Assembly (NCBI GenBank): GCA_964017235.1
Contig: OZ024938.1
Span: 48,024,332 to 48,088,331, forward strand
Source: Sabellastarte sp. h YS-2021
Taxonomy: Eukaryota; Annelida; Polychaeta; Sabellida; Sabellidae
Length of the DNA: 64,000 nucleotides
Direction of reading: 5' to 3'
The notes under the pieces were generated by a model. The model ran no database searches. It was given only the letters and a program-made list of their open reading frames with translations, and was not told the origin of the DNA. Below, one piece after another: positions 1-64,000 of this stretch (its first letter is position 1; every line of letters starts with the position of its first letter). The position numbers and the translations under genes are program-made.

Positions 1-344
1 ATGTTGACGGACAGACAAACAGACAAAAAACGGACAAATAAACAGCCGAAATTACACCAATTTCAAAAGGAACCTAGCTATGATGGTGATCTATCTACCT
101 GTCAAGTTTGAATTCAATTGGACAAAGTGTTTTCGAGTTAGAGTCTGGAAACGAAAATGTGGACAGACAGACGGACGTCGGACACATTAATCTAATAGGT
201 GGTTTGGTTACACACAACCCGCCTAAAAAGCAATTAATAATATGTACCATGGGCAATCTATGGGCTACAGAAAATGCATGGCTTGGCAATGTGAACAAAA
301 ACATAAAACAAATAATAAATTTAACTATAACAGATACTACATGA
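1..344. other. No gene seen; GACA/GACG-rich tracts
   Basis: Short runs rich in GACA and GACG occur near positions 5-45 and 160-182. Two opposed short reading frames overlap here and look like chance. Similar CAGACGAACAGACAG text occurs at about 13390 after a tandem array, so this may be the tail of a dispersed repeat. Confidence 0.4.
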
Positions 345-530
345 AACAAAATTGTTGAACAAGGCTCGCGCTTCTTGAGATCACTTTTTTTTTTTTTTGG
401 TCACTGGCCTTTCATGAATTGTGGCGTAGCATGACGAGTACCAATCTCATCACTTAAATTAAGCAGGAATGGCCTACATTAGTATTTGGAATTGGTTTCA
501 AGTCTGAGTTCTAGGCCAGGTATGGGATAT
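345..530 (+). mobile_element. Degenerate 5S rRNA-derived SINE (SINE3 type), plus orientation
   Basis: The text near 440-500 (ATTAAGCAGGAATGGCC, then TTAGTATTTGGAATTGG) aligns with the internal promoter part of eukaryotic 5S rRNA, where an AAGTTAAGC block is followed by GTTAGTACTTGGATGGGTGACC. Upstream, a block with GGCTCGCGCTTCTTGAG, a T-run and CATGAATTGTGG matches, in inverted orientation, the flank of the clearer 5S-like element at 2690-2935. The copy is old. Calling it a SINE rests on the 5S-like promoter plus a shared non-5S part in two copies. Confidence 0.5.
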
Positions 531-2689
531 ATCTTACTTGGAATTGGTTTTGTTGCTAGACTTTCATAACTTCCAGTAGACTACTCATGTTTCTGATGGT
601 TTTGTGGCTTATGCAACTTTTTAGCCTTGTTGTTTTTTTTTGTGCCAACACACATGTTGAAGTATTACAAGAGCCAGAAGCAAGGCTAAGGATTTGACCA
701 AATTAGACTGGCCTAAACTATGGCAGACAGTAAAACTGTGACAAGTAGTGATAAGAATGCCATGTCACAAGTGACTTAACTGAAATAATCAGCTAAAAGT
801 ACAGAAAAACCTCTATTTCAGGAAAATTTTCTTTCGCTAAAAACCATTTTTCTGAATATTCATTATCATAAACTGATTTCTACTCTAAATTGAGTATTTC
901 CCTGTTGGAAATTTTTTATTTATTTAATGTACCTTTTATAAGTATAAGCTTATCCCTTGTGGCTACAGAACTCTAGAAAAAAAGCTGTCATTTATCATCT
1001 GCCGTCTGGGACTGGAAGACCGGCTCCAAGAGGCCTATAATACTTCCTCTTTTGAGTTTGAGTTCTACCATCCAGCTGGAATTCAGCAGTGAGGCAAGGA
1101 GGGTATCTTCTGAACCTAAGCAGTATGCTCATAGCTTTTTAAAAAATCTAATAAATAAAATTTATAATTTTATTGTACTACAACAGTTTACCTTTTGGGA
1201 CCCAATGCTGAATCCAACAGCTAGGTGATTACATCTAAGGATCAAGCTGTTCACTGGTGTGTTATTGTTGATTAGACCTGAAAACCCCTCTTAATATCTC
1301 TAGTTATTTTTTGTTTATTCATTTGGTCCTGAGAAGGCCGGCTCTTGTGATCCTTTACCTAGGATCAAATCTAGATAGTGTTAGTCAACCTGTTCATAGC
1401 ATATTACAATTGTCTGTTTAAGATGACTGGTTTTAAGTCTGCAGCAGGCCATGTTTAATCAGATAGTATCTGAGAGGAATACAAACAGGACACATAGTTC
1501 TCTCTTCAAGTAACCATTTTATCCACAATGGGAATCAGAGAAGCAGGGGAAGTCTGGTGTAAATCAGAGGAAATTGAACCCTTTTGTGATGTTTTTTTGT
1601 TTATGGTTTTGCTTTTTATGCTTCTCTTATGCCTAATTTTCACTCTCCAATGAAGATACATCTGAGAATTGCACTTTAGGGGTCAGGGCAGGACCCATTA
1701 CCAGAGCCTTCATGGTATCTGCATGGACCACTGGTCTCAGAACCTCATTCATAACAGCATGAGGAATTATCCCCGTTTCCATATCCTCCTCTTGGGACCT
1801 GACAATGGTGGCTGACGGTGGCAATTTTTCGGTGAAAGAGGTTTATAACGAGACTGTGGTCAGAGGGGGACCTAATTTGAATGAGCTGAAGGAGTTTCTC
1901 CTCCATTTTCTCCAGTTTTGACTCAATCGTCAATTCTTTTAATTATGAAGCTGTTAGAATACAATACATCTGCAAGCTTTTCACACAACTGCTTCTGACA
2001 CTGCTAGAAGAGTAAACAATGTATTCATTGGTAAAACATGGACAAATACTAGGGTAGTCACCACTAGTCGACTAATTGATGAGAGTTAGAATAGTGTTAT
2101 ATATAGGTATCATATTTTAAAGAACAAATAATTGGTCAATGTAGTAAATGATGGCAAAAGGTCTGATTCCATCAAATACTTGCATATTGTCACATAAAAT
2201 AAATTGAAATCCAACTACAGGCATGTTTTCTGTATTGTTTATACATTCACGTAAAACCGGAAGTACTGTATACTTCTTATATCGCCCACTTCCTGTCTGA
2301 AATAAATGAAACAGAAAACAACAAACACCAAATTTATTCAATTTTACAGATTATGGACAGACAGTTTCATTTTATTGCACATACTTCATGTTTTCTCTTC
2401 TTTTTAGAAGATAAAACATAAGATATTTTATATTTTTATAAATTCGACAGTTATTCGGTACTGGCACGAATAGTACTGGGTGATTAGCCAACATGAAATA
2501 TTTGGAGTCCCTAGACAATACATTAATTTATATCTGGTGTCATGAATATTTAATTCTAATGCTGTTAGAATATCGCATTCCATATATATATATATATATA
2601 TATATATATCCATTGGTGAAAAGATGAATTATTGCTTGACATTGTCAGAATGCTTCACAAAGTAATATTGCTTCATTTTAAACAGAACA
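531..2689. other. No supported gene
   Basis: Small reading frames on both strands show no recognisable domain and no convincing splice-site pairs. The only simple structure is a TA microsatellite near 2.6 kb. Confidence 0.5.
2582..2609. repeat. (TA)n microsatellite
   Basis: About 14 uninterrupted TA units, a simple and probably length-variable repeat. Confidence 0.95.
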
Positions 2690-2935
2690 AGGCCGAAAGG
2701 GGTGTTGGTCAACCAGCGCAAGCCGCAAAGCTATCAGAGACACAAGTAGTGCACTGAAGTGGTCACCCATCCCAGTACTAACGTAGCTCATTGCCACTTA
2801 ACTTCAGTGAACAGACAGATACTCATCAAACTGTTCCACAATTCATGTAACTCACAGTCTGGAGACAAAAAAAAGTGATCTCTAGAAGCACGAGCCTCAC
2901 TAGAGCTCGTGCTTAAAAAACAGTTTTATTCAACA
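2690..2935 (-). mobile_element. 5S rRNA-derived SINE (SINE3 type), minus orientation
   Basis: Read on the minus strand, the segment carries GAAGTTAAGTGGCAATGAGC followed by GTTAGTACTGGGATGGGTGA, which match the box A, intermediate element and box C region of 5S rRNA. The rest of the 5S gene is not conserved, so this is not a 5S gene. The non-5S part ends near a hairpin (arms 2886-2895 and 2905-2914, AAGCACGAGC and its complement, 9-nt loop) and a homopolymer run. The same non-5S block flanks the 5S-like segment at 345-530 in opposite orientation. Confidence 0.65.
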
Positions 2936-3099
2936 ATAATATATTAGAACCAGAAGAAAAAGAGGAATAGCATATGCATCTTAGAACACTTTCAGTCCTG
3001 GACAGCTGATACTAAATGGCAACTCTTTTTCTAGAGTTTGGCCATTAAGAAGACCAGCTTCCCAAAAAGCAGTGCGTCTGTAGGGGTAAGCTTAAGTCT

Positions 3100-4500
3100 G
3101 TAGCTCAATAACGTAGATTTTATTTGCCACCAGGTGCGGTACTTCATTCAAGTACTATATGCACCCATTACCATCCATAAAAGAGATACCATATTTATCC
3201 CTATAAACACCCCGGGGGCAATACATTTTTCAAAAGGGGGGCTTCTATTACAGATAAAAATAATAATCAACTCTCGAATCCAGTGGCAATGGGCGATAAA
3301 GGACACTTTCAGCCTAGTTCTCGCTTGCCTGTATATATAATGGCGGGAGAGCTTAAAATATTAGAAATACATCTTAAATCTGAAGAAATTATAAACTTTT
3401 ATCTCTTATTTTTGCAGATCTTAATGTGTCTGTCATCAAATCTGCTGTGTTTTGTTGTGATATTCTTTATTTCATGTAAGCGGTAATCGATTGGGGAAGT
3501 ACTAGACGTACCTTTTTTCGCAATCCCAGAATCGCAAAGGTGATGGCTGTTGAGAGCGATGTAAAACCCCCAAATTATTAACTTTGCAAAGGTTTGGGGA
3601 GGGGGTGTGGGAAATTAATAGGGAGGGGGCGTTTGTATGGATAAATATGGTAAATCTAAAATTTTGACACGGACAAGACAGATGGATGACACTATAAAAT
3701 ATAGAACAGTTTTCAGCTTAAGAAATGGATGCTAAGGTCATGTCACAGTGCCGTGTGTGGTCCCATACTGGAGTACTACATTATTGTATTTTACCAGAAA
3801 GTGTGTCAAATCTTCATCCATAAAGGTCACATTTCGATTAGATATCAGGCGGATGGTGCTGAGAAACATTAAATAGGTTTTAGTTTTACAACTAAGTGAT
3901 AATGTCATGTTACCCCACAGCGTTGTCCCATATTCAAGTGCTATGACTGCACCTTAATTTTGCCCAACAAACATGTCAAAAATTCATTTTTATGTCTGAA
4001 ATTTGGACAAGTTAACAGTAGATGGCACTAAGAAATTTGGAATAAGTTGTAGCTTTACATCTGTCACCCACTCAAGTCACCCACTTAGAGTTTTCAAATC
4101 ACTGTTCAAAGTACTATGTGTACCTATTTTACACCATAGGAATGTCAAAAGTTCAAATTTTTGCAGGATATCCGATGGTGGCACTGAAGAAATATGGAAA
4201 ATGTTTTAGCTTCTGCAACTAATTTACATCATAGGTGCATCATAAGATCACATGTAAAGCTTAAATTTGGACAGGACACATTTGCACTGTGAAGCACAGA
4301 ATAGATTTCAACTTTATGCCTTTTCATACCACAGTAATTTAACCCCCACCAGGTTTGTCACCTCATTCAAGCACACCAATTACATCCCATTAATATCTCC
4401 AAAGTTCATCTGTATGGCTGAAATTTTGACAGGACATTAGACAGGTGGCATTAAGAATTCCGGAAATGATGTAATTTTGGAATGATCTGTAACCAAAAAT
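3100..4500. repeat. Degenerate ~190-bp satellite-like array
   Basis: Loosely repeated phrases recur: 'gacaggacat...aggtggcattaag', 'aaatatagaacagtttt', 'gctaaggtcatgt...cc', 'ttcaagtgctatg'. Each cycle is roughly 180-200 bp. The same vocabulary recurs near 50.3-50.8, 57.9-58.8 and 62.0-64.0 kb. Copies are too diverged for exact unit borders by eye. A MITE (3189-3650) interrupts this block. Confidence 0.6.
3189..3650. mobile_element. MITE with ~25-bp terminal inverted repeats and TA target duplication
   Basis: The left end reads CCATATTTATCCCTATAAAC and the right end is its near-perfect inverse complement (GTTTGTATGGATAAATATGG). Both are flanked by TA (3187-3188 and 3651-3652). Size is 462 bp with no coding capacity; reading frames inside it are incidental. 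The TA duplication fits the Tc1/mariner superfamily. It lies inside the ~190-bp satellite, whose text resumes on each side. Confidence 0.8.
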
Positions 4501-4878
4501 AAAACCCAGGATTTTTCAAAGTATTTTTTAGCCTTGGCAGAGATATGCGCACTCCTGAGTGCTTTTATGTTATTATGTTACTGGCCTTTTGAATCTACTT
4601 ATACAATAGTATGATTAAACTAGATTAGATTACAATGAAGTACTATTGTGTACAATAGCGCCTTACTGTTGTGAATATTATCATCAGTCAATTGCTGATA
4701 AGTTACATAATATGGAGCTTAAAGTAAAGTTTTTGACCCAAGAGTTTATTCTGTAAACAGACAGAAACTTATTAATAATGTTATTCTTTAAAATTAACAA
4801 AGTCATACAACTGCCTTTTTAAGGTGGCTGTTCAGAGCTATTCTCAATAAAATATTATCAGTGAAATGCCTGCATTAT
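4501..4878. other. No gene seen
   Basis: AT-rich unique-looking sequence between the satellite and the MITE at 4881. No splice pair or RNA gene recognised. Confidence 0.5.
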
Positions 4879-4880
4879 TA

Positions 4881-5104
4881 GAGTAAGAAATCTAAAATTC
4901 GCCAGGAATCTAAAATTCGCCACCTCTAAAACCTTAGTTAATTTTATGAAGAAAATTATGTTTTGCCTTAAAATTGGTATTTTTCAGTTCAAAAAGCCTT
5001 AATTTCCTGTACATTCAAGAGATCTCACCTTAATTAATTTATTTTATTAGTATTTCAATATGTGGCGAATTTCAGATATGTGGCAAATTTTAGAATTCTT
5101 ACTC
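4881..5104. mobile_element. Mariner-like MITE, GAGTAAG family, copy 1
   Basis: The 224-bp element starts GAGTAAGAAATCTAAAATTC and ends with the near inverse complement, flanked by TA (4879-4880, 5105-5106). Each end contains a sub-terminal duplication of AATCTAAAATTCGCCA, so the inverted repeat is effectively doubled. A close copy lies at 36726-36950. No coding capacity. The TA duplication supports Tc1/mariner mobilisation in trans. Confidence 0.9.
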
Positions 5105-5763
5105 TACCTACCCGTACAGAATCTTGGCAGAGAATTTGGAAAATAAAATATTTTAGCATAAAACAATTGGTAATTACAATTATAAGAGAGCTGATTAATA
5201 AGCTCATGAAATTGAATACTCAGATAATAGATCAGGTCAGATTACTGGGAGGTTGTACTGTATTAGCAACACCGACAATTCTAAAACAGAAATACTTAAG
5301 CAAGCCAATCTTCTCAATAAAATCAGAAATATCTTTAAATTTAACAGACTTCTACAGCAGAAGGTCTATAATTGACAAAAACAAATTCATTACACTGTTA
5401 TTTTATCAGGAAAATCTATTACGAACAGGTTTATCAAAATATAATTATGCAAAAACACTGTGTGTGGTATTCAATATTTGTCAGAGAAAGGTGTCTGCAC
5501 TCGTTAAACTGTCAATAAGGTTGGTCAATAAATATATTATTAATACCCACCCAAGACTTCCTATCAAACAGACAAATACATTAAAGCATAATTCAACAAT
5601 ACTGGCAGTTATTGACAGTTTAGCTGCACCAGTGCCATTAAACAACAGAAGCAATAGACCCAGGCAAATGGTAGTGAACAAATACTGTGCTTTTTATACA
5701 GTAAACTCTTTTAACACAAGAACCTCTAAATTATCTACAGGATTTGGTTCTAAGTGTGGCTAG
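5062..5763 (+). other. 233-codon open frame, not supported as a gene
   Basis: An open frame begins in the right terminal repeat of the MITE at 4881-5104 and runs about 230 codons. No domain, signal peptide or membrane segment stands out. The composition (Lys, Asn, Ile, Leu) is that of random AT-rich DNA, and no splice sites or promoter were recognised. The length is somewhat unusual for AT-rich sequence, so it is recorded, but the start inside a mobile-element end argues against a real gene. Confidence 0.15.
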
Positions 5764-7049
5764 TTTCCAACAAATATATGACCTTTTCTTCTGAGGAAAT
5801 CTTAAAACTTAATACATTGTACTAACTTAGCAAAATTTGACTTAAATTTGAGCTTTTTCAGTAGAGAGTCTGCTGTATCATGCTTGAAATATTTTTTCTT
5901 ATATTTGAAAAAATCTTGGACAAATTTACTGTCAAACAAAGCTTTTTTCTTCCTCTATTTTTAGTCAAATGTAGTGCAGACTGCAGCTTTAATTTACCGT
6001 ATCCTGTCTCTTTCAGTAGCTATTGAAATTAAGGTTAAATTAAATAATTCAATTATGATGCTGAATTGAGTAATATCTGATAGTATACAGCATTTCTTTC
6101 CTCTATCAGGCTTTGTATTTTCAATAAATATTAATTTGGACTTAATGTACTGTCTGGGGTTTTTAGGGGTAATTCCTTATTTTAAAGTTGGTTAACCGGT
6201 TGTACCAAGTGATAAACCCTTATAATATTTAACAGACACAAGCTTTCTTGCCCCTCCTTCTCCCATTTTTTCTGCATACGATGATCTCTTCTTTCCTTTC
6301 TACAATATAAAGCCTTCATCAAAACTAATACTATACATGGTAAACTTTTTACTTCATTTTATACACATTATTATATTTTGAAATAATAGAGATTTGTTGT
6401 TTATATTTTCGTCATATAAATCTACACATTTTATTTACAGTTGAACCCTATTGAAACAAATGTTAGAAGACCTGAAAAATACTTCTACATATTAACCCTG
6501 TTAACACGGTTAAATACACTGAACCATTGAGAACAAACATTGTTTCCTTATGCATGCATTTGTAAGGGCTAGGAGGGATCTGTTCTTAGAATTCTATAAA
6601 CATTCAGCTTAGAACAACAATCATCCTAAAAGCATTCATTGGACAAGGTCACTGTCACATCAGACTACAAAATCTTTTGTGCTTGAGGAACCCTGAAGTA
6701 TTTTGTATCAGGAGTTCATTCAATTTTGCTGACAAAATGAAGGTCAGCTTTAGTTAAGTAAGAAACATATTAATATAATGGTGCGTTCAGAAGTAGGTTG
6801 TGAGTCCGTGCACACCACTTGTGGGTTGGTACCTACCAGTGGAAAGTTTTGACTGTTCTTAACATATTCACTGCCTGTGTGTTTATGTGTGGATATAAAC
6901 AAACACAAAGGAAAAGAGAAAGAAATAAAAGCAATCACAGTATTTCACTATACAGCATGTAAAATATGTATACGTCATTAGTTGTACCTTTCCTGAGGTT
7001 TATTTACAAAATCAAGTGCATAAAAACACTTTACTTGACATGTTTTTAC
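5764..7049. other. No gene seen
   Basis: AT-rich sequence with only short frames. No repeat family shared with the rest of the window was noticed. Confidence 0.5.
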
Positions 7050-7179
7050 AACGAAAGCACGTGCATTCTCCATCTTTGTTGTCATTAGAGGTGAAGGTCA
7101 CAAATTGGAAAGCTTCTGGAGGCACCAATTCACGAGTGGTAAATATGATCCGTGACACCGTTCTTGACAAATTTATAGG
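7050..7179 (-). CDS. Candidate single coding exon, unidentified
   Basis: On the minus strand an acceptor (TTCACAG before 7179) and a donor (GTT then GTAAAAAC at 7049) enclose 130 bp open in one frame, entering in phase 0 and leaving in phase 1. The 43-residue peptide includes RELVPPEAFQFVTFTS and a DGECTCFR end, with codon choice richer in C/G than its surroundings. I do not recognise the family. No partner exon was found within several kb, so it could be part of a gene with long introns or a chance pairing of splice signals. It lies on the same strand as the split gene at 16-34 kb, but no connection can be shown. Confidence 0.35.
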
Positions 7180-7861
7180 CTGTGAACTCGTATTTATGGC
7201 CGGTAAGAACGCTGTATAAATTTTAGAATGGTTTATAACTGTTGGAGCTTTCATATTGCACCAGAAATGGAAACATATGATGGGAACGTTATTATGTATC
7301 GTCTTGATTTCTGATTTTTCCATTTATGGTGTCTATTTTCTCAGAAAAGTCACAAGAAAAAATAGAGCAAATTAATCATCTTATTTTTGGGTTATCAAGT
7401 GATCTTATAACAGGACCCCCAACCTTATAATATTCAGTGTGTGAATAGCCTTTACAATAAACTTTACCATAAAACCATCCAACTAAAATTCAACATGAAC
7501 AACATGAAAAAAACACATCTTTTTAACTGATTCTGATGGTCCTTGATGCTTGAAAATGTATAAATTTTACAAAATATCCCAATATTGCAATACTTGCAGT
7601 ACACAAAAAGACAATTTATATATCTTTTTAAGTACTACCATATTCCATTACTTCTACTTACCACAAGATGAAAAAATTTTAAACCTTGATCAGAATATTC
7701 TCTCTCCTTGTATTATTCATTTTTAAAATGTTAACTTTATCAAGTTTAATGCTTTGTTCAAATAAATGGCTGCAAAAATATTTTGTACAAAAGTTTACCA
7801 CTGTTTTCATTCTCCTCTTGTTAAAATTAGAGTAAATAAGTATTTCAGAGTCATAACTAAT
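7180..7861. other. No gene seen
   Basis: AT-rich, no recognised repeats or exons. Confidence 0.5.
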
Positions 7862-7876
7862 TCATGCCCTCACAAT

Positions 7877-8098
7877 TTAATTTGATTTATTTGTTGTTTT
7901 ACGTCGCGTTCAACAGCCAGGGTCATATTGCGATGGGTAGTTTACAGGTGGAGGAAACCAGTGCATACTGCACTGTAAACCATCGGGCATCAGCAAGTAA
8001 CTACCAACTTTCCAACATGAAGCGCCCGGCCCAAGATTCGAACCGGCGGCCTCAGAGGTTGGAGGCGAGAACTCTAACCGCTACACCACCGGGCCCCC
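7877..8098 (-). mobile_element. tRNA-derived SINE (family A), minus orientation, with 15-bp target duplication
   Basis: Read on the minus strand the element begins with a tRNA-like head: a box A-type segment (TGGTGTAGCGGTTAGAG) and a box B-type segment (GGTTCGAATCT). A tRNA-unrelated body follows, ending in CGTAAAACAACAAATAAATC. The direct repeat TCATGCCCTCACAAT flanks it exactly (7862-7876 and 8099-8113), showing retroposition at this site. The long perfect duplication suggests fairly recent insertion. The body and tail match the copies at 34.7, 35.5 and 61.8 kb. Confidence 0.92.
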
Positions 8099-8113
8099 TC
8101 ATGCCCTCACAAT

Positions 8114-10039
8114 GACATTAGTATTTTTACTGTGAGGTATCATTGTGAAGATTTAGTGATACTGTGGGGCCATTTTCATATCCAGGTCTATCAAGTGTCA
8201 GTTCTAACTATATGATCAGATCGCATTAAATATTCAGATTGCAGTGTTACTGGAATAACTAGGAAGCACTCTTAGAGTGCAGGCTTCCACCAAGGCACCC
8301 AATGGCATGTAAACTATACAGAATATGATCCAAATCTTTCATGAAATGCTATGAACTCTTCCTTTGGTCACGCCATACGCATATAATACATTTCAGAAAG
8401 ATCTGAGCACTATTTTTGGAGAAATGTCAACCACAAATGTAAAATGATAATGGGATTGTATAAAAATTGTTTCTGGGATTTTTTTTTTTTTTTTTTTGCA
8501 TCTAGATTATGATCCAGATCTTTTCTAAAATTTAATCACCTCTTCTTCTGGTCAGGTTCTACTCAAATAAAAAATTTCATAAATATGTATTCATATAACA
8601 TTTTGAGTAATTGCAAACACAAACAGACCAACAAATGAATGCACTAACAACACAACCTCCTTGGCAGAGCATGTATTACTGACAACCAAATTTCATAAAA
8701 AACCCAGATACCTCACAGACTAGGTAGAACATTCTTTAAAGTTGAACTGTATATTTTTTGTAAGAACTGACTTACCAAGCCAACATTTTATAGAGTAGAC
8801 AGAGGAAGCCATCTAATTATATTAGGCTTTTAGCCCTCATCAGAACATCTGAGACATGTCATAGCTCTTTCAGTGGGATTAAGCCGCCTGAATTACTGTA
8901 ATTACTGGATGAATGCTAAGTGATGCACCCACGCCTTTTCTACACAGACATAAATCTGACAGCTGACTGATCTAATTTGTACTGATCAATCAACCAACAA
9001 TAGACCATTGCATAGAGTGGCTGCAGTGGATTATGACAACAGTTTCATGTACTGACTTTGGACTCTGTATGTACTGTGTTTATTCATAAAAAGTTTATAC
9101 TACAAATGCCCCATCCCTATTTAATACCCGCCCCCCACCACTCCTTCCTCCCACAAAAAAAAACTATGTCTTAATATTATAATCCTTAAAGTAGTAAAAA
9201 CTACACTAGAAAACAGATCTATAAGAAACTCTCAACATTCAGAGAACAAAAAATATAAGATTTACCAATGCATGTAACACTCAGTTAATCACTGGGGCCT
9301 GACACATTAAAATGAAGATACCTGTTTATGAAATTTAACAAAAAATTAATTTCCAACCCTCATTTTTAATTTAAGACTTCAAGTAAACCATACATTAATC
9401 TTACTACTGAATGATATGGTTATGGAATTATTAAGCCTTATATGGTAACAACAATGCATGACCATTTCTATGAAAAGCTACTTCAGTTGTGGGGATATTA
9501 AAATTTAGAGAAGTTTTTCTATACATGGACATCCACATGTGGTTAATTGAATTAATTCTTGTTAGTTGTATTTGATATGCTACCATACAGTGTACAAATG
9601 AATTCAAGATATGACACCCCTTTTTAATGTAAAATGTTGTTAAAGTATTTAAATACCCAAAGTTGATGTATTAAAAAAGACATTCAGTACCACTCCTCTG
9701 TCAATATATACATAACCTTTACAAACTATAATAATGATTACTGCCTTGTAACATGTTAAATAATTACATTAGGTAACTTATTGTAATTAGTACTACTAGA
9801 GTAATATACTGATTCCTTGGTACTGTGAAAAGATTAAGTCAAAGTTGGAAAACTTTAAAGCTTCAATAAGATTTGGGCTGGTGATTTGGTTCAGTGCCAA
9901 ACTAACTGTTCAAAATTGGGTGAAGTAACTTGTACAACATCTCAAAGTCTACGATTTTTGTAATAATTGGACAAGTACTTCATGTCATCAAAGAACAATC
10001 AAACACCAAAGATCTAATACCCTAATCACATTACAGGCG
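8114..10039. other. No gene seen
   Basis: AT-rich sequence with short homopolymers (T17 near 8480). No domains, convincing exons or shared repeats recognised. Confidence 0.5.
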
Positions 10040-10540
10040 GTATGTCCCACGGTAGTACAGGTTGGGTACATCACTGCAGTTATAGGTGCCAGACAAAACC
10101 CCTCTGTTCTTCAACTACCATCAGAGGCTTTGTATGCGAACTTGTGACACAGTGGCCAAACGTCGAATTCCTTGTACATCCCATTGAAGTTTTAAAAAGT
10201 TTAAAATTTCTGCCTTTGAGCATGTGTAGATGAAATTTTTCATACAATGTGGTCTACGGTATATATAAGGTTGTCACTTGGTCGGATTACGTTGTAATAC
10301 GACCACATAAGGTGAATGGAGGAAAATGCAGGTTGACCCTCAGTGACAAACGTTTATACTACTCTTGTCTTACTGCCTTTATTTACTGTTACATACCATG
10401 TCCAAGCGGTGGCCATATGCGCATCATACCTCGGATATGAGATATGCTGTGAGGTGGTTCCGCTGCCGAGTAAAAGCTATAACCACGGGACCTACGGCCT
10501 GTGATGTGACTGGGGCATTAAGAAAATATACGTAACAAGA
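10040..10540 (+). repeat. Dispersed repeat RX, copy 1, with TATA-like box
   Basis: This segment aligns loosely with 31500-31985. Shared blocks include GAAGTTTTAAAA, a TATATATA box (near 10259), a following 'taatacga..acata(a/g)gg.gaatggagg' block, 'ctgc(c/g)(g/a)a(g)taaaa', and an end near 'gtggctggggcat'. Conservation around the TATA-like box with a block ~35-50 bp downstream resembles a promoter-bearing element such as a solo LTR or a non-autonomous Pol II unit. Neither terminal repeats nor target duplication were found. Confidence 0.5.
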
Positions 10541-10545
10541 GGAGA

Positions 10546-10563
10546 GTGCCCGTGAACGGGCAC
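10546..10563. repeat. Short perfect hairpin
   Basis: GTGCCCGT and ACGGGCAC arms separated by GA, just after repeat RX copy 1. Its role is unknown and it is not seen after RX copy 2. Confidence 0.6.
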
Positions 10564-10814
10564 TGTGTCAGCTGACTGAGTGTTTTTGATTTGTGAAGAT
10601 GATTAGAGGACAGAATAATTATCAGGGGAAGGGCTGTACAGAAATACAGTAAATGGTAACTGAACAGCAAGTTCGAAAGAAATTCCGAAGCTGACAGAAG
10701 AAAAGGATAAAAAAGTTGTGCCCTGTAAATGGTATTATGAAGGAAAATAACAAGGTAATTGTTTAAGTGCAAAAAATAGGTTAAAACATATTTAAAGAAA
10801 TACTACAAATGCAA

Positions 10815-11579
10815 TAGCCTCGTTCGACCTTGAAGAAGGGGTCCAAGGTCAAATCTAACCACACAAATACATTCCCAGCCCATGATTTCCTATGGTTTAC
10901 CATTCCAAACCTCTAGGACCAATTATAAATGAGTTATAAGCACTTTTAAGCTTGGCTGTCCTCATTTGACCTTGAAGGAGGGGTCCAAAGGTCAAATCTG
11001 ACCATACCAAAAGATTCCGAGCCAATGATTTCCTATGGGATGGTTTACCATCCCAAATCTCTGTCACCAATAATAAGCGAGTTGTAGGCACTTTCAATTT
11101 TCGCTATCCTCATTTGACCTTGAAGGAGGGTTCCAAGGTCAAATCGGACCATATCAACAGATTCACAGCCCATGATTTCCTGTCTGTTTACCATCCCAAA
11201 CCTCTGGGACCAATAATAAGCGAGTTATAAGCACTTTTAAGTTTGGCTATCCTTGTTTGACCTTGAAGGAGGGGTCATTGAAGGTCAAATCTGACCACAC
11301 CAAAAGATTCCCACCCCATGATTTCCTACAGGTTGGCTTATCATCCCAAACCTCTAGGATCAATAATAAGGGAGATATAAGCACTTTTCATGACTGACAA
11401 AAAACACCTGTGGCGGCCATCTTGTTTCTCAAAATGAGGCCAAAAATATTCCCAGACAACATTTTCTGGTTATTAATATATACTGCAAACTTAAGAAAGC
11501 TAGCTATAATATTTTTTTTCATCAGAGCAGTAATGGTGAAATCTCTCTCTACACACTGCGGCTATCCAGTGGATACAAT
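10815..11579 (+). mobile_element. 147-bp-repeat element (pearl/HINE-like), degenerate copy
   Basis: Four to five diverged units of about 145 bp each start with TTTGACCTTGAAGGAGGGGT, then 'aaggtcaaat.tgacca', 'cccatgatttcct', 'catcccaaacctct.ggaccaataataag'. They match the array at 54.6-56.1 kb. The array is followed by a non-repeated 3' part (GCGGCCATCTT at 11413, 'ggtgaaatctctctctacac') that ends in TATCCAGTGGATACAA. That is a collapsed form of the 3' hairpin seen intact at 33216 and 56499. A tandem core plus a 3' hairpin fits Helentron-associated pearl-type elements of bivalves; this is inference. Confidence 0.7.
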
Positions 11580-13165
11580 GATTTACTCAACAGTGAGAAC
11601 CTGAAAGAAGCTATTGCTCAGCTATGCCATGACATAGAGGTCTGCAATTTCACTATGTTATAGCTGACCAAAAATTCTGTGAATAACATATTTAACAAAT
11701 TACTCTAAATGTAATAGTTTTCAAGTTACAACTGATTTACTCAACAGTGAGAACCTCAAAGGAACTATTACTCAGCTATGCAATGAGCTACATATCTGAA
11801 ATTTTACTATGTTATAGCTAACCCAAAAGTAGGTGAACAACATATTTAAGCAAACTACTGTAAATGCAATAGTTTTCAAGCTACAACTGATTTACTCAAT
11901 AGTGAGAACCTGAAAATAGCTATTGCTCCGCTATGCCATGAGCTATAGGTCTGTAATTTCACTATGTTATAGCTGACCCAAAAGTAGGTGAACAATATAT
12001 TTTAACAAAATACTCCAAATGCAATATTTTTCAAGTTATAGCTGATTTACTCAACAGTCAGTACCTGAGAATAGCTATTGCTCAGTTGTGCCATGAGCTA
12101 TAGGTCTATAATTTCACTATGTTATAGCTGACCCAAAAGTAGCTGAATAACATATTTGCACAAATTTCTCTAAATGCAATAGTTTTCCAATTATAACTGA
12201 TTTACTCAACAGTGAGAACTTCAAAGTAGCTATTACTCAGCTATGAAATGAGCCACAGGTCTGAAACTTCACTATGTTATAGCTGACCCCAAAATAGGTG
12301 AATAACATATTGAAACAAAATACTCTAAATGCAATAGTTTTCAAGTTATAAGTGATTTACTCAACAGTGATAACCTAAAAGTAGCTATTACTCAGCTATG
12401 CCATGAGCTACAGGTCTGAAATTTTACTATGTTATAGCTGGCCCAAAAGTAGCTGAATAACATATTTATACGAAATTCTCTAAATGCAATAGTTTTTAAG
12501 TTACAAGTGATTTTACTCATGATGGAAGTTACTGAAAAGTCCAAAAGTAGCTATTACTCACTTAGCTATTGAGACAGACACCCAACTTACTCACCATATT
12601 GTAGCTATGAAAAAAGTAGCTGAATAACATATTTTAACAAAATGCTCTAAATGCAACACTTTTCAAGTTATAAGTGATTTACTCAACAGTGATAACCTAA
12701 AAGTAGCTATTACTCAGCTATGCCATGAGCTACAGGTCTGAAATTTTACTATGTTATAGCTGACCCAAAAGTAGCTGAATAACATATTTATACGAAATTC
12801 TCTAAATGCAATAGTTTTCAAGTTATAAGCGATTTACTCAACAGTGATAACCTAAAAGTAGCTATTACTCAGCTATGCCATGAGCTACAGGTCTGAAATT
12901 TCACTATGTTATAGCTGGCCCAAAAGTAGCTGAATAACATATTTATACGAAATTCTCTAAATGCAATAGTTTTTAAGTTACAAGTGATTTTACTCATAAT
13001 GGAAGTTACTGCAAAGCCCAAAAGTAGCTATTACTCACTTAGCTATTGAGACAGACACCCAACTTACTCACCATATTGTAGCTATGAAAAAAGTAGCTGA
13101 ACAACATATTTTCACAAAATGCTGTAAATGCAACACTTTTGAAGTTATAAGTGATTTAGTGCATG
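11580..13165. repeat. Tandem array, ~155-bp monomer with 166-bp variant
   Basis: Unit starts (GATTTACTCAACAGTGA or variants) fall at 11580, 11734, 11889, 12043, 12199, 12354, 12509, 12675, 12831, 12985 and 13152, giving spacings of 154-156 with two of 166-167. The longer units (12509, 12985) are a distinct variant containing 'gagacagacacccaactta'. The order standard-variant-standard-standard-variant shows a larger segment was itself duplicated. No coding capacity. The array starts right at the end of the preceding 147-bp-repeat element. Confidence 0.92.
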
Positions 13166-14199
13166 ATTTCATGAATTTTAATGCATTAAAAATTATTAAA
13201 AATATTTATTAAAAAAAAGTAAGACAGATCCAGGTCTCATACTCACACAAGAGAATCTACCTCTGGCCTAGTACATATATGCAAGATATGAGAGAAATCC
13301 CTGCAATAGTCACTGAGAAAAGTGTGATTAAGTGTTGAAATTTTCACACTTTTGGTGGGGGTACCCCCCTTGTAATGTCTCTAGCAAACAGACGAACAGA
13401 CAGATTTGCATGCCTTGAACAATTTTTCATCCTCGATAGATAAGGTATCTTTTAAAAAAAAACAGCATGTCTCCAGGCCTTGTAGTTTTGGAGAAGAAGT
13501 TGTTCACGTGGACGCCTACGCAGACGCGTACGCCCACGCCGCAGAGTGATGACATAATGTCAGCTGACTGACAAGTCAGCTGACATAAAAATGTGGCAAA
13601 TGTTATTTTTATACAAAAGTTTTAAAATCTTAAGGGCGCCTCAATAGTCTGAAGGACATCAAAGTCTATTAGTTGTCCACTGCAGTGGTCATCTCCATTT
13701 TCCAATGAATTTGTGACCTGAATAAAACAGTCTGATCCTGATCTCTACTTATCTGGACTTTAAATACTGATACAGGAATGGATAATATGTAAAAGTAAGA
13801 ACTATCACATATAGGGTATCCTCCCCTACATTTAAATATTGCTTATGCTTCATTTGCTGTTAATGAATTATATTTTAATGAAAAACACTTTTGCAACATG
13901 CAAACAGATATTGGATGAGAGAGACATAAAATAAATCATGAACAAAATATGCAGGCACAAACAAAAGAGCAACTAGAGGTTCGCTCGCAAAACACAGCGA
14001 TTGTTTTTGCAGGGCGAAAACAAAGCGTCCTGAAAAGGAGAAATAAAACAAAGCCAGAACATAGGAAAAGTGGTTCTTGGGCAGGGCAGTTATCTTGGAT
14101 ACAGTGTGTTTCAAAAAGTTTGATGAAGGAGACCGAGGCAATTTGGTGTTTTGCACTTTTTGTCACAAATTTGAAACCTGACATTATATAATGACCCCC
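13166..14199. other. No gene seen; array tail and inverted repeat
   Basis: Poly-A/T-rich text, a CAGACGAACAGACAG tract and a GC-rich patch near 13507-13545 ('gacgcctacgcagacgcg') follow the array. Such patches commonly end mollusc tandem-repeat elements (inference). The rest is AT-rich with short opposed frames that look like chance. Confidence 0.4.
13558..13585. repeat. 11-bp perfect inverted repeat
   Basis: TGTCAGCTGAC and GTCAGCTGACA separated by TGACAA. Each arm also contains the self-complementary core GTCAGCTGAC. It lies in the tail region after the ~155-bp array and could mark a mobile-element end. Confidence 0.8.
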
Positions 14200-15290
14200 A
14201 TTTTTGGGAAGGGTCATTTTTTTTTGAAAATTGGGTAGAGCAGTTTGCAGTCAAACTATCTGGCACGGGATACAAGTATTTTTGTGTTTTGCAATTTTTG
14301 CGAAAAATTCGAAAGTTCAAAATGGCCACCATTTTTTATGAGACAAAAATTTTTGAAAATTGGGTCAGCTACTCAGCAGAGTTAGCCTACGGGTCAAAAC
14401 AATTTTGTCAAAATTACTCTATCTAGCACGGTTTTCAAGATACAAGCATTTTTGTGTTTTGCATATTTGAAAAAAATTCAAAATGGCCGCCATTTTTGGC
14501 AAGTGAAATATTCTTTGAAACTTGGAAAGGCTAGACTTCACAGATACCCTGTGGGTCAAAAATTTGCCAAAATCGCTCAATCTGGCATGGTTTTAGAGAT
14601 ACAAGCATTTTTGTGTTTTGCGATTTTTTCCCAAAAAATTCGAAAATTCAAAATGGCTGCCATTTTTTGGCAAGGGAAATATTCGTTGCAACTAGGCTAG
14701 TCTTCACAGAAACCCTGTGGGTCAAAAATTTTGCCAAATCACTCTATCTGGCATGGCTTTCGAGATACAAGTATTTTGGAAAAAAATTCAAAAATTCAAA
14801 CTGGCCGCCATTTTTTGGCTAGTGATCACAGTTATCCTGTGGGTCAAAAATTTTGCCGAAATCACACTATCTGGCACGGTTTTCGAAATACAAGCATTTT
14901 TGTGTTTTGCAATATTTGTGAAAAATTAGAAAATTAAAAATGGCCATCATTTTTGGCGGGACAAAAAATTTTTGAATATGGGATCATCACTCAGCAGAGT
15001 TACCGTATGGGTCAAAATTTTTGTTGAAATTGCTCTATCTAGCATGGTTTTCGAGATAAAAGCATTTTTGTGTTTTGCATATTTGAAAAAAAATTCAGAT
15101 TGGCCACCATTTTTGGCAAGTGAAATATTCTTTGAAACTTGGAAAGGCTAGACTTCACAGATACCCTGTGGGTCAAAAAGTTTGCCGAAATCGCTCTCTC
15201 TGGCATGGTTTTCGAGATACAAGCATTTTTGTGTTTTGCGATTTTTTGCAAAAAATTCGAAAATTTAAATATGTAACAACATGGCTAAAA
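14200..15290. repeat. Tandem array, ~160-170-bp monomer with ATGGCCGCCAT palindrome
   Basis: Units are marked by 'caagcatttttgtgttttgc' at about 14273, 14443, 14602, 14768, 14891, 15059 and 15220, spaced 159-170 bp with one short 123-bp unit. Each contains 'ctgtgggtcaaaa(a)ttt' and most contain AAAATGGCCGCCATTTTT or a variant, which is nearly palindromic. Small reading frames here are products of the repetition. Confidence 0.88.
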
Positions 15291-16125
15291 GGAGTCTCAT
15301 CAGGGGACTTTTGCACTCTCTTATGACCTTAATCAAAGAGATTCAAGGTCGAATTTGATACACAAGATATATATGGATAGAGAATGCACACTTACCTACC
15401 AAATATGACTTATATCAATGAAGTAGATATGAAATTATTGCACAAAGAAAATATATCACACTCAAGCATATGCTGCCTGCATGCTGTAATCACCGAGACA
15501 GAAGGCTGGTGTGACACAATTAAATGTATCCCAGAAAATGTCATTCCAAGTAAAATTAAACAGATGTTTGTTCAATCAAGACCTTTTGCAACCTCACTAC
15601 TTTTTTTTCAATGTTATATTGCTGTATTGATCTAAAACTACTTACATTTTTTTTTCTTTTTGAAAATAATAATAATTATAGTATTTCATAAAATGTTGAT
15701 AACCTTATGGAACCAAATATACATCACATACTAGAACACACGGTCCATTCATTCAATGAGTAAATCATAACGACTTCCCATTATATTTAGCCTCTCTGTC
15801 CAAATAGAGTTGAGGATGTCAACACTTTGTTCAAATATCAGAAGTTTCACCAAGTAACGACATGTCAAATTAAAATTCCAAAGTTAAACATGTTAAGCAG
15901 AGTTGATTTCATAAAATTAATTACCGGTATTTGGATATCACAAGTTTGGCTTATAAATGGTCCTGCTAAACTAACATTTACTACCGCATGATTAAGGTAA
16001 ACCAAAAGATATTATAGTAATCTACAAGAAATACACAGAACTAGGTTAATAACCAACAGTCTACTAAACACTGTGCACAATTAAATATATCACTAAATAT
16101 TCATGCCATGCTCTACAATACTCAC
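15291..16125. other. No gene seen
   Basis: An 83-codon plus frame (15384-15635) has no recognised domain or splice context. A single TGACCTTA...TCAAGGTCG pair near 15327 looks like a remnant of the 147-bp repeat. Confidence 0.4.
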
Positions 16126-16206
16126 TTTCAGTTCCATAGAATTTTGGGATTCAGTCACTTTTCGGTTCGTAGTTGAACCCGATTGCTGTGCAAGTGTGGG
16201 GTTTTT
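16126..16206 (-). CDS. Exon, Ser/Thr/Gln-rich segment (27 codons)
   Basis: The acceptor TACTGTAG and the donor CTGAAA|GTGAGT enclose 81 bp open in phase 0-0. The peptide begins KNPTLAQQSGSTTNRK and is polar, like a cytoplasmic tail or linker. It is the most downstream exon found, and its link to the upstream exons is inferred from strand and phase. Confidence 0.6.
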
Positions 16207-19200
16207 CTACAGTACAACACAAAGTATAAGTCACATTTAACACTGACACAGTTTTGACACAAGAATATATAAATGTCATGACAGAAATATCAATTTGATA
16301 AGATTTGAAATTATGCTGATGCAGAAAGTCCAATGGGAGATTCTCAATCAACAGAATATCACATCTTGTTCGATTAGAATTTCCATCACGACGTGCATAT
16401 ATATTATGTCTATAGGTATATTTTCTACAGCTAAAGGGTTTGAGACAATATGTCTGCAAGTATATTTCTAATTTAAACATTTTCAATGTTTTGTGAAGTT
16501 AAATAGTCTTTCTGAGATAGTGCCAAAATCTGAATATGTCATACATATACCATGACAAAAACTAAAATAACTGACAAGATTTGAAAACTCTGTCAACAGA
16601 AAGCTGCAATCCTGTGGTAACTAATCATTTTTGTGAACATAATCTACAAGTGTTGAGTTTCAGTCAACAGATTTTAAAAATTTTGTCAGATTGGACTTTA
16701 TGTCACATGATATATATAAAACAAGCAAGAATTTCATGTTTATTTAATTAATCATTAATTTTTCCTCTATATATTTCTATAAGAGAGATCATCTCATTTT
16801 GCCTAGGATCATAAAAATATTTTTCCTCAAATCTTTTTCCAAATTTTGGTTCAAAACTTTGACAAATAGTAAAAACAATCACACTAATTTAGGCTTTTTA
16901 ATTATGTATCAGAAATTCAATAAATTAAATAAAGTTTATCTCAAAACAAAAAATAATTAAATGAAAGGTATAAACGTTTTACTTTGTTACAAATACAAAT
17001 TTATCAATTTAACAACACTTAGGTAATACATAAATATGGTAACTAAAACCAGTGTTAGTAACATAAAAAGTAACTCAATAATGTTTGTTCTAATGATATA
17101 TATTGTGTAAACATTAAAGCTAACCATAATGTGACATATCTATATCTACTATAAAGACAGGTATTAAACATTTCTAAGTTTCTATACAGATACACCTGTA
17201 AAACAACACAACAAATTACATCAAATTTTTCAGGTTGTTACAGTTAAACACATTTAGCCAGAACTCTGTTTTGGATAATTTCCTAACTTACTATCAAAAG
17301 TGAATATTGGGTCCTGCCGTGACTATTTTATTGAAATTTACCACGTTTTCTGTAATTCTTTGAAATGTAGGGGTACTTTTTCTGATCTATTGGGACTCAA
17401 TGCAGTTCATTTAGTTACTAATTTTGTCTCTATGGCAACAGTTATCAAAGAGAGATTAACTGTAGTATATACTTCACAACAACATCAATAATAAGTAAGA
17501 TAAAGGCACTTTAAGTTTATCTATCCACATTTGACCTTGAATGAGGAACCCAAATTCAATTCTGTGGACCAAAAAAGATTCCAAACTCATGATTCTCTAT
17601 AGGTTTCTAACATATCCCAAATATCTAAGAAGGGACAATATTAACGAGTGAGATGCAGCTACAGTTATTAGTCTGGCCATCCCATTTGACCTTGAATGAG
17701 GGGCACAAGATCAAATATAACCACATGAGATCATTCCCAACCCATTATTTCTTATAGGTTGCCTTGACATCCTAAACCCTAAAGTGTGTCTCGCTTGACC
17801 TTGAACGAGAAGCCTCAGGTCAAATCTGTCTGCAACAAAAGATTCTAACTCCTGATTTTCTATAGATTGGTTCAACAACTTAAATGTCTCGGACCAATAA
17901 TATTGAGCATAATAAAGGCACTATTAAGTTTAGCCAACCCCAAGTTAATCTTAAACAAGGGGTTCCAGATCAAATCTGATCACATCAAAACATTCTCAGC
18001 CCAAGTTTTCTTGTATGTTAGTTTCACATCCCAAACCTATAAAACCAATAATAAGGAGATACATGCACTTATGAGCTTGACCTTATATGACAAATGAAGA
18101 AATAAAGGGTTAAATACATTATAGTTTTGTTTCACATAAGCGAAGTCTTTTATGCAGTAGCATGTAAAGACGTTTCTGTAAACTGTAAGGATAAAATAAA
18201 TATTTACACTGTACTTGTAAATTGTATAAAAATATGTAATCTTGTATTTTATCTTTATATTTCTGTCCACCAAAACCTTTTGCGTATACATATATGAATA
18301 TATATTTTCATGTGCAGGTCATGAACTTCAAAAGATAATTATAGAAAAATACAGAAAATGTAAACTACGCACCTTTGGGATTATTTCGATTTTAATACCA
18401 AAATTTCTGTTGTGTTATGTCTCTCGACTGGAGCAACAATTCAGCTATGGAAAAAACTACAGTAGAACCTCTATTATCCAACCCTCTAGGGACAGTAACA
18501 ATTAGGTCAGATAATAGAAAGGTCGGATAATAGGAAGCCTAAAATAACAGGTTTAAATGGAGTTGGTAGAGTGGGTTTGAGGTCGGATAATTGAAAATTT
18601 GGATAATAGAGGGTCGGATAATAGAGGTTCTACTGTATTAGATTTATGACAAAATTCAGCCAAGTTGGCTATGACTTCAAATACCTGGTGAATCTGGCCC
18701 TAGCCCTAGTATATATGAATCCAGGCTATATTATACAAAATTACAATACTGCATTTACCATCACATACCGTGGTTAATTCCAGGAATGTCACAAAACCAA
18801 GCTCGAATTTAAAGTCATACGATGTTTCTAAAACTGAAGGTAAAATCAACTAAAGGTTGTGGAGGTTTTATTGATTTTTTTACACCTCTTATGGGGTGTA
18901 AGAAAGATACAAATAGATTCTAGTTAAAGTTTAATTGCAGCTTACCTCCAAAAGTGAAGAAAGAAAGAAAATGGTACATAGGAAAAAATCTTCCCATGTT
19001 CATATATAATGCAACACCACACAGCCATATTTGCAAACCTGTTTAACACAACAGATTACATATACTCCTCATACTCGTTATTAAGTACCCTGGGATAATA
19101 CCTGTACTTTTCCACAACTCACCTCATGATCCAAAATGTGAGATCTTTCATCCAGTTCCATTCTGTCTGTTCTTCTGTTATATCCCTTGATTCTTCACAG

Positions 19201-22200
19201 ATTTTTATCCAATTAACTCCTGTGTGTCTGTAAGTAAGTACATCAAAAAGACTTACAACAAAGAGGGCAAAAATTAGATCTGTTTAAGAGAACCTGAGTA
19301 CTTATAAAAGACTTATGGATGATTTAGAATACAGAATTAAGAAAGGGTAAACTTTTTTACCTAAATTATGGCAGTTTATAAAATATTCCCATGCAAATTT
19401 ATACAAAAGGGATTTATTTCTGTCAATTGTTGTCAGATTCTTGTCTAAAACGTTGCTATCTTTTTGTGTTCCTATGTGGAAAAAATGTCCAGAACAAGTT
19501 ACCAGTGACATCTTAGATATCTTCTAACAGGTATTCCTCTAGTCTACATTCCTAGTGTACAGATACACCAAACATGAACAAAATTCATGCACTTTAGAAT
19601 ATTACAAATTAGAGGGAAAATACTTTCTCATTGCATACATGTACCAAATACTGACAAGGCACATAATACTAAGTAAATGGGAAAATCTAAATTATTTTTT
19701 ATCCAGTGATCCAGATCACTCTCAAAATTTAATAGAATCTTAAGTTGAACCAAGACCCATCTTCTGATTTCTTTCTTGAAGTTCCAAACAGTTGTATTTG
19801 CGTAATCCTGCTAACAAACAAACAGACAGACAAACAGTCATGAAAATAACACCTGCTTCACAGAGGTAACAAAATCCATCATTTAGAATATTAGCCATTA
19901 GAACAGTTACCTTAAAGTTGCTATTATAAAGTTATTGTCAAGACTTTATGAGTACCACAAACTTGGCATCATTCTGGGGCCAAAGTACATATATACACTA
20001 AATATAAATAGTTATATTTAACAGTAGTTATGCCAATAAAATTTCATAATATCCATGCATGCAGCCATGCACATATGCACAAATAAATAGGCTGCATTTT
20101 TAATCACCAACAAACATGTAAGTGTGTTTGTAGTAATCAGTACAAGGCTTAGGTGTCTTTTAAGAGAGCCCACAAACGTTGTATACTCATCAACTCTGAC
20201 AAGATGACACAGATTGAGGACTGCCTGTAATGACATCTTTTATAGGATGGCATTAGAAATCACTCATTTTAGATTAACTTTATGACACTTTACTGCAACC
20301 ATATTAAAGTGAACAGAAAAAGCATGTTCATTCTCACCTCAGCACACAGAATAGTTTGTAACTTCAATCTGTGCTGCTTATTCAGTGCTATTCAGTATTT
20401 TACGTACAGAATTCAAATTCATTCATGTTGTCTCATGCTTTGTTGTATAAATGCCTTATTTGTAGTTACATATGAAAAAGTCTGAAATAATTTATACAAT
20501 CTCACTGAAAATCACATCTATCATAAAACACCAACGATAAACCCCTTTTATAGATTTCACTTACAGTTTTTAATAAAAGGTAATAATCTTTATCTTTGTG
20601 TTCTTAGCAATACTAATAAACTATTAAGTTTATATAAAATCCCCAATGAAGTTTTTTTCTTTACTTTTTTATGTACACAATTCATTTTGTGCCCATGTGT
20701 TACTTCTATGCATTCAAGAGCATTTAATAGATCTTCAGCAGTGAGTGATGATATACAGAAGAAACTCTATTATCCGACCCTCTATTATCTGAATTTTCAA
20801 TTCACTCTCCCAACTCCATTTAAAACTGTTATTTTAGGCTTTCTATTATCCGACCTTTCTATTATCCGACCTCATTGTTACTCTCCCAAGAGGGTCGGAT
20901 AACAGAGGTTCTACAGTATTTTTTATTACATAATAGAAATTCCTTTAAAGAGTCTGTAAACTTGTTAAAATGAAGAGGAATGAGAGAAATTAAAGCAAAA
21001 TTTCTTGTTTTATAGAGAAATTGACCAGAGCCAAAACCTTCAAACTAACCTCATTAATTACTGTATAGTTTGCACATTCTCCAAATTAAAACAAAACTTT
21101 TCTGTAAATCTATTTTGGCCCTCTTTTATGTGTAAGATATAGGGTACACATATAATACTTCCTCACAGAATGTACCTGATTTTACTATGAAAATGAATAT
21201 TAACCCTGTTAAATGAAAAGTCAAAGGATCAGAACAAGGATTCTATTAAACCAGGAATTCAAGCAAGAAGGTTTCATTTCAATGGAAAACAACCTCAAAT
21301 GCTTTTCCAGAAGAGTTTGTCAGCAACTCAGCTTTCCCAAAACCACTCTGAAGGAGAAGCATTAGCAATATGGATGCCCTGCATGACACTTGGTTCTACT
21401 AGAAAGAACTTAATAGGGTTTTACTTAAAGGGGGGATTATATTGTATGCTATCAATACTCATTCATGCACATACTATTTGGCTGAGAATGACAATATAAC
21501 ACACATCACAATTCATCTGGATACTTCAATGTCCCCCAATAACCAAGTACATTTCAATTACCCAGGAATCAATCAAATTCCCCTGCAATCCACCCAGCCA
21601 CCCTCCCCCCACCACTAGCGCTACCATTTTCACCCCATTTTACTCCCCCTTCTCCTCCCATCCTAGCGAAAACCCAGTAAAAGTATGCAGGACTGTGTTT
21701 TTTTTTTCTATTAACCACGGAAGCCCCTTTGCATTAACAAAGGCCATAACAGACATTACTGTCTGTAGTATTATTCCTCTCTCCTAGGACTGGAAGCACC
21801 AGATGACAGCATAACAGAAATGTGAAAATCACCAATTAGCACCTGAAACTTGCCACCAACGTAGGGAGGGGCAGCAGCACCCACTTAAAATTAAAAGCAA
21901 AATTCACATTAATTCTGCAACAGTAATTTAAACAGTATTAAATGGTCCTATGCTTTACAAATTACATACAAATTTCCTGAAATTCAAAACAATAAAGGTT
22001 TTTTTTTCCCTCAATGGGAGAATTTTTCACGGCAGATTTCTTTCTTTGTGCTCCCTCGCTAAAGTCTGTCTATCTCTCAAAAGGGTATTTTGCAGCTTTA
22101 TGAAGTATTTATTTCTCAATATTTCTGGTCATTAATGTAGAAAGCAAAGGAAGCAAAAATATTGAAAAGGATTGCTATTGTTAAAATGCCACTCAAAATA

Positions 22201-25200
22201 AAAAAACATTGCTAAAACCAAGAGGAAGTCATTTGTGAAGCATATCTGTCTCAAAAAATTATAATTATACTACTATTGACAAAAGAAACACTGTTTTACA
22301 CTAAATGGAGGTTCAAAGTGTCATTTAAAAATTGAATGTGTATAAATAGAACCTTAAAAGACAAAAATGGTTATCTCTGTTGTTACTGTTGCCACCGATG
22401 TTACTAAATTATTCGGTTTCAGTTACATTGATGCCTCTTCCTCCAAAAACACTGAAAATCTAGGAATTATTTGTCTCTTCTTGTATAGGCTATTGGTGGT
22501 GCAGCAAGTCAAATACTCATCCTAGCATTATAATTCTTTTTAATTGAAATAAGATTGCTCCTTTCTTCAAATACAAAACATGGAGTATTTGGAACCTTTT
22601 AGAACCCTAGTTAACCAGTATCCCAGATTTTAATTAAAGTACAAATATATTAACAGGGGTCACATTTTATTCACATCTTGCACAATACTAATTACATTCC
22701 AAATTTAGTAAAAGAAGCCCTCACCTAATTGATGAGCATCAAAATTATTTCTACAATTTCAATATTCAAAACCATGCTTTGTGTAAATTTGACTTTCAAG
22801 GATGTACAACATTTCTATAAAATAAAAATAATCCATGTTTAAAGTGACCTTAATTATATTTACCAAATAGGATTAATTAATTTGTTGAAACAAAAGGTAT
22901 TTTTGGAACGCTTAAAGGAATTTAATTTCCTGATATTACTTATAAATAATACAAACATTTCCAGAATATATGAAACTCATACGACTGTCCATTTCAACTA
23001 AACCTATACATCTAAACTTTAAAAAATTTATTTGGCCATTTATATTTAGAAAATACTTACAATTGCACAGCACAAAGTACTTCATACAGTGTTAATTTAT
23101 TTTATTTCCTTCTTGAATTCAAGTATAACACCACCAATAATATCCACAAGTACAAGTTTATCAGTCTATTAAATTCAAAGAAGAGATGTATATCCCAATA
23201 AGAAACCTAGTTTCTTTTGTTACAATTATTCTCAGAAGGTATATATAACATGTCCAAATATGGCATTATATATACTGGTATATCCAAAAAGGTTTCAAAC
23301 TGAATCCAAATATCCTCGTTACTTTAGAGCTCTACCTAACACACAACAATAACTCAAGATCTGTCTGCAACATTACAACACAATACAACACACTCACAGT
23401 ATCTGTGAGTAGGGTTTGCAGACAATTCCGGATTTGCTAACTACAGCCCCCTCCCCACCAGCCTCCCCCGCCCTTTCCTCTTCACATATTTCCATTCTTC
23501 ATTTGTACTCACAGGCAGCCCTTCAATATTGTAAATATCCAAAATATTGCCTGGCTTTAAACTGAGATAAACATTTAAGATCAAACCTGGAATGTTTTAG
23601 AACCATTCTCAGGTTTATGATAACAATATAGACTCTAACAATTGGAAGAAAAGAATCAGTTGAAATTGGGAAGGAATACAACCAGCTGAGGTCACAAGGT
23701 CAGCGAATGTTGTATATTTGCACGAGTGTCAGTCACAGCCATAAAAAGAACCAAATCCTGTGAATACTGGATATTCTGGTTACATAGTAAACCATACTCA
23801 GTCTTTAAAGTTAACATAATTTTTTTCTGTGCCCTTTTAATATTAAAACAAATCAAAACCTGTATGTTACTGATAACTTGGCTTGCACCTGCAGTTACCC
23901 TAATGAAGATACATCACACTATTTCGGAGTAGTATTTCCTTTTTTGCCCATTATATACAGATATCAGAGATGAACTCTTGCAGTCATTACCCCCTTCTGT
24001 CATAACTCAGCAACTCTTGACCAGAATCTCTTTGGAAACCAAAACAATTTACTTAAGTTTTAAGGAAAATATTAAAATATTTGACGCAGTCCAGAGACAC
24101 ATGGTCAAGTCTAAACGCTTTTGATTCTTAAATTGCCAGTGACCTACTTGAGCAGCCTCATCTTTACTTCATCTGTAAATACTTCACCCTGCAAGAGGGC
24201 TTAATCTAATTGTATTTTATGATTGTTGCTTACTTGCTAATAAAATATGTTTAAATCAAAACAAATCAATTTTCTTTCTTTTGTAAATAAAATAATAAAC
24301 TGTTATTTCTGATGAGCTGGTTTTCAAACCGAACAACACAGAGAACACAGCCAAAAGATGATTTGTCAAACTTGGTCATGATCACTGGGCAACTGATAGG
24401 CCCTTCCAATCTTCAGCATCATAGTGTACAGCTACTTTCATATTAAATGAGATATTACTGTAAACACGTATATCAAGGCTTTCATATCAAATTACTTTCA
24501 AATTATATTAAATTACATCTGAGAGTTTTTCTTTTGTTCAAAGTGTCCAATATCAATAATGGACAGTTGTTCAAGTCTATGATTTTGACCATAAATAGAA
24601 GCCTTTTCACACATTTCCAAAGGAACCTTTCTGCATTTATTTCAAGATGATCATAAAACACCCAAAAACACACCTAAAATATAGGAATGAAAAGTAAGGA
24701 TGTTAAACAGCATCTTTAACATTACAATTTAAGGTTATTACTAATTTAAATAGGTTAATAGCCTTGTAAGTATCCAATATTTAAAAATAATGGTCTGTTG
24801 ACTTGGTCCCTTCAGGACCTCATAAACAGGACATTATTTTCAAATATTGGACATTTACTTGGCCATTAACCTATATCACAAAACAGCCCTATATGAGCCA
24901 TTAATTTCTGCAATGTAATGTAAAATGATAGTCATGTGAATGAAACAGAAAAATATCTGCTACAATCTAAAGACTCCTTGTAAGGTGCCTATTAAAACTT
25001 GTCATGAATTAAATGTATATAACACTGGCTCGATTTCCATTGGATTTCAAAAATTGTTTTTTATCATTACTGGTACTCACTACTACAAGGTAAAGACTCT
25101 GGAGTTTAGACTGGAAAATTTTAAAAAAACCCTGAAAAAATTATGACGCAAAACAAATCGACACTATGTTGAAACTTGATATTAGTAAAAACAAAAGTAC

Positions 25201-28200
25201 CAGACCGATATTAGTATTTACAAAGAATAACAGTCTACAGGTTAATTTTTAATGAAAAAGACCATTAATGTATTTCATTTCTACTTAAAAGATTTTCCAC
25301 GAAAAAATTGAGTTCCATTGAAAGAACTTTACTGCAGTCATCTTTCAAAATATATGTCTGAAATTAATGTCTGACCTGCTGGTATTAAAAAGTGAATAAC
25401 ACACCAGCCATATTTTGACAAGGAAAAGGGTAAAAATTAAAACCTAAAAATTTAATTTATTTGACTCTCTTGGAGGGGGGGTAACAATTAGGTTGGATAA
25501 TAAAAGGGTTGGATAAAAGAAGGGCTAAAATAACAGGCTTAAATGGAGTTGGGGAGTGAGCTTGAGGTTTGATAACTGAAAATATGAATAATTCAGTTAT
25601 GTTCTGCAAAGTAACATAAACATTTTTGTCAGGGTAAAATAAGTGTCAAAGTGGTGATTATAGAATTCATTAAATCAACATCTGTTATTCCTTAGATGAT
25701 CAGATTGACACCACAAAAAGATATGGAACAATGAATGTTAAGTGCAAACTTTCACAAGACAATTTACTTTTGGTAACTTATCAAGTAGAAAGTGGCCATT
25801 AATGAGAAATTAATTCTGGTAAATTTCTTCTTGAAACCTGAAAATAAGTAGCTTGCATTAAACATTATCTTTGCCAAAAAGAACACATCTCCAATTTTGT
25901 ATTATGACAGTAGAATCCCCAATATAAAACCGTCTATTATCCAAAAAACTAGATTTCAACTTCTCATTACTTTTAGCCAAATCAGAATTTCCCTACTGTT
26001 TTTCTCATTAAAATTCCTCTTCTATAAATGAACCTTAAGATCTTACTTTCCTACCATGATAATACAGGTTTCACTATGTAACCAGTACAATGTGTTAAAA
26101 GCAATATTAAAACTATGAGTCAAATCTAATCTGGAATACCGTAGTTGGTTTCAAATACAAATAACAACAGGCAAAAGCCCCAGCTACAAGTTGGAGAAAT
26201 ATGGTAAACAATGACACAAATACACTATGCACACATACGCATGGCATTGTCATGGTTTTACATCCCAATACAAACAGACTAATGTCATATCATTTGAAGC
26301 CAGGGTCGCCCCACCCCTCCCCCAAGTGAGGAAAGCACATGCAAAGCCCACATAGAGACATGTCATTCAATGTAGCTACCAAAATAGACAACTGGGATGC
26401 AGGACAGTAAAATATGCAAGATTTGCCACACATTGTAAAATTCGCCACTGTGGCTGATATTCCTTGAATTACGTGATGTTCCAACCAAAGCTAAGATATT
26501 TGTCATTATTTTAGGTTGCTTATCTAATTCCTTGTAAACTTTCAGTGAAATTTGCTTGCTGTTGCTTATAATCCTAGGAGGTCAAGGAACCTATTCTCCG
26601 AGTGGGAAATTGTGCACTCAATGGACAACATTTCTGCTACTGCCTCAAAGCCAGTACTGAGAGATAAAACAGTATCTGGATTTAGAATAAGGAATTAAGG
26701 GGGGGGGGAAGGGAGATGTACCACAATTTTTGTAATAAATGCAGTGGGGCGTTGATAACAGCTAACAGCACTGGTTAATGCCTTATTCAATCTTTCTATG
26801 CTGGGGCCACAAGTTATAACTGAATGGGCTCGTCTACTTTTGTCTTTTTCCAAGTGACCTCATATTTCGGTAGTACATCTTCATTGAAAAAATTTGCATT
26901 TGGGTTAGACATCTTAGGCAATATTTTGCATATCGGTCAGCTTTTTAAAATGTTTCAAATATCCATTACAAGTCTTCAAGAGTATTACTAAAATACGTAG
27001 GCTGGAGGGGTGAAGCGGGGGAAGGCGGTGTATGGATATTCCGTGCTCTTTTTCGAGCCATAAGATTGAGCTTGTCAAGTGGAAAGCAAAAACGATTGCA
27101 AGGAAAGATGTGACTGGGCAAATAATGATTTTTACAAAAGTTAAACAACTACCTTGAAATGGTTACTGAATCTCTAGTAGTATTTTCTGGACTAACTCTA
27201 TGTTGGTATAACAGGTAATTATAAACATGGCTGACAAAATTAATCATGCAAGGTATTTGCTATGTATTCTAGTGTATAAGCTAATATATGAGAGAAAATC
27301 TCTAAATGTGCTCCTCAATACTGCGTACTGTTTGTGATAATCTCCGATACCTGTTCACTGAAAATTCTTATGGAAAGTATTGAGAGTCTTAACTAGACAG
27401 GGGGCAATAACATACTACATAAAATCATGGTTTGAAAAAAGGCTGTACTAGCAGACGAGAATGAACCGTGTCTTCCAGCATAACTTTTCTCCAGCAATTT
27501 GTTGTCAAGGAAATTACCAATCCCAGATGAATGAATGGACCAGGGTTAAGCCAGATTAGCTTCAGGTCCCTTAAATACCTCGTTAATGAACTTAATGAAC
27601 TCCAGGCTGGCTCTGCCATTTCTATTGAGAGACAGTAATTAAACCTCTGCTCACATCCTATTTATTTCCACCAGTTGATAAGTCAGCAGTAGGGAAGTAT
27701 AACATTGCCTGACATAAAGTCATTGATAATTAACTGGATTTTCACAGAGGAAACCCAGCAAAATCTTAAAATGGACATGATAGATTATTTTAGTTGACCA
27801 CAAATTTCAGATGACAGGGTGTCATTGTATTGTATTTATACTGAGCGCAATATCTCCAAAGTGCTATTTGACCCATCCAACTGCACAGTACAGCCCAACT
27901 CTCAAGTTACTGACATTCCCCTAACTGAAAGATAGAGGCTCAAGGATGACCATTTATCATGGTCCTTGAGGTTCTTTAGCCTTCCACTGGGAATAGGACC
28001 CAATGACATAGGACCACTACTTTGAGTGGTCATCCAAGCCAATATGTATCTGCCTGTACCTGGGTTTGAACCCACGTGCTCTCAATGTCATTATAAGGAA
28101 AAAGGTTCCCTAATGATCTAATAACCACTCACATTTTTTCTCTACTCATAAACATTTTCACAAAATAAAATTTCTCCTATAGAAATTTGAATGTATCAAT

Positions 28201-31200
28201 GATGGTGACTATGTAGTTGGACATATGTATTTTAGTATATACACTTGCGTACTTAAATGAATCGGCATAACTTATCTCTGGCAAGAGTTTCTCGATCATT
28301 TGTTCACCATCATACTTTATGCATATAAAGTAAGAAATGTCACATTAATGTGACATAATGTGAAATTTGTCATCCCTTAAAATGACAAATTTACTAGAAA
28401 GTTTAAAACACTTCAAAAGTTCAAATTTGAAAAAAAAAATTGAACCCTTAGTGTGAGTTTAGATTTTAAGCCTACTAGAAGATCTTAGCAGCATTTAACT
28501 GTAGAGAAATATTCTAGTTCAGACTTTAGGCTTTGACCTAAAATTGTCACAAAATCATGCCTCATAATATCCAGCATGAAATGAAGGAATCGACTCAGAA
28601 ATTGAATTAAATTTTAAAAATATATTTTTTGAAAATTTTTTAATTTCTAAATACTTCAAATTACAAAACTAGCTTGAAGTTCAAATAAAAATAAATTTTA
28701 CAATTTTTACCAGTCCTATTTATTTCAGAACATTTCATACCACTGATAAATTTCTTTATCAAAAAGCTTCTTACCACTAATTCAGTGTAAAATGATTCCA
28801 CAAATGTGTCTCTGACTGCTGTACATGCTTCAAGCCTTTGATAACAGTTTCCCTTGGTCACGCCTGTAAAAACAGAATAATAGGTTATAACAATAAACCA
28901 AGCAAGTATATTTCAGATTTTTACTGCTAGTCCAAACCTTTATGCAACAAGCAGTGCCTGAGAATGTAATTCTGAAAAATAGCATCGGAGATGCTCATTC
29001 CCCACAGCCTGATGAAATTGTTTTCAACACCTAGAGATATATTGGCAATCCAATCGTAAACCTCCTCAACGATGCTGTGATTGGTGCTCAAAACCTTCCA
29101 ACTGGCTGCCAAAAGTGTTGCCATTGTTTCCCAATCCATATAATTGGTTCCTAAAGATATTCCGACATGTTACAGAGTCTTCTCAAATGAGTTATATACC
29201 TTACAAAGGCTATACGATCACAAGGATTGACTTAGAAAAGATTGCTTTATGAAATGTTAAGATAGCTGTATGAATCAGTTCCCAAACACAAAATATAATA
29301 AGAGACATAGATTAAGGTTTATGAAAAGTAAAGACAGTTTGAACTTATCAGGAATACATGCATCTGGCTTGTAAACATGAGGATCGGGGTTTATGAGACT
29401 TCTGAATGAAAAGATCAACCTCCCAAATGCCTCAAAAACCTCCGAATTTTACAGGAACATAAAGCAATCAGGGAAGACATTCAGTAAGTTGGAAAAGGAG
29501 CCTTGCAGAATTAGAATTAACCATGTTTTGTATTTAATGATATATAATTCTGATTCATAATTTGCACATTATTTTGTATTTATTGTTTAACAGATCCAAA
29601 TTACCTTGCAAATTTTGATTTTAAACATTTTAACCTAAACTTCATTTTGAATTTGTTTGATCTACCTTTAATAAGTTTTTATTTAACTTTTAATAACTTT
29701 TAATTCACTTTTCAATAACAAGTTCAAATATACCAGTACATGACACTTCTATAAGATGCTACTATCTGGCACTCACGGTTTATTAAATTCTCACAAAGCA
29801 TTAAAGGATTCATTTACACCATGATACCTCAATAGAGCCACGATATCACAAATTATAAGCATTATATAAAAATTGTTAACATTTTTATGCTAAACCTATC
29901 AATATTTAACCTTATTTCTCAAAGATGTGCTGTTCTTAGGATAGAGAAACTTCACCCTCAAGGCTAGTTAAATCCTGTACTTCAAGGTCACTGTTGATGT
30001 ATATGACAGGGTCTAACAATCATTTCTTTCTCCGTATGAAGTGTCTTTTTTTAGTGTAAGTTAAACGTGTAACCACTTAAATTATACCACTTGTAACTTA
30101 TTGGAATCATATGAATTGAGACAACTGGAATGTCTTATAATGTCCTTACAAAATATCACCTTTTTGTACATACGCTGTCTTTCTGGTTCACATTAAATAT
30201 AACAGCATCACAAAGAGTATGTTACGGCAAGACTAAGTGGCTTCATGGTGAAAATTAGTACTGGGTATCAGCAAAGGTAAGATTCTTCTACCCAATTGTT
30301 GGCCATTATATCATGAAACACTTTCCAATATGAAGTATACAACAATCCTGTAAGAATAACAGTATTATCTACATTTCAAAGATTTAGGATCTACCAAAAG
30401 CATTCGCTTACTGTAAATATAGCAGAAGATATAAACAAACCCAAATAACATGCCAAATCTGTCGATTTGTTAAACAAAACTATCTAAAATATTTTTTAAA
30501 ATTCGATAGTTAGACACATAAAGAAAGGTAAGATATAAGCAGAATAATGGATTGCTGGAAATTGTCAGTGACCAAGTGCAATTGTACCCTGACACCGACT
30601 CTTGATAAAGTACGCATCTAATCATCCACCCACTAGTGAAAATGAAGCTATATTATCATATAATGGCCACTGTTTAGAACAGAAGTATGTGTCTTGAGCC
30701 ACTTTAAATTTCTGGCCAAAAAGAACAACAAAAAAGTTTTTGCTAACAAAAAAGAAGTGACCCTGATGGAGACTTGGTTATTAAAGCCTTTAGCAGTTGC
30801 GGAATCTGACTGTAAGCAGAATGTAAGCTTTATTGTGTTGTGTACTGGACGGAAAAGTGGAACATTTTTACTGTTAAAACTACAAGGTAGTCAGAAAATA
30901 AGAAAGCCTCTTTTTCATCTTTAATGAGTGTGCAAAGTTTAACTGAGGTCAGTTGAACAATAAGATAGCCAGAGGCTGAAAACCCACTTCTTTCACTGTA
31001 AGGTGACCCTAACTTTATTTATATTGAGATATTAAGGTGACCACAAACAAGAATGTCACTTTTGCCATCCTTTGAGTTGAGGAATTGGAGGCAAATATGC
31101 TTCACACTATCATTTATGCCCAGTGTGAGCTCCTAGCTCTTTTGGTGTACATACACAAGGTTCGCATGGCAGTTCCAATACACTTATCAGATCAGATCAG

Positions 31201-33922
31201 CTTATAATCAATATCAATGCATATTGGCCTTACTTAAAATATTAGTTTAGTTAAACAAATCTGAGGTTGAGCTAACAGAAAAATGCGGTAATTTTATGTG
31301 TACTATTGAAGTCTAATATATTAGAACAAAATACGGTGGATTCTGGAAGTCCTGGTTATACAGAGCCTTATAACTGTGCAAAGAAAATTACATCACAATG
31401 ACAAAGCAGCTGGGAATGTTTTCTTATACCCTACTCACACAACAGAAGGAATGATCAATGGTAGTACATGATTGCTGAAGCATTCATGTCCTTCAATAAT
31501 AGCCTTAATGGTCCGTTTGTAAACTTGTAAGTCAGTGGGCCAAACTTGTAAGTCAGTGGCCCACCTTCCCAATCTTTGAGTGTCCCACGGAAGTTTTAAA
31601 ATGTTTAAAATTTACCCTCTGACCGCATCACCGTGAGCAAGCATGCGCAGAGGAATTTTCTGCTATGGTAACTGAATGTGTGGTCCATCGTGTATATATA
31701 CTGTTCTGACACAGTCGCCTCCCGACGTAATACGATGACATAGGGCGAATGGAGGTACATGCTCATTTCACCGTGTTACAAGCTCGCTTATGAATCACAC
31801 ATGGCAGTTGAAGGACAGGCATTTCACCCAATGCTTATAACTGCAAATTATACAGCTGTAGTGTGCTGGAAACACCTAATTTCAGAAGGTATGAGGTGTC
31901 CATGTAGGCAGTTCTACTGCCAAGTAAAACCTCTAACTGCAGGACATACCACCCATAGTGTGGCTGGGGCATAACAACCAAGAAATACACAACAAATATT
32001 TCAAGAGTTATAATCCACAATTGCACAATAAGGGCAAGGCAGAAGTACCTGTAATTACCTGCAGATAAATGGTGGAGCAAGCAGGAAAACAATAAAAAAG
32101 GATATTACACTGGACAAAAATCAATGAATGTCTGTTTTACCTCAGGCTCCAAAGAAAGAGAACTGTGTTGGTTCTCAATGTTGAAATAATCCACTGAAAG
32201 AAAACTAGTCATTGTTTATTTTTTACGCTACCACCAAAAGTTTTGTAATTACTACTAAATCTACAATGTATATAAGAGTGGTATATGACATATTGTAATC
32301 TATTAGTTCACTTATTTCTTATCAGTGGCATTATTATATATCTATAATACTAAGCATTAAATTCAAGATTCCTTACATGTGCCACTGAAAATAAAAACAA
32401 AAATGAGTTCAACAATGTATGTAGAATTCCTGTGCCATACTGTATTTACTTTTTACTTTTCAAATGATCTTTGATTATCTAATATGTTATAGATGTTAAT
32501 GATAAGAAGATGGTAAATCTCCAGATTTTTTAACACATGTAACGTATCAGATCATATTCAATGTATCCACCAGAAGGATAAACGACCCTTATTAGCAAAG
32601 TGCTTTACCTTAAGCAACCCTGCTCGAAGTACACAATTTTCAAGACAAAAAAAAGTGAGACATAGTCACTTTTTAGTGACTTCACCTCCATGAAAGAGGG
32701 CCTTGAGGTCAACTTTGACACCTTTGAAGGATTTCTAGCTCATGATTACCTATGAGTGTGTTTTGACATCCCAAACCTCTCAGAAATCTACATTTACAAG
32801 CAAAATATACTTGGCACTTTAAAGCAGGGCCAAAATAAGCTACATGAGGTACTTTAATTCACATGGCACTCTGTGGATTACCTTAAATGAAGAGCTTCAA
32901 GGTCCAATGTCCACTTGAAAAATATATCTATGATATACAGTCATATCACCCTTAATGAGATCCACCCTTTTACTTAATAAATACTAAAATATGAGAAACA
33001 GGCAGAAGGAAAAGTTTGATAAACTTCAAAGTAATGGCTGGGGTGACAACAATCTTGTTTTTCAAAGTGAGAATAACTTCATTCACACATGAGCTCAGCT
33101 ACTAATGTAGATATCTTTAATATTTGATAGAGCTAGCTGGTCTAGTTTGCCCCTGAGAGTGGTAATGGTGAAAATCTCTCCACACAGCACTGGCATAACA
33201 AATGCTAATCCATATTATCCACTGGATACTTCCAGTGGATACAAATATCACAATTACATGTAGGTTTTTCAAAACTATGACCTGTGTCAATTATTCTAAA
33301 AAACCTTTGTAAACCAGCTGCGAGTTTGAAGCAATAATTTAAATGATAAAGTGATAAAATTACCAACTGAAAAATTTATACTAGGTGATTATTTGAACCA
33401 GATATTAATTTAAACATGAGCAATATTTTGGAATATTTAAAATGTGTATATGGGACTATAAATCACAATTATATCTGCCAAATTATGAATACTATATACA
33501 TTGAAAAAGTACAATACCTGCATTTGTCTCTATTTTGCTTTTCAATATTCCAAATACTGTTTCTTTTTCAGTTATCCGTCTGTAGATTTTTAACAGTAGT
33601 AAGCGAGAAAGAATTTCAATGTATTAAAAATGTTTAATTTACATACATATTCAAGTGATTCAATATATACAAACTGACATCGAATCCCTTGAGGTCTGCA
33701 AGATTATGTGTACTGAATCTTAAGTTCTGTTCTGTTCTATTTTAAATTATATCCTACAAATACAACTGAACTATTTGTGATAACACAGAGTAAAGACTAT
33801 ATATAGAGAATACATTACATCAGTGAAACTAAATTGTCCCTTTGTTTATAATTTACACTCACAGACCATGCACAATAATGACATACGCCACAACACATCC
33901 AAGTATGGTAATGCCCATTAAA
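16126..33922 (-). CDS. Split gene, unidentified membrane protein (partial, at least 17 exons)
   Basis: Assembled by eye from splice sites on the minus strand. Eighteen candidate exons were found: 33863-33922, 33518-33579, 32141-32193, 29358-29439, 28938-29150, 28775-28863, 28243-28314, 27579-27621, 23513-23550, 22725-22750, 20565-20602, 20338-20373, 20178-20224, 19361-19419, 19123-19279, 18946-19038, 18769-18827 and 16126-16206. Most have good acceptors and GTAAG/GTGAG-type donors. Eleven junctions between neighbouring exons keep phase, which chance would not give. The product has an N-terminal hydrophobic segment, a long soluble region, and hydrophobic segments in the 19.3-18.9 kb exons, followed by a polar Ser/Thr/Gln-rich piece. 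I do not recognise the family. Missing exons are likely between 29358 and 29150, 27579 and 23550, 23513 and 22750, and 18946 and 16206. Neither the start nor the stop codon was located. Confidence 0.72.
16207..17494. other. Intronic or intergenic, nothing recognised
   Basis: AT-rich. A splice-like pair near 17300-17360 was examined and rejected because every frame contains a stop. Confidence 0.4.
17495..18085 (+). repeat. Old 147-bp-type repeat units (about 4)
   Basis: Diverged units start at 'tttgaccttgaatgagg' (about 17530, 17687), 'cttgaccttgaacgag' (17795) and 'gttaatcttaaacaagg' (17943), each followed by 'aaat.t...ccaca' and 'ccaat(a)ataa' blocks. They are homologous to the 54.6-56.1 kb array but much older. 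No 3' hairpin part is recognisable. Confidence 0.75.
18086..18457. other. No gene seen
   Basis: AT-rich with short opposed frames. No repeat or splice pair recognised. Confidence 0.4.
18460..18635. mobile_element. Pogo/Tigger-type MITE, copy 1
   Basis: The 176-bp element begins CAGTAGAACCTCTATTATCC and ends with its inverse complement, flanked by TA (18458-18459 and 18636-18637). CAG...CTG termini with TA duplication are typical of the pogo branch of Tc1/mariner. Inside, 'ggtcggataatag' recurs several times. Related copies lie at 20755, 25465 (decayed) and 34527 (split by a SINE). Confidence 0.9.
18769..18827 (-). CDS. Candidate exon, frame uncertain
   Basis: The acceptor TTCAGTTTTAG and the donor ACCACG|GTATGTG enclose 59 bp open in one frame (peptide around TSYDFKFELGFVTFLELTT, phase 1 in, 0 out). 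Phase 0 out suits the exon at 16206. Phase 1 in does not suit the preceding exon in the frame set by its own upstream neighbour. Confidence 0.4.
18946..19038 (-). CDS. Exon, hydrophobic segments
   Basis: The acceptor GTTAAACAG and the donor TTTGGAG|GTAAGC enclose 93 bp. In the frame set by the upstream exon (phase 2) the peptide contains FANMAVWCCIIYEHG and KIFSYVPFSFFLHFW, which are membrane-like. A second frame is also open (LQIWLCGVALYMNMG...) and would join the candidate exon at 18769-18827 in phase. One of the two joins is therefore wrong, or the copy carries a small indel. Confidence 0.65.
19123..19279 (-). CDS. Exon, membrane segment plus Trp-rich acidic loop
   Basis: The acceptor CTCTTAAACAG and the donor ATCATGAG|GTGAGT enclose 157 bp (phase 1 in, 2 out). 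The peptide starts with a hydrophobic run (LIFALFVVSLFDVLTY), followed by a charged loop containing WIKICEESRDITEEQTEWNW and a second hydrophobic start (LTFWIM). Both splice sites are strong and the exon is open in one frame only, making it one of the most secure exons. Confidence 0.82.
19361..19419 (-). CDS. Exon, amphipathic segment
   Basis: The acceptor CAATTGACAG and the donor AATTTAG|GTAAAAAAG enclose 59 bp (phase 2 in, 1 out). The peptide NKSLLYKFAWEYFINCHNL joins in frame to the downstream exon at 19279, giving a D at the junction, and to the upstream exon at 20178. Confidence 0.7.
20178..20224 (-). CDS. Exon, phase-compatible, weak donor
   Basis: The acceptor GTCATTACAG is good. The donor AC|GTTTGT is weak and was chosen because it gives phase 2, as the next exon needs. 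The peptide is AVLNLCHLVRVDEYT. The same frame stays open beyond the donor for another 50 codons, so the true 3' border may differ. Confidence 0.55.
20338..20373 (-). CDS. Small exon
   Basis: The donor GCTGAG|GTGAGAATG is strong. Several acceptor AGs lie together (20368, 20373, 20376); 20373 or 20376 keep phase 0 with the upstream exon. The peptide is (Q)HRLKLQTILCAE. Confidence 0.6.
20565..20602 (-). CDS. Small exon
   Basis: The donor AAAACT|GTAAGTG is strong and the acceptor TTGCTAAG moderate. 38 bp, phase 1 in, 0 out, peptide HKDKDYYLLLKT. It joins in phase to both the upstream exon (22725) and the downstream exon (20373). Confidence 0.58.
20755..20916. mobile_element. Pogo/Tigger-type MITE, copy 2 (opposite orientation)
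   Basis: 162 bp between CAGAAGAAACTCTATTATCC and a diverged inverse complement end, with TA on both sides (20753-20754, 20917-20918). Its internal blocks match copy 1 at 18460-18635 in inverse order. It lies in an intron of the split gene. Confidence 0.85.
20919..22724. other. Intron, nothing recognised
   Basis: AT-rich with a C-rich patch near 21590-21660. No exon pair or repeat family identified. Confidence 0.4.
22725..22750 (-). CDS. Microexon (26 bp)
   Basis: The acceptor AAATTGTAG and the strong donor AATTAG|GTGAGGGC. One frame is open (NNFDAHQL; phase 2 in, 1 out) and it joins in phase to the exon at 20602. Its short length keeps confidence moderate. Confidence 0.5.
22751..23512. other. 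Intron, nothing secure
   Basis: A strong donor-like site (CAATT|GTAAGTATT near 23060) has no suitable acceptor keeping an open frame. One or more exons may be missed here, since flanking exons do not match in phase. Confidence 0.4.
23513..23550 (-). CDS. Small exon
   Basis: The acceptor TTTAAAGCCAG and the strong donor CTGCCT|GTGAGTAC enclose 38 bp (phase 1 in, 0 out). The peptide NILDIYNIEGLP begins with a Gly or similar completed at the junction. It reads as a genuine protein segment; the family is not recognised. Confidence 0.62.
23551..25464. other. Intron, nothing recognised
   Basis: AT-rich and free of recognised repeats. Short frames only. Confidence 0.4.
25465..25600. mobile_element. 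Pogo-type MITE, decayed copy
   Basis: Blocks 'gtaacaattaggttggataataaaa', 'gctaaaataacaggcttaaatggagttgggg' and 'cttgaggtttgataa' match copy 1 in order, but both terminal repeats are lost. A CAGTAGAATCCCC...TCTATTATCC scrap at about 25910-25945 may be another remnant. Confidence 0.75.
25951..27578. other. Intron, nothing secure
   Basis: Contains a G-run (26699-26708) and a possible 27-bp exon near 26046-26072 (donor GGAAA|GTAAGATC). That candidate was left out because the acceptor is weak. Confidence 0.35.
27579..27621 (-). CDS. Small exon
   Basis: The acceptor CTCTCAATAG and the donor AACGAG|GTATTT enclose 43 bp. The most protein-like frame gives NGRASLEFIKFINE (phase 2 in, 0 out). A second frame (MAEPAWSSLSSLT, phase 1 in, 2 out) is also open and would join the upstream exon if that ends two bases earlier. 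The frame is therefore not settled. Confidence 0.5.
27890..28110 (-). repeat. Possible old 5S/tRNA-like repeat
   Basis: The minus strand reads GTGGGTTCAAACCCAGGTAC, a T-arm-like box B. It is followed by 'attggcttggatgaccactc', similar to the 5S box C region. The alignment is too weak to assign a family. Confidence 0.3.
28243..28314 (-). CDS. Exon, soluble region
   Basis: The acceptor ATGCATAAAG precedes an open frame beginning YDGEQMIEKLLPEISYADSF (phase 0 in), joining the upstream exon at 28775 in phase. The donor is uncertain: AGT|GTATAT (phase 0) or, two bases earlier, A|GTGTAT (phase 1). The peptide is clearly protein-like. Confidence 0.62.
28775..28863 (-). CDS. Exon, soluble region
   Basis: The acceptor ATTCTGTTTTTACAG and the donor TTAGTG|GTAAGA are both strong. 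89 bp, phase 1 in, 0 out. The peptide includes VTKGNCYQRLEACTAVRDTF and VESFYTELV. It joins the exon at 28938 through a completed Gly codon. Confidence 0.8.
28938..29150 (-). CDS. Exon, soluble helical region (largest exon)
   Basis: The acceptor AATATCTTTAG and a weak donor (CATAAAG|GTTTGG) enclose 213 bp open in one frame (phase 1 in, 1 out). The peptide includes MDWETMATLLAASWKVLSTN, EEVYDWIANISLGVEN and SISDAIFQNYILRHCLLHKG, with an amphipathic helical pattern like alpha-helical repeat proteins. The family is not recognised. The upstream junction is unresolved: joining the GTATTC donor of the preceding exon would create a stop, so an exon or a different donor is missing. Confidence 0.75.
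29358..29439 (-). CDS. Exon, soluble region (3' border uncertain)
   Basis: The acceptor ATTCGGAG precedes an open frame VFEAFGRLIFSFRSLINPDP followed by HVYKPD, joining the upstream exon at 32141 in phase 0. Possible donors are CAT|GTTTAC at 29377, GCAT|GTATTC at 29358 and GATAA|GTTCAA further on. None is strong. Confidence 0.6.
29440..30689. other. Intron, nothing recognised
   Basis: AT-rich sequence without recognised repeats. Confidence 0.4.
30690..31080 (+). repeat. Fragment of the 38-kb tandem-repeat family
   Basis: Blocks 'gtttttgctaacaaaaaagaagtgaccctgatgga', 'aatgagtgtgcaaagtttaactgaggtcagttgaacaataagatag' and 'tcactgtaaggtgaccctaactttatttatattgag' match the start of the element at 38110-39600 in order. 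The short reading frame here is part of the repeat. Confidence 0.75.
31500..31985 (+). repeat. Dispersed repeat RX, copy 2, with TATA-like box
   Basis: Aligns loosely with 10040-10540: 'ggaagttttaaaatgtttaaaatttac', TGTATATATAC near 31690, 'gtaatacgatgacatagggcgaatggagg', 'ttctactgccaagtaaaac', ending 'gtgtggctggggcataa'. An internal doubling (AACTTGTAAGTCAGTGG, twice near 31525) is specific to this copy. Confidence 0.55.
32141..32193 (-). CDS. Exon, soluble region
   Basis: The acceptor GTTTTCTTTCAG is strong and the donor CCTGAG|GTAAAAC good. 53 bp, phase 1 in, 0 out; peptide DYFNIENQHSSLSLEPE. Phase matches the exons on both sides. Confidence 0.75.
32194..32679. other. Intron, nothing recognised
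   Basis: AT-rich, no recognised repeat. Confidence 0.4.
32680..33245 (+). mobile_element. 147-bp-repeat element (pearl/HINE-like), short copy with intact 3' hairpin
   Basis: One diverged repeat unit ('gggccttgaggtcaactttgacacc...catgattacctat...catcccaaacctct') is followed by the same 3' part as at 56.1-56.5 kb ('cactctgtggatta', 'gagcttcaaggtcca', 'caatcttgtttttcaaagtgag', 'ggtgaaaatctctcc'). It ends in a hairpin, 33216-33241: arms TATCCACTGGA and TCCAGTGGATA with a TACT loop. Inserted in an intron of the split gene. Confidence 0.75.
33518..33579 (-). CDS. Exon after the N-terminal hydrophobic segment
   Basis: The acceptor AAAAATCTACAG and the donor ATGCAG|GTATTG enclose 62 bp (phase 2 in, 1 out). 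The peptide RITEKETVFGILKSKIETNA is charged and helical. Phase matches both neighbours. Confidence 0.72.
33863..33922 (-). CDS. Exon encoding a hydrophobic (signal-anchor-like) segment
   Basis: The acceptor TCTGTTTTTGTTCACAG and the donor GGTCT|GTGAGTG are both strong. 60 bp, phase 2 in, 2 out. The peptide LMGITILGCVVAYVIIVHG is a textbook membrane segment. It is the most upstream exon found. Its internal Met could be a start only if the phase-2 lead-in is 5' UTR; otherwise the start lies upstream. Confidence 0.75.
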
Positions 33923-34526
33923 CTGTGAACAAAAACAGAGCCGCTGTTAAAGGGCAGAGCACTAGGTCTGTTTCATTCATAGACAGGCATCAATAATTTA
34001 CAGCTATCATCATGTATTCAATTCACTGTTGCTGGCAATTGTTTCGCTGTATACAGTAGCAGAATTGCAAGAATGAGACTCAAACCATTTCAAATCAATT
34101 TCACTATTGATTTTATATCAGATGGTTTCAGTTGCTGCATAACAAAAAGTACTCAGCACAGGAGAAATGTGATATGAAAATTTAATGTAGTTGTGAACAG
34201 ATATCATGTTTTTGTCAAACCAGTGATTTTTTTGAAACTCTTTTGACTCTATTGTCTTTGTTGATCTGAATGCAATACACATGCTACAATGAATGAATTT
34301 GTAAAAAGACTGTGTATTTTATGCTGCCATGATAGTGGTTATTGACAATTCCCATTATGTGAAAAATTTGATTAAAATTAAAAGCTGACCTGACATTGAA
34401 AAATATTGAAACAAGCTGTGTTCAGCAGCCATTTTTAGCTTGTGCTTTACTTCATCCAATGAATTGTTTGTTTCTTGGGGGCAGAAGATTAAGTTTTGTA
34501 CTTTTTAGGTGCTAAGTGACAAAATA
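33923..34526. other. Nothing recognised
   Basis: Upstream intron or 5' flank of the split gene. AT-rich; no promoter motif stands out. Confidence 0.4.
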
Positions 34527-34937
34527 CAGTATGTCATACATCATCCAACCCTCTATCATCTCAATTTTCCATTATTTGACCTCAAACCCACTTTCTCAAA
34601 TTAATTTAAACCTGTTATTTTGGGCTTTCTATTATCCTATCTTTCTATTTTATGGGGCAACTGTGGTAGAGTGGTAACACTCTCGCCTCCCACCTCTGAG
34701 ATCGGGATTCGCTACCCGGCCCGATCTCAAGTGGCAAACCTGGTAGTTGCTTGCTGTTGGTTGACAGTTTACAGTACAGAACCTTGACCAAGTGTATGTA
34801 CCGGTTTCCTCTGCCATTCCAACTTCCCGTCGTGATATGACCTTTACAGTGTTGAAAGAGGCGTAAAACCCCAAATAAATAAATAAATAACAATTCTATT
34901 TCCAACCAAAGAGGGCTGGATAATAGAGGTTTTACTG
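34527..34937. mobile_element. Pogo-type MITE, copy 4, split by a SINE
   Basis: Left half 34527-34650 ('ccaaccctctatcatctcaattttcc', 'aacctgttattttgggctttctattatcc') and right half 34902-34937 ('gggctggataatagaggttttactg') match copies at 18460 and 20755 in the orientation of copy 2. The 34651-34893 interval is a SINE. Confidence 0.85.
34651..34893 (+). mobile_element. tRNA-derived SINE (family A) inside the pogo MITE
   Basis: The tRNA-like head contains GTGGTAGAGTGGTAACACTC (box A type) and GGGATTCGCTACC (decayed box B). The body contains 'cagtacagaaccttgacc' and 'ccggtttcctctgcc'; the tail is CGTAAAACCCCAAATAAATA with repeated AAAT. The target duplication TTCTATTT (34643-34650, 34894-34901) lies in MITE sequence, so the SINE arrived after the MITE. 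Confidence 0.9.
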
Positions 34938-35506
34938 CAAAAGCATTTTTAAACATGAACCTAGCCTTTTCTAAGGTTCACCTTTATCACAGAGATCACC
35001 AGCCAAAGGTCAAGTTGACATTTTATCTCATATTGAATTCTAAGGGTTTACACAAGCCAGGGCAAGCCTTCAGTGAATCTAACATACTGCTAAGGGTTTT
35101 ATTATCCATCGCAAACCATACTTGACCCATTTAGGGGAATATACAGAGCAGGATATATTTTTTGCTATAAAGCATGTACCCTTACTATGGATAATTAGTC
35201 TCAAGAACTTCCAGTTTTTCACTAATATCTTGAAAACTATGTACACCACAAATATATATTATTATTATTAATAATATATCATTAGAAACTTCACTTGAAC
35301 AGTCAAAAAATCACAAGTTAAATATTGAGGTTTATTACTGACTGGTGCCCCTGTATATATGAGACCCTTTTACACATTCTCTCTTTAAAGATAGATCTAT
35401 TTAGGTCATAAAACATAGAAAATGTTAGATAATAAAACATCCCTCATTGTACATACACAGAAAAATGTATCACTCATGAAGATTAACAATACAATACTTG
35501 TGATAC
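34938..35506. other. Nothing recognised
   Basis: AT-rich, with a short ATT/AAT-rich patch near 35260. Confidence 0.4.
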
Positions 35507-35515
35507 ATACTCGTA

Positions 35516-35752
35516 CAGGGGCCATGGTGGTAGAGTGGTAACACTCTTGCCTTCCACCTCTGAGAACGGAGTTTGATTCCCAGCCTGACCTCAAGTGGGA
35601 AAACTGGTAGTTGCTTGCCATCGGTCGGCATTTTACAGTACAGAACCTTGACCAACTGTTTGTGCTAGTTTCCTCGGCCCATAAAACTATCCGATGTGAT
35701 ATGACCTATACAATGTGTTGAAAGTGATGTTAAAACCCAAATAGATAAATAT
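35516..35752 (+). mobile_element. tRNA-derived SINE (family A)
   Basis: Head GGTGGTAGAGTGGTAACACT and box B-like GTTTGATTCCC, body 'acagtacagaaccttgacca', tail 'gatgttaaaacccaaatagataaat'. Flanked by ATACTCGTA at 35507-35515 and 35753-35761. Same family as the copies at 7877, 34651 and 61819. Confidence 0.9.
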
Positions 35753-35761
35753 ATACTCGTA

Positions 35762-36723
35762 TAATATTGTTAGCTTCATTCGTGATACATTTTTGTATAA
35801 TATTATTTATGTCATTCAGAAAGTTTTTCTACTGAATTCAATCCTACAACCACAGAAATAAGAGCCAAGTGCTTTCATGCAAAATGTTTTGACCACTCAA
35901 CTACTTAGATATACAGAACACATTAGACGCACATAAACTGTTCAATTTATATACCTTATTTATTTTATTAATTTATTATTAAGACCTTGTCTGTTTCAAT
36001 GATAAAAGAGACAAAAATATATATAAAATGCATTTCAAGTCCTTGTGGACTTATCAGTCTCTAACTATCATAGTATAAGAGCAACTGTAGCAGGTAGCTC
36101 ACATGATTTACATTTTGCGCTGAGATTTACAAAGAATCATATTTCTCTTTAGCAACATTACGGAGATAAAAGTTGACTTGATGTTTTATTCTAGTTAACA
36201 GCTTTCACACTAAATATCACCTTGCATTAAATCCAAGTTAAAATAAACAGTGAAAATAATTTTAGCCTATGACAAAAAAGCGGCTTCAACAATACAACAG
36301 CCAATTATTCTGTATATTACAACAAGGACAATTAAATGTGGCAAGAAAGTTGCTGACATGATTAAATCACGGAGTGCTGGCCACAAAATGATTTTCCTTG
36401 GTTTTCTTAATAATACAAGCAGTATTAATCTTGTTAGTGATATTAGCAGCCTAATTCTATGATCCTGGCCTATGGGGACTAAAATTATTGAGCAACAGTG
36501 TTTTAGTCTGTTTAGAAAGCACCAGACAGACTGCATTAGTCAGGGGATATATTGATGTTGGAAAACTGGATTGAATGGAGACAGTGCAAGTAATCTTCAC
36601 CAAACAGTGACCAACTGCAACACATTCAGTGTAAATGCAAGAATATGAAATGAAAGTATATGTGCTGACTTCCATGAAAGGAGTTCTTTATTATTTTAAG
36701 TTAAACAACTCTTTTGACAAGAT
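35762..36723. other. Nothing recognised
   Basis: Opposed short frames near 36250-36540 show no domain or splice context. Confidence 0.4.
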
Positions 36724-36725
36724 TA

Positions 36726-36950
36726 GAGTAAGAAATCTAAAATTCGCCAGGAATCTAAAATTCGCCACCTCTAAAACCTTAGTTAATTTTATGAAGAAAA
36801 TGATGTTTTTGTCTAAAAATTGGTATTTTTCAGTTCAAAAAGTCTTAATTTACCATACAGTCAACAAATCTCACCACAATTCATTTATTTTATTAGTATT
36901 TTCACATGTGGCGAATTTCAGATATGTGGCGAATTTTAGATTTCTTACTC
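36726..36950. mobile_element. Mariner-like MITE, GAGTAAG family, copy 2
   Basis: 225 bp, termini GAGTAAGAAATCTAAAATTC and inverse complement, TA on both sides (36724-36725, 36951-36952). Nearly the same length as copy 1 at 4881-5104 and similar throughout, so both come from one recent amplification. Confidence 0.92.
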
Positions 36951-36952
36951 TA

Positions 36953-38109
36953 ATATCCATTGTAAATTTCAGCTGAAATAAATTAACTTTTTTCTCAGTA
37001 GTGCCACATTAAGAGACAACTGTCCATCCAAATGTATTTAATTTTGATGGTATAAATGATATTATTTTAAGTGGCTTAATTCAAATAGAAAATAAATTTT
37101 GAATTTGACTTATTGGATTCCTAGATAAGCAAGCTTTAGAGTGCTTTAACTTTAGATTGGGCTGGATGCCATTCTTTTTATTTTTAGCACCAAAGCAGGA
37201 CTTGTTTTTTTATGATGAGTTGTTAGTTTAACTTTGAACTTAAAAACAAGGTATGGTTTGATTTCTAAAATTTATTAAAATATGATTTTGGGAGTCCAAT
37301 TTTGGGGCTATAGTTTTCAAGATTGAATTAAAAAATTACAAACTCTTAACCAAACTTTTATATAGGCCATTATAAATTGTTTTTTCCTAAAATGCATCCA
37401 GCAAACATATCTCTCGCACTTCATATGTGTGGATGAGGTACTGGTTTTACTGTCTCAATTTAAAGGGTACATGTTTCCAATTTACTGAGTAGTAACTGCA
37501 GTTTTCAAAATCTGATTTTGTTGATCATGCCTGTGTGAAACCACACAAATATGGACATGAAATTTGATTGAAATCTTATCGTGAGAGCTTATATATGTAC
37601 AATTTATAAAGTATCTGATTGAGGATATTTTTGACTCTTTTGACAATATTACTTCTAATGCCATGCTAAATTTCAGCTAAAATAAATTAAACCATAAAAC
37701 TAAAATAGATAATAATCGTCTGTCTGTATGTAGGTGTCCTTCCTTCATCATTTCACGCATTTTGTTTGTTCAATTAGGGCTCATAATATTTTTAATATGC
37801 TCCGTTAGGTTGCAGGACAACATAATAGGAAAACTTCCCGAATGACGTATACAAAAAATGTGCATCACGAATGTAGATGACAATACTATACAAGTGTATA
37901 ACACGAGTATTATATGGTTAATCTTCATGAGTGATATATTTTCTCTGTATATGTCTAATGTGGGATGTTTTACCTTTATTATCCACCATTTTGTATGGTT
38001 TGAGTAAAATACATCCATATTTAAACCATAAAATGTAAAAAAAAACTGTGTTTTATTTAGGTGCAAAAGTGAATATAAAAACTTGACATCTTAACATGCA
38101 ATTTCTCTG
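36953..38109. other. Nothing recognised
   Basis: AT-rich with short minus-strand frames (37482-37664, 37770-38066) lacking features. Confidence 0.4.
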
Positions 38110-39600
38110 CTATTTTAATGTAACAACTAGAAGAATGTTTTTGCTGACAAAAACGAAGCGGCCCGGATGAAAAAGAAGTCACCCATAAAAGATGTCAACA
38201 TATGCATCATAAGCAATAGAAATGGTGAACTTTATTGCATTGTGTATGTTAGTTGTCCCTATTATCATCTTTAATGAGTGCACACAATTAAAGTGAGGTC
38301 AGCTGAACAATACAATAGCTGGAGATTAAAAACTCCATAATTTCGCTGCAAGATGGCCATAACTTCATTCATATGGGGACTTTAAGGTGACCATAAAATA
38401 AGAATGTCCCTTTTCTCATCCTTTATAAGTGCATAAAGTTTAGCTCAGGTCAGTTGAACAATAAGATAGCTGGAGGCTGAAACTTCCTTTTTCACTGTAA
38501 GGTGACCATAACTTCATTCATATTGCGACTTTAAGGTGACCATAATATGAGAATGGCCCTTCAATATCAATATATGTTAGATATGGAAAAAGAAAGGAGC
38601 CAGATGGCTATATTCAAATGTTATGACTTTAGGGGGGCCAAAATTATATTAACAGTTTACGGTCACCTTAAAGTCAGGATAACCCTTTGGTTTGCCATCC
38701 TTTATAAGTGTGCAAAGTTTAACTGAGGTCAGTCGAACAATAAGATACTTGGAGGCTGAAAACTCCCTTATTTCACTTTAAGGTGGCTACAACTCCATTC
38801 ATACTGAGAGTTTAAGGTGACCATAACATTATTTTTATTTAGTTTAATACCAGTGATAATTTTGATATAAAAAATGGAAAAAGAAAGGAGCCAGAGCATT
38901 TTATTCCAATTTGATGACTTTAAGCAGGCCATATGTCCATTAACATTTTGAGTTTAAGGTCACCATAAAGTCAGGATATTCCTTTGGCAAATCTTTATAT
39001 ATGTGCCAAGTTTGGTTGAAAAAAGTGAAAAACTAAGAGAACTGGAGGGCTAAAACCCCGTTTTTTTAACATTAAGGTGACCTTAAAACTGCAGATACAG
39101 GGCTAAAACTTTGGCATGTGAAAGATTATCAAAAAGTAGCTGAATAAGTTATTCCAACAAAACGCCGAAACCCTGATCGTTTTTGAGATACAGATCAAGT
39201 ACACATTTTAAAAAAATTTACGAAAATAAAATGCCTCACATTCAGGCATCAATGGTCCAATTGATGAGAAAATCCTTTCCGACCTTGGAAATTTGGTCTA
39301 GAATGTACCTGATAAATTTTATAGCACAGGTGTGTGTGTTTTTTTCTGAAACACGATGACGAGGTGTTTTGGAGTTATGCTTAAGGTTACCTTAAGTAAA
39401 GCTTAAGGTCTGCGCAAAGTATCTCAAAAATTTTTCCCGCCCCTATAGTTTTAAAGAAAGATAAGAAGGAAAGAAAAAGTTGAAAGGCTAAGAAGTTATT
39501 CAAGGGAGACCATAATCCGGCGGCAGCGGCGGTGATCAGTCGAACTTGGGTGAAAACAAATAAGTGTCCCTGACGGGCCGCTTAATTACAAATAAAAGAG
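38110..39600 (+). mobile_element. Complex tandem-repeat element with inverted AAGCGGCCCG ends
   Basis: AAGCGGCCCG near the left end (about 38157) and CGGGCCGCTT near the right end (about 39575) are exact inverse complements. Between them, modules recur: 'gaggtcagttgaacaataagatagctggaggctgaaa', 'tcactgtaaggtgaccataacttcattcatat', 'ggaaaaagaaaggagccaga'. Spacings are about 150 and 285 bp. The right part is GC-rich ('ccggcggcagcggcggtgatc'). Sub-terminal inverted repeats plus internal tandem repeats resemble non-autonomous Helentron-type elements (inference). A fragment lies at 30690-31080. Confidence 0.7.
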
Positions 39601-41269
39601 TTATGTCTCATCTGCTAAATTCGGAAGACAGTGCTTACAAAGTTATGTCACTTAAACTGTACCTGGTGGTAATTGTTGTTAACTGATAGCAAGGTGATAA
39701 TATGATTGTCTAATCCCACATACCACCAAATTAAAACTAATGAGATAGCCAGTGTATGAGCTGCTAGGTTTCATACAAAAAAAATCTATGTAATTAATTA
39801 ATCATCACTCTTTGAGCTTGATGTTATTTTTGAACTCCTGAATATTAATCTCATTCTATCCCACACAGCATAATCAATTGCAATCACATATGCTTGATCT
39901 CTTGAATAAAACTAAATGATTTAAAGGGGAAATTTTTCTTTCCCATTTGAAAATCATATTAAATTGTTTTGGTGTATTTTGATTTTTGAGATCTTCTCTA
40001 GAGGAGTAAACAAACACAACTAGGTGCTGGGATTTTCATTTGTTGGCAATGAAATACTTGCTCGATCCTTATACATATTTACAGCAGAACTACTTTGTAA
40101 AATGTATATTTATTATGTGGTGTTCGCCATGAATTTGTCACAATGTTTACTAAAGTCTTTAGCTTCACATCTGACAGAGGAACCCAGCAATTCAGGATGC
40201 CCTTTAACCTTTCACAATGGTTACTACACAAACAGTCCTCTAAGTTCTATTCAGCATCTGATTAACCTGATCAATGGTAATCACACACATTGTAAGACTT
40301 GTGGTTAGTATTAACCTTTTCATGAATAGAAGGATAATTAAGCTTTAGATGCAGACAAGATATATAGGAATATGTAATACATATATATGAAATGCGGAAA
40401 TAGTGATTGATTTTACAACCATCTGAAATTTGAATTATTGATTAAATACATAATATTAACAACAGCATGGTAATTTATTGGAAGAATGCCCATAATTTAT
40501 AGGATTCTTGGTGGGCAAAGTCTATTTATAATTTACTTACATTTGTATCAATGCATATTAACCAATAACATACACATTATTACATATAAAAAATGAACAA
40601 ATAAGAATTTTGTAGTTAAGTGCTTCAATATGGTTGGCAGCAGAAAGGCACAGCACAGTAAAATCCCAGCAGGCAAACAATATTATAACGATATTGCTTA
40701 ATTTTAGTCAAATATTCATCTAAACATCATTACACATATCATTCATTTAAACATAAATGGCACTAGCAAAATGACACACCAGTTTGATCAAATTTAGACA
40801 AAAGCCAGTATCATTTTTACTTTACAGTACTTCATTAAAATGATACTATCATTCCGACAAATGTGAAAACAACATAGAAGAGCGATATTCAAAGAATTTT
40901 GACATGATACAAGATGGAGTTGAGCAGTAATGGGGATCTTGAGGAACTTTGTCAAAATATCATCCGATGCATAACATAAAACAGTTAATTCAATAGGTGT
41001 ATAATTTTGACACCAACATTTCACAACTTTAGCCATAAAAATAATATTTCATGGCTGGGTTTTCACATATGGGTAAATTTGTTAAGATGGTATTTGATTC
41101 AACCTATCCCACTAATTTTAGGCATCTTTTAATATAGACATCTAGATAATGACATCTCAGTAACATCAACAAAATGATGTTTTTCTGATTTTTGTTCTGA
41201 TCAATTTTAGATGTTAACAAGGCCACTGCCACAGCGGTTATCTCCCGCCTTAGAATCAATAATAATAGA
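39601..41269. other. No secure gene
   Basis: A minus frame near 40794-41036 gives a rather protein-like stretch (ELTVLCYASDDILTKFL) with a possible donor (CATCTT|GTATCATG), but no good acceptor. It is not called. Confidence 0.35.
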
Positions 41270-41543
41270 GAACTAAAGGAGATATAAGGCCTTTGTAGTA
41301 AGATAACCCCACTTGACATTGAAGAAGGGGTCAAAGGTAAAAGTCAGCAATTGGAAAAGAGTCTCAGGCCTTGACTTCCTTTAAGGCCTTTTGAATAAGA
41401 TAATCCCATTTAACATGTGATATGATGGCCATATTTTTTTTTCGAAAACTAGGCCAAATTACTACCAGGCTAACTTTCCTAGCCATATATATTTTGCGCA
41501 TATTTGATGAACCTAGCGGCAATATTTCAAGTTTTAGAGCATA
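41270..41543 (-). repeat. Degenerate 147-bp-repeat element fragment
   Basis: On the plus strand 'acttgacattgaagaaggggtcaaaggtaaaagtcagcaa' resembles one repeat unit, followed by 'gatggccatattttt' and 'ttgatgaacctagcggc', which match the 3' part at 56.3-56.4 kb. No hairpin survives, because the MITE cluster begins where it would be. The true orientation is plus; the strand field is nominal for this remnant. Confidence 0.5.
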
Positions 41544-41545
41544 TA

Positions 41546-41753
41546 CTGCTACCCTGCATAAGTTGGCCGCGGCTCATCTATAGGCTCCAGAAAGACAAAT
41601 AGGTTATTGTACACCAATGAAAACTGTTGCATATAATAAGTTTAACAATAATACATGGTTTCAGAGTGTAGTAGGCCACTCATGTTAAAGCCCTGTGAAG
41701 CTGTGGTGAGGGAGGCCAACTTTTGACTGCGGCCAACTTATGCAGGGAAGCAG
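41546..41753. mobile_element. MITE 1 of 4 in a cluster
   Basis: Inverted ends CTGCTACCCTGCATAAGTTG and its complement (one mismatch in about 25 bp), flanked by TA (41544-41545, 41754-41755). 208 bp with no coding capacity. Mariner-like by target duplication. Confidence 0.88.
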
Positions 41754-41757
41754 TATA

Positions 41758-42082
41758 GTGGCTTTCTACCAGTAAACGCCCGCCTAGTAGACTATTTCTT
41801 TAAATTGTTGGAGGTCAAGGACAAATGCTTCGATTATTTAACTACAAAATGGGCGTTCACTGGTATTTCCGTTTTGCGGTAGAACGGCCGATAATAGAGC
41901 TAAATTATGAAAATAGAAGGCTCTGAAATAAATAAAACAACATATGTGCCTCATATGCAGTCATTAATTGCAGTTTATATTATTTGACAATCTGTTGTTA
42001 AAAGAATAAAATATAAAGCTGTTAATATCATTTAAAATCAATATATTAGCTTCAGCATGGGCGTTTACTGGTAGAATGCCAC
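41758..42082. mobile_element. MITE 2 of 4 in a cluster
   Basis: Inverted ends GTGGCTTTCTACCAGTAAAC / GTTTACTGGTAGAATGCCAC, flanked by TA (41756-41757, 42083-42084). 325 bp. An internal GGGCGTTCACTGGTATTTCC repeats the end motif, suggesting an internal terminal-repeat copy. Confidence 0.88.
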
Positions 42083-42087
42083 TAGTG

Positions 42088-42298
42088 GTGGTGGACCAAT
42101 TCACGCCCGTACGTGTACCTATTCACGACCACCCTCAATTTTCTTGAAAATTTGCAATTTTTCATAGAAAAGATGTTTACCACATCAAAGATAATTATCA
42201 AATGGACCATACATTGGTAATTTATTGTGCAACTGTGATCATTTTGGATAAATTTAGGGGTGGGCGTGAATAGGTACACGGGCGTTAATTGGCCCACA
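42088..42298. mobile_element. MITE 3 of 4 in a cluster
   Basis: Long inverted ends of about 45 bp (left GTGGTGGACCAATTCACGCC; right complement GGCGTTAATTGGCCCACAC), including TGTACCTATTCACG in both arms. CCACTAGTG lies on both sides (42079-42087, 42299-42307), an 8-9-bp duplication, as in hAT elements. Confidence 0.82.
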
Positions 42299-42313
42299 CC
42301 ACTAGTGCAGCGG

Positions 42314-42790
42314 TAGACGTGGTTACCTCGGCTCTACTTTACTTGCGTGTAGAGCCGTGGCACGACCCCACATAGAACTGGAGATTTGCATAAAATATTT
42401 TTCTGTTGAATATAAAACTTGATAAAATGACTAAAAATAGTTTAATATAATTACAAACAACTGATATTAAGTCACGGACACAACAAATATGATATATGTA
42501 CAAAATGTATACTACTTTACACAGCTTTTATAATAAAAGAACATTTTCAAATTTTTGGAGAAATGGTCCAAAAAGCCTTGGAAATCAGGAAATGTCCTTT
42601 ATTTTTAGTCAACTATGTACGTTTGCATGTTGATTGATTGTTGAAGAAAATGTAACAAAATAGTCGTGGGAACAGTTGCCTGTACACATTTGTATGATAT
42701 TTGCTTTTTATGCAAATCTCCAGTTTTATGTGGGGTCGTGCCACGGCTCTACACGCAAGTAAAGTAGAGCCGAGGTAATCACGTCTACAG
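42314..42790. mobile_element. MITE 4 of 4, long inverted repeats (MULE- or hAT-like)
   Basis: About 80-bp inverted ends (42314-42398 and 42707-42787) share TACTTTACTTGCGTGTAGAG and CCGTGGCACGACCCCACATA. TAGTGCAGCGG flanks it (42303-42313, 42791-42801). A 9-11-bp duplication with long inverted repeats fits Mutator-like non-autonomous elements. The reading frame across its right arm is incidental. Confidence 0.88.
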
Positions 42791-42801
42791 TAGTGCAGCG
42801 G

Positions 42802-43079
42802 ATGAAATGTGCAAACAGAAAAACAAACAAACAATACAGGGAACACTGCTTCGCAAAATATCTCAATAATGTTTATTAACCAAATATAGTCCACAAAAGA
42901 AAATGTCATTTTACAAACATAAAGATATACTAAATATTATATTGCTACTGCTAGATCATATGTTTTACCAAACATCACAGTTGCACCCTAACTGAATGTT
43001 AGCATTTTTAAACAATAGTTTAGCCGAATATATAAAACTTCGGTAACAACATTACGAAAAAAAAATGAATCAATCAAAG
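42802..43079. other. Nothing recognised; no 3' LTR of the Gypsy element
   Basis: The LTR text found at 46.4-46.6 kb was looked for here and is absent, so the retrotransposon is truncated or its 3' end deleted. Confidence 0.5.
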
Positions 43080-43540
43080 ACGACATTTTAGTTCGTAGGT
43101 TATGCCACAAAGGTGGAGATGTCACATGTTCACAAACTACAGGCCATTATCAGTTTTAATACAGAATGGATATCCAAAACGGGCAAAGATTGGAGTGAGT
43201 ACTCTAATAACATTTCTTGTTGTCATAGACTTCATCAGTGTAACCTAGAAAAATCTGCTATAATAATCCACAGCCACTAAGAGACTTTCTCCAGTTTGAA
43301 ATGGTCCAAAAAAATCTAGTACCAGATACTGTCATGTACCTGATGGTGGCCCTACCCTCTGTATTGGTTCTGGTGGGGAACTCCTAAGTGCTTGACACCC
43401 ATGACATGATTTGCACATCTTTTCAGTATCATTGTCTATCCGGGGCCACTATACTTTGGTTCTCAATTGATTTTTTCATTTTAGCAACGCCCTAAGGCCC
43501 TTCATAGACAAGGTTTAACTCTTTCTCTCTGAGAACTTTT
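43080..43540 (-). pseudogene. Gypsy integrase, broken
   Basis: Conceptual minus-strand reading shows a zinc-binding end (WPGIDNDTEKMCKSCHGCQ) and a catalytic-core start with DFFGPF and, after a frame problem, IKTDNG. These are the first two Asp regions of an rve-type core. The third acidic residue region is not recognisable, and the frame decays into stops below about 43140. Integrase would join element DNA to the host genome; this copy cannot. Confidence 0.75.
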
Positions 43541-43559
43541 GGAATAACTATTCTTGAGC

Positions 43560-45290
43560 CTCACATCACAAGGTTTCCCAGAAAACACAATTCATCCTTG
43601 ACACATAGGTATGATGGAATTTTACATTCTAACTAGTTTACTTGTTGTATGTATTGTCGTACTACTGACAGTTCGGGATCACTTTCAGATGCTCTGTCTA
43701 CTTCAGTTGGAGACAATGCTCCAGGTGTTGCCTGTTTTGCTATTTTACAAACAATGTCTTCTGACTGCCCACTCTTATCTGGTTGGCTGATCGAATTCAG
43801 TCTAGATAGTGCATCTGCAATGTTAGTATTGCCAGGGTGGTACACCACTGTATACTCAAATTCTTGAAGACAGAGCACCAACCATTCAATTCTTGCTGAT
43901 GGTTCGGCTCTTCTCCCATAAATACACTCCAACAGTTTATGAACTGTCTCCAGTTCAAAAGGATATCCATAAATTCACATGCAGTTGGAACCTTTCACAA
44001 GCCCAAACGAGAGCTAGTGCTGCCTTCTCCGTCTGTGAATACCTCTGTTCAACACCTGTCAGATTTTGGGAGCCATATGAAATCACTCTCCACAGATCAT
44101 CTAGTCTCTGAACCAAAATTGCACCCAAGCCCGTGGGTGACCCATCTGCAATTATGCGTGTTTGATAGTCCTTCTTCATGATAGTAAGCCAAAGTTTCAG
44201 AGGTAGTGAAATGACTTGTTCTGTTCTTCTCCCCATTCAAAAGGTTGGTTCTTTCTGGTTAATCTCTGCAGTGGTTCAATAACCTTTGCAAGATCTAGAA
44301 TGAATTTTTAAGAATACTGCACCAACCTAGAAATGATCTATAACTTCAGAAACATTCTTCGAAAGAAGTGCATTTCTGATTGCACTGACCTTCTCTTCAC
44401 TGGGAGAAATTCCAGATCTGCTGACATTGTTACTAATGAAGGTCAATTTTGAAGCCAAAACTGGCATTTATCACATTTAAGGTTAATCCACATGCCTCCA
44501 GTCTCTCCAGAACAGTGAAAAAGTTCGTGTCATGCTTCTGGATCCCCTTTCCATTAATAATCAGATCATGAGCAATATTTGTGACTACTAAACATCCCTG
44601 CAGGATGTCTTGCACAATTTTTTGGTACTTCTTGGGAGCTGATGTCATTTCAAAAGATAATCTCCTCTACCGGGAGAGATCAACATGAGAGATAAATGTT
44701 GTGATATCCCTCGACTTCTCATCCAAGTAGATTTGGTGAAATCACAAGTCACATTTGCTGAATGCTGTGGATCCATTCAGGTCTGTCAGTACTTCCTCTT
44801 TTGTAGGGACATAGTGTCTCTCATGAATAATAGCCTGATGGGCACTTCTCATATGTACACATAAATGTAGACTAAAGGTGACACCCATTCTGTTGGAATT
44901 CCTTAAATTTCCTCAAAAATCCCCTGTTGTACCAACTCTTTAAATTTCAGTTCGTTTTCTACCTTTTCTCTCAAAGCAAATGGAAGTCTCCTCATTTGCT
45001 GTGCCACTGGCCTTACGGTTCTATCAATGTATAATGTCATTTGAAAATCATTGAGTTTACCCACTCCTTTGAACACTTGTGGATACTTTGCCAATATACC
45101 CTTGCTATTTCCTTCCACTGTTATGGAGTATACCTGATCACTTTGGGGTGGACCTACTCTTAACACTTGTATCTCCTCTGCTGTACTTTTAAAATAGAGA
45201 GTTTTCCAACTTCCTTTTACAACTGTTAATTTGCCTGTGCATATCTCCTTGCTTGATGGGCAATATATTTCAGCTTTTAACACATCAAGG
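43560..45290 (-). pseudogene. Gypsy reverse transcriptase-RNase H, broken
   Basis: Blocks in order on the minus strand: the RT N-terminal region (RPVAQQMRRLPFALREKVEN, about 45020-44900), the palm region (PKKYQKIVQDILQGC, about 44640), a catalytic block reading NIAHDLIINGKG where family members have two adjacent Asp residues, an RNase H start (IIADGSPTGLGAILVQ, about 44140) and the RNase H end (HPGNTNIADALSR, about 43800). The frames are split by stops and shifts into several pieces. The His in the palm motif alone would abolish polymerase activity. Confidence 0.85.
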
Positions 45291-45489
45291 ACTGTAATAG
45301 GTTCAGTCTGTCCATATGCAAAAATTCTTTTATCACACTTTTCTGATTGACATTTATCAATGTCCCAAATGTCCCACTTTTGAACACTTTCTGCATATAT
45401 TATTGCAAGCCGGACAATTTCTGTCTCTATCAGAAAAATGGCCTATTCCATCACATCAGAAAAATTTCTTTTCTTCAATGTGACTGGGT

Positions 45490-46292
45490 CGACTATTACA
45501 GGTACTTTTCCTAGACTTAATTGTTATTCCTTGACCTATTCCTCTTCAATTCTTGAGCTTCTCTATGCAGTGCATTAACCTTTGTGGCTTTATCCATTGA
45601 TCTCACCTGCATATGCAATGCTTCTGTAGCTCTGGCACATAGGCTGTCACCTCTGTGGGTTCGAGTCCCACAAGTGGCAATTCTGAGGACCTGTCCCAAT
45701 ATGACCCTGGCTGTTGAACGGGACGTAAAACCCCAACTTTGTAGCTCTGGCAATATCTTGCGAGTCCTTCAATGTTACAGTCCCTGTTTTGTCCAGAAAT
45801 TTTTTGAAATTGGAACTGTGCAACAATTTAATAATGAATCACATATGGCCTCATCCATTTCACCAAACTCTTAGGAAGCTGCTTTTTGTTGTAAGTGGCA
45901 AACTGATCTACATACTCTGACAGTCCCTGCACTATCTGCCTGAATAAATGCCTTTCAAAACTGGTATTAGCTTTTGGAATGAATCAATCATCCAATGTTT
46001 TAATGGTTTCAGCAAAAGCTTTTTTTCACCAAGGTGTAGCACACGTCCTGATAATCTTTCCCACCAGTATGTTATAGAAGTGCTACTTTCTGTTTGTCTG
46101 AAGTTACTCCTTTTGAAGACAGATATATCATAAAGGCTCTTTTCCACCTTTTCCACAGTGAAGACAATGTGTTTGGATCATCCTTGGGGTTGACGCAAGA
46201 AAGTTTACCAACTTTTAGTATCTTCAGGACTTCAAGTTGTTAGCAGATGCTGCACCTCCAGCATGGCTAGTCTCTGGCTCTGTGTCTGACAT
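45490..46292 (-). pseudogene. Gypsy gag, broken by frameshifts and a SINE
   Basis: A start-like ATG at 46292 begins MSDTEPETSHAGGAASANNL and meets a stop shortly after. Further gag-like text (ERHLFRQIVQGLSEYVDQFA; DSQDIARATEALHMQVRSM across the SINE junction) follows in shifting frames. The SINE at 45638-45739 duplicates 13 bp of gag. A CCHC-like CRKCSKVGHLGH lies near 45400 with its last Cys replaced by a stop. Confidence 0.7.
45638..45739 (+). mobile_element. 5'-truncated tRNA-derived SINE (family B) inside gag
   Basis: Only the 3' part is present, starting 'cataggctgtcacctctgtgg', with an intact T-arm-like GTGGGTTCGAGTCCCAC and the tail GGGACGTAAAACCCCAAC. Flanked by TGTAGCTCTGGCA (45625-45637 and 45740-45752), a 13-bp target duplication. 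5' truncation with a target duplication indicates target-primed reverse transcription by a LINE partner. Confidence 0.9.
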
Positions 46293-46400
46293 CCTTTGTC
46301 CTGTTGCTGACCTCTTTGTTTATTTTAAAAGTCCTAAATTATAAAAATATCCTCTTTTTGGCACTAATATAAATCAAGTCAATTTAATCTACATACTTTT

Positions 46401-46413
46401 ATCCTCGTCGCCA
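46401..46413 (-). promoter_or_regulatory. Primer binding site, tRNA-Ser(GCT) type
   Basis: On the minus strand TGGCGACGAGGAT complements the 3' end of animal tRNA-Ser(GCT) including CCA. It sits just inside the 5' LTR and fixes the direction of the element. A duplicate lies at 48062-48074. Confidence 0.88.
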
Positions 46414-46627
46414 ATATAAGATTTAGTGTTGATCGATGAATAAACACACAGATTTAACTAGATTAAACTTTATTTTTATATATCCCTGCAACACTCTCAT
46501 ACACCATGCTTCGGGAACCCCTAACCATGATGTATTTCCTGGCTTGTATGGAAAGGCAACATGTGATACATAATCTATAATGTACTCCTATACTTAACCA
46601 AGGATTTATAAGAGGATATATTACACC
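46414..46627 (-). repeat. Gypsy 5' LTR (borders approximate)
   Basis: About 210 bp between the primer site and a possible TGTAATATATCC start (minus strand). It contains AAATAAAGTTTAATC, a plausible polyadenylation signal. The terminal TG/CA is not clear at the primer side. Duplicated at about 48075-48288. Confidence 0.6.
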
Positions 46628-47256
46628 AATACACTACAGAGGCAGCATTAAATTTTCGCCAAGACATAAAAATGTGGCACATCAGACTTTTAAACTAAGG
46701 TTATTTCATACATTTTTGAAGAATACTTACACAACTCCTTGAGCTTATGAACTTTAAACTCGAAGTACAAAGTACATCTTGTATGGCACAATAAGACAAA
46801 TGTGCAGAAGTAAAAGTAAAAGTTTGCTACACATAACAAATAAGTTGGAGAAAACTTTGAAGGAACCTTCAGATTAAAGTCTTACTGTGTCAGTCATACC
46901 CCCTTGAAATGAAATACCAGGTCAAACAACAACCTTTATCTTATTTTAGACATAATATTGCTAAAAGTTCATATGTTAAGCTAAAATTGGGATAGGATAA
47001 AAGAATGTGACACTAAACATTATAGTTTCATATTTCTGATATAACTTTTACAGTGCTTTATCTCTAACAAAAGACAGAACAAAATTACCAAAAGGAAACA
47101 AGAAAACAAAAATAAATAACTCATAGTCCAGAGACATGACCAACACAGTCAGAAAAATATGATGAACCTAGGGTGGGTACAATTTTGTGATCAGATAAAA
47201 GGGTTTCTTTCTAAGAGACACTTCATATAGTTGAAGTATTCATTCAGTGTTTATAG

Positions 47257-47400
47257 AGGTCCTCAGTGGCCTAGTGGTTAGCAAGTTTGGCATCTAATCA
47301 TAGGCTGTCACCTCTGTGGGTTCGAGTCCCACAAGTGGCAATTCTGAGGACCTGTCCCAATATGACCCTGGCTGTTGAACGGGACGTAAAACCCCAACTT
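47257..47400 (+). mobile_element. tRNA-derived SINE (family B), hybrid copy at the duplication junction
   Basis: Full-length: the head AGGTCCTCAGTGGCCTAGTG, a T-arm GTGGGTTCGAGTCCCAC and CTGAGGACCT. The ten bases at 47257-47266 pair perfectly with 47344-47353, closing a cloverleaf-like fold. Its left flank equals that of the SINE at 48918, but its right flank is the gag sequence found after the truncated SINE at 45638. It is therefore a recombinant of the two. Confidence 0.92.
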
Positions 47401-48917
47401 TGTAGCTCTGGCAATATCTTGCGAGTCCTTCAATGTTACAGTCCCTGTTTTGTCCAGAAATTTTTTGAAATTGGAACTGTGCAACAATTTAATAATGAAT
47501 CACATATGGCCTCATCCATTTCACCAAACTCTTAGGAAGCTGCTTTTTGTTGTAAGTGGCAAACTGATCTACATACTCTGACAGTCCCTGCACTATCTGC
47601 CTGAATAAATGCCTTTCAAAACTGGTATTAGCTTTTGGAATGAATCAATCATCCAATGTTTTAATGGTTTCAGCAAAAGCTTTTTTTCACCAAGGTGTAG
47701 CACACGTCCTGATAATCTTTCCCACCAGTATGTTATAGAAGTGCTACTTTCTGTTTGTCTGAAGTTACTCCTTTTGAAGACAGATATATCATAAAGGCTC
47801 TTTTCCACCTTTTCCACAGTGAAGACAATGTGTTTGGATCATCCTTGGGGTTGACGCAAGAAAGTTTACCAACTTTTAGTATCTTCAGGACTTCAAGTTG
47901 TTAGCAGATGCTGCACCTCCAGCATGGCTAGTCTCTGGCTCTGTGTCTGACATCCTTTGTCCTGTTGCTGACCTCTTTGTTTATTTTAAAAGTCCTAAAT
48001 TATAAAAATATCCTCTTTTTGGCACTAATATAAATCAAGTCAATTTAATCTACATACTTTTATCCTCGTCGCCAATATAAGATTTAGTGTTGATCGATGA
48101 ATAAACACACAGATTTAACTAGATTAAACTTTATTTTTATATATCCCTGCAACACTCTCATACACCATGCTTCGGGAACCCCTAACCATGATGTATTTCC
48201 TGGCTTGTATGGAAAGGCAACATGTGATACATAATCTATAATGTACTCCTATACTTAACCAAGGATTTATAAGAGGATATATTACACCAATACACTACAG
48301 AGGCAGCATTAAATTTTCGCCAAGACATAAAAATGTGGCACATCAGACTTTTAAACTAAGGTTATTTCATACATTTTTGAAGAATACTTACACAACTCCT
48401 TGAGCTTATGAACTTTAAACTCGAAGTACAAAGTACATCTTGTATGGCACAATAAGACAAATGTGCAGAAGTAAAAGTAAAAGTTTGCTACACATAACAA
48501 ATAAGTTGGAGAAAACTTTGAAGGAACCTTCAGATTAAAGTCTTACTGTGTCAGTCATACCCCCTTGAAATGAAATACCAGGTCAAACAACAACCTTTAT
48601 CTTATTTTAGACATAATATTGCTAAAAGTTCATATGTTAAGCTAAAATTGGGATAGGATAAAAAAATGTGACACTAAACATTATAGTTTCATATTTCTGA
48701 TATAACTTTTACAGTGCTTTATCTCTAACAAAAGACAGAACAAAATTACCAAAAGGAAACAAGAAAACAAAAATAAATAACTCATAGTCCAGAGACATGA
48801 CCAACACAGTCAGAAAAATATGATGAACCTAGGGTGGGTACAATTTTGTGATCAGATAAAAGGGTTTCTTTCTAAGAGACACTTCATATAGTTGAAGTAT
48901 TCATTCAGTGTTTATAG

Positions 48918-49059
48918 AGGTCCTCAGTGGCCTAGTGGTTAGCAAGTTTGGCATCTAATCATAGGCTGTCACCTCTGTGGGTTCGAGTCCCACAAGTGGC
49001 AATTCTGAGGACCTGTCCCAATATGACCCTGGCTGTTGAACGGGACGTAAAACCCCAAT
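48918..49059 (+). mobile_element. tRNA-derived SINE (family B), outer full-length copy
   Basis: Same head, cloverleaf-like closing stem and tail as 47257-47400, but followed by unrelated sequence ('ttttgaccttttgatctaag'). No clear target duplication was found on its flanks. Confidence 0.88.
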
Positions 49060-49069
49060 TTTGACCTTT

Positions 49070-49480
49070 TGATCTAAGAGATAGATGTTGCAGGGCGAAT
49101 ATCATATGGGAAATCATTCCATACTTTGGGACAATCATATTGCTTCTTGACTTGTGAACAAATGGAATGAACTATGGCACTTCATGAACTTCACCATCTG
49201 ACTACTAGTATTATAAAAAAAACCTTGATATTCTAAAAAGCCCTGAAATATTTCGGAAAACTGCTAGCTCTGGATGGTCTAATAAACTATTTAATTGTTT
49301 TGAACACTGAACTTTGTTGAACTGGCAACCAATACAAACTCTGAAGCAATAGAGTTATACATGTGAATATCTATTTATGTTGGTGAGAATCCTTGCAAAG
49401 CTATTCTGGATACTTAGGAGCTTCCTAACATGAAAATCTGTAAGACTCCTGAACAAAGAATTGCATTAGTCAAGCTGACT
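49070..49480 (-). pseudogene. Non-LTR retrotransposon (LINE) RT C-terminal fragment, decayed
   Basis: The minus strand reads LLLQSLYWLPVQQ and, further on, KQYDCPKVWNDFPYDIRPAT. These match the LHWLPV and LWNSLPDDIR signatures at the C-terminal end of CR1/L2/Jockey-type reverse transcriptases. Stops interrupt it. Confidence 0.65.
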
Positions 49481-50319
49481 ACTCAGAAGAACATATGTCG
49501 CTTTTATAGCCACCTTAGGTGTAAGACACTCTGAACATGCATGATAATGATTTTAGATTCTAATAAAGAATTTGGTTATAATAAAAATCTGTGCGTCTTG
49601 CAATATGTGTACCTATATTTATGTTCTGTTAGAAATTGTTTATGTTTTTGTGTATTAAAAAGCAGCTTTAATGGATTAGGTTTAAATAGACTTAAATATA
49701 AACAGACAGGTATTTTTTTCAAAATACCAATACCAATACCAGGAAAATATAGTTATTTATACTCAGTATTTTCTTTAAACATGGGCTGAAGATATGATAA
49801 TTTTTGTTTAAACTGAATTTTTATTCATACTATGCATGATTGTATTTGTTAGGCCCTGACAAGGTTTAGCCACCTTCACCTCCCAGGATACTATATGGGT
49901 CCTTTAAAAAGGTGAACAAAAGCTGAAAAACGGATTTAGAGATATATCCCTAAACAAAATACATACTGTCCCTGAGATTAGGGAACAACCATTTGAAGTG
50001 ATATGTGAATCTTATACTCACCATTTTAAAAATGTGTCAAAGTTAAATCAAGTTGCAATTGTGTTAGTTTATGTGTCAAATGTTAATGCATTTTAGACAC
50101 AATGGACATGTACAAGAATGACCTAGATTAGTATTCTCTTTCTTGTTAGTAACTGTGTGTTAATGTTTTTCTGTATAAGAGAAACTATTCAGTTATTATG
50201 GATTGGATATAAATAGTTAAATTTAAACCAGTTACCCTTTTCAAAGGGAAAATTAAAAAAAGATATAGTAGTTATTTACAGTCAGTATGTTCTTTGAACA
50301 TCAATTGAAGATATATGTC
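49481..50319. other. No gene seen
   Basis: AT-rich; an 82-codon plus frame at 49541-49789 has no recognisable feature. Confidence 0.45.
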
Positions 50320-50793
50320 ATAGAAGCTTTTGTGTTTATACAGCCCAATTTGAGGCACTGTGTTCATCTTGTACTTGTCATTTTATTGATGAAGCCACAA
50401 TTTATATATTAAGATTATATTTGGACCAGATATAACAAGTGTGGTACTAAAAACTTTTAAATCTTTTTTGTGCAGAAGTCTTGCCACTCCTTGACCTTAA
50501 TTATGGATCCCCAATTTATAATTAAAGTACTATGTGACTCTTGCATTTCGCTAAAAGGAAGTCACAAAGCATATGTAAGGGACAAAATTTCGACCACGCA
50601 GATATAACAAATGTGATACTAAATACTTCAAAATAGGTCCAAGAATTACATTACTGTATGAAAGTCATGCTACCCCTTGAGCTTATAAACCCCTGACTTA
50701 AAGTATTACCAATATGAATCCACAAATGTACATGCAATGCTAAAATTTGAATCTGACATTACAAATGTGGCATTGTTTAAAAGTAACATCTTA
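50320..50793. repeat. ~190-bp satellite, left flank of Harbinger
   Basis: Phrases such as 'cagatataacaaatgtgatactaaa', 'gaaagtcatgctaccccttgagcttat' and 'aatttgaatctgacattacaaatgtggcat' recur at 58.0-58.4 kb on the other side of the Harbinger element. The transposon thus sits inside one satellite block. Confidence 0.65.
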
Positions 50794-51312
50794 TGCCCAG
50801 GTCACACTGTGGCGATGTTTAGTGGCGAATATGCGCGATCATGCAATTCGTCCTTATTGGTAGCATATTCTTGGTCCATCTTCACTGTTCTCCAACATTC
50901 TCCATGGATCGTCATCTGGCTACGACAGTTTCAAACTGTTCAAAACTATCGCCACGCTTCATCCATTTCTTCACAGATGGTGGTGGGTTCGTCGTCATCG
51001 TAGCACCCTCGTACCCCAATTCGCCACTTCATAGCAGGCTTCTTCATTGTTCTTCATTGTTCGCCAACTTTCCTTTGAAGATTGTCGGCTGAAAGACGAA
51101 GAACAAACAATGATATTCGCAACAGGGAAGCCATGCATCGTCGCCCCTGAAGAATATGCTACGAGGCCCCAGAGATATTCGTCGCTCCTCTCAGCCAATG
51201 AGAAGCGAATGTTGCAGTAGTTCGTTGGTGATTGTCGAACTGACTGCACATGCGAAGAACTGGCTACCAATCAGCTATGACCTTCGTAGGTCACGGCGAA
51301 CTGGCTAGAGAC

Positions 51313-51320
51313 TATAAAAG
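51313..51320 (+). promoter_or_regulatory. TATA box of the MADF gene
   Basis: TATAAAAG lies about 45 bp before the first ATG (51365), consistent with transcription starting near 51343-51346. Confidence 0.75.
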
Positions 51321-51364
51321 CAGGGCCCCGTGAACAGTTGTCATCACTTGCGAATTTTTCTTCA

Positions 51365-53529
51365 ATGCGTACACATAGACGAACTTTGGATAAATTTTTG
51401 GATATATTTCATACAAGAAATATGGTGGTGAAGAGACCTGGACTTGGAAAGAGGAAGAGGGTCACTCTGCCTCCTATTGAAGCCTCGGAAGAGCCTGAAC
51501 AGCCAGAACAGCCAGATGAACTGCCTGCCACTCAAGCTTCAGCATCAGACCCAGGGGATACAGCCACTAAGGCCACCCAGCTGGACGACACAGATGACTT
51601 GGAAGAGGCAACCCAAGACAGCCAGACCCAGGGAAGGTTCAAGAAGAAGAGACTGGTGAGGATGACAGATGGCCAAGAGGATGAGATGGCTGAGTGGCTC
51701 AAGAACCATCCAGAAATGTATAACAAGGCCAAGAAGGAGTACAGGGACACGGACAGGAAGGAGGCTGCTTGGGCCACCCAGGCCAGGGCCATGGGCATGG
51801 AAGGTGAGTTAGACTAACCATTATGATTTAACCTTTTCATAGTTTCAGGTAATAATTTAAATTGTGATGGAGGTATTATGTATACAGTAATGTGTAAATG
51901 GATTTATGTTGAATGTTTACTTATTCTGTTAATTTATGTTATTTTGAATTGTACTCTGTCATCATGTGATGTATTAGGCTTCACCCATTTGCAGATGACA
52001 CCACAGATGTGAAGCAGTTTAAAACTTAATGTAACCCATTGTTACGTTGATAACCTACCTAATGTGTCCGTGTCTGCGCTTCCTTTTTCAGCCATCGACC
52101 TGAAGATCTTGTTCAAAGGGATGAGGACAAGGTATGGCAAGCTTACCTGCAAGAAGTCTGGTGACGGGGCAAAGGAACACACAGACAGGGACACCTGGAT
52201 CCTGAGCTCTTTCAGCTTCCTGGATGACCACATCTCCAGAGTCCCCTCCAGGCAGTCCTGCAATGTAAGTACATTCTCACAGTCTGACTCACCTGGATAT
52301 CCTGATGTTTTTGCTGCGTTGTGTATTCTTGACTTGTAAACAGTGACTACCTATGGATACAAGTTTGTAGCTGTAACACTAATGTTTTGCAAAAATCTGT
52401 AAAGTTTTCTGTAGTGACATAGAAGTTCATACTTCTTACTTCACAGTACCTACCTGAACTGTTTCGTGAACATATATGCTAACCATGTGTTTTTGTTTTA
52501 CTGTACTTTCAGTTGAAACCAGCTTCCCCTACAACTGCCTCTGCCACAGCCACCTCAGCCTCTGCTACCTGCGCATCTGCTACCACCAATGCCTCTGTCA
52601 TCACCTCATCGGCCTCTGCTACTTCTGCAACTGCCACCATGCCTTCACACCTATCCACCGACTTGGATCCTGCAGATGACCCTGTGGAGTCAGGATCACT
52701 AGGTGAACCCAGAGTGTGCAGCACTCCTCCTCCAGGTATCAGCCTCTCTGGGACTAGTGGCAGGAGAACCACAAGGAGAAGTGCCAGCACTGAGTCAGAG
52801 CTCCTGGAAAAGATGTGCGAGCAAAGCGACAACAGTGCCCAGATCTCTGACAGGCTGGATAGACTCTTGACATCTATGGAGGCACAGACCAATGACAGGA
52901 CTGCTTGGGCTGGCTGGATGTCAAGTGCCATGTTGAAGATCCACGAGGATCTCTGGCCCACATATCAGATGCGCAGTATGGACCTCCTCAACCAGACCAT
53001 CAAGGAGTCCAAGCTACTTTCGGAGAGGGACATCCAGAGGCAGGAGCTTGATAGGCAGAAGCAGCTGGATGATAGGCAGAAGCAGCTGGACGACAGGCAG
53101 AAGCAGCTGGACAGTATGCAGCAGCAGATGAAGGTTCAGCAACAGCAGCTGCAGCAGCAACTTAGGTTCCAGCATCCGCAGCAGCAGCAGCAACAGTACA
53201 CCATCACACAAATGCCTCCGCCACCCGCACCTGGGCCCGCAGCTCTAGCCTCCTCTACCCCTTTGCCTCAAGGGTCAGACACCCAGAGCCAGACCACTGT
53301 CATTTTCCAGACACCATCGGGGGCCAGTACCTCTGGACAGTCAGTGGGTTCATCATCCAGCACTTCATCCACCAAGTTTGTTATCACAGACACCGAGGGA
53401 AGGACAATAGAACTGTCAGACCTAAATTTGTCAGATTTAAATGCGTCATTTGCAGGTATTCCTAGTGTGCCTTCAACACCCATGACACCTATGACATTAC
53501 TTAATCCGGATGATTCTCAAGGTTCTTAG
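51365..53529 (+). CDS. MADF/Myb-like DNA-binding protein of Harbinger, 3 exons, 542 aa
   Basis: Exons 51365-51803, 52092-52264 and 52513-53529; introns start GTGAGT and GTAAGT and end TTTTTCAG and CTTTCAG. The total is 1629 bp, in frame, stop TAG. Residues ~5-35 are basic (KRPGLGKRKR, a likely nuclear signal). Residues ~105-195, split by intron 1, form a MADF-type domain: EMAEWLKNHPEMYNKAKKEY, a conserved W, then LFKGMRTRYGKL. Ser/Thr/Ala-rich text, a Gln-rich coiled stretch with a thrice-repeated QKQLDDR-type unit and a Pro/Ser-rich tail follow. In Harbinger systems the Myb-like partner binds the element ends and carries the transposase into the nucleus (family knowledge). The next in-frame ATG is at 51422; 51365 is chosen from the TATA position. 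Confidence 0.88.
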
Positions 53530-53700
53530 GTTTAGTAGTAACTTTGTCCCAATAAGTAAATGAAGTCTATAGACACTTAAGATGTAATTTAGGTGAGATG
53601 TAAAAAGTAATTATCACATAGGTGTAAAGTAATTTATTTGTGTAGTTTTACTATGTTTGGCTCACGTATTACTATGATTATTACTCTTATAAACCAGGTT

Positions 53701-53905
53701 TCACTTTGACAGCTGTTCTTGTGGGTAGTGTGTTAACCTTAGCTGTTATTAATGGTATATGTATCAAGTTTCACTTTGACAGCTCTTCTTGTGGGTAGTA
53801 TGTTAACCTTAGCTTTTATTAATGGTATATGTAACAAGTTTCACTTTGACAGCTGTTCTTGTCAGTTGTATGTTAACCTTAGCTGTGAGCTAATGTGTCT
53901 GCATT
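53701..53905 (+). repeat. Three tandem ~70-bp repeats in the 3' UTR
   Basis: TCACTTTGACAGCT starts at 53701, 53771 and 53841. Each unit carries 'gttcttgt...gtatgttaaccttagctgtt'. Exactly 70 bp apart, in the transcript's 3' region. Confidence 0.92.
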
Positions 53906-53967
53906 TCTTTATTCAAAAGTACACTTACTATGTTATTGTGATTTGTCCTTTTTGACCTTGTTGGAAT

Positions 53968-53973
53968 AATAAA
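53968..53973 (+). terminator. Polyadenylation signal AATAAA
   Basis: AATAAA followed by a GT/T-rich stretch (TTGTTTATGTGATTGCTTG), about 440 bp after the stop of the MADF gene. A plausible 3' end. Confidence 0.65.
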
Positions 53974-54116
53974 TTGTTTATGTGATTGCTTGTTTTTCTC
54001 ATGTTTCAAAAACATTGGCATAATACTTGGAAGGTGTCACATCTTAACATGAAGGATCAAAAAAAGTGGCCCAGTGGTTACCAAGACCTGTTATGACCCA
54101 AGGTTAATGAAATGCG

Positions 54117-54201
54117 AATGAAATGCAGAAATGTAATATAAACAAATTTTAACAGGTGGCCAATGTTAAAATTTGTTTATCTTCCATTTCTGGATTTCAT
54201 T
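54117..54201. repeat. 85-bp near-perfect hairpin
   Basis: 38-nt arms (54117-54154 and 54164-54201) pair with three mismatches around the loop GGTGGCCAA; arm cores are ATAAACAAATTTTAACA and its complement. It could be a fold-back element or a small-RNA precursor. No target duplication was seen. Confidence 0.8.
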
Positions 54202-54609
54202 ATGCTCTGATTCCAAAGCAGTCGGCGTTTGATGGCAGAGTTTCCACCTTGGAGCTGGTTAGATTTCTTAACTTTCCTTCAGTTATGGCCTCGATTGATT
54301 TTTGACCTTTGTGACCTTCTTGCCCCTGTGGTGGCTAAGTTGTGAACTGGTTTGTGTGACCTGTTACATGTTTGACCTGAGTTTGTTTCAGACTTGACCT
54401 CTTTGACCCTAGTATCAAGATAATACATATATGAAGTGCAATATGACAATAACTTTATTGCAATGCAAGAACATTGCAACTTTATTTCAACAAGTATATA
54501 ACGCCCAATACAAAATATAACACAGATAATAATGCAGCACTGAATCATAAAAATAACTAGACCTAGCGCATCGAAAAACCGATGCAAATTGTATCCACCA
54601 TAAAGACAA

Positions 54610-56526
54610 TGCACCAAAACCTCTAGGACCAATAATAAGCAAGTTATAAGCACTTTTAAGTTTGGCTGTCCTCATTTGACCTTCAAGGAGGGGCCCAAGG
54701 TCAAATCCGACTACACCAGACGATTCCCAGCCCATGATTTTCTATATGTTGGTTTACCATCCCAAACCTCTAGGACCAATAATAAGTGAGTTATAGGCAC
54801 TTTTACCTTTGGCTATCCTCGTTTGACCTTGAAGGAGGGGCCCAAGGTCAAATCCAACCACACCAGAAGATTCCCAGCCCATGATTTCCTATATGCTGGT
54901 TTACCATCCCAAACCTCTAGGACCAATAATAAGCGAGTTATAAGCACTTTTAAGTTTGGCTATCCTCGTTTGACCTTGAATGAGAGGCCCAAGGTCAAAT
55001 CCGACCACACCAGAAGATTCCCAGCCCATGATTTTCTATATGTTGGTTTACCATCCCAAACCTCTAGGACCAATAATAAGCAAGTTATAGGCACTTTTAC
55101 CTTTGGCTATCCTCGTTTGACCTTGAAGGAGGGGCCCAAGGTCAAATCTGACCACACCAGAAGATTCCCAGCCCATGATTTCCTATATGCTGGTTTACCA
55201 TCCCAAACCTCTAGGACCAATAATAAGCGAGTTATACGCACTTTTAAGTTTGGCTATCCTTGTTTGACCTTGAAGGAGGGGTCCAAAGTCAAATCTGACC
55301 ACATCAGAAGATTCGCAGCACATGATTTCCTATATGTTGGCTTACCATCCCAAACCTCTAGGATCGATAATAAGTGAGTTATAAGCACTTTTAAGTTTGG
55401 CTATCCTCGTTTGACCTTGAATGAGGGGCCCAAGGTCAAATCCGACCACACCAGAAGATTCCCAGCCCATGATTTTCTATATGTTGGTTTACCATCCCAA
55501 ACCTCTAGGACCAATAATAAGCGAGTTATAGGCACTTTTACCTTTGGCTATCCTCGTTTGACCTTGAAGGAGGGGCCCAAGGTCAAATCCGACCACACCA
55601 GAAGATTCCCAGCCCATGATTTCCTATATGCTGGTTTACCATCCCAAACCTCTAGGACCAATAATAAGCGAGTTATAAGCACTTTTAAGTTTGGCTATCC
55701 TCGTTTGACCTTGAAGGAGGGGTCCAAGGTCAAATCTGACCACATCAGAAGATTCGCAGCACATGATTTCCTATATGCTGGTTTACCATCCCAAACCTCT
55801 AGGACCAATAATAAGCGAGTTATAAGCACTTTTAAGTTTGGCTATCCTCGTTTGACCTTGAAGGAGGGGTCCAAGGTCAAATCTGACCACATCAGAAGAT
55901 TCGCAGCACATGATTTCCTATATGTAGGCTTACCATCCCAAACCTCTAGGATCGATAATAAGCAAGTTATAAGTACTTTTAAGTTTGGCCATCCTCGTTT
56001 GACCTTGAAGGAGGGGTCCAAGGTCAAATCTGACCACATCAGAAGATTCGCAGCACATGATTTCCTATAGGTTGGCTTCACATTGCAAACCTCTAGGACC
56101 AATAATAAGGGAGATATAGGCACTTTTAAAGTCCTTTATGTGGGTTACTTCGGCACTCTGTGGATGACCTTGAGTTAGGAGCTTCAAGGTCAAATGTGTG
56201 CAAGGTTGTAGAGAACATGTATATGTGTCATACATATCACCTATGAAGAGATTCAACCTTCTACCTATGAGGAACAGCCAGTAGAAAAATGTAGATTATT
56301 TTCAAAGAAATGCCCGTGGCAGCCATCTTGTTTTTCAGAATGAGGCTATTTTCCTTCCCAGAGAAGCTTACCCCCCAATGAAGATATCCTGCAAATTTGG
56401 TGAACCTAGCTGCTGTTGTTTTCCTCTTAGAGCGTTAACGCCGAAAATCTCTCTATGCGCGGCGGCAGCGGCGGCGGCGTAGCGAACGCTAAACCAAAGT
56501 ATCCACCGGATGCTTCCGGTGGATAC
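54610..56526 (+). mobile_element. 147-bp-repeat element (pearl/HINE-like), large copy inside Harbinger
   Basis: A partial unit, then ten units whose GTTTGACC (or equivalent) starts fall at 54674, 54821, 54968, 55115, 55262, 55409, 55556, 55703, 55850 and 55997, every one 147 bp apart. As 147 is divisible by three, two long but meaningless open frames result. A unique 3' part follows, with GCAGCCATCTT (56319) and a GC-rich 'gcggcggcagcggcggcggcg', ending in a hairpin at 56499-56526. A tandem core with a 3' hairpin matches the layout of bivalve pearl elements, considered Helentron-related (established family; assignment here inferred). Confidence 0.85.
56499..56526 (+). repeat. 3' terminal hairpin of the 147-bp-repeat element
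   Basis: GTATCCACCGGA and TCCGGTGGATAC, 12-bp perfect arms, loop TGCT. The homologous hairpin at 33216-33241 differs at a paired position on both arms. Confidence 0.9.
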
Positions 56527-56579
56527 AATTAACACAATACAGTCACTATTGAGAATTGTCCTTGGCATATGTGAAAGTC

Positions 56580-57878
56580 TCAAATCATGTCTCTTTGCCA
56601 CGCCGTGGCCCCTACTGGAGCATTATAATAATGCTTCAAATACAGTCTCTGTCTCTTGGTAACCTGTGTGTCCCTGTTGCCACCAGCCACATCCTCAATG
56701 TCCTGCAAACAAGCACCTTGCCTCCACTGTCCTGGGATAACTCTGTGGTTGTCATCCTCCTCATCACCCAGTCCCTGGTGGATACCTGGATACCTCAGTC
56801 TCATGATGTTGTGCAACGTGCAACAGGCCAATACAATAGAGGTAACAGTCTCTGGATTCTGACTCATTGTGGTGAGGAGACAACCAAATCTGTTGGCCAT
56901 GATGCCAAACGCATTTTCCACCACCCTTCTGGCACAAGACAGTCTGTAGTTATAGATCCTCTCCTCATCAGGAAGTCCTCTGGCACTAAATGGCTTCATC
57001 AACCAGGTCCTCAGAGAGAAGGCATCATCCCCAATGAGAAAATATGGCATATCACGGTCATCACCAAGCAATGGCTCTGCATCAGGTACATCTAAGGTGC
57101 CATCAATAATGCCTGAGCGCAAATCGCAGTCATAGAAGATCTGTGCATCAGAATTGGATTCATTGGTGCCAACATCTACCCAAAAGAACTTGTACTTGGC
57201 ATCCACCAGAGCCAGAAGTATTATGGAATGGAAGCCCTTGTAGTTGAAATAGAGTGAGCCACCATTCTTAGGACACCTGATTGCCACATGCTTGCCATCT
57301 ATAGCCCCCAGGGTGTGATGGAAATTCCATCTGGAAGAAAATTCTGCAGCAACCTGCTTCCATGCATCACTGGTATGGGGAAACTGCATGACTTCCTCAC
57401 CATATTCTGCCATGATGGCCTCACAAGTCTGTCTTACTATGACTGAGATGGTGTTGTGTGCTACCCTGAAGCCAAACATCAGACTCCTGTACTTCTCTCC
57501 AGTGGCCAAGAAACAAAGTGTGATTGCAAGTCTGTATCCAGGGTTGATAGACTTCCTGAACCATGTGTCATATTTCTCAATTCTGGGCCCCACCCTCTGC
57601 AAGACCTCTCTGAACATGGCAGGGTCCATCTGCACAAAATTTCTGAAAGACACCACATCCTCAGCCTCCAGCTCCCTCATCAAACAATCATAGTGTCCAT
57701 AGTCCAACCTCCTGGAGAGCCAGGGCTTCACCCAATACCTCCTGGGCCTTGGTCGACGCCTTCTCTGTCTATTAAACAGTATCTGTGCAATCACAATCTG
57801 ATTCTGTACATTTAAACGATGAGCCTCATACAGTTGCTGCAATAATTTGAGTCTCTGTAGATCCATAGACCTGGGCAT
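56580..57878 (-). CDS. PIF/Harbinger DDE transposase (HARBI1-like), 432 aa, intact
   Basis: One uninterrupted frame, ATG 57878 to TGA 56580. The N-terminus has a helical region and a basic Arg/Pro-rich patch (residues ~38-50). A helix-turn-helix-like region (~110-150) precedes the DDE_Tnp_4 nuclease fold. Visible catalytic blocks are D194 in AIDGKHVAI, the GDDAF Asp pair at 284-285, and E321 in VVENAFGIMANRF; conserved D244 lies in NESNSDAQIF. The length fits full Harbinger transposases. It would cut and paste the element together with the MADF protein encoded convergently at 51365-53529. Resemblance to the domesticated animal gene HARBI1 is expected, but neighbouring element parts favour a transposon copy. 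Confidence 0.93.
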   Translation of the reverse strand: MPRSMDLQRLKLLQQLYEAHRLNVQNQIVIAQILFNRQRRRRPRPRRYWVKPWLSRRLDYGHYDCLMRELEAEDVVSFRNFVQMDPAMFREVLQRVGPRIEKYDTWFRKSINPGYRLAITLCFLATGEKYRSLMFGFRVAHNTISVIVRQTCEAIMAEYGEEVMQFPHTSDAWKQVAAEFSSRWNFHHTLGAIDGKHVAIRCPKNGGSLYFNYKGFHSIILLALVDAKYKFFWVDVGTNESNSDAQIFYDCDLRSGIIDGTLDVPDAEPLLGDDRDMPYFLIGDDAFSLRTWLMKPFSARGLPDEERIYNYRLSCARRVVENAFGIMANRFGCLLTTMSQNPETVTSIVLACCTLHNIMRLRYPGIHQGLGDEEDDNHRVIPGQWRQGACLQDIEDVAGGNRDTQVTKRQRLYLKHYYNAPVGATAWQRDMI

Positions 57879-57910
57879 TTACTGCAGAAGGCCTGCCAGC
57901 ACCTCTTGTG

Positions 57911-58849
57911 AATGTTACAAGAAAGAATACAAAAAGAGATTTCTGGATACATCTCAATGCAAAGAGTCATGCGAACCCTTAAGCTTATGGAAACAATTTC
58001 AACTACTATAAATTAATAATTTATATATAACAATTAAAGTTGAATGGACATAACAAATGTGGCAAAAATTGAAAGAAATTTCAGAGCTACATCTCTATAA
58101 AAAGTTATAAAATCCCTTACTCTTATGGACAACAATTTGTCGTATTATGTACATCTTGCAAAAGTATATACAAAGTGTCAAAAAGTTAGACCAGATATAA
58201 CAAATGTGGCACTAAACTATGAAATTGGTTCAATACTTGCATTTCTGTATGAACGTCATGCTAGTCCTAGACCTTATGGTCCCAACATTTGAAGTAGCAT
58301 TAGTATATTGTATTCGTCATATCAAAGTCACAACTGTTTTTGTTATGCTCATATTTAGACCAGAAATTACAAATATGACACTAAACAGAACAGATTTACG
58401 AATTACTTCATAGTATAAGTAGAACATTAGATGCCATGCTAGAAATTTGGACAGGACATCAGGAAGTGTAGGTAGTATTAAACATTCTGAAATAAGTTTT
58501 AATTTAAGTGCTATAGCTCTGTATGTAAGCCATGTGAAAACTACTTAAACATTGGAATTTGGATCATATTTAACGCATATAAAAATGAAGCCAAAAGTTT
58601 AGATTTCATGTTAACATTTAGAGTACACATAAGAAATGTGGTACCAAAGACCATGAAACATGTAGTCTGTGTTAAACCTCTGTAGGATAGTCACACTATC
58701 CATTGGAACCCCCAATTTGAAGTACTATGTAAATCTCTGAACTATGGGGATCTGCTTTGAAGTACAATGTGATCTTGTATTTTTCGATAATATATGTAAA
58801 ACTACAGATTAGGTTGAATTGAGGTAGTTTTTGAGAGGAGAGGTTTCTT
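57911..58849. repeat. ~190-bp satellite, right flank of Harbinger
   Basis: Repeated phrases 'agatataacaaatgtggcactaaac', 'gaacgtcatgctagtcct...ccttatgg' and 'ggacaggacatcaggaagtg' mark degenerate units like those left of the transposon and at 3.1-4.5 kb. Short frames here are not genes. Confidence 0.65.
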
Positions 58850-59600
58850 CTGATTCCATATTAAATAGAAAAGAATTGCATCTAAAGTTTTAATAAGTTT
58901 TTACTAAAAGGGATGGCCGAGACAAGTCGAAGTTGTACAATATGAGGTAAAAGAAATGGTTTTATCACTGTTACTTTACCTTTTAAAACGCCTCAATGAC
59001 CAAGAGTTTAAAATGTTTTTGATAATCAAAATTTTGTCATTCTTATTTAAATTTATCATCTCTTCATTGTCCAAAGAGAACCATGTTCCCAGGGTTTTAA
59101 ATGGCTTGTTTATCAATTGAATTCCCAATGACAAATTGTGCTCCAGAGTCCCATCATTTTGAATAATTATTGCCTCAGTCTTCCCTTTATTTTATTTAAG
59201 ACCCGCATATTGGTAAAATTCCTCAAACAATGTAAGAGAGTGCCTAACAGATGAGTTATCTGCAAGGAGCAAAGTGAAGTCATCTGCCAGTTGACATAGT
59301 TTTATACATTTTTCATTGACTTTAAGACCTATAATATGAGGGGATACCCGAATTAGGTTAGCTATCATTTCAGCAGGCAATAGAAATAACAAGGCACTGA
59401 TTGGGCAGCCTTGTCTGATCCCTCTAAAAATCTTGAAGAATTTTGACATATAACCATTATTGGTTACACAGGTTTCAATGTCGGTATAAATGACAGACAT
59501 CCATCTACGAAAGTTTGGACCAAAACCATGTCTATAAACTTATTTTCTCCTAGGATTCTGAACGCAGTTGAAAAAGGAACATTTTTCAAAAAGACAAAAG
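58850..59600 (-). pseudogene. Non-LTR retrotransposon (LINE) reverse transcriptase, degenerate
   Basis: On the minus strand a ~100-codon open piece (59500-59192) contains FGPNFRRWMSVIYTD just upstream in frame, then GIRQGCPISALLFLLPAEMI (fingers-palm block) and QLADDFTLLLADNSSV with the paired Asp of the catalytic motif. After a stop, KTEAIIIQNDG and KTLGTWFSLDNEEM follow, then after a frameshift KVTVIKPFLLPHIVQL. This is the central-to-thumb part of a LINE RT. No endonuclease or 3' tail was found. Confidence 0.85.
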
Positions 59601-60539
59601 ATACATCAACAACAATCTTCCAATCTAAGAAATCTCAGAATACCAATTTTCCACAATCTCAAAATTCCTCATACCACCAAAATAAAAACAGAAGTCGAAA
59701 ATAAAAGGTAAAGAATAACAAGGAACTGGGGACATGGTGCATGCGTGCATTGGCAATATCCACATACTGACAAGAATTTAAAAAAAATTTGGATGGTCAT
59801 TGACGTTTGCTCCCAACAACATAGAGCACTAGTGTGGATTTGGTCAGTATTTAAACCACAGAAAGTTAAAATACAAGTTTTACAACTGACTATCCTCATG
59901 TCACGTGACTATAATAATTGATAAAACAGCTTTACATTTTATAGCTATATACATGTAGTTGCTTACATGATTGCCATTGCAATAAATAAATATGGATTGG
60001 TTGGCACAAAATTTCCAAAAATTATAATGGTAATATCTACCTTAGCTCGAGTTTGATCGTTAAGCTATAACAACCAAAATATTTTTTATAAATAAGTAAC
60101 CACTATATAACAGGAAATCCTAGAATTTAGTCATTGAGGTAGGTAGAAGCAAGAAAACTGACTACCACACAGGACATGTCAAAGATGCCAGCATGGTTAG
60201 TTCCATTCTTGCATGATGTGGTTGTGAGATGTTAAGCACAAGCAACTATAAATGTAGTAGAGCAGGCACCACTGCACAAGTTAAAGCAAATGTAAAGGGG
60301 GTGCATAAATAATAAAGATGTTTGCTAGAGTAGACTACCAATATCTTATCTTATAATTACATGTCACGATAAAGCTTAAGCCTTTCATATATAAAACTAA
60401 AAGGTCTAGGATTAAGATTGTTTCAGATCTATTATGGTAAAATACTCTGATTAAATGGTCACTGAAGCCCTAATATGCTGGACTTAGTAAAATGATAATA
60501 TTAAAACAGAAATAAGTTTCACTTGTTACTTTTGTGTGA
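59601..60539. other. No gene seen
   Basis: AT-rich. The left part may still be LINE sequence too decayed to read. Confidence 0.45.
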
Positions 60540-61640
60540 TATTTAGTGTAAAACTTTTAATCATCTGCAGTACTGACCACTGGCCATATTTGACTGACCG
60601 GTATGCCATCACCAGTGACCATTGGCTCTGGGGTCCCAGAAACGCAATACTCTGTCACACATCTCTGTCAAATTTCATGCCTGTTCATAAATTTGCATAA
60701 TTCAATTTCTATTAAGTTTATTGCATGTACCAAACTGACCTGTCGCTATATTTGACTGACCAGCCACTAACCATCATCAATGACCATCAGCTGTGGTGTC
60801 CTAAAGAAATGGAACCACAGTACCCCAAAACACACCTGTGCCAAACTTGTAGACCAATTTTACCAATTCCCTATCTCTTGAGCTTATTCCATTATCAATA
60901 CAGAGAAGTTGTCACATTTAACTGACAAGTATGCCATTACAAATGATGATGGGCTTTGGTGCCCTTGCAAAATTGATTCACTATGTCCATATATACATAT
61001 GCATCTAATTTTATGCCTGTAGGCCAATTTGCACAATCCCCTTAAGTCTCTTAAAGTCTCTTTTACATCCCGTCGTACGTGTATAGACATGTAAGTGTGC
61101 TGCCTAAGTCTCCCTTAAGTTTCCTTTGAGGTATGGATGCGTTTGTAGATATCCTGTGTGCAAGCAGAGAAAATGTGCATGCAAATTTTCATTGCAGGGA
61201 CTGTACGACCTTGATATTTTGTTATAAAATCGCAAGTGTACCTTAAGTGTCCCTTGCAAATCAGCCAATTTTTCTCTATTACCAGGACATACGTGCACGT
61301 ACGATAGGATGTAAGAGAGGCTTAAGTTGTTTTCATAATCAATACTGACCAGTTGCCATACTGAACTGACCAGTATGCCATTACAAATGACCAGTGGCTT
61401 TGGCACCCTCACAAAATGGATTCACTATGTCCTAATATAAATCTGTGCCAATTTTATGCCAGTAAACCAATTTGCACAATTCCCTGTCTCTTAGGTTTAT
61501 TCTGTAATCAATACTGATCAGTTGGCATATTGAACTGACCGGTATTCCTTTACAAATGACTAGTGGCTCTGGCGCCCTCAAAAAATAGATTCATTATATT
61601 TTAATCTGCATCCATGCCAAATTTTGTGTTTGTAGACCAA
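60540..61640. repeat. Tandem array, ~170-bp degenerate monomer, interrupted by a MITE
   Basis: Units start near 'ttgactgaccggtatgccat' at about 60590, 60760, 60925, then after an interruption 61370 and 61540. Each has 'caccattggctctgg.g.c', 'cactatgtcc', 'gccaa.tt.atgcctgt...ccaatttgcacaat'. The interval 61042-61325 is an inserted MITE. Confidence 0.8.
61046..61321. mobile_element. MITE with TTAA target duplication (piggyBac-like)
   Basis: TTAA at 61042-61045 and 61322-61325 flank a 276-bp element. Its ends are inverted: GTCTCT...TTACATCCCGTCGTACGTG on the left and CACGTACGATAGGATGTAAG then AGAGGC on the right. The left end carries an extra internal 'taaagtctctt'. TTAA duplications are diagnostic of piggyBac-type insertion. 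It splits the ~170-bp array. Confidence 0.8.
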
Positions 61641-61818
61641 TGGGCACAATTAACCCCTTTTGGTGCCCTAACACCAAGGGTGGATCATGACATAAGTATA
61701 CAAAAGGTACATCTATTTCCCTTTATTATTCTATCATAAGGTCATCTGTTCTGCAAAAAATGGCTGGAGATGCATTACAAAGCAAACAATTCAATGGGTG
61801 TAGTCATTCCATATAGAT

Positions 61819-62042
61819 TTGGGTTTTAAAATTGCTTTCAACACATTGTATAGGTCATATCACGATGGGTAGTTTTATGGGCAGAGGAAACCAGTACATA
61901 CAGTTGGTCAAGGTTCTGCACTGTAAGCTGCTAACCATCGGCAAGCAACTACCAGCTTTCCCACTTGAGGTCAGGTCAGAAACTGAACTTCGATCTCAGA
62001 GGAGGGGCATGAGAGTGTTACCACTCTACCACCATGGCCTCA
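61819..62042 (-). mobile_element. tRNA-derived SINE (family A), minus orientation, 13-bp target duplication
   Basis: Flanked exactly by ATTCCATATAGAT (61806-61818 and 62043-62055). The minus strand reads the head GGTGGTAGAGTGGTAACACT, a body with 'cagtgcagaaccttgacc' and 'ctggtttcctctgccc', and a tail near 'caatgtgttgaaagc'. Same family as 7877, 34651 and 35516. Confidence 0.92.
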
Positions 62043-63327
62043 ATTCCATATAGATACAGCAGCCATGCAATATTCTGGGGTAGGACCTTAATCGGATTCT
62101 ATTAGTATCTATTTTTAATATTATTTAGGCACACATTCATCTTCAATTCTAAAATGTAGATAGGGTATAAGGAATATCAGACTAAAATATGGTATTTGCA
62201 TGCTAAAGTCATGTAATACACCCAGGGTCCCACACTGAGGGACTAAAGGTATCTATTTTTCTTCATGCATTATTAGACCAAAAATTCATATATTAAGCCA
62301 AAATATGGACTCAAAATACAACATGTGGCATGAAGAATTATGCAATGTCTTTGACCACTATATGTGACAGGAACGGTCATGTAACCCTGTCTGTTAGTAC
62401 CTTCACTATGGTACTGTAAACATCATTCCTTCTTATTCAGCCAAGCATTCATCTCTAGTGCTGATATTCGGACAGGATATAAGGAATGCGATTCTTTGAA
62501 ATATGATATAGCATTACATATACATACTAAAGACATGAAGCAACACAAGGCAGGACCATCAATCAAATACTTTAAACATCAGTCTTCCTCATATTAATCT
62601 GCCAAATGTAAATGCTAAAATTTTAACAGGATATAAGCTAGAATGTGGCACTTAGAACAATTGAATAAGTCGTAGCATAACGTATAAATACTATAGCTGT
62701 GTTGTCACCCAAATTTAGGCCTCACTCAACTACGTTAGAATTTGTAAAATATGATTATTTTAATCACAGAAAAACATTGATTCTGACACCTCCAAAATAT
62801 GGCCTATATGGTGACATAATCATTATGGTATCATAAACTGGTAAAGTAAACTCCTAAACTAATTGCAACAGTATGAAAAGGTACACTTTAACATGTTTGA
62901 CTAAAAAGTTTGGGATTCTCACTAAGAATGTAGAAGTATCATTTTATCCTCTTACTAAGCCAAAAGGTCATATGTATGACAAACAATTGGAGAGTACACC
63001 AGGAATTATAGAATAGGTCGTAACATTAAATATAGATACTAAAGCCATGTAATACTCTGGGATTGTGGCCTAATTCATACACTTATAGGCATCAGCCCCA
63101 CCCCCACCCCCGTTATTTGGCCAGAAGATCTTCTGAAATGCGATGGACAGGAAATAAAATATGTGGAAGTAAACAATGAAATAGGCTGTAGCACCATATC
63201 AAAATAACAAAGCTACGTAATATCCCAGATTGGGGCTATCAAAAGTTAGCAAAACCTTTGATTTTGGATGTAGAAAGAGACCAGGCCATAGAAATCGTGT
63301 AAAAAAGCTTTTTTAATACGATTTCTA

Positions 63328-63440
63328 AGGATCAGACTTGCATCTCTTTGTGGATTCGACTCCCACAAGTGGCAATTAAGGCTGTGGATCCGTCCAAATA
63401 TAACCATCACTGAACAGGATGTCAATCCCCCACAACTTTG
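63328..63440 (+). mobile_element. tRNA-derived SINE (family B), old partial copy
   Basis: 'ttgtggattcgactcccacaagtggcaatt', 'ggatccgtccaaatataaccatcactgaacagga' and 'caatcccccacaactttgac' follow the family B order with many changes. The head is largely lost. Confidence 0.75.
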
Positions 63441-63844
63441 ACGTTTGACCAAGAGTTGGTCCCTCATTCAAGCACTATTTTCACTGTTATTAGAAAATTA
63501 TTATAATTGTTATTGGAAAATATCAGAAATTTATCTATAAGGCTACAATTTGGGCTAGGCATTATGTTAAAAAGTTTTGAGACAGCAGAGCTGATTCTAA
63601 TAACTCTGCAATGATAAAAATCATTTAAAATTTCTGGATCCAATTATATGTACCTCCTTGTTGGATGGATAATAATTTAATCGGTTTTAGCATTTGTATG
63701 GAACATGTGGTAGCATTTCAAATAGATACCAAAGTCATCATATAACAACTTGAAGTGGCACCCTCAGTAAAGTAAAATAATCTATTTTCCCTATTATTCA
63801 GTCAGAGGTTTATCTGTAATGGCAAAAGTTGGACAGGGTATTAG

Positions 63845-63925
63845 GTCAAAGGTCAAAGTTGGGGTTTTACGTCCCGTTCAACAGCCAGGGTCATATTGGG
63901 ACAGGTCCTCAGAATTGCCACTTGT
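63845..63925 (-). mobile_element. 5'-truncated tRNA-derived SINE (family B), 14-bp target duplication
   Basis: 81 bp reading (minus) CCACAAGTGGCAATTCTGAG to GACGTAAAACCCCAACTTTG, flanked by GGACAGGGTATTAG (63831-63844 and 63926-63939). Truncated within the T-arm. The target lies in satellite DNA. Confidence 0.9.
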
Positions 63926-64000
63926 GGACAGGGTATTAGAAATTTGGTATTAAGAAATATGGAATAGGTCTTAGCATTACATATAGATATTAAAAGCATG

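Follow-up and report, generated by a model that had tools for sequence, protein, structure and literature searches.

A segment of 1661 bp, carrying the LTR of a Gypsy-like element together with part of its flank, occurs twice in tandem within the window (the whole stretch of 64,000 nucleotides that was analysed), and this arrangement was probably generated by unequal exchange between two copies of one SINE family, a 5'-truncated inner SINE and an outer SINE that looks chimeric. The SINE at the join is a hybrid of the two, and the stretch within which the exchange took place is narrowed to 99 bp. Positions below are those of the window.

Anatomy of the tandem duplication

The features of the locus are as follows.

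45625 to 45637: TGTAGCTCTGGCA, target duplication to the left of the inner SINE (one copy only in relatives L003 and L004)
45638 to 45739, plus strand: inner SINE, 5'-truncated, within the gag region of the Gypsy-like element (self-comparison, relatives)
45740 to 45752: TGTAGCTCTGGCA again, target duplication to the right of the inner SINE
45638 to 47298: 1661-bp unit, copy 1 (self-comparison)
46402 to 46413, minus strand: what we take to be a primer-site-like stretch beside the LTR, repeated at 48063
46417 to 46638, minus strand: LTR of the Gypsy-like element, copy 1, about 222 bp (edges from genome copies)
46639 to 47218: non-LTR flank carried in the unit, 580 bp (diverged relative L037, contig C2)
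47219 to 47253, plus strand: 35-nt head from another repeat, copy at the middle SINE (genome copies)
47257 to 47400, plus strand: middle hybrid SINE, which matches the outer copy in head and left flank and the inner copy in tail and right flank
47299 to 47397: exchange interval, 99 bp identical in the inner and outer SINEs
47299 to 48959: 1661-bp unit, copy 2 (self-comparison)
47401 to 47413: third TGTAGCTCTGGCA copy, the right-hand one of the inner SINE, here behind the hybrid SINE
48078 to 48299: LTR, copy 2, in the second unit
48871 to 48879: left direct repeat, TCTAAGAGA, of the putative chimeric outer insertion
48880 to 48914, plus strand: 35-nt head fused to the outer SINE (genome copies of the donor repeat; copy at 47219)
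48918 to 49072, plus strand: outer full-length SINE with tail
49073 to 49081: right direct repeat, TCTAAGAGA, of the putative chimeric outer insertion

A preliminary description of this DNA had proposed a tandem duplication between two SINE copies and a self-alignment by which to check it. Comparison of the window with itself bears the proposal out at 45638-49063: positions 45638-47402 correspond to 47299-49063 at an offset of exactly 1661, over 1765 bp and with 99.89% identity, and the duplication is confirmed as present in the assembly. A repeat by chance is ruled out by such length and identity (1765 bp at 99.9%). The exact offset of the 1661-bp unit stands as described, but the copies are separated by two differences and not by one, namely 47003G/48664A, a flank position and presumably the difference previously counted, and 47398C/49059T, a position in the SINE tail. 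The repeat starts at the 5' end of the inner SINE, since the bases just before its two copies differ (45637 is A and 47298 is T), and the right end of the identity (47402/49063) falls within the SINE tail. With the first base of the inner SINE and the SINE tail as the edges of the repeat, both junctions lie within SINE sequence; junctions outside the SINE, which had been named as a finding that would speak against the proposal, are ruled out by these edges of the self-comparison. When the LTR and flank (46380-47260) were used as a query against the 1.786-Gb assembly, the tandem pair gave the only full matches among at least 41 matches and, apart from this pair, no listed match spans more than 260 of the 881 bases, these counts being lower bounds as 40 of 312 candidates were scored.

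The segment carried by the unit belongs in part to a Gypsy-like element, whose region 43958-44236 matches RT_RNaseH_2 (6.1e-16) and RT_RNaseH (2e-15), a Gypsy-type RNase H. The other five of the six open pieces searched gave no domain above the cut-off, and the element is decayed, as these pieces lie in different frames. Similarity to Gypsy relatives extends left to about 43104 (L015) with a query that began at 43000. The LTR edge at 46638 is where 11 non-tandem matches stop, out of at least 41 from 40 scored candidates of 312 (query position 259 or 260, each aligned over 218 or more query bases). The edge at 46417 is taken from L006, whose match begins there, with neighbouring copies starting 2 bases either way; self-comparison (E 1e-5) revealed no second LTR in the window beyond the tandem copy. 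The gag-like region starts on the minus strand between the right 13-mer of the inner SINE and the primer-site-like stretch, the latter presumably such from its position and by convention. The LTR, the primer-site-like stretch and the gag start were rightly listed as contents of the unit, but the list was incomplete, as there are 580 bp of non-Gypsy flank (46639-47218) in it as well. These three parts of the element were copied as passengers, with no function apparent.

Independent insertion of the inner SINE and the hybrid at the join

The truncated SINE in gag with a 13-bp target duplication is found as it had been described, with TGTAGCTCTGGCA on both sides (45625-45637 and 45740-45752). At the same site in the Gypsy relatives L003 and L004 there is no SINE, the sequence is continuous and a single, slightly diverged 13-mer is present, and hence the inner SINE inserted independently; its origin as a by-product of the duplication is ruled out by these empty sites. 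L005 and four more distant Gypsy relatives (L017, L019, L021 and L024) are also SINE-free at this site, being too diverged for a clean view of the target. The sharing of sequence between the inner and outer SINEs holds as well, although its extent was put at about 95 bp and amounts to 99 exact bases (45638-45736), or 104 bp at 99%.

The middle SINE combines the head and left flank of the outer copy with the right flank of the inner one, as the preliminary description had it; its tail, too, is that of the inner copy, and the 13-mer follows it at 47401-47413. The target duplications on its two sides consequently do not match, TCTAAGAGA lying to the left and TGTAGCTCTGGCA to the right. Both breakpoints fall in different copies of one TE family in the same orientation, and the join is an in-register chimeric TE with 99 bp of homology across the breakpoint, without inserted bases or a second switch. 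At position 47398/49059 the inner and middle SINEs have C and the outer SINE has T; the C of the inner SINE is also present in 30 family copies compared by eye. The T at 49059 thus seems peculiar to the outer SINE, and the exchange has its right-hand limit here.

The SINE family in the genome

When up to 3 mismatches are allowed, a 38-bp core of the SINE has 2955 forward and 3034 reverse matches (5,989) across the 1.786-Gb assembly, and the control, the core pattern read backwards, has 0 on either strand. A sample was made of the first 30 exact core matches, all on contig C1, and leans to young copies because it was chosen by exact match. Compared with the 99-bp shared segment, 16 of these 30 copies are identical, 10 differ by one base and 1 by two, while L044 and L049 (7 differences each) are 5'-truncated within the segment and L055, with 14, differs in length. 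If L055 is left out but L044 and L049 are retained, the remaining 29 copies form 406 pairs, of which 120 agree fully over the 99 bp. Since sampled family copies are so often identical, the identity of the inner and outer SINEs needs no special cause, and gene conversion as a requirement for it was rejected on this ground. An exact direct repeat of at least 9 bp was found by script around 29 of the 30 copies, with only 6 in L046; the family thus consists of many dispersed short copies with target duplications, as expected of a SINE. Its link to tRNA may be drawn from box-like motifs only, that is, from what we take to be an A-box-like motif at 47267 and a B-box-like motif at 47319 of the middle SINE; the Rfam tRNA score of 15.4 bits (E 1.3) lies below the cut-off of 29, and ARAGORN called no tRNA gene. 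A literature search for MetaSINE in bivalves listed no paper with that name, and the family is left unnamed.

Two 5'-truncated copies of the same SINE, one in the window (63854-63927, minus strand, flanked by AATACCCTGTCC) and one at L023:2461-2534, start within one base of each other with 74 identical bases, and their common start is perhaps a preferred truncation point. Elsewhere on C1, a pair of these SINEs 5.8 kb apart represents two separate insertions with different flanking repeats.

Probable chimeric nature of the outer SINE

The outer SINE is full-length, as had been stated, but a plain SINE it does not appear to be: it looks like a chimeric retroposon with about 35 nt of another repeat at its 5' end, inside the TCTAAGAGA pair. 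One 9-bp direct repeat, TCTAAGAGA, encloses both the head and the SINE, and neither part is present at the empty site L037. In 24 sampled SINE copies labelled full-length by script, the direct repeat precedes the GGTCC start at a distance of 0-4 bases in 23 and of 8 bases in L041; directly upstream of the outer SINE no repeat of 5-11 bases was found, which rules out a plain outer SINE with an adjoining upstream duplication. The 35-nt head is identical to the interior of another repeat family (five copies read) for which the assembly has 232 near-matches (115 forward and 117 reverse, including the two here), and similarity to copies of this donor repeat stops where TCTAAGAGA ends, save for one common A. 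Among 3000 flank pairs drawn at random as a control, 5 had a right flank containing the final nine bases of the left one, and 37 had nine or more bases in common at any position. The outer repeat of 9 bp is shorter than the 11-17 bp seen in 27 of the 30 sampled SINE copies.

L037 (C2:179948809-179952988) is a diverged relative of the flank, with about 70-75% identity, that aligns on both sides of the outer SINE and lacks the outer insertion; the flank is therefore old duplicated or repeated sequence. Its alignment scores 296.5 when head and SINE are removed and 285.5 when the SINE alone is removed, whereas the identical positions number 290 with both removed and 297 in the longer, head-retaining version. 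At such identity the empty site gives support, though no proof, for the head and SINE as one insertion, a reading that is on the whole well supported. Allowing up to 3 mismatches, the assembly has the head-SINE junction in the two copies of the tandem only, so that an amplified chimeric subfamily is ruled out; as the junction is found nowhere else, it was copied along with the unit. The chimera would have been made by a template jump of LINE machinery, although the head may instead be a patch added by DNA repair. A similar chimeric retroposon formed via LINE template jumps, WEIRD-MgSINE of Magnaporthe, is described in PMC2104539, and it shares with the outer SINE a foreign piece on the 5' end and one short direct repeat around the whole. 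The direct repeat is 9 bp here and 12 bp in the fungal element, and the SINE is full-length here as opposed to 5'-truncated there. The head is also only about 35 nt and comes from inside a repeat with 232 near-matches, its donor RNA being putative.

Another SINE copy (L072, C1:71121061) lies in the target TCTAAGAGCTAGGT, which resembles the TCTAAGAGA at 49073-49081, and this likeness could reflect target preference or coincidence.

Mechanism and order of events

Both SINE insertions preceded the duplication. The LTR element would have come first, followed by the inner SINE in gag and the outer chimeric SINE in the flank, in either order. The two SINEs, which point the same way and lie 1.66 kb from each other, would then have paired out of register via their 99 identical bases, and unequal crossing-over between sister chromatids or homologues within 47299-47397 would yield two tandem units and a hybrid SINE. 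Unequal exchange between the truncated inner and the chimeric outer SINE is the simplest mechanism and the one we hold to be probable, as the repeat begins and ends at SINE edges, the hybrid is in register and has mismatched target duplications, the inner site is empty in L003/L004, the outer site is empty in the diverged L037, the head-SINE junction was copied with the unit and identical partners are frequent in the family. The exchange presumably was a crossover, against which it counts that 99 bp is a short homology. The preliminary description's "textbook" unequal exchange is thus retained as the simplest mechanism but not as a unique reading, since template switching gives the same structure, and a crossover and a homology-guided replicative switch leave the same sequence.

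The shortness of the shared stretch (99 bp) also suits a replicative origin, by break-induced replication or template switching guided by SINE homology, in which a stalled fork or broken end would anneal at the other SINE and recopy 1661 bp. According to PMC9675761, such routes have been proposed for human TE-mediated rearrangements, RAD51-independent routes being favoured for most events, and its authors cite a need for >100 bp of perfect identity for crossover. The clean join speaks against such an origin, although clean joins can also arise in this way, and we regard it as conceivable but rather unlikely. An assembly artefact, with the unit placed twice via two haplotypes or a repeat walk, would agree with the single base difference between the copies outside the SINE tail. 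However, the window contains no N, the unit would be small next to long reads and no separate single-unit locus is among the matches listed (40 of 312 candidates scored); an artefact is hence improbable, and the duplication presumably exists in the animal itself. A further candidate is end joining or microhomology repair after chance breaks in both SINEs. Other tandem copies in the genome, with joins of about 5 bp or less overlap, would agree with it, but two SINEs inserted separately would have had to break at exactly corresponding bases, and this origin can practically be dismissed.

Unequal exchange of the kind favoured here resembles human Alu/Alu-type duplications, (PMC9675761), in having a same-orientation SINE pair, one hybrid at the join and a kilobase unit. 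It differs from them in that the SINE is shorter, with 99 bp shared against about 300 bp, the partners are near-perfectly identical and the genome is a different one. In that study, duplications make up 33 of 493 human TE-mediated events, and the median length is 1342 bp for all events and 1085 bp for duplications. The locus is an instance of a well-known kind of rearrangement, clean but ordinary. It provides a clean record of ordered events, from the LTR element through the truncated and chimeric SINEs to an exchange narrowed to 99 bp, and suggests that the short SINE here can act as Alu pairs do in humans, with no general view changed. At an assumed substitution rate of 2-7e-9 per site and year, one substitution in 1661 bp would place the event roughly 40,000 to 150,000 years ago, with a wide error. 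More speculatively, and with low confidence, a young SINE family of ~6,000 short, near-identical copies may be actively exchanging at ~100 bp of homology, with copy number at this locus varying among living individuals and the locus preserving a template-jump chimera followed by an exchange that copied its unique junction.

Other tandem repeats and features

Two further tandem duplications were met by accident on C1, one with a period of 3470 in two copies at 99.9% identity and a 5-bp overlap at the join (L031-L032, C1:107384997-107391941), and one with a period of 4587 in three copies at 99.5-99.7% (L069-L071, C1:28341644-28355396). This SINE is absent from the joins of both; a SINE occurs inside the 4587 unit, and none was found in the 3470 unit. 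Given these two SINE-free joins, duplication in this genome does not need SINEs and, judging by these chance finds, has no special tie to them, which counts somewhat against the favoured explanation of the present locus.

In the window, a 432-aa open reading frame at 56580-57878 (minus strand) has a DDE_Tnp_4 domain (7.8e-27) and resembles PIF/Harbinger transposases. Related tandem arrays with units of 143-147 bp lie at 54614-56129, 10815-11388 and 17484-18082, the first with about 10 copies of its unit.
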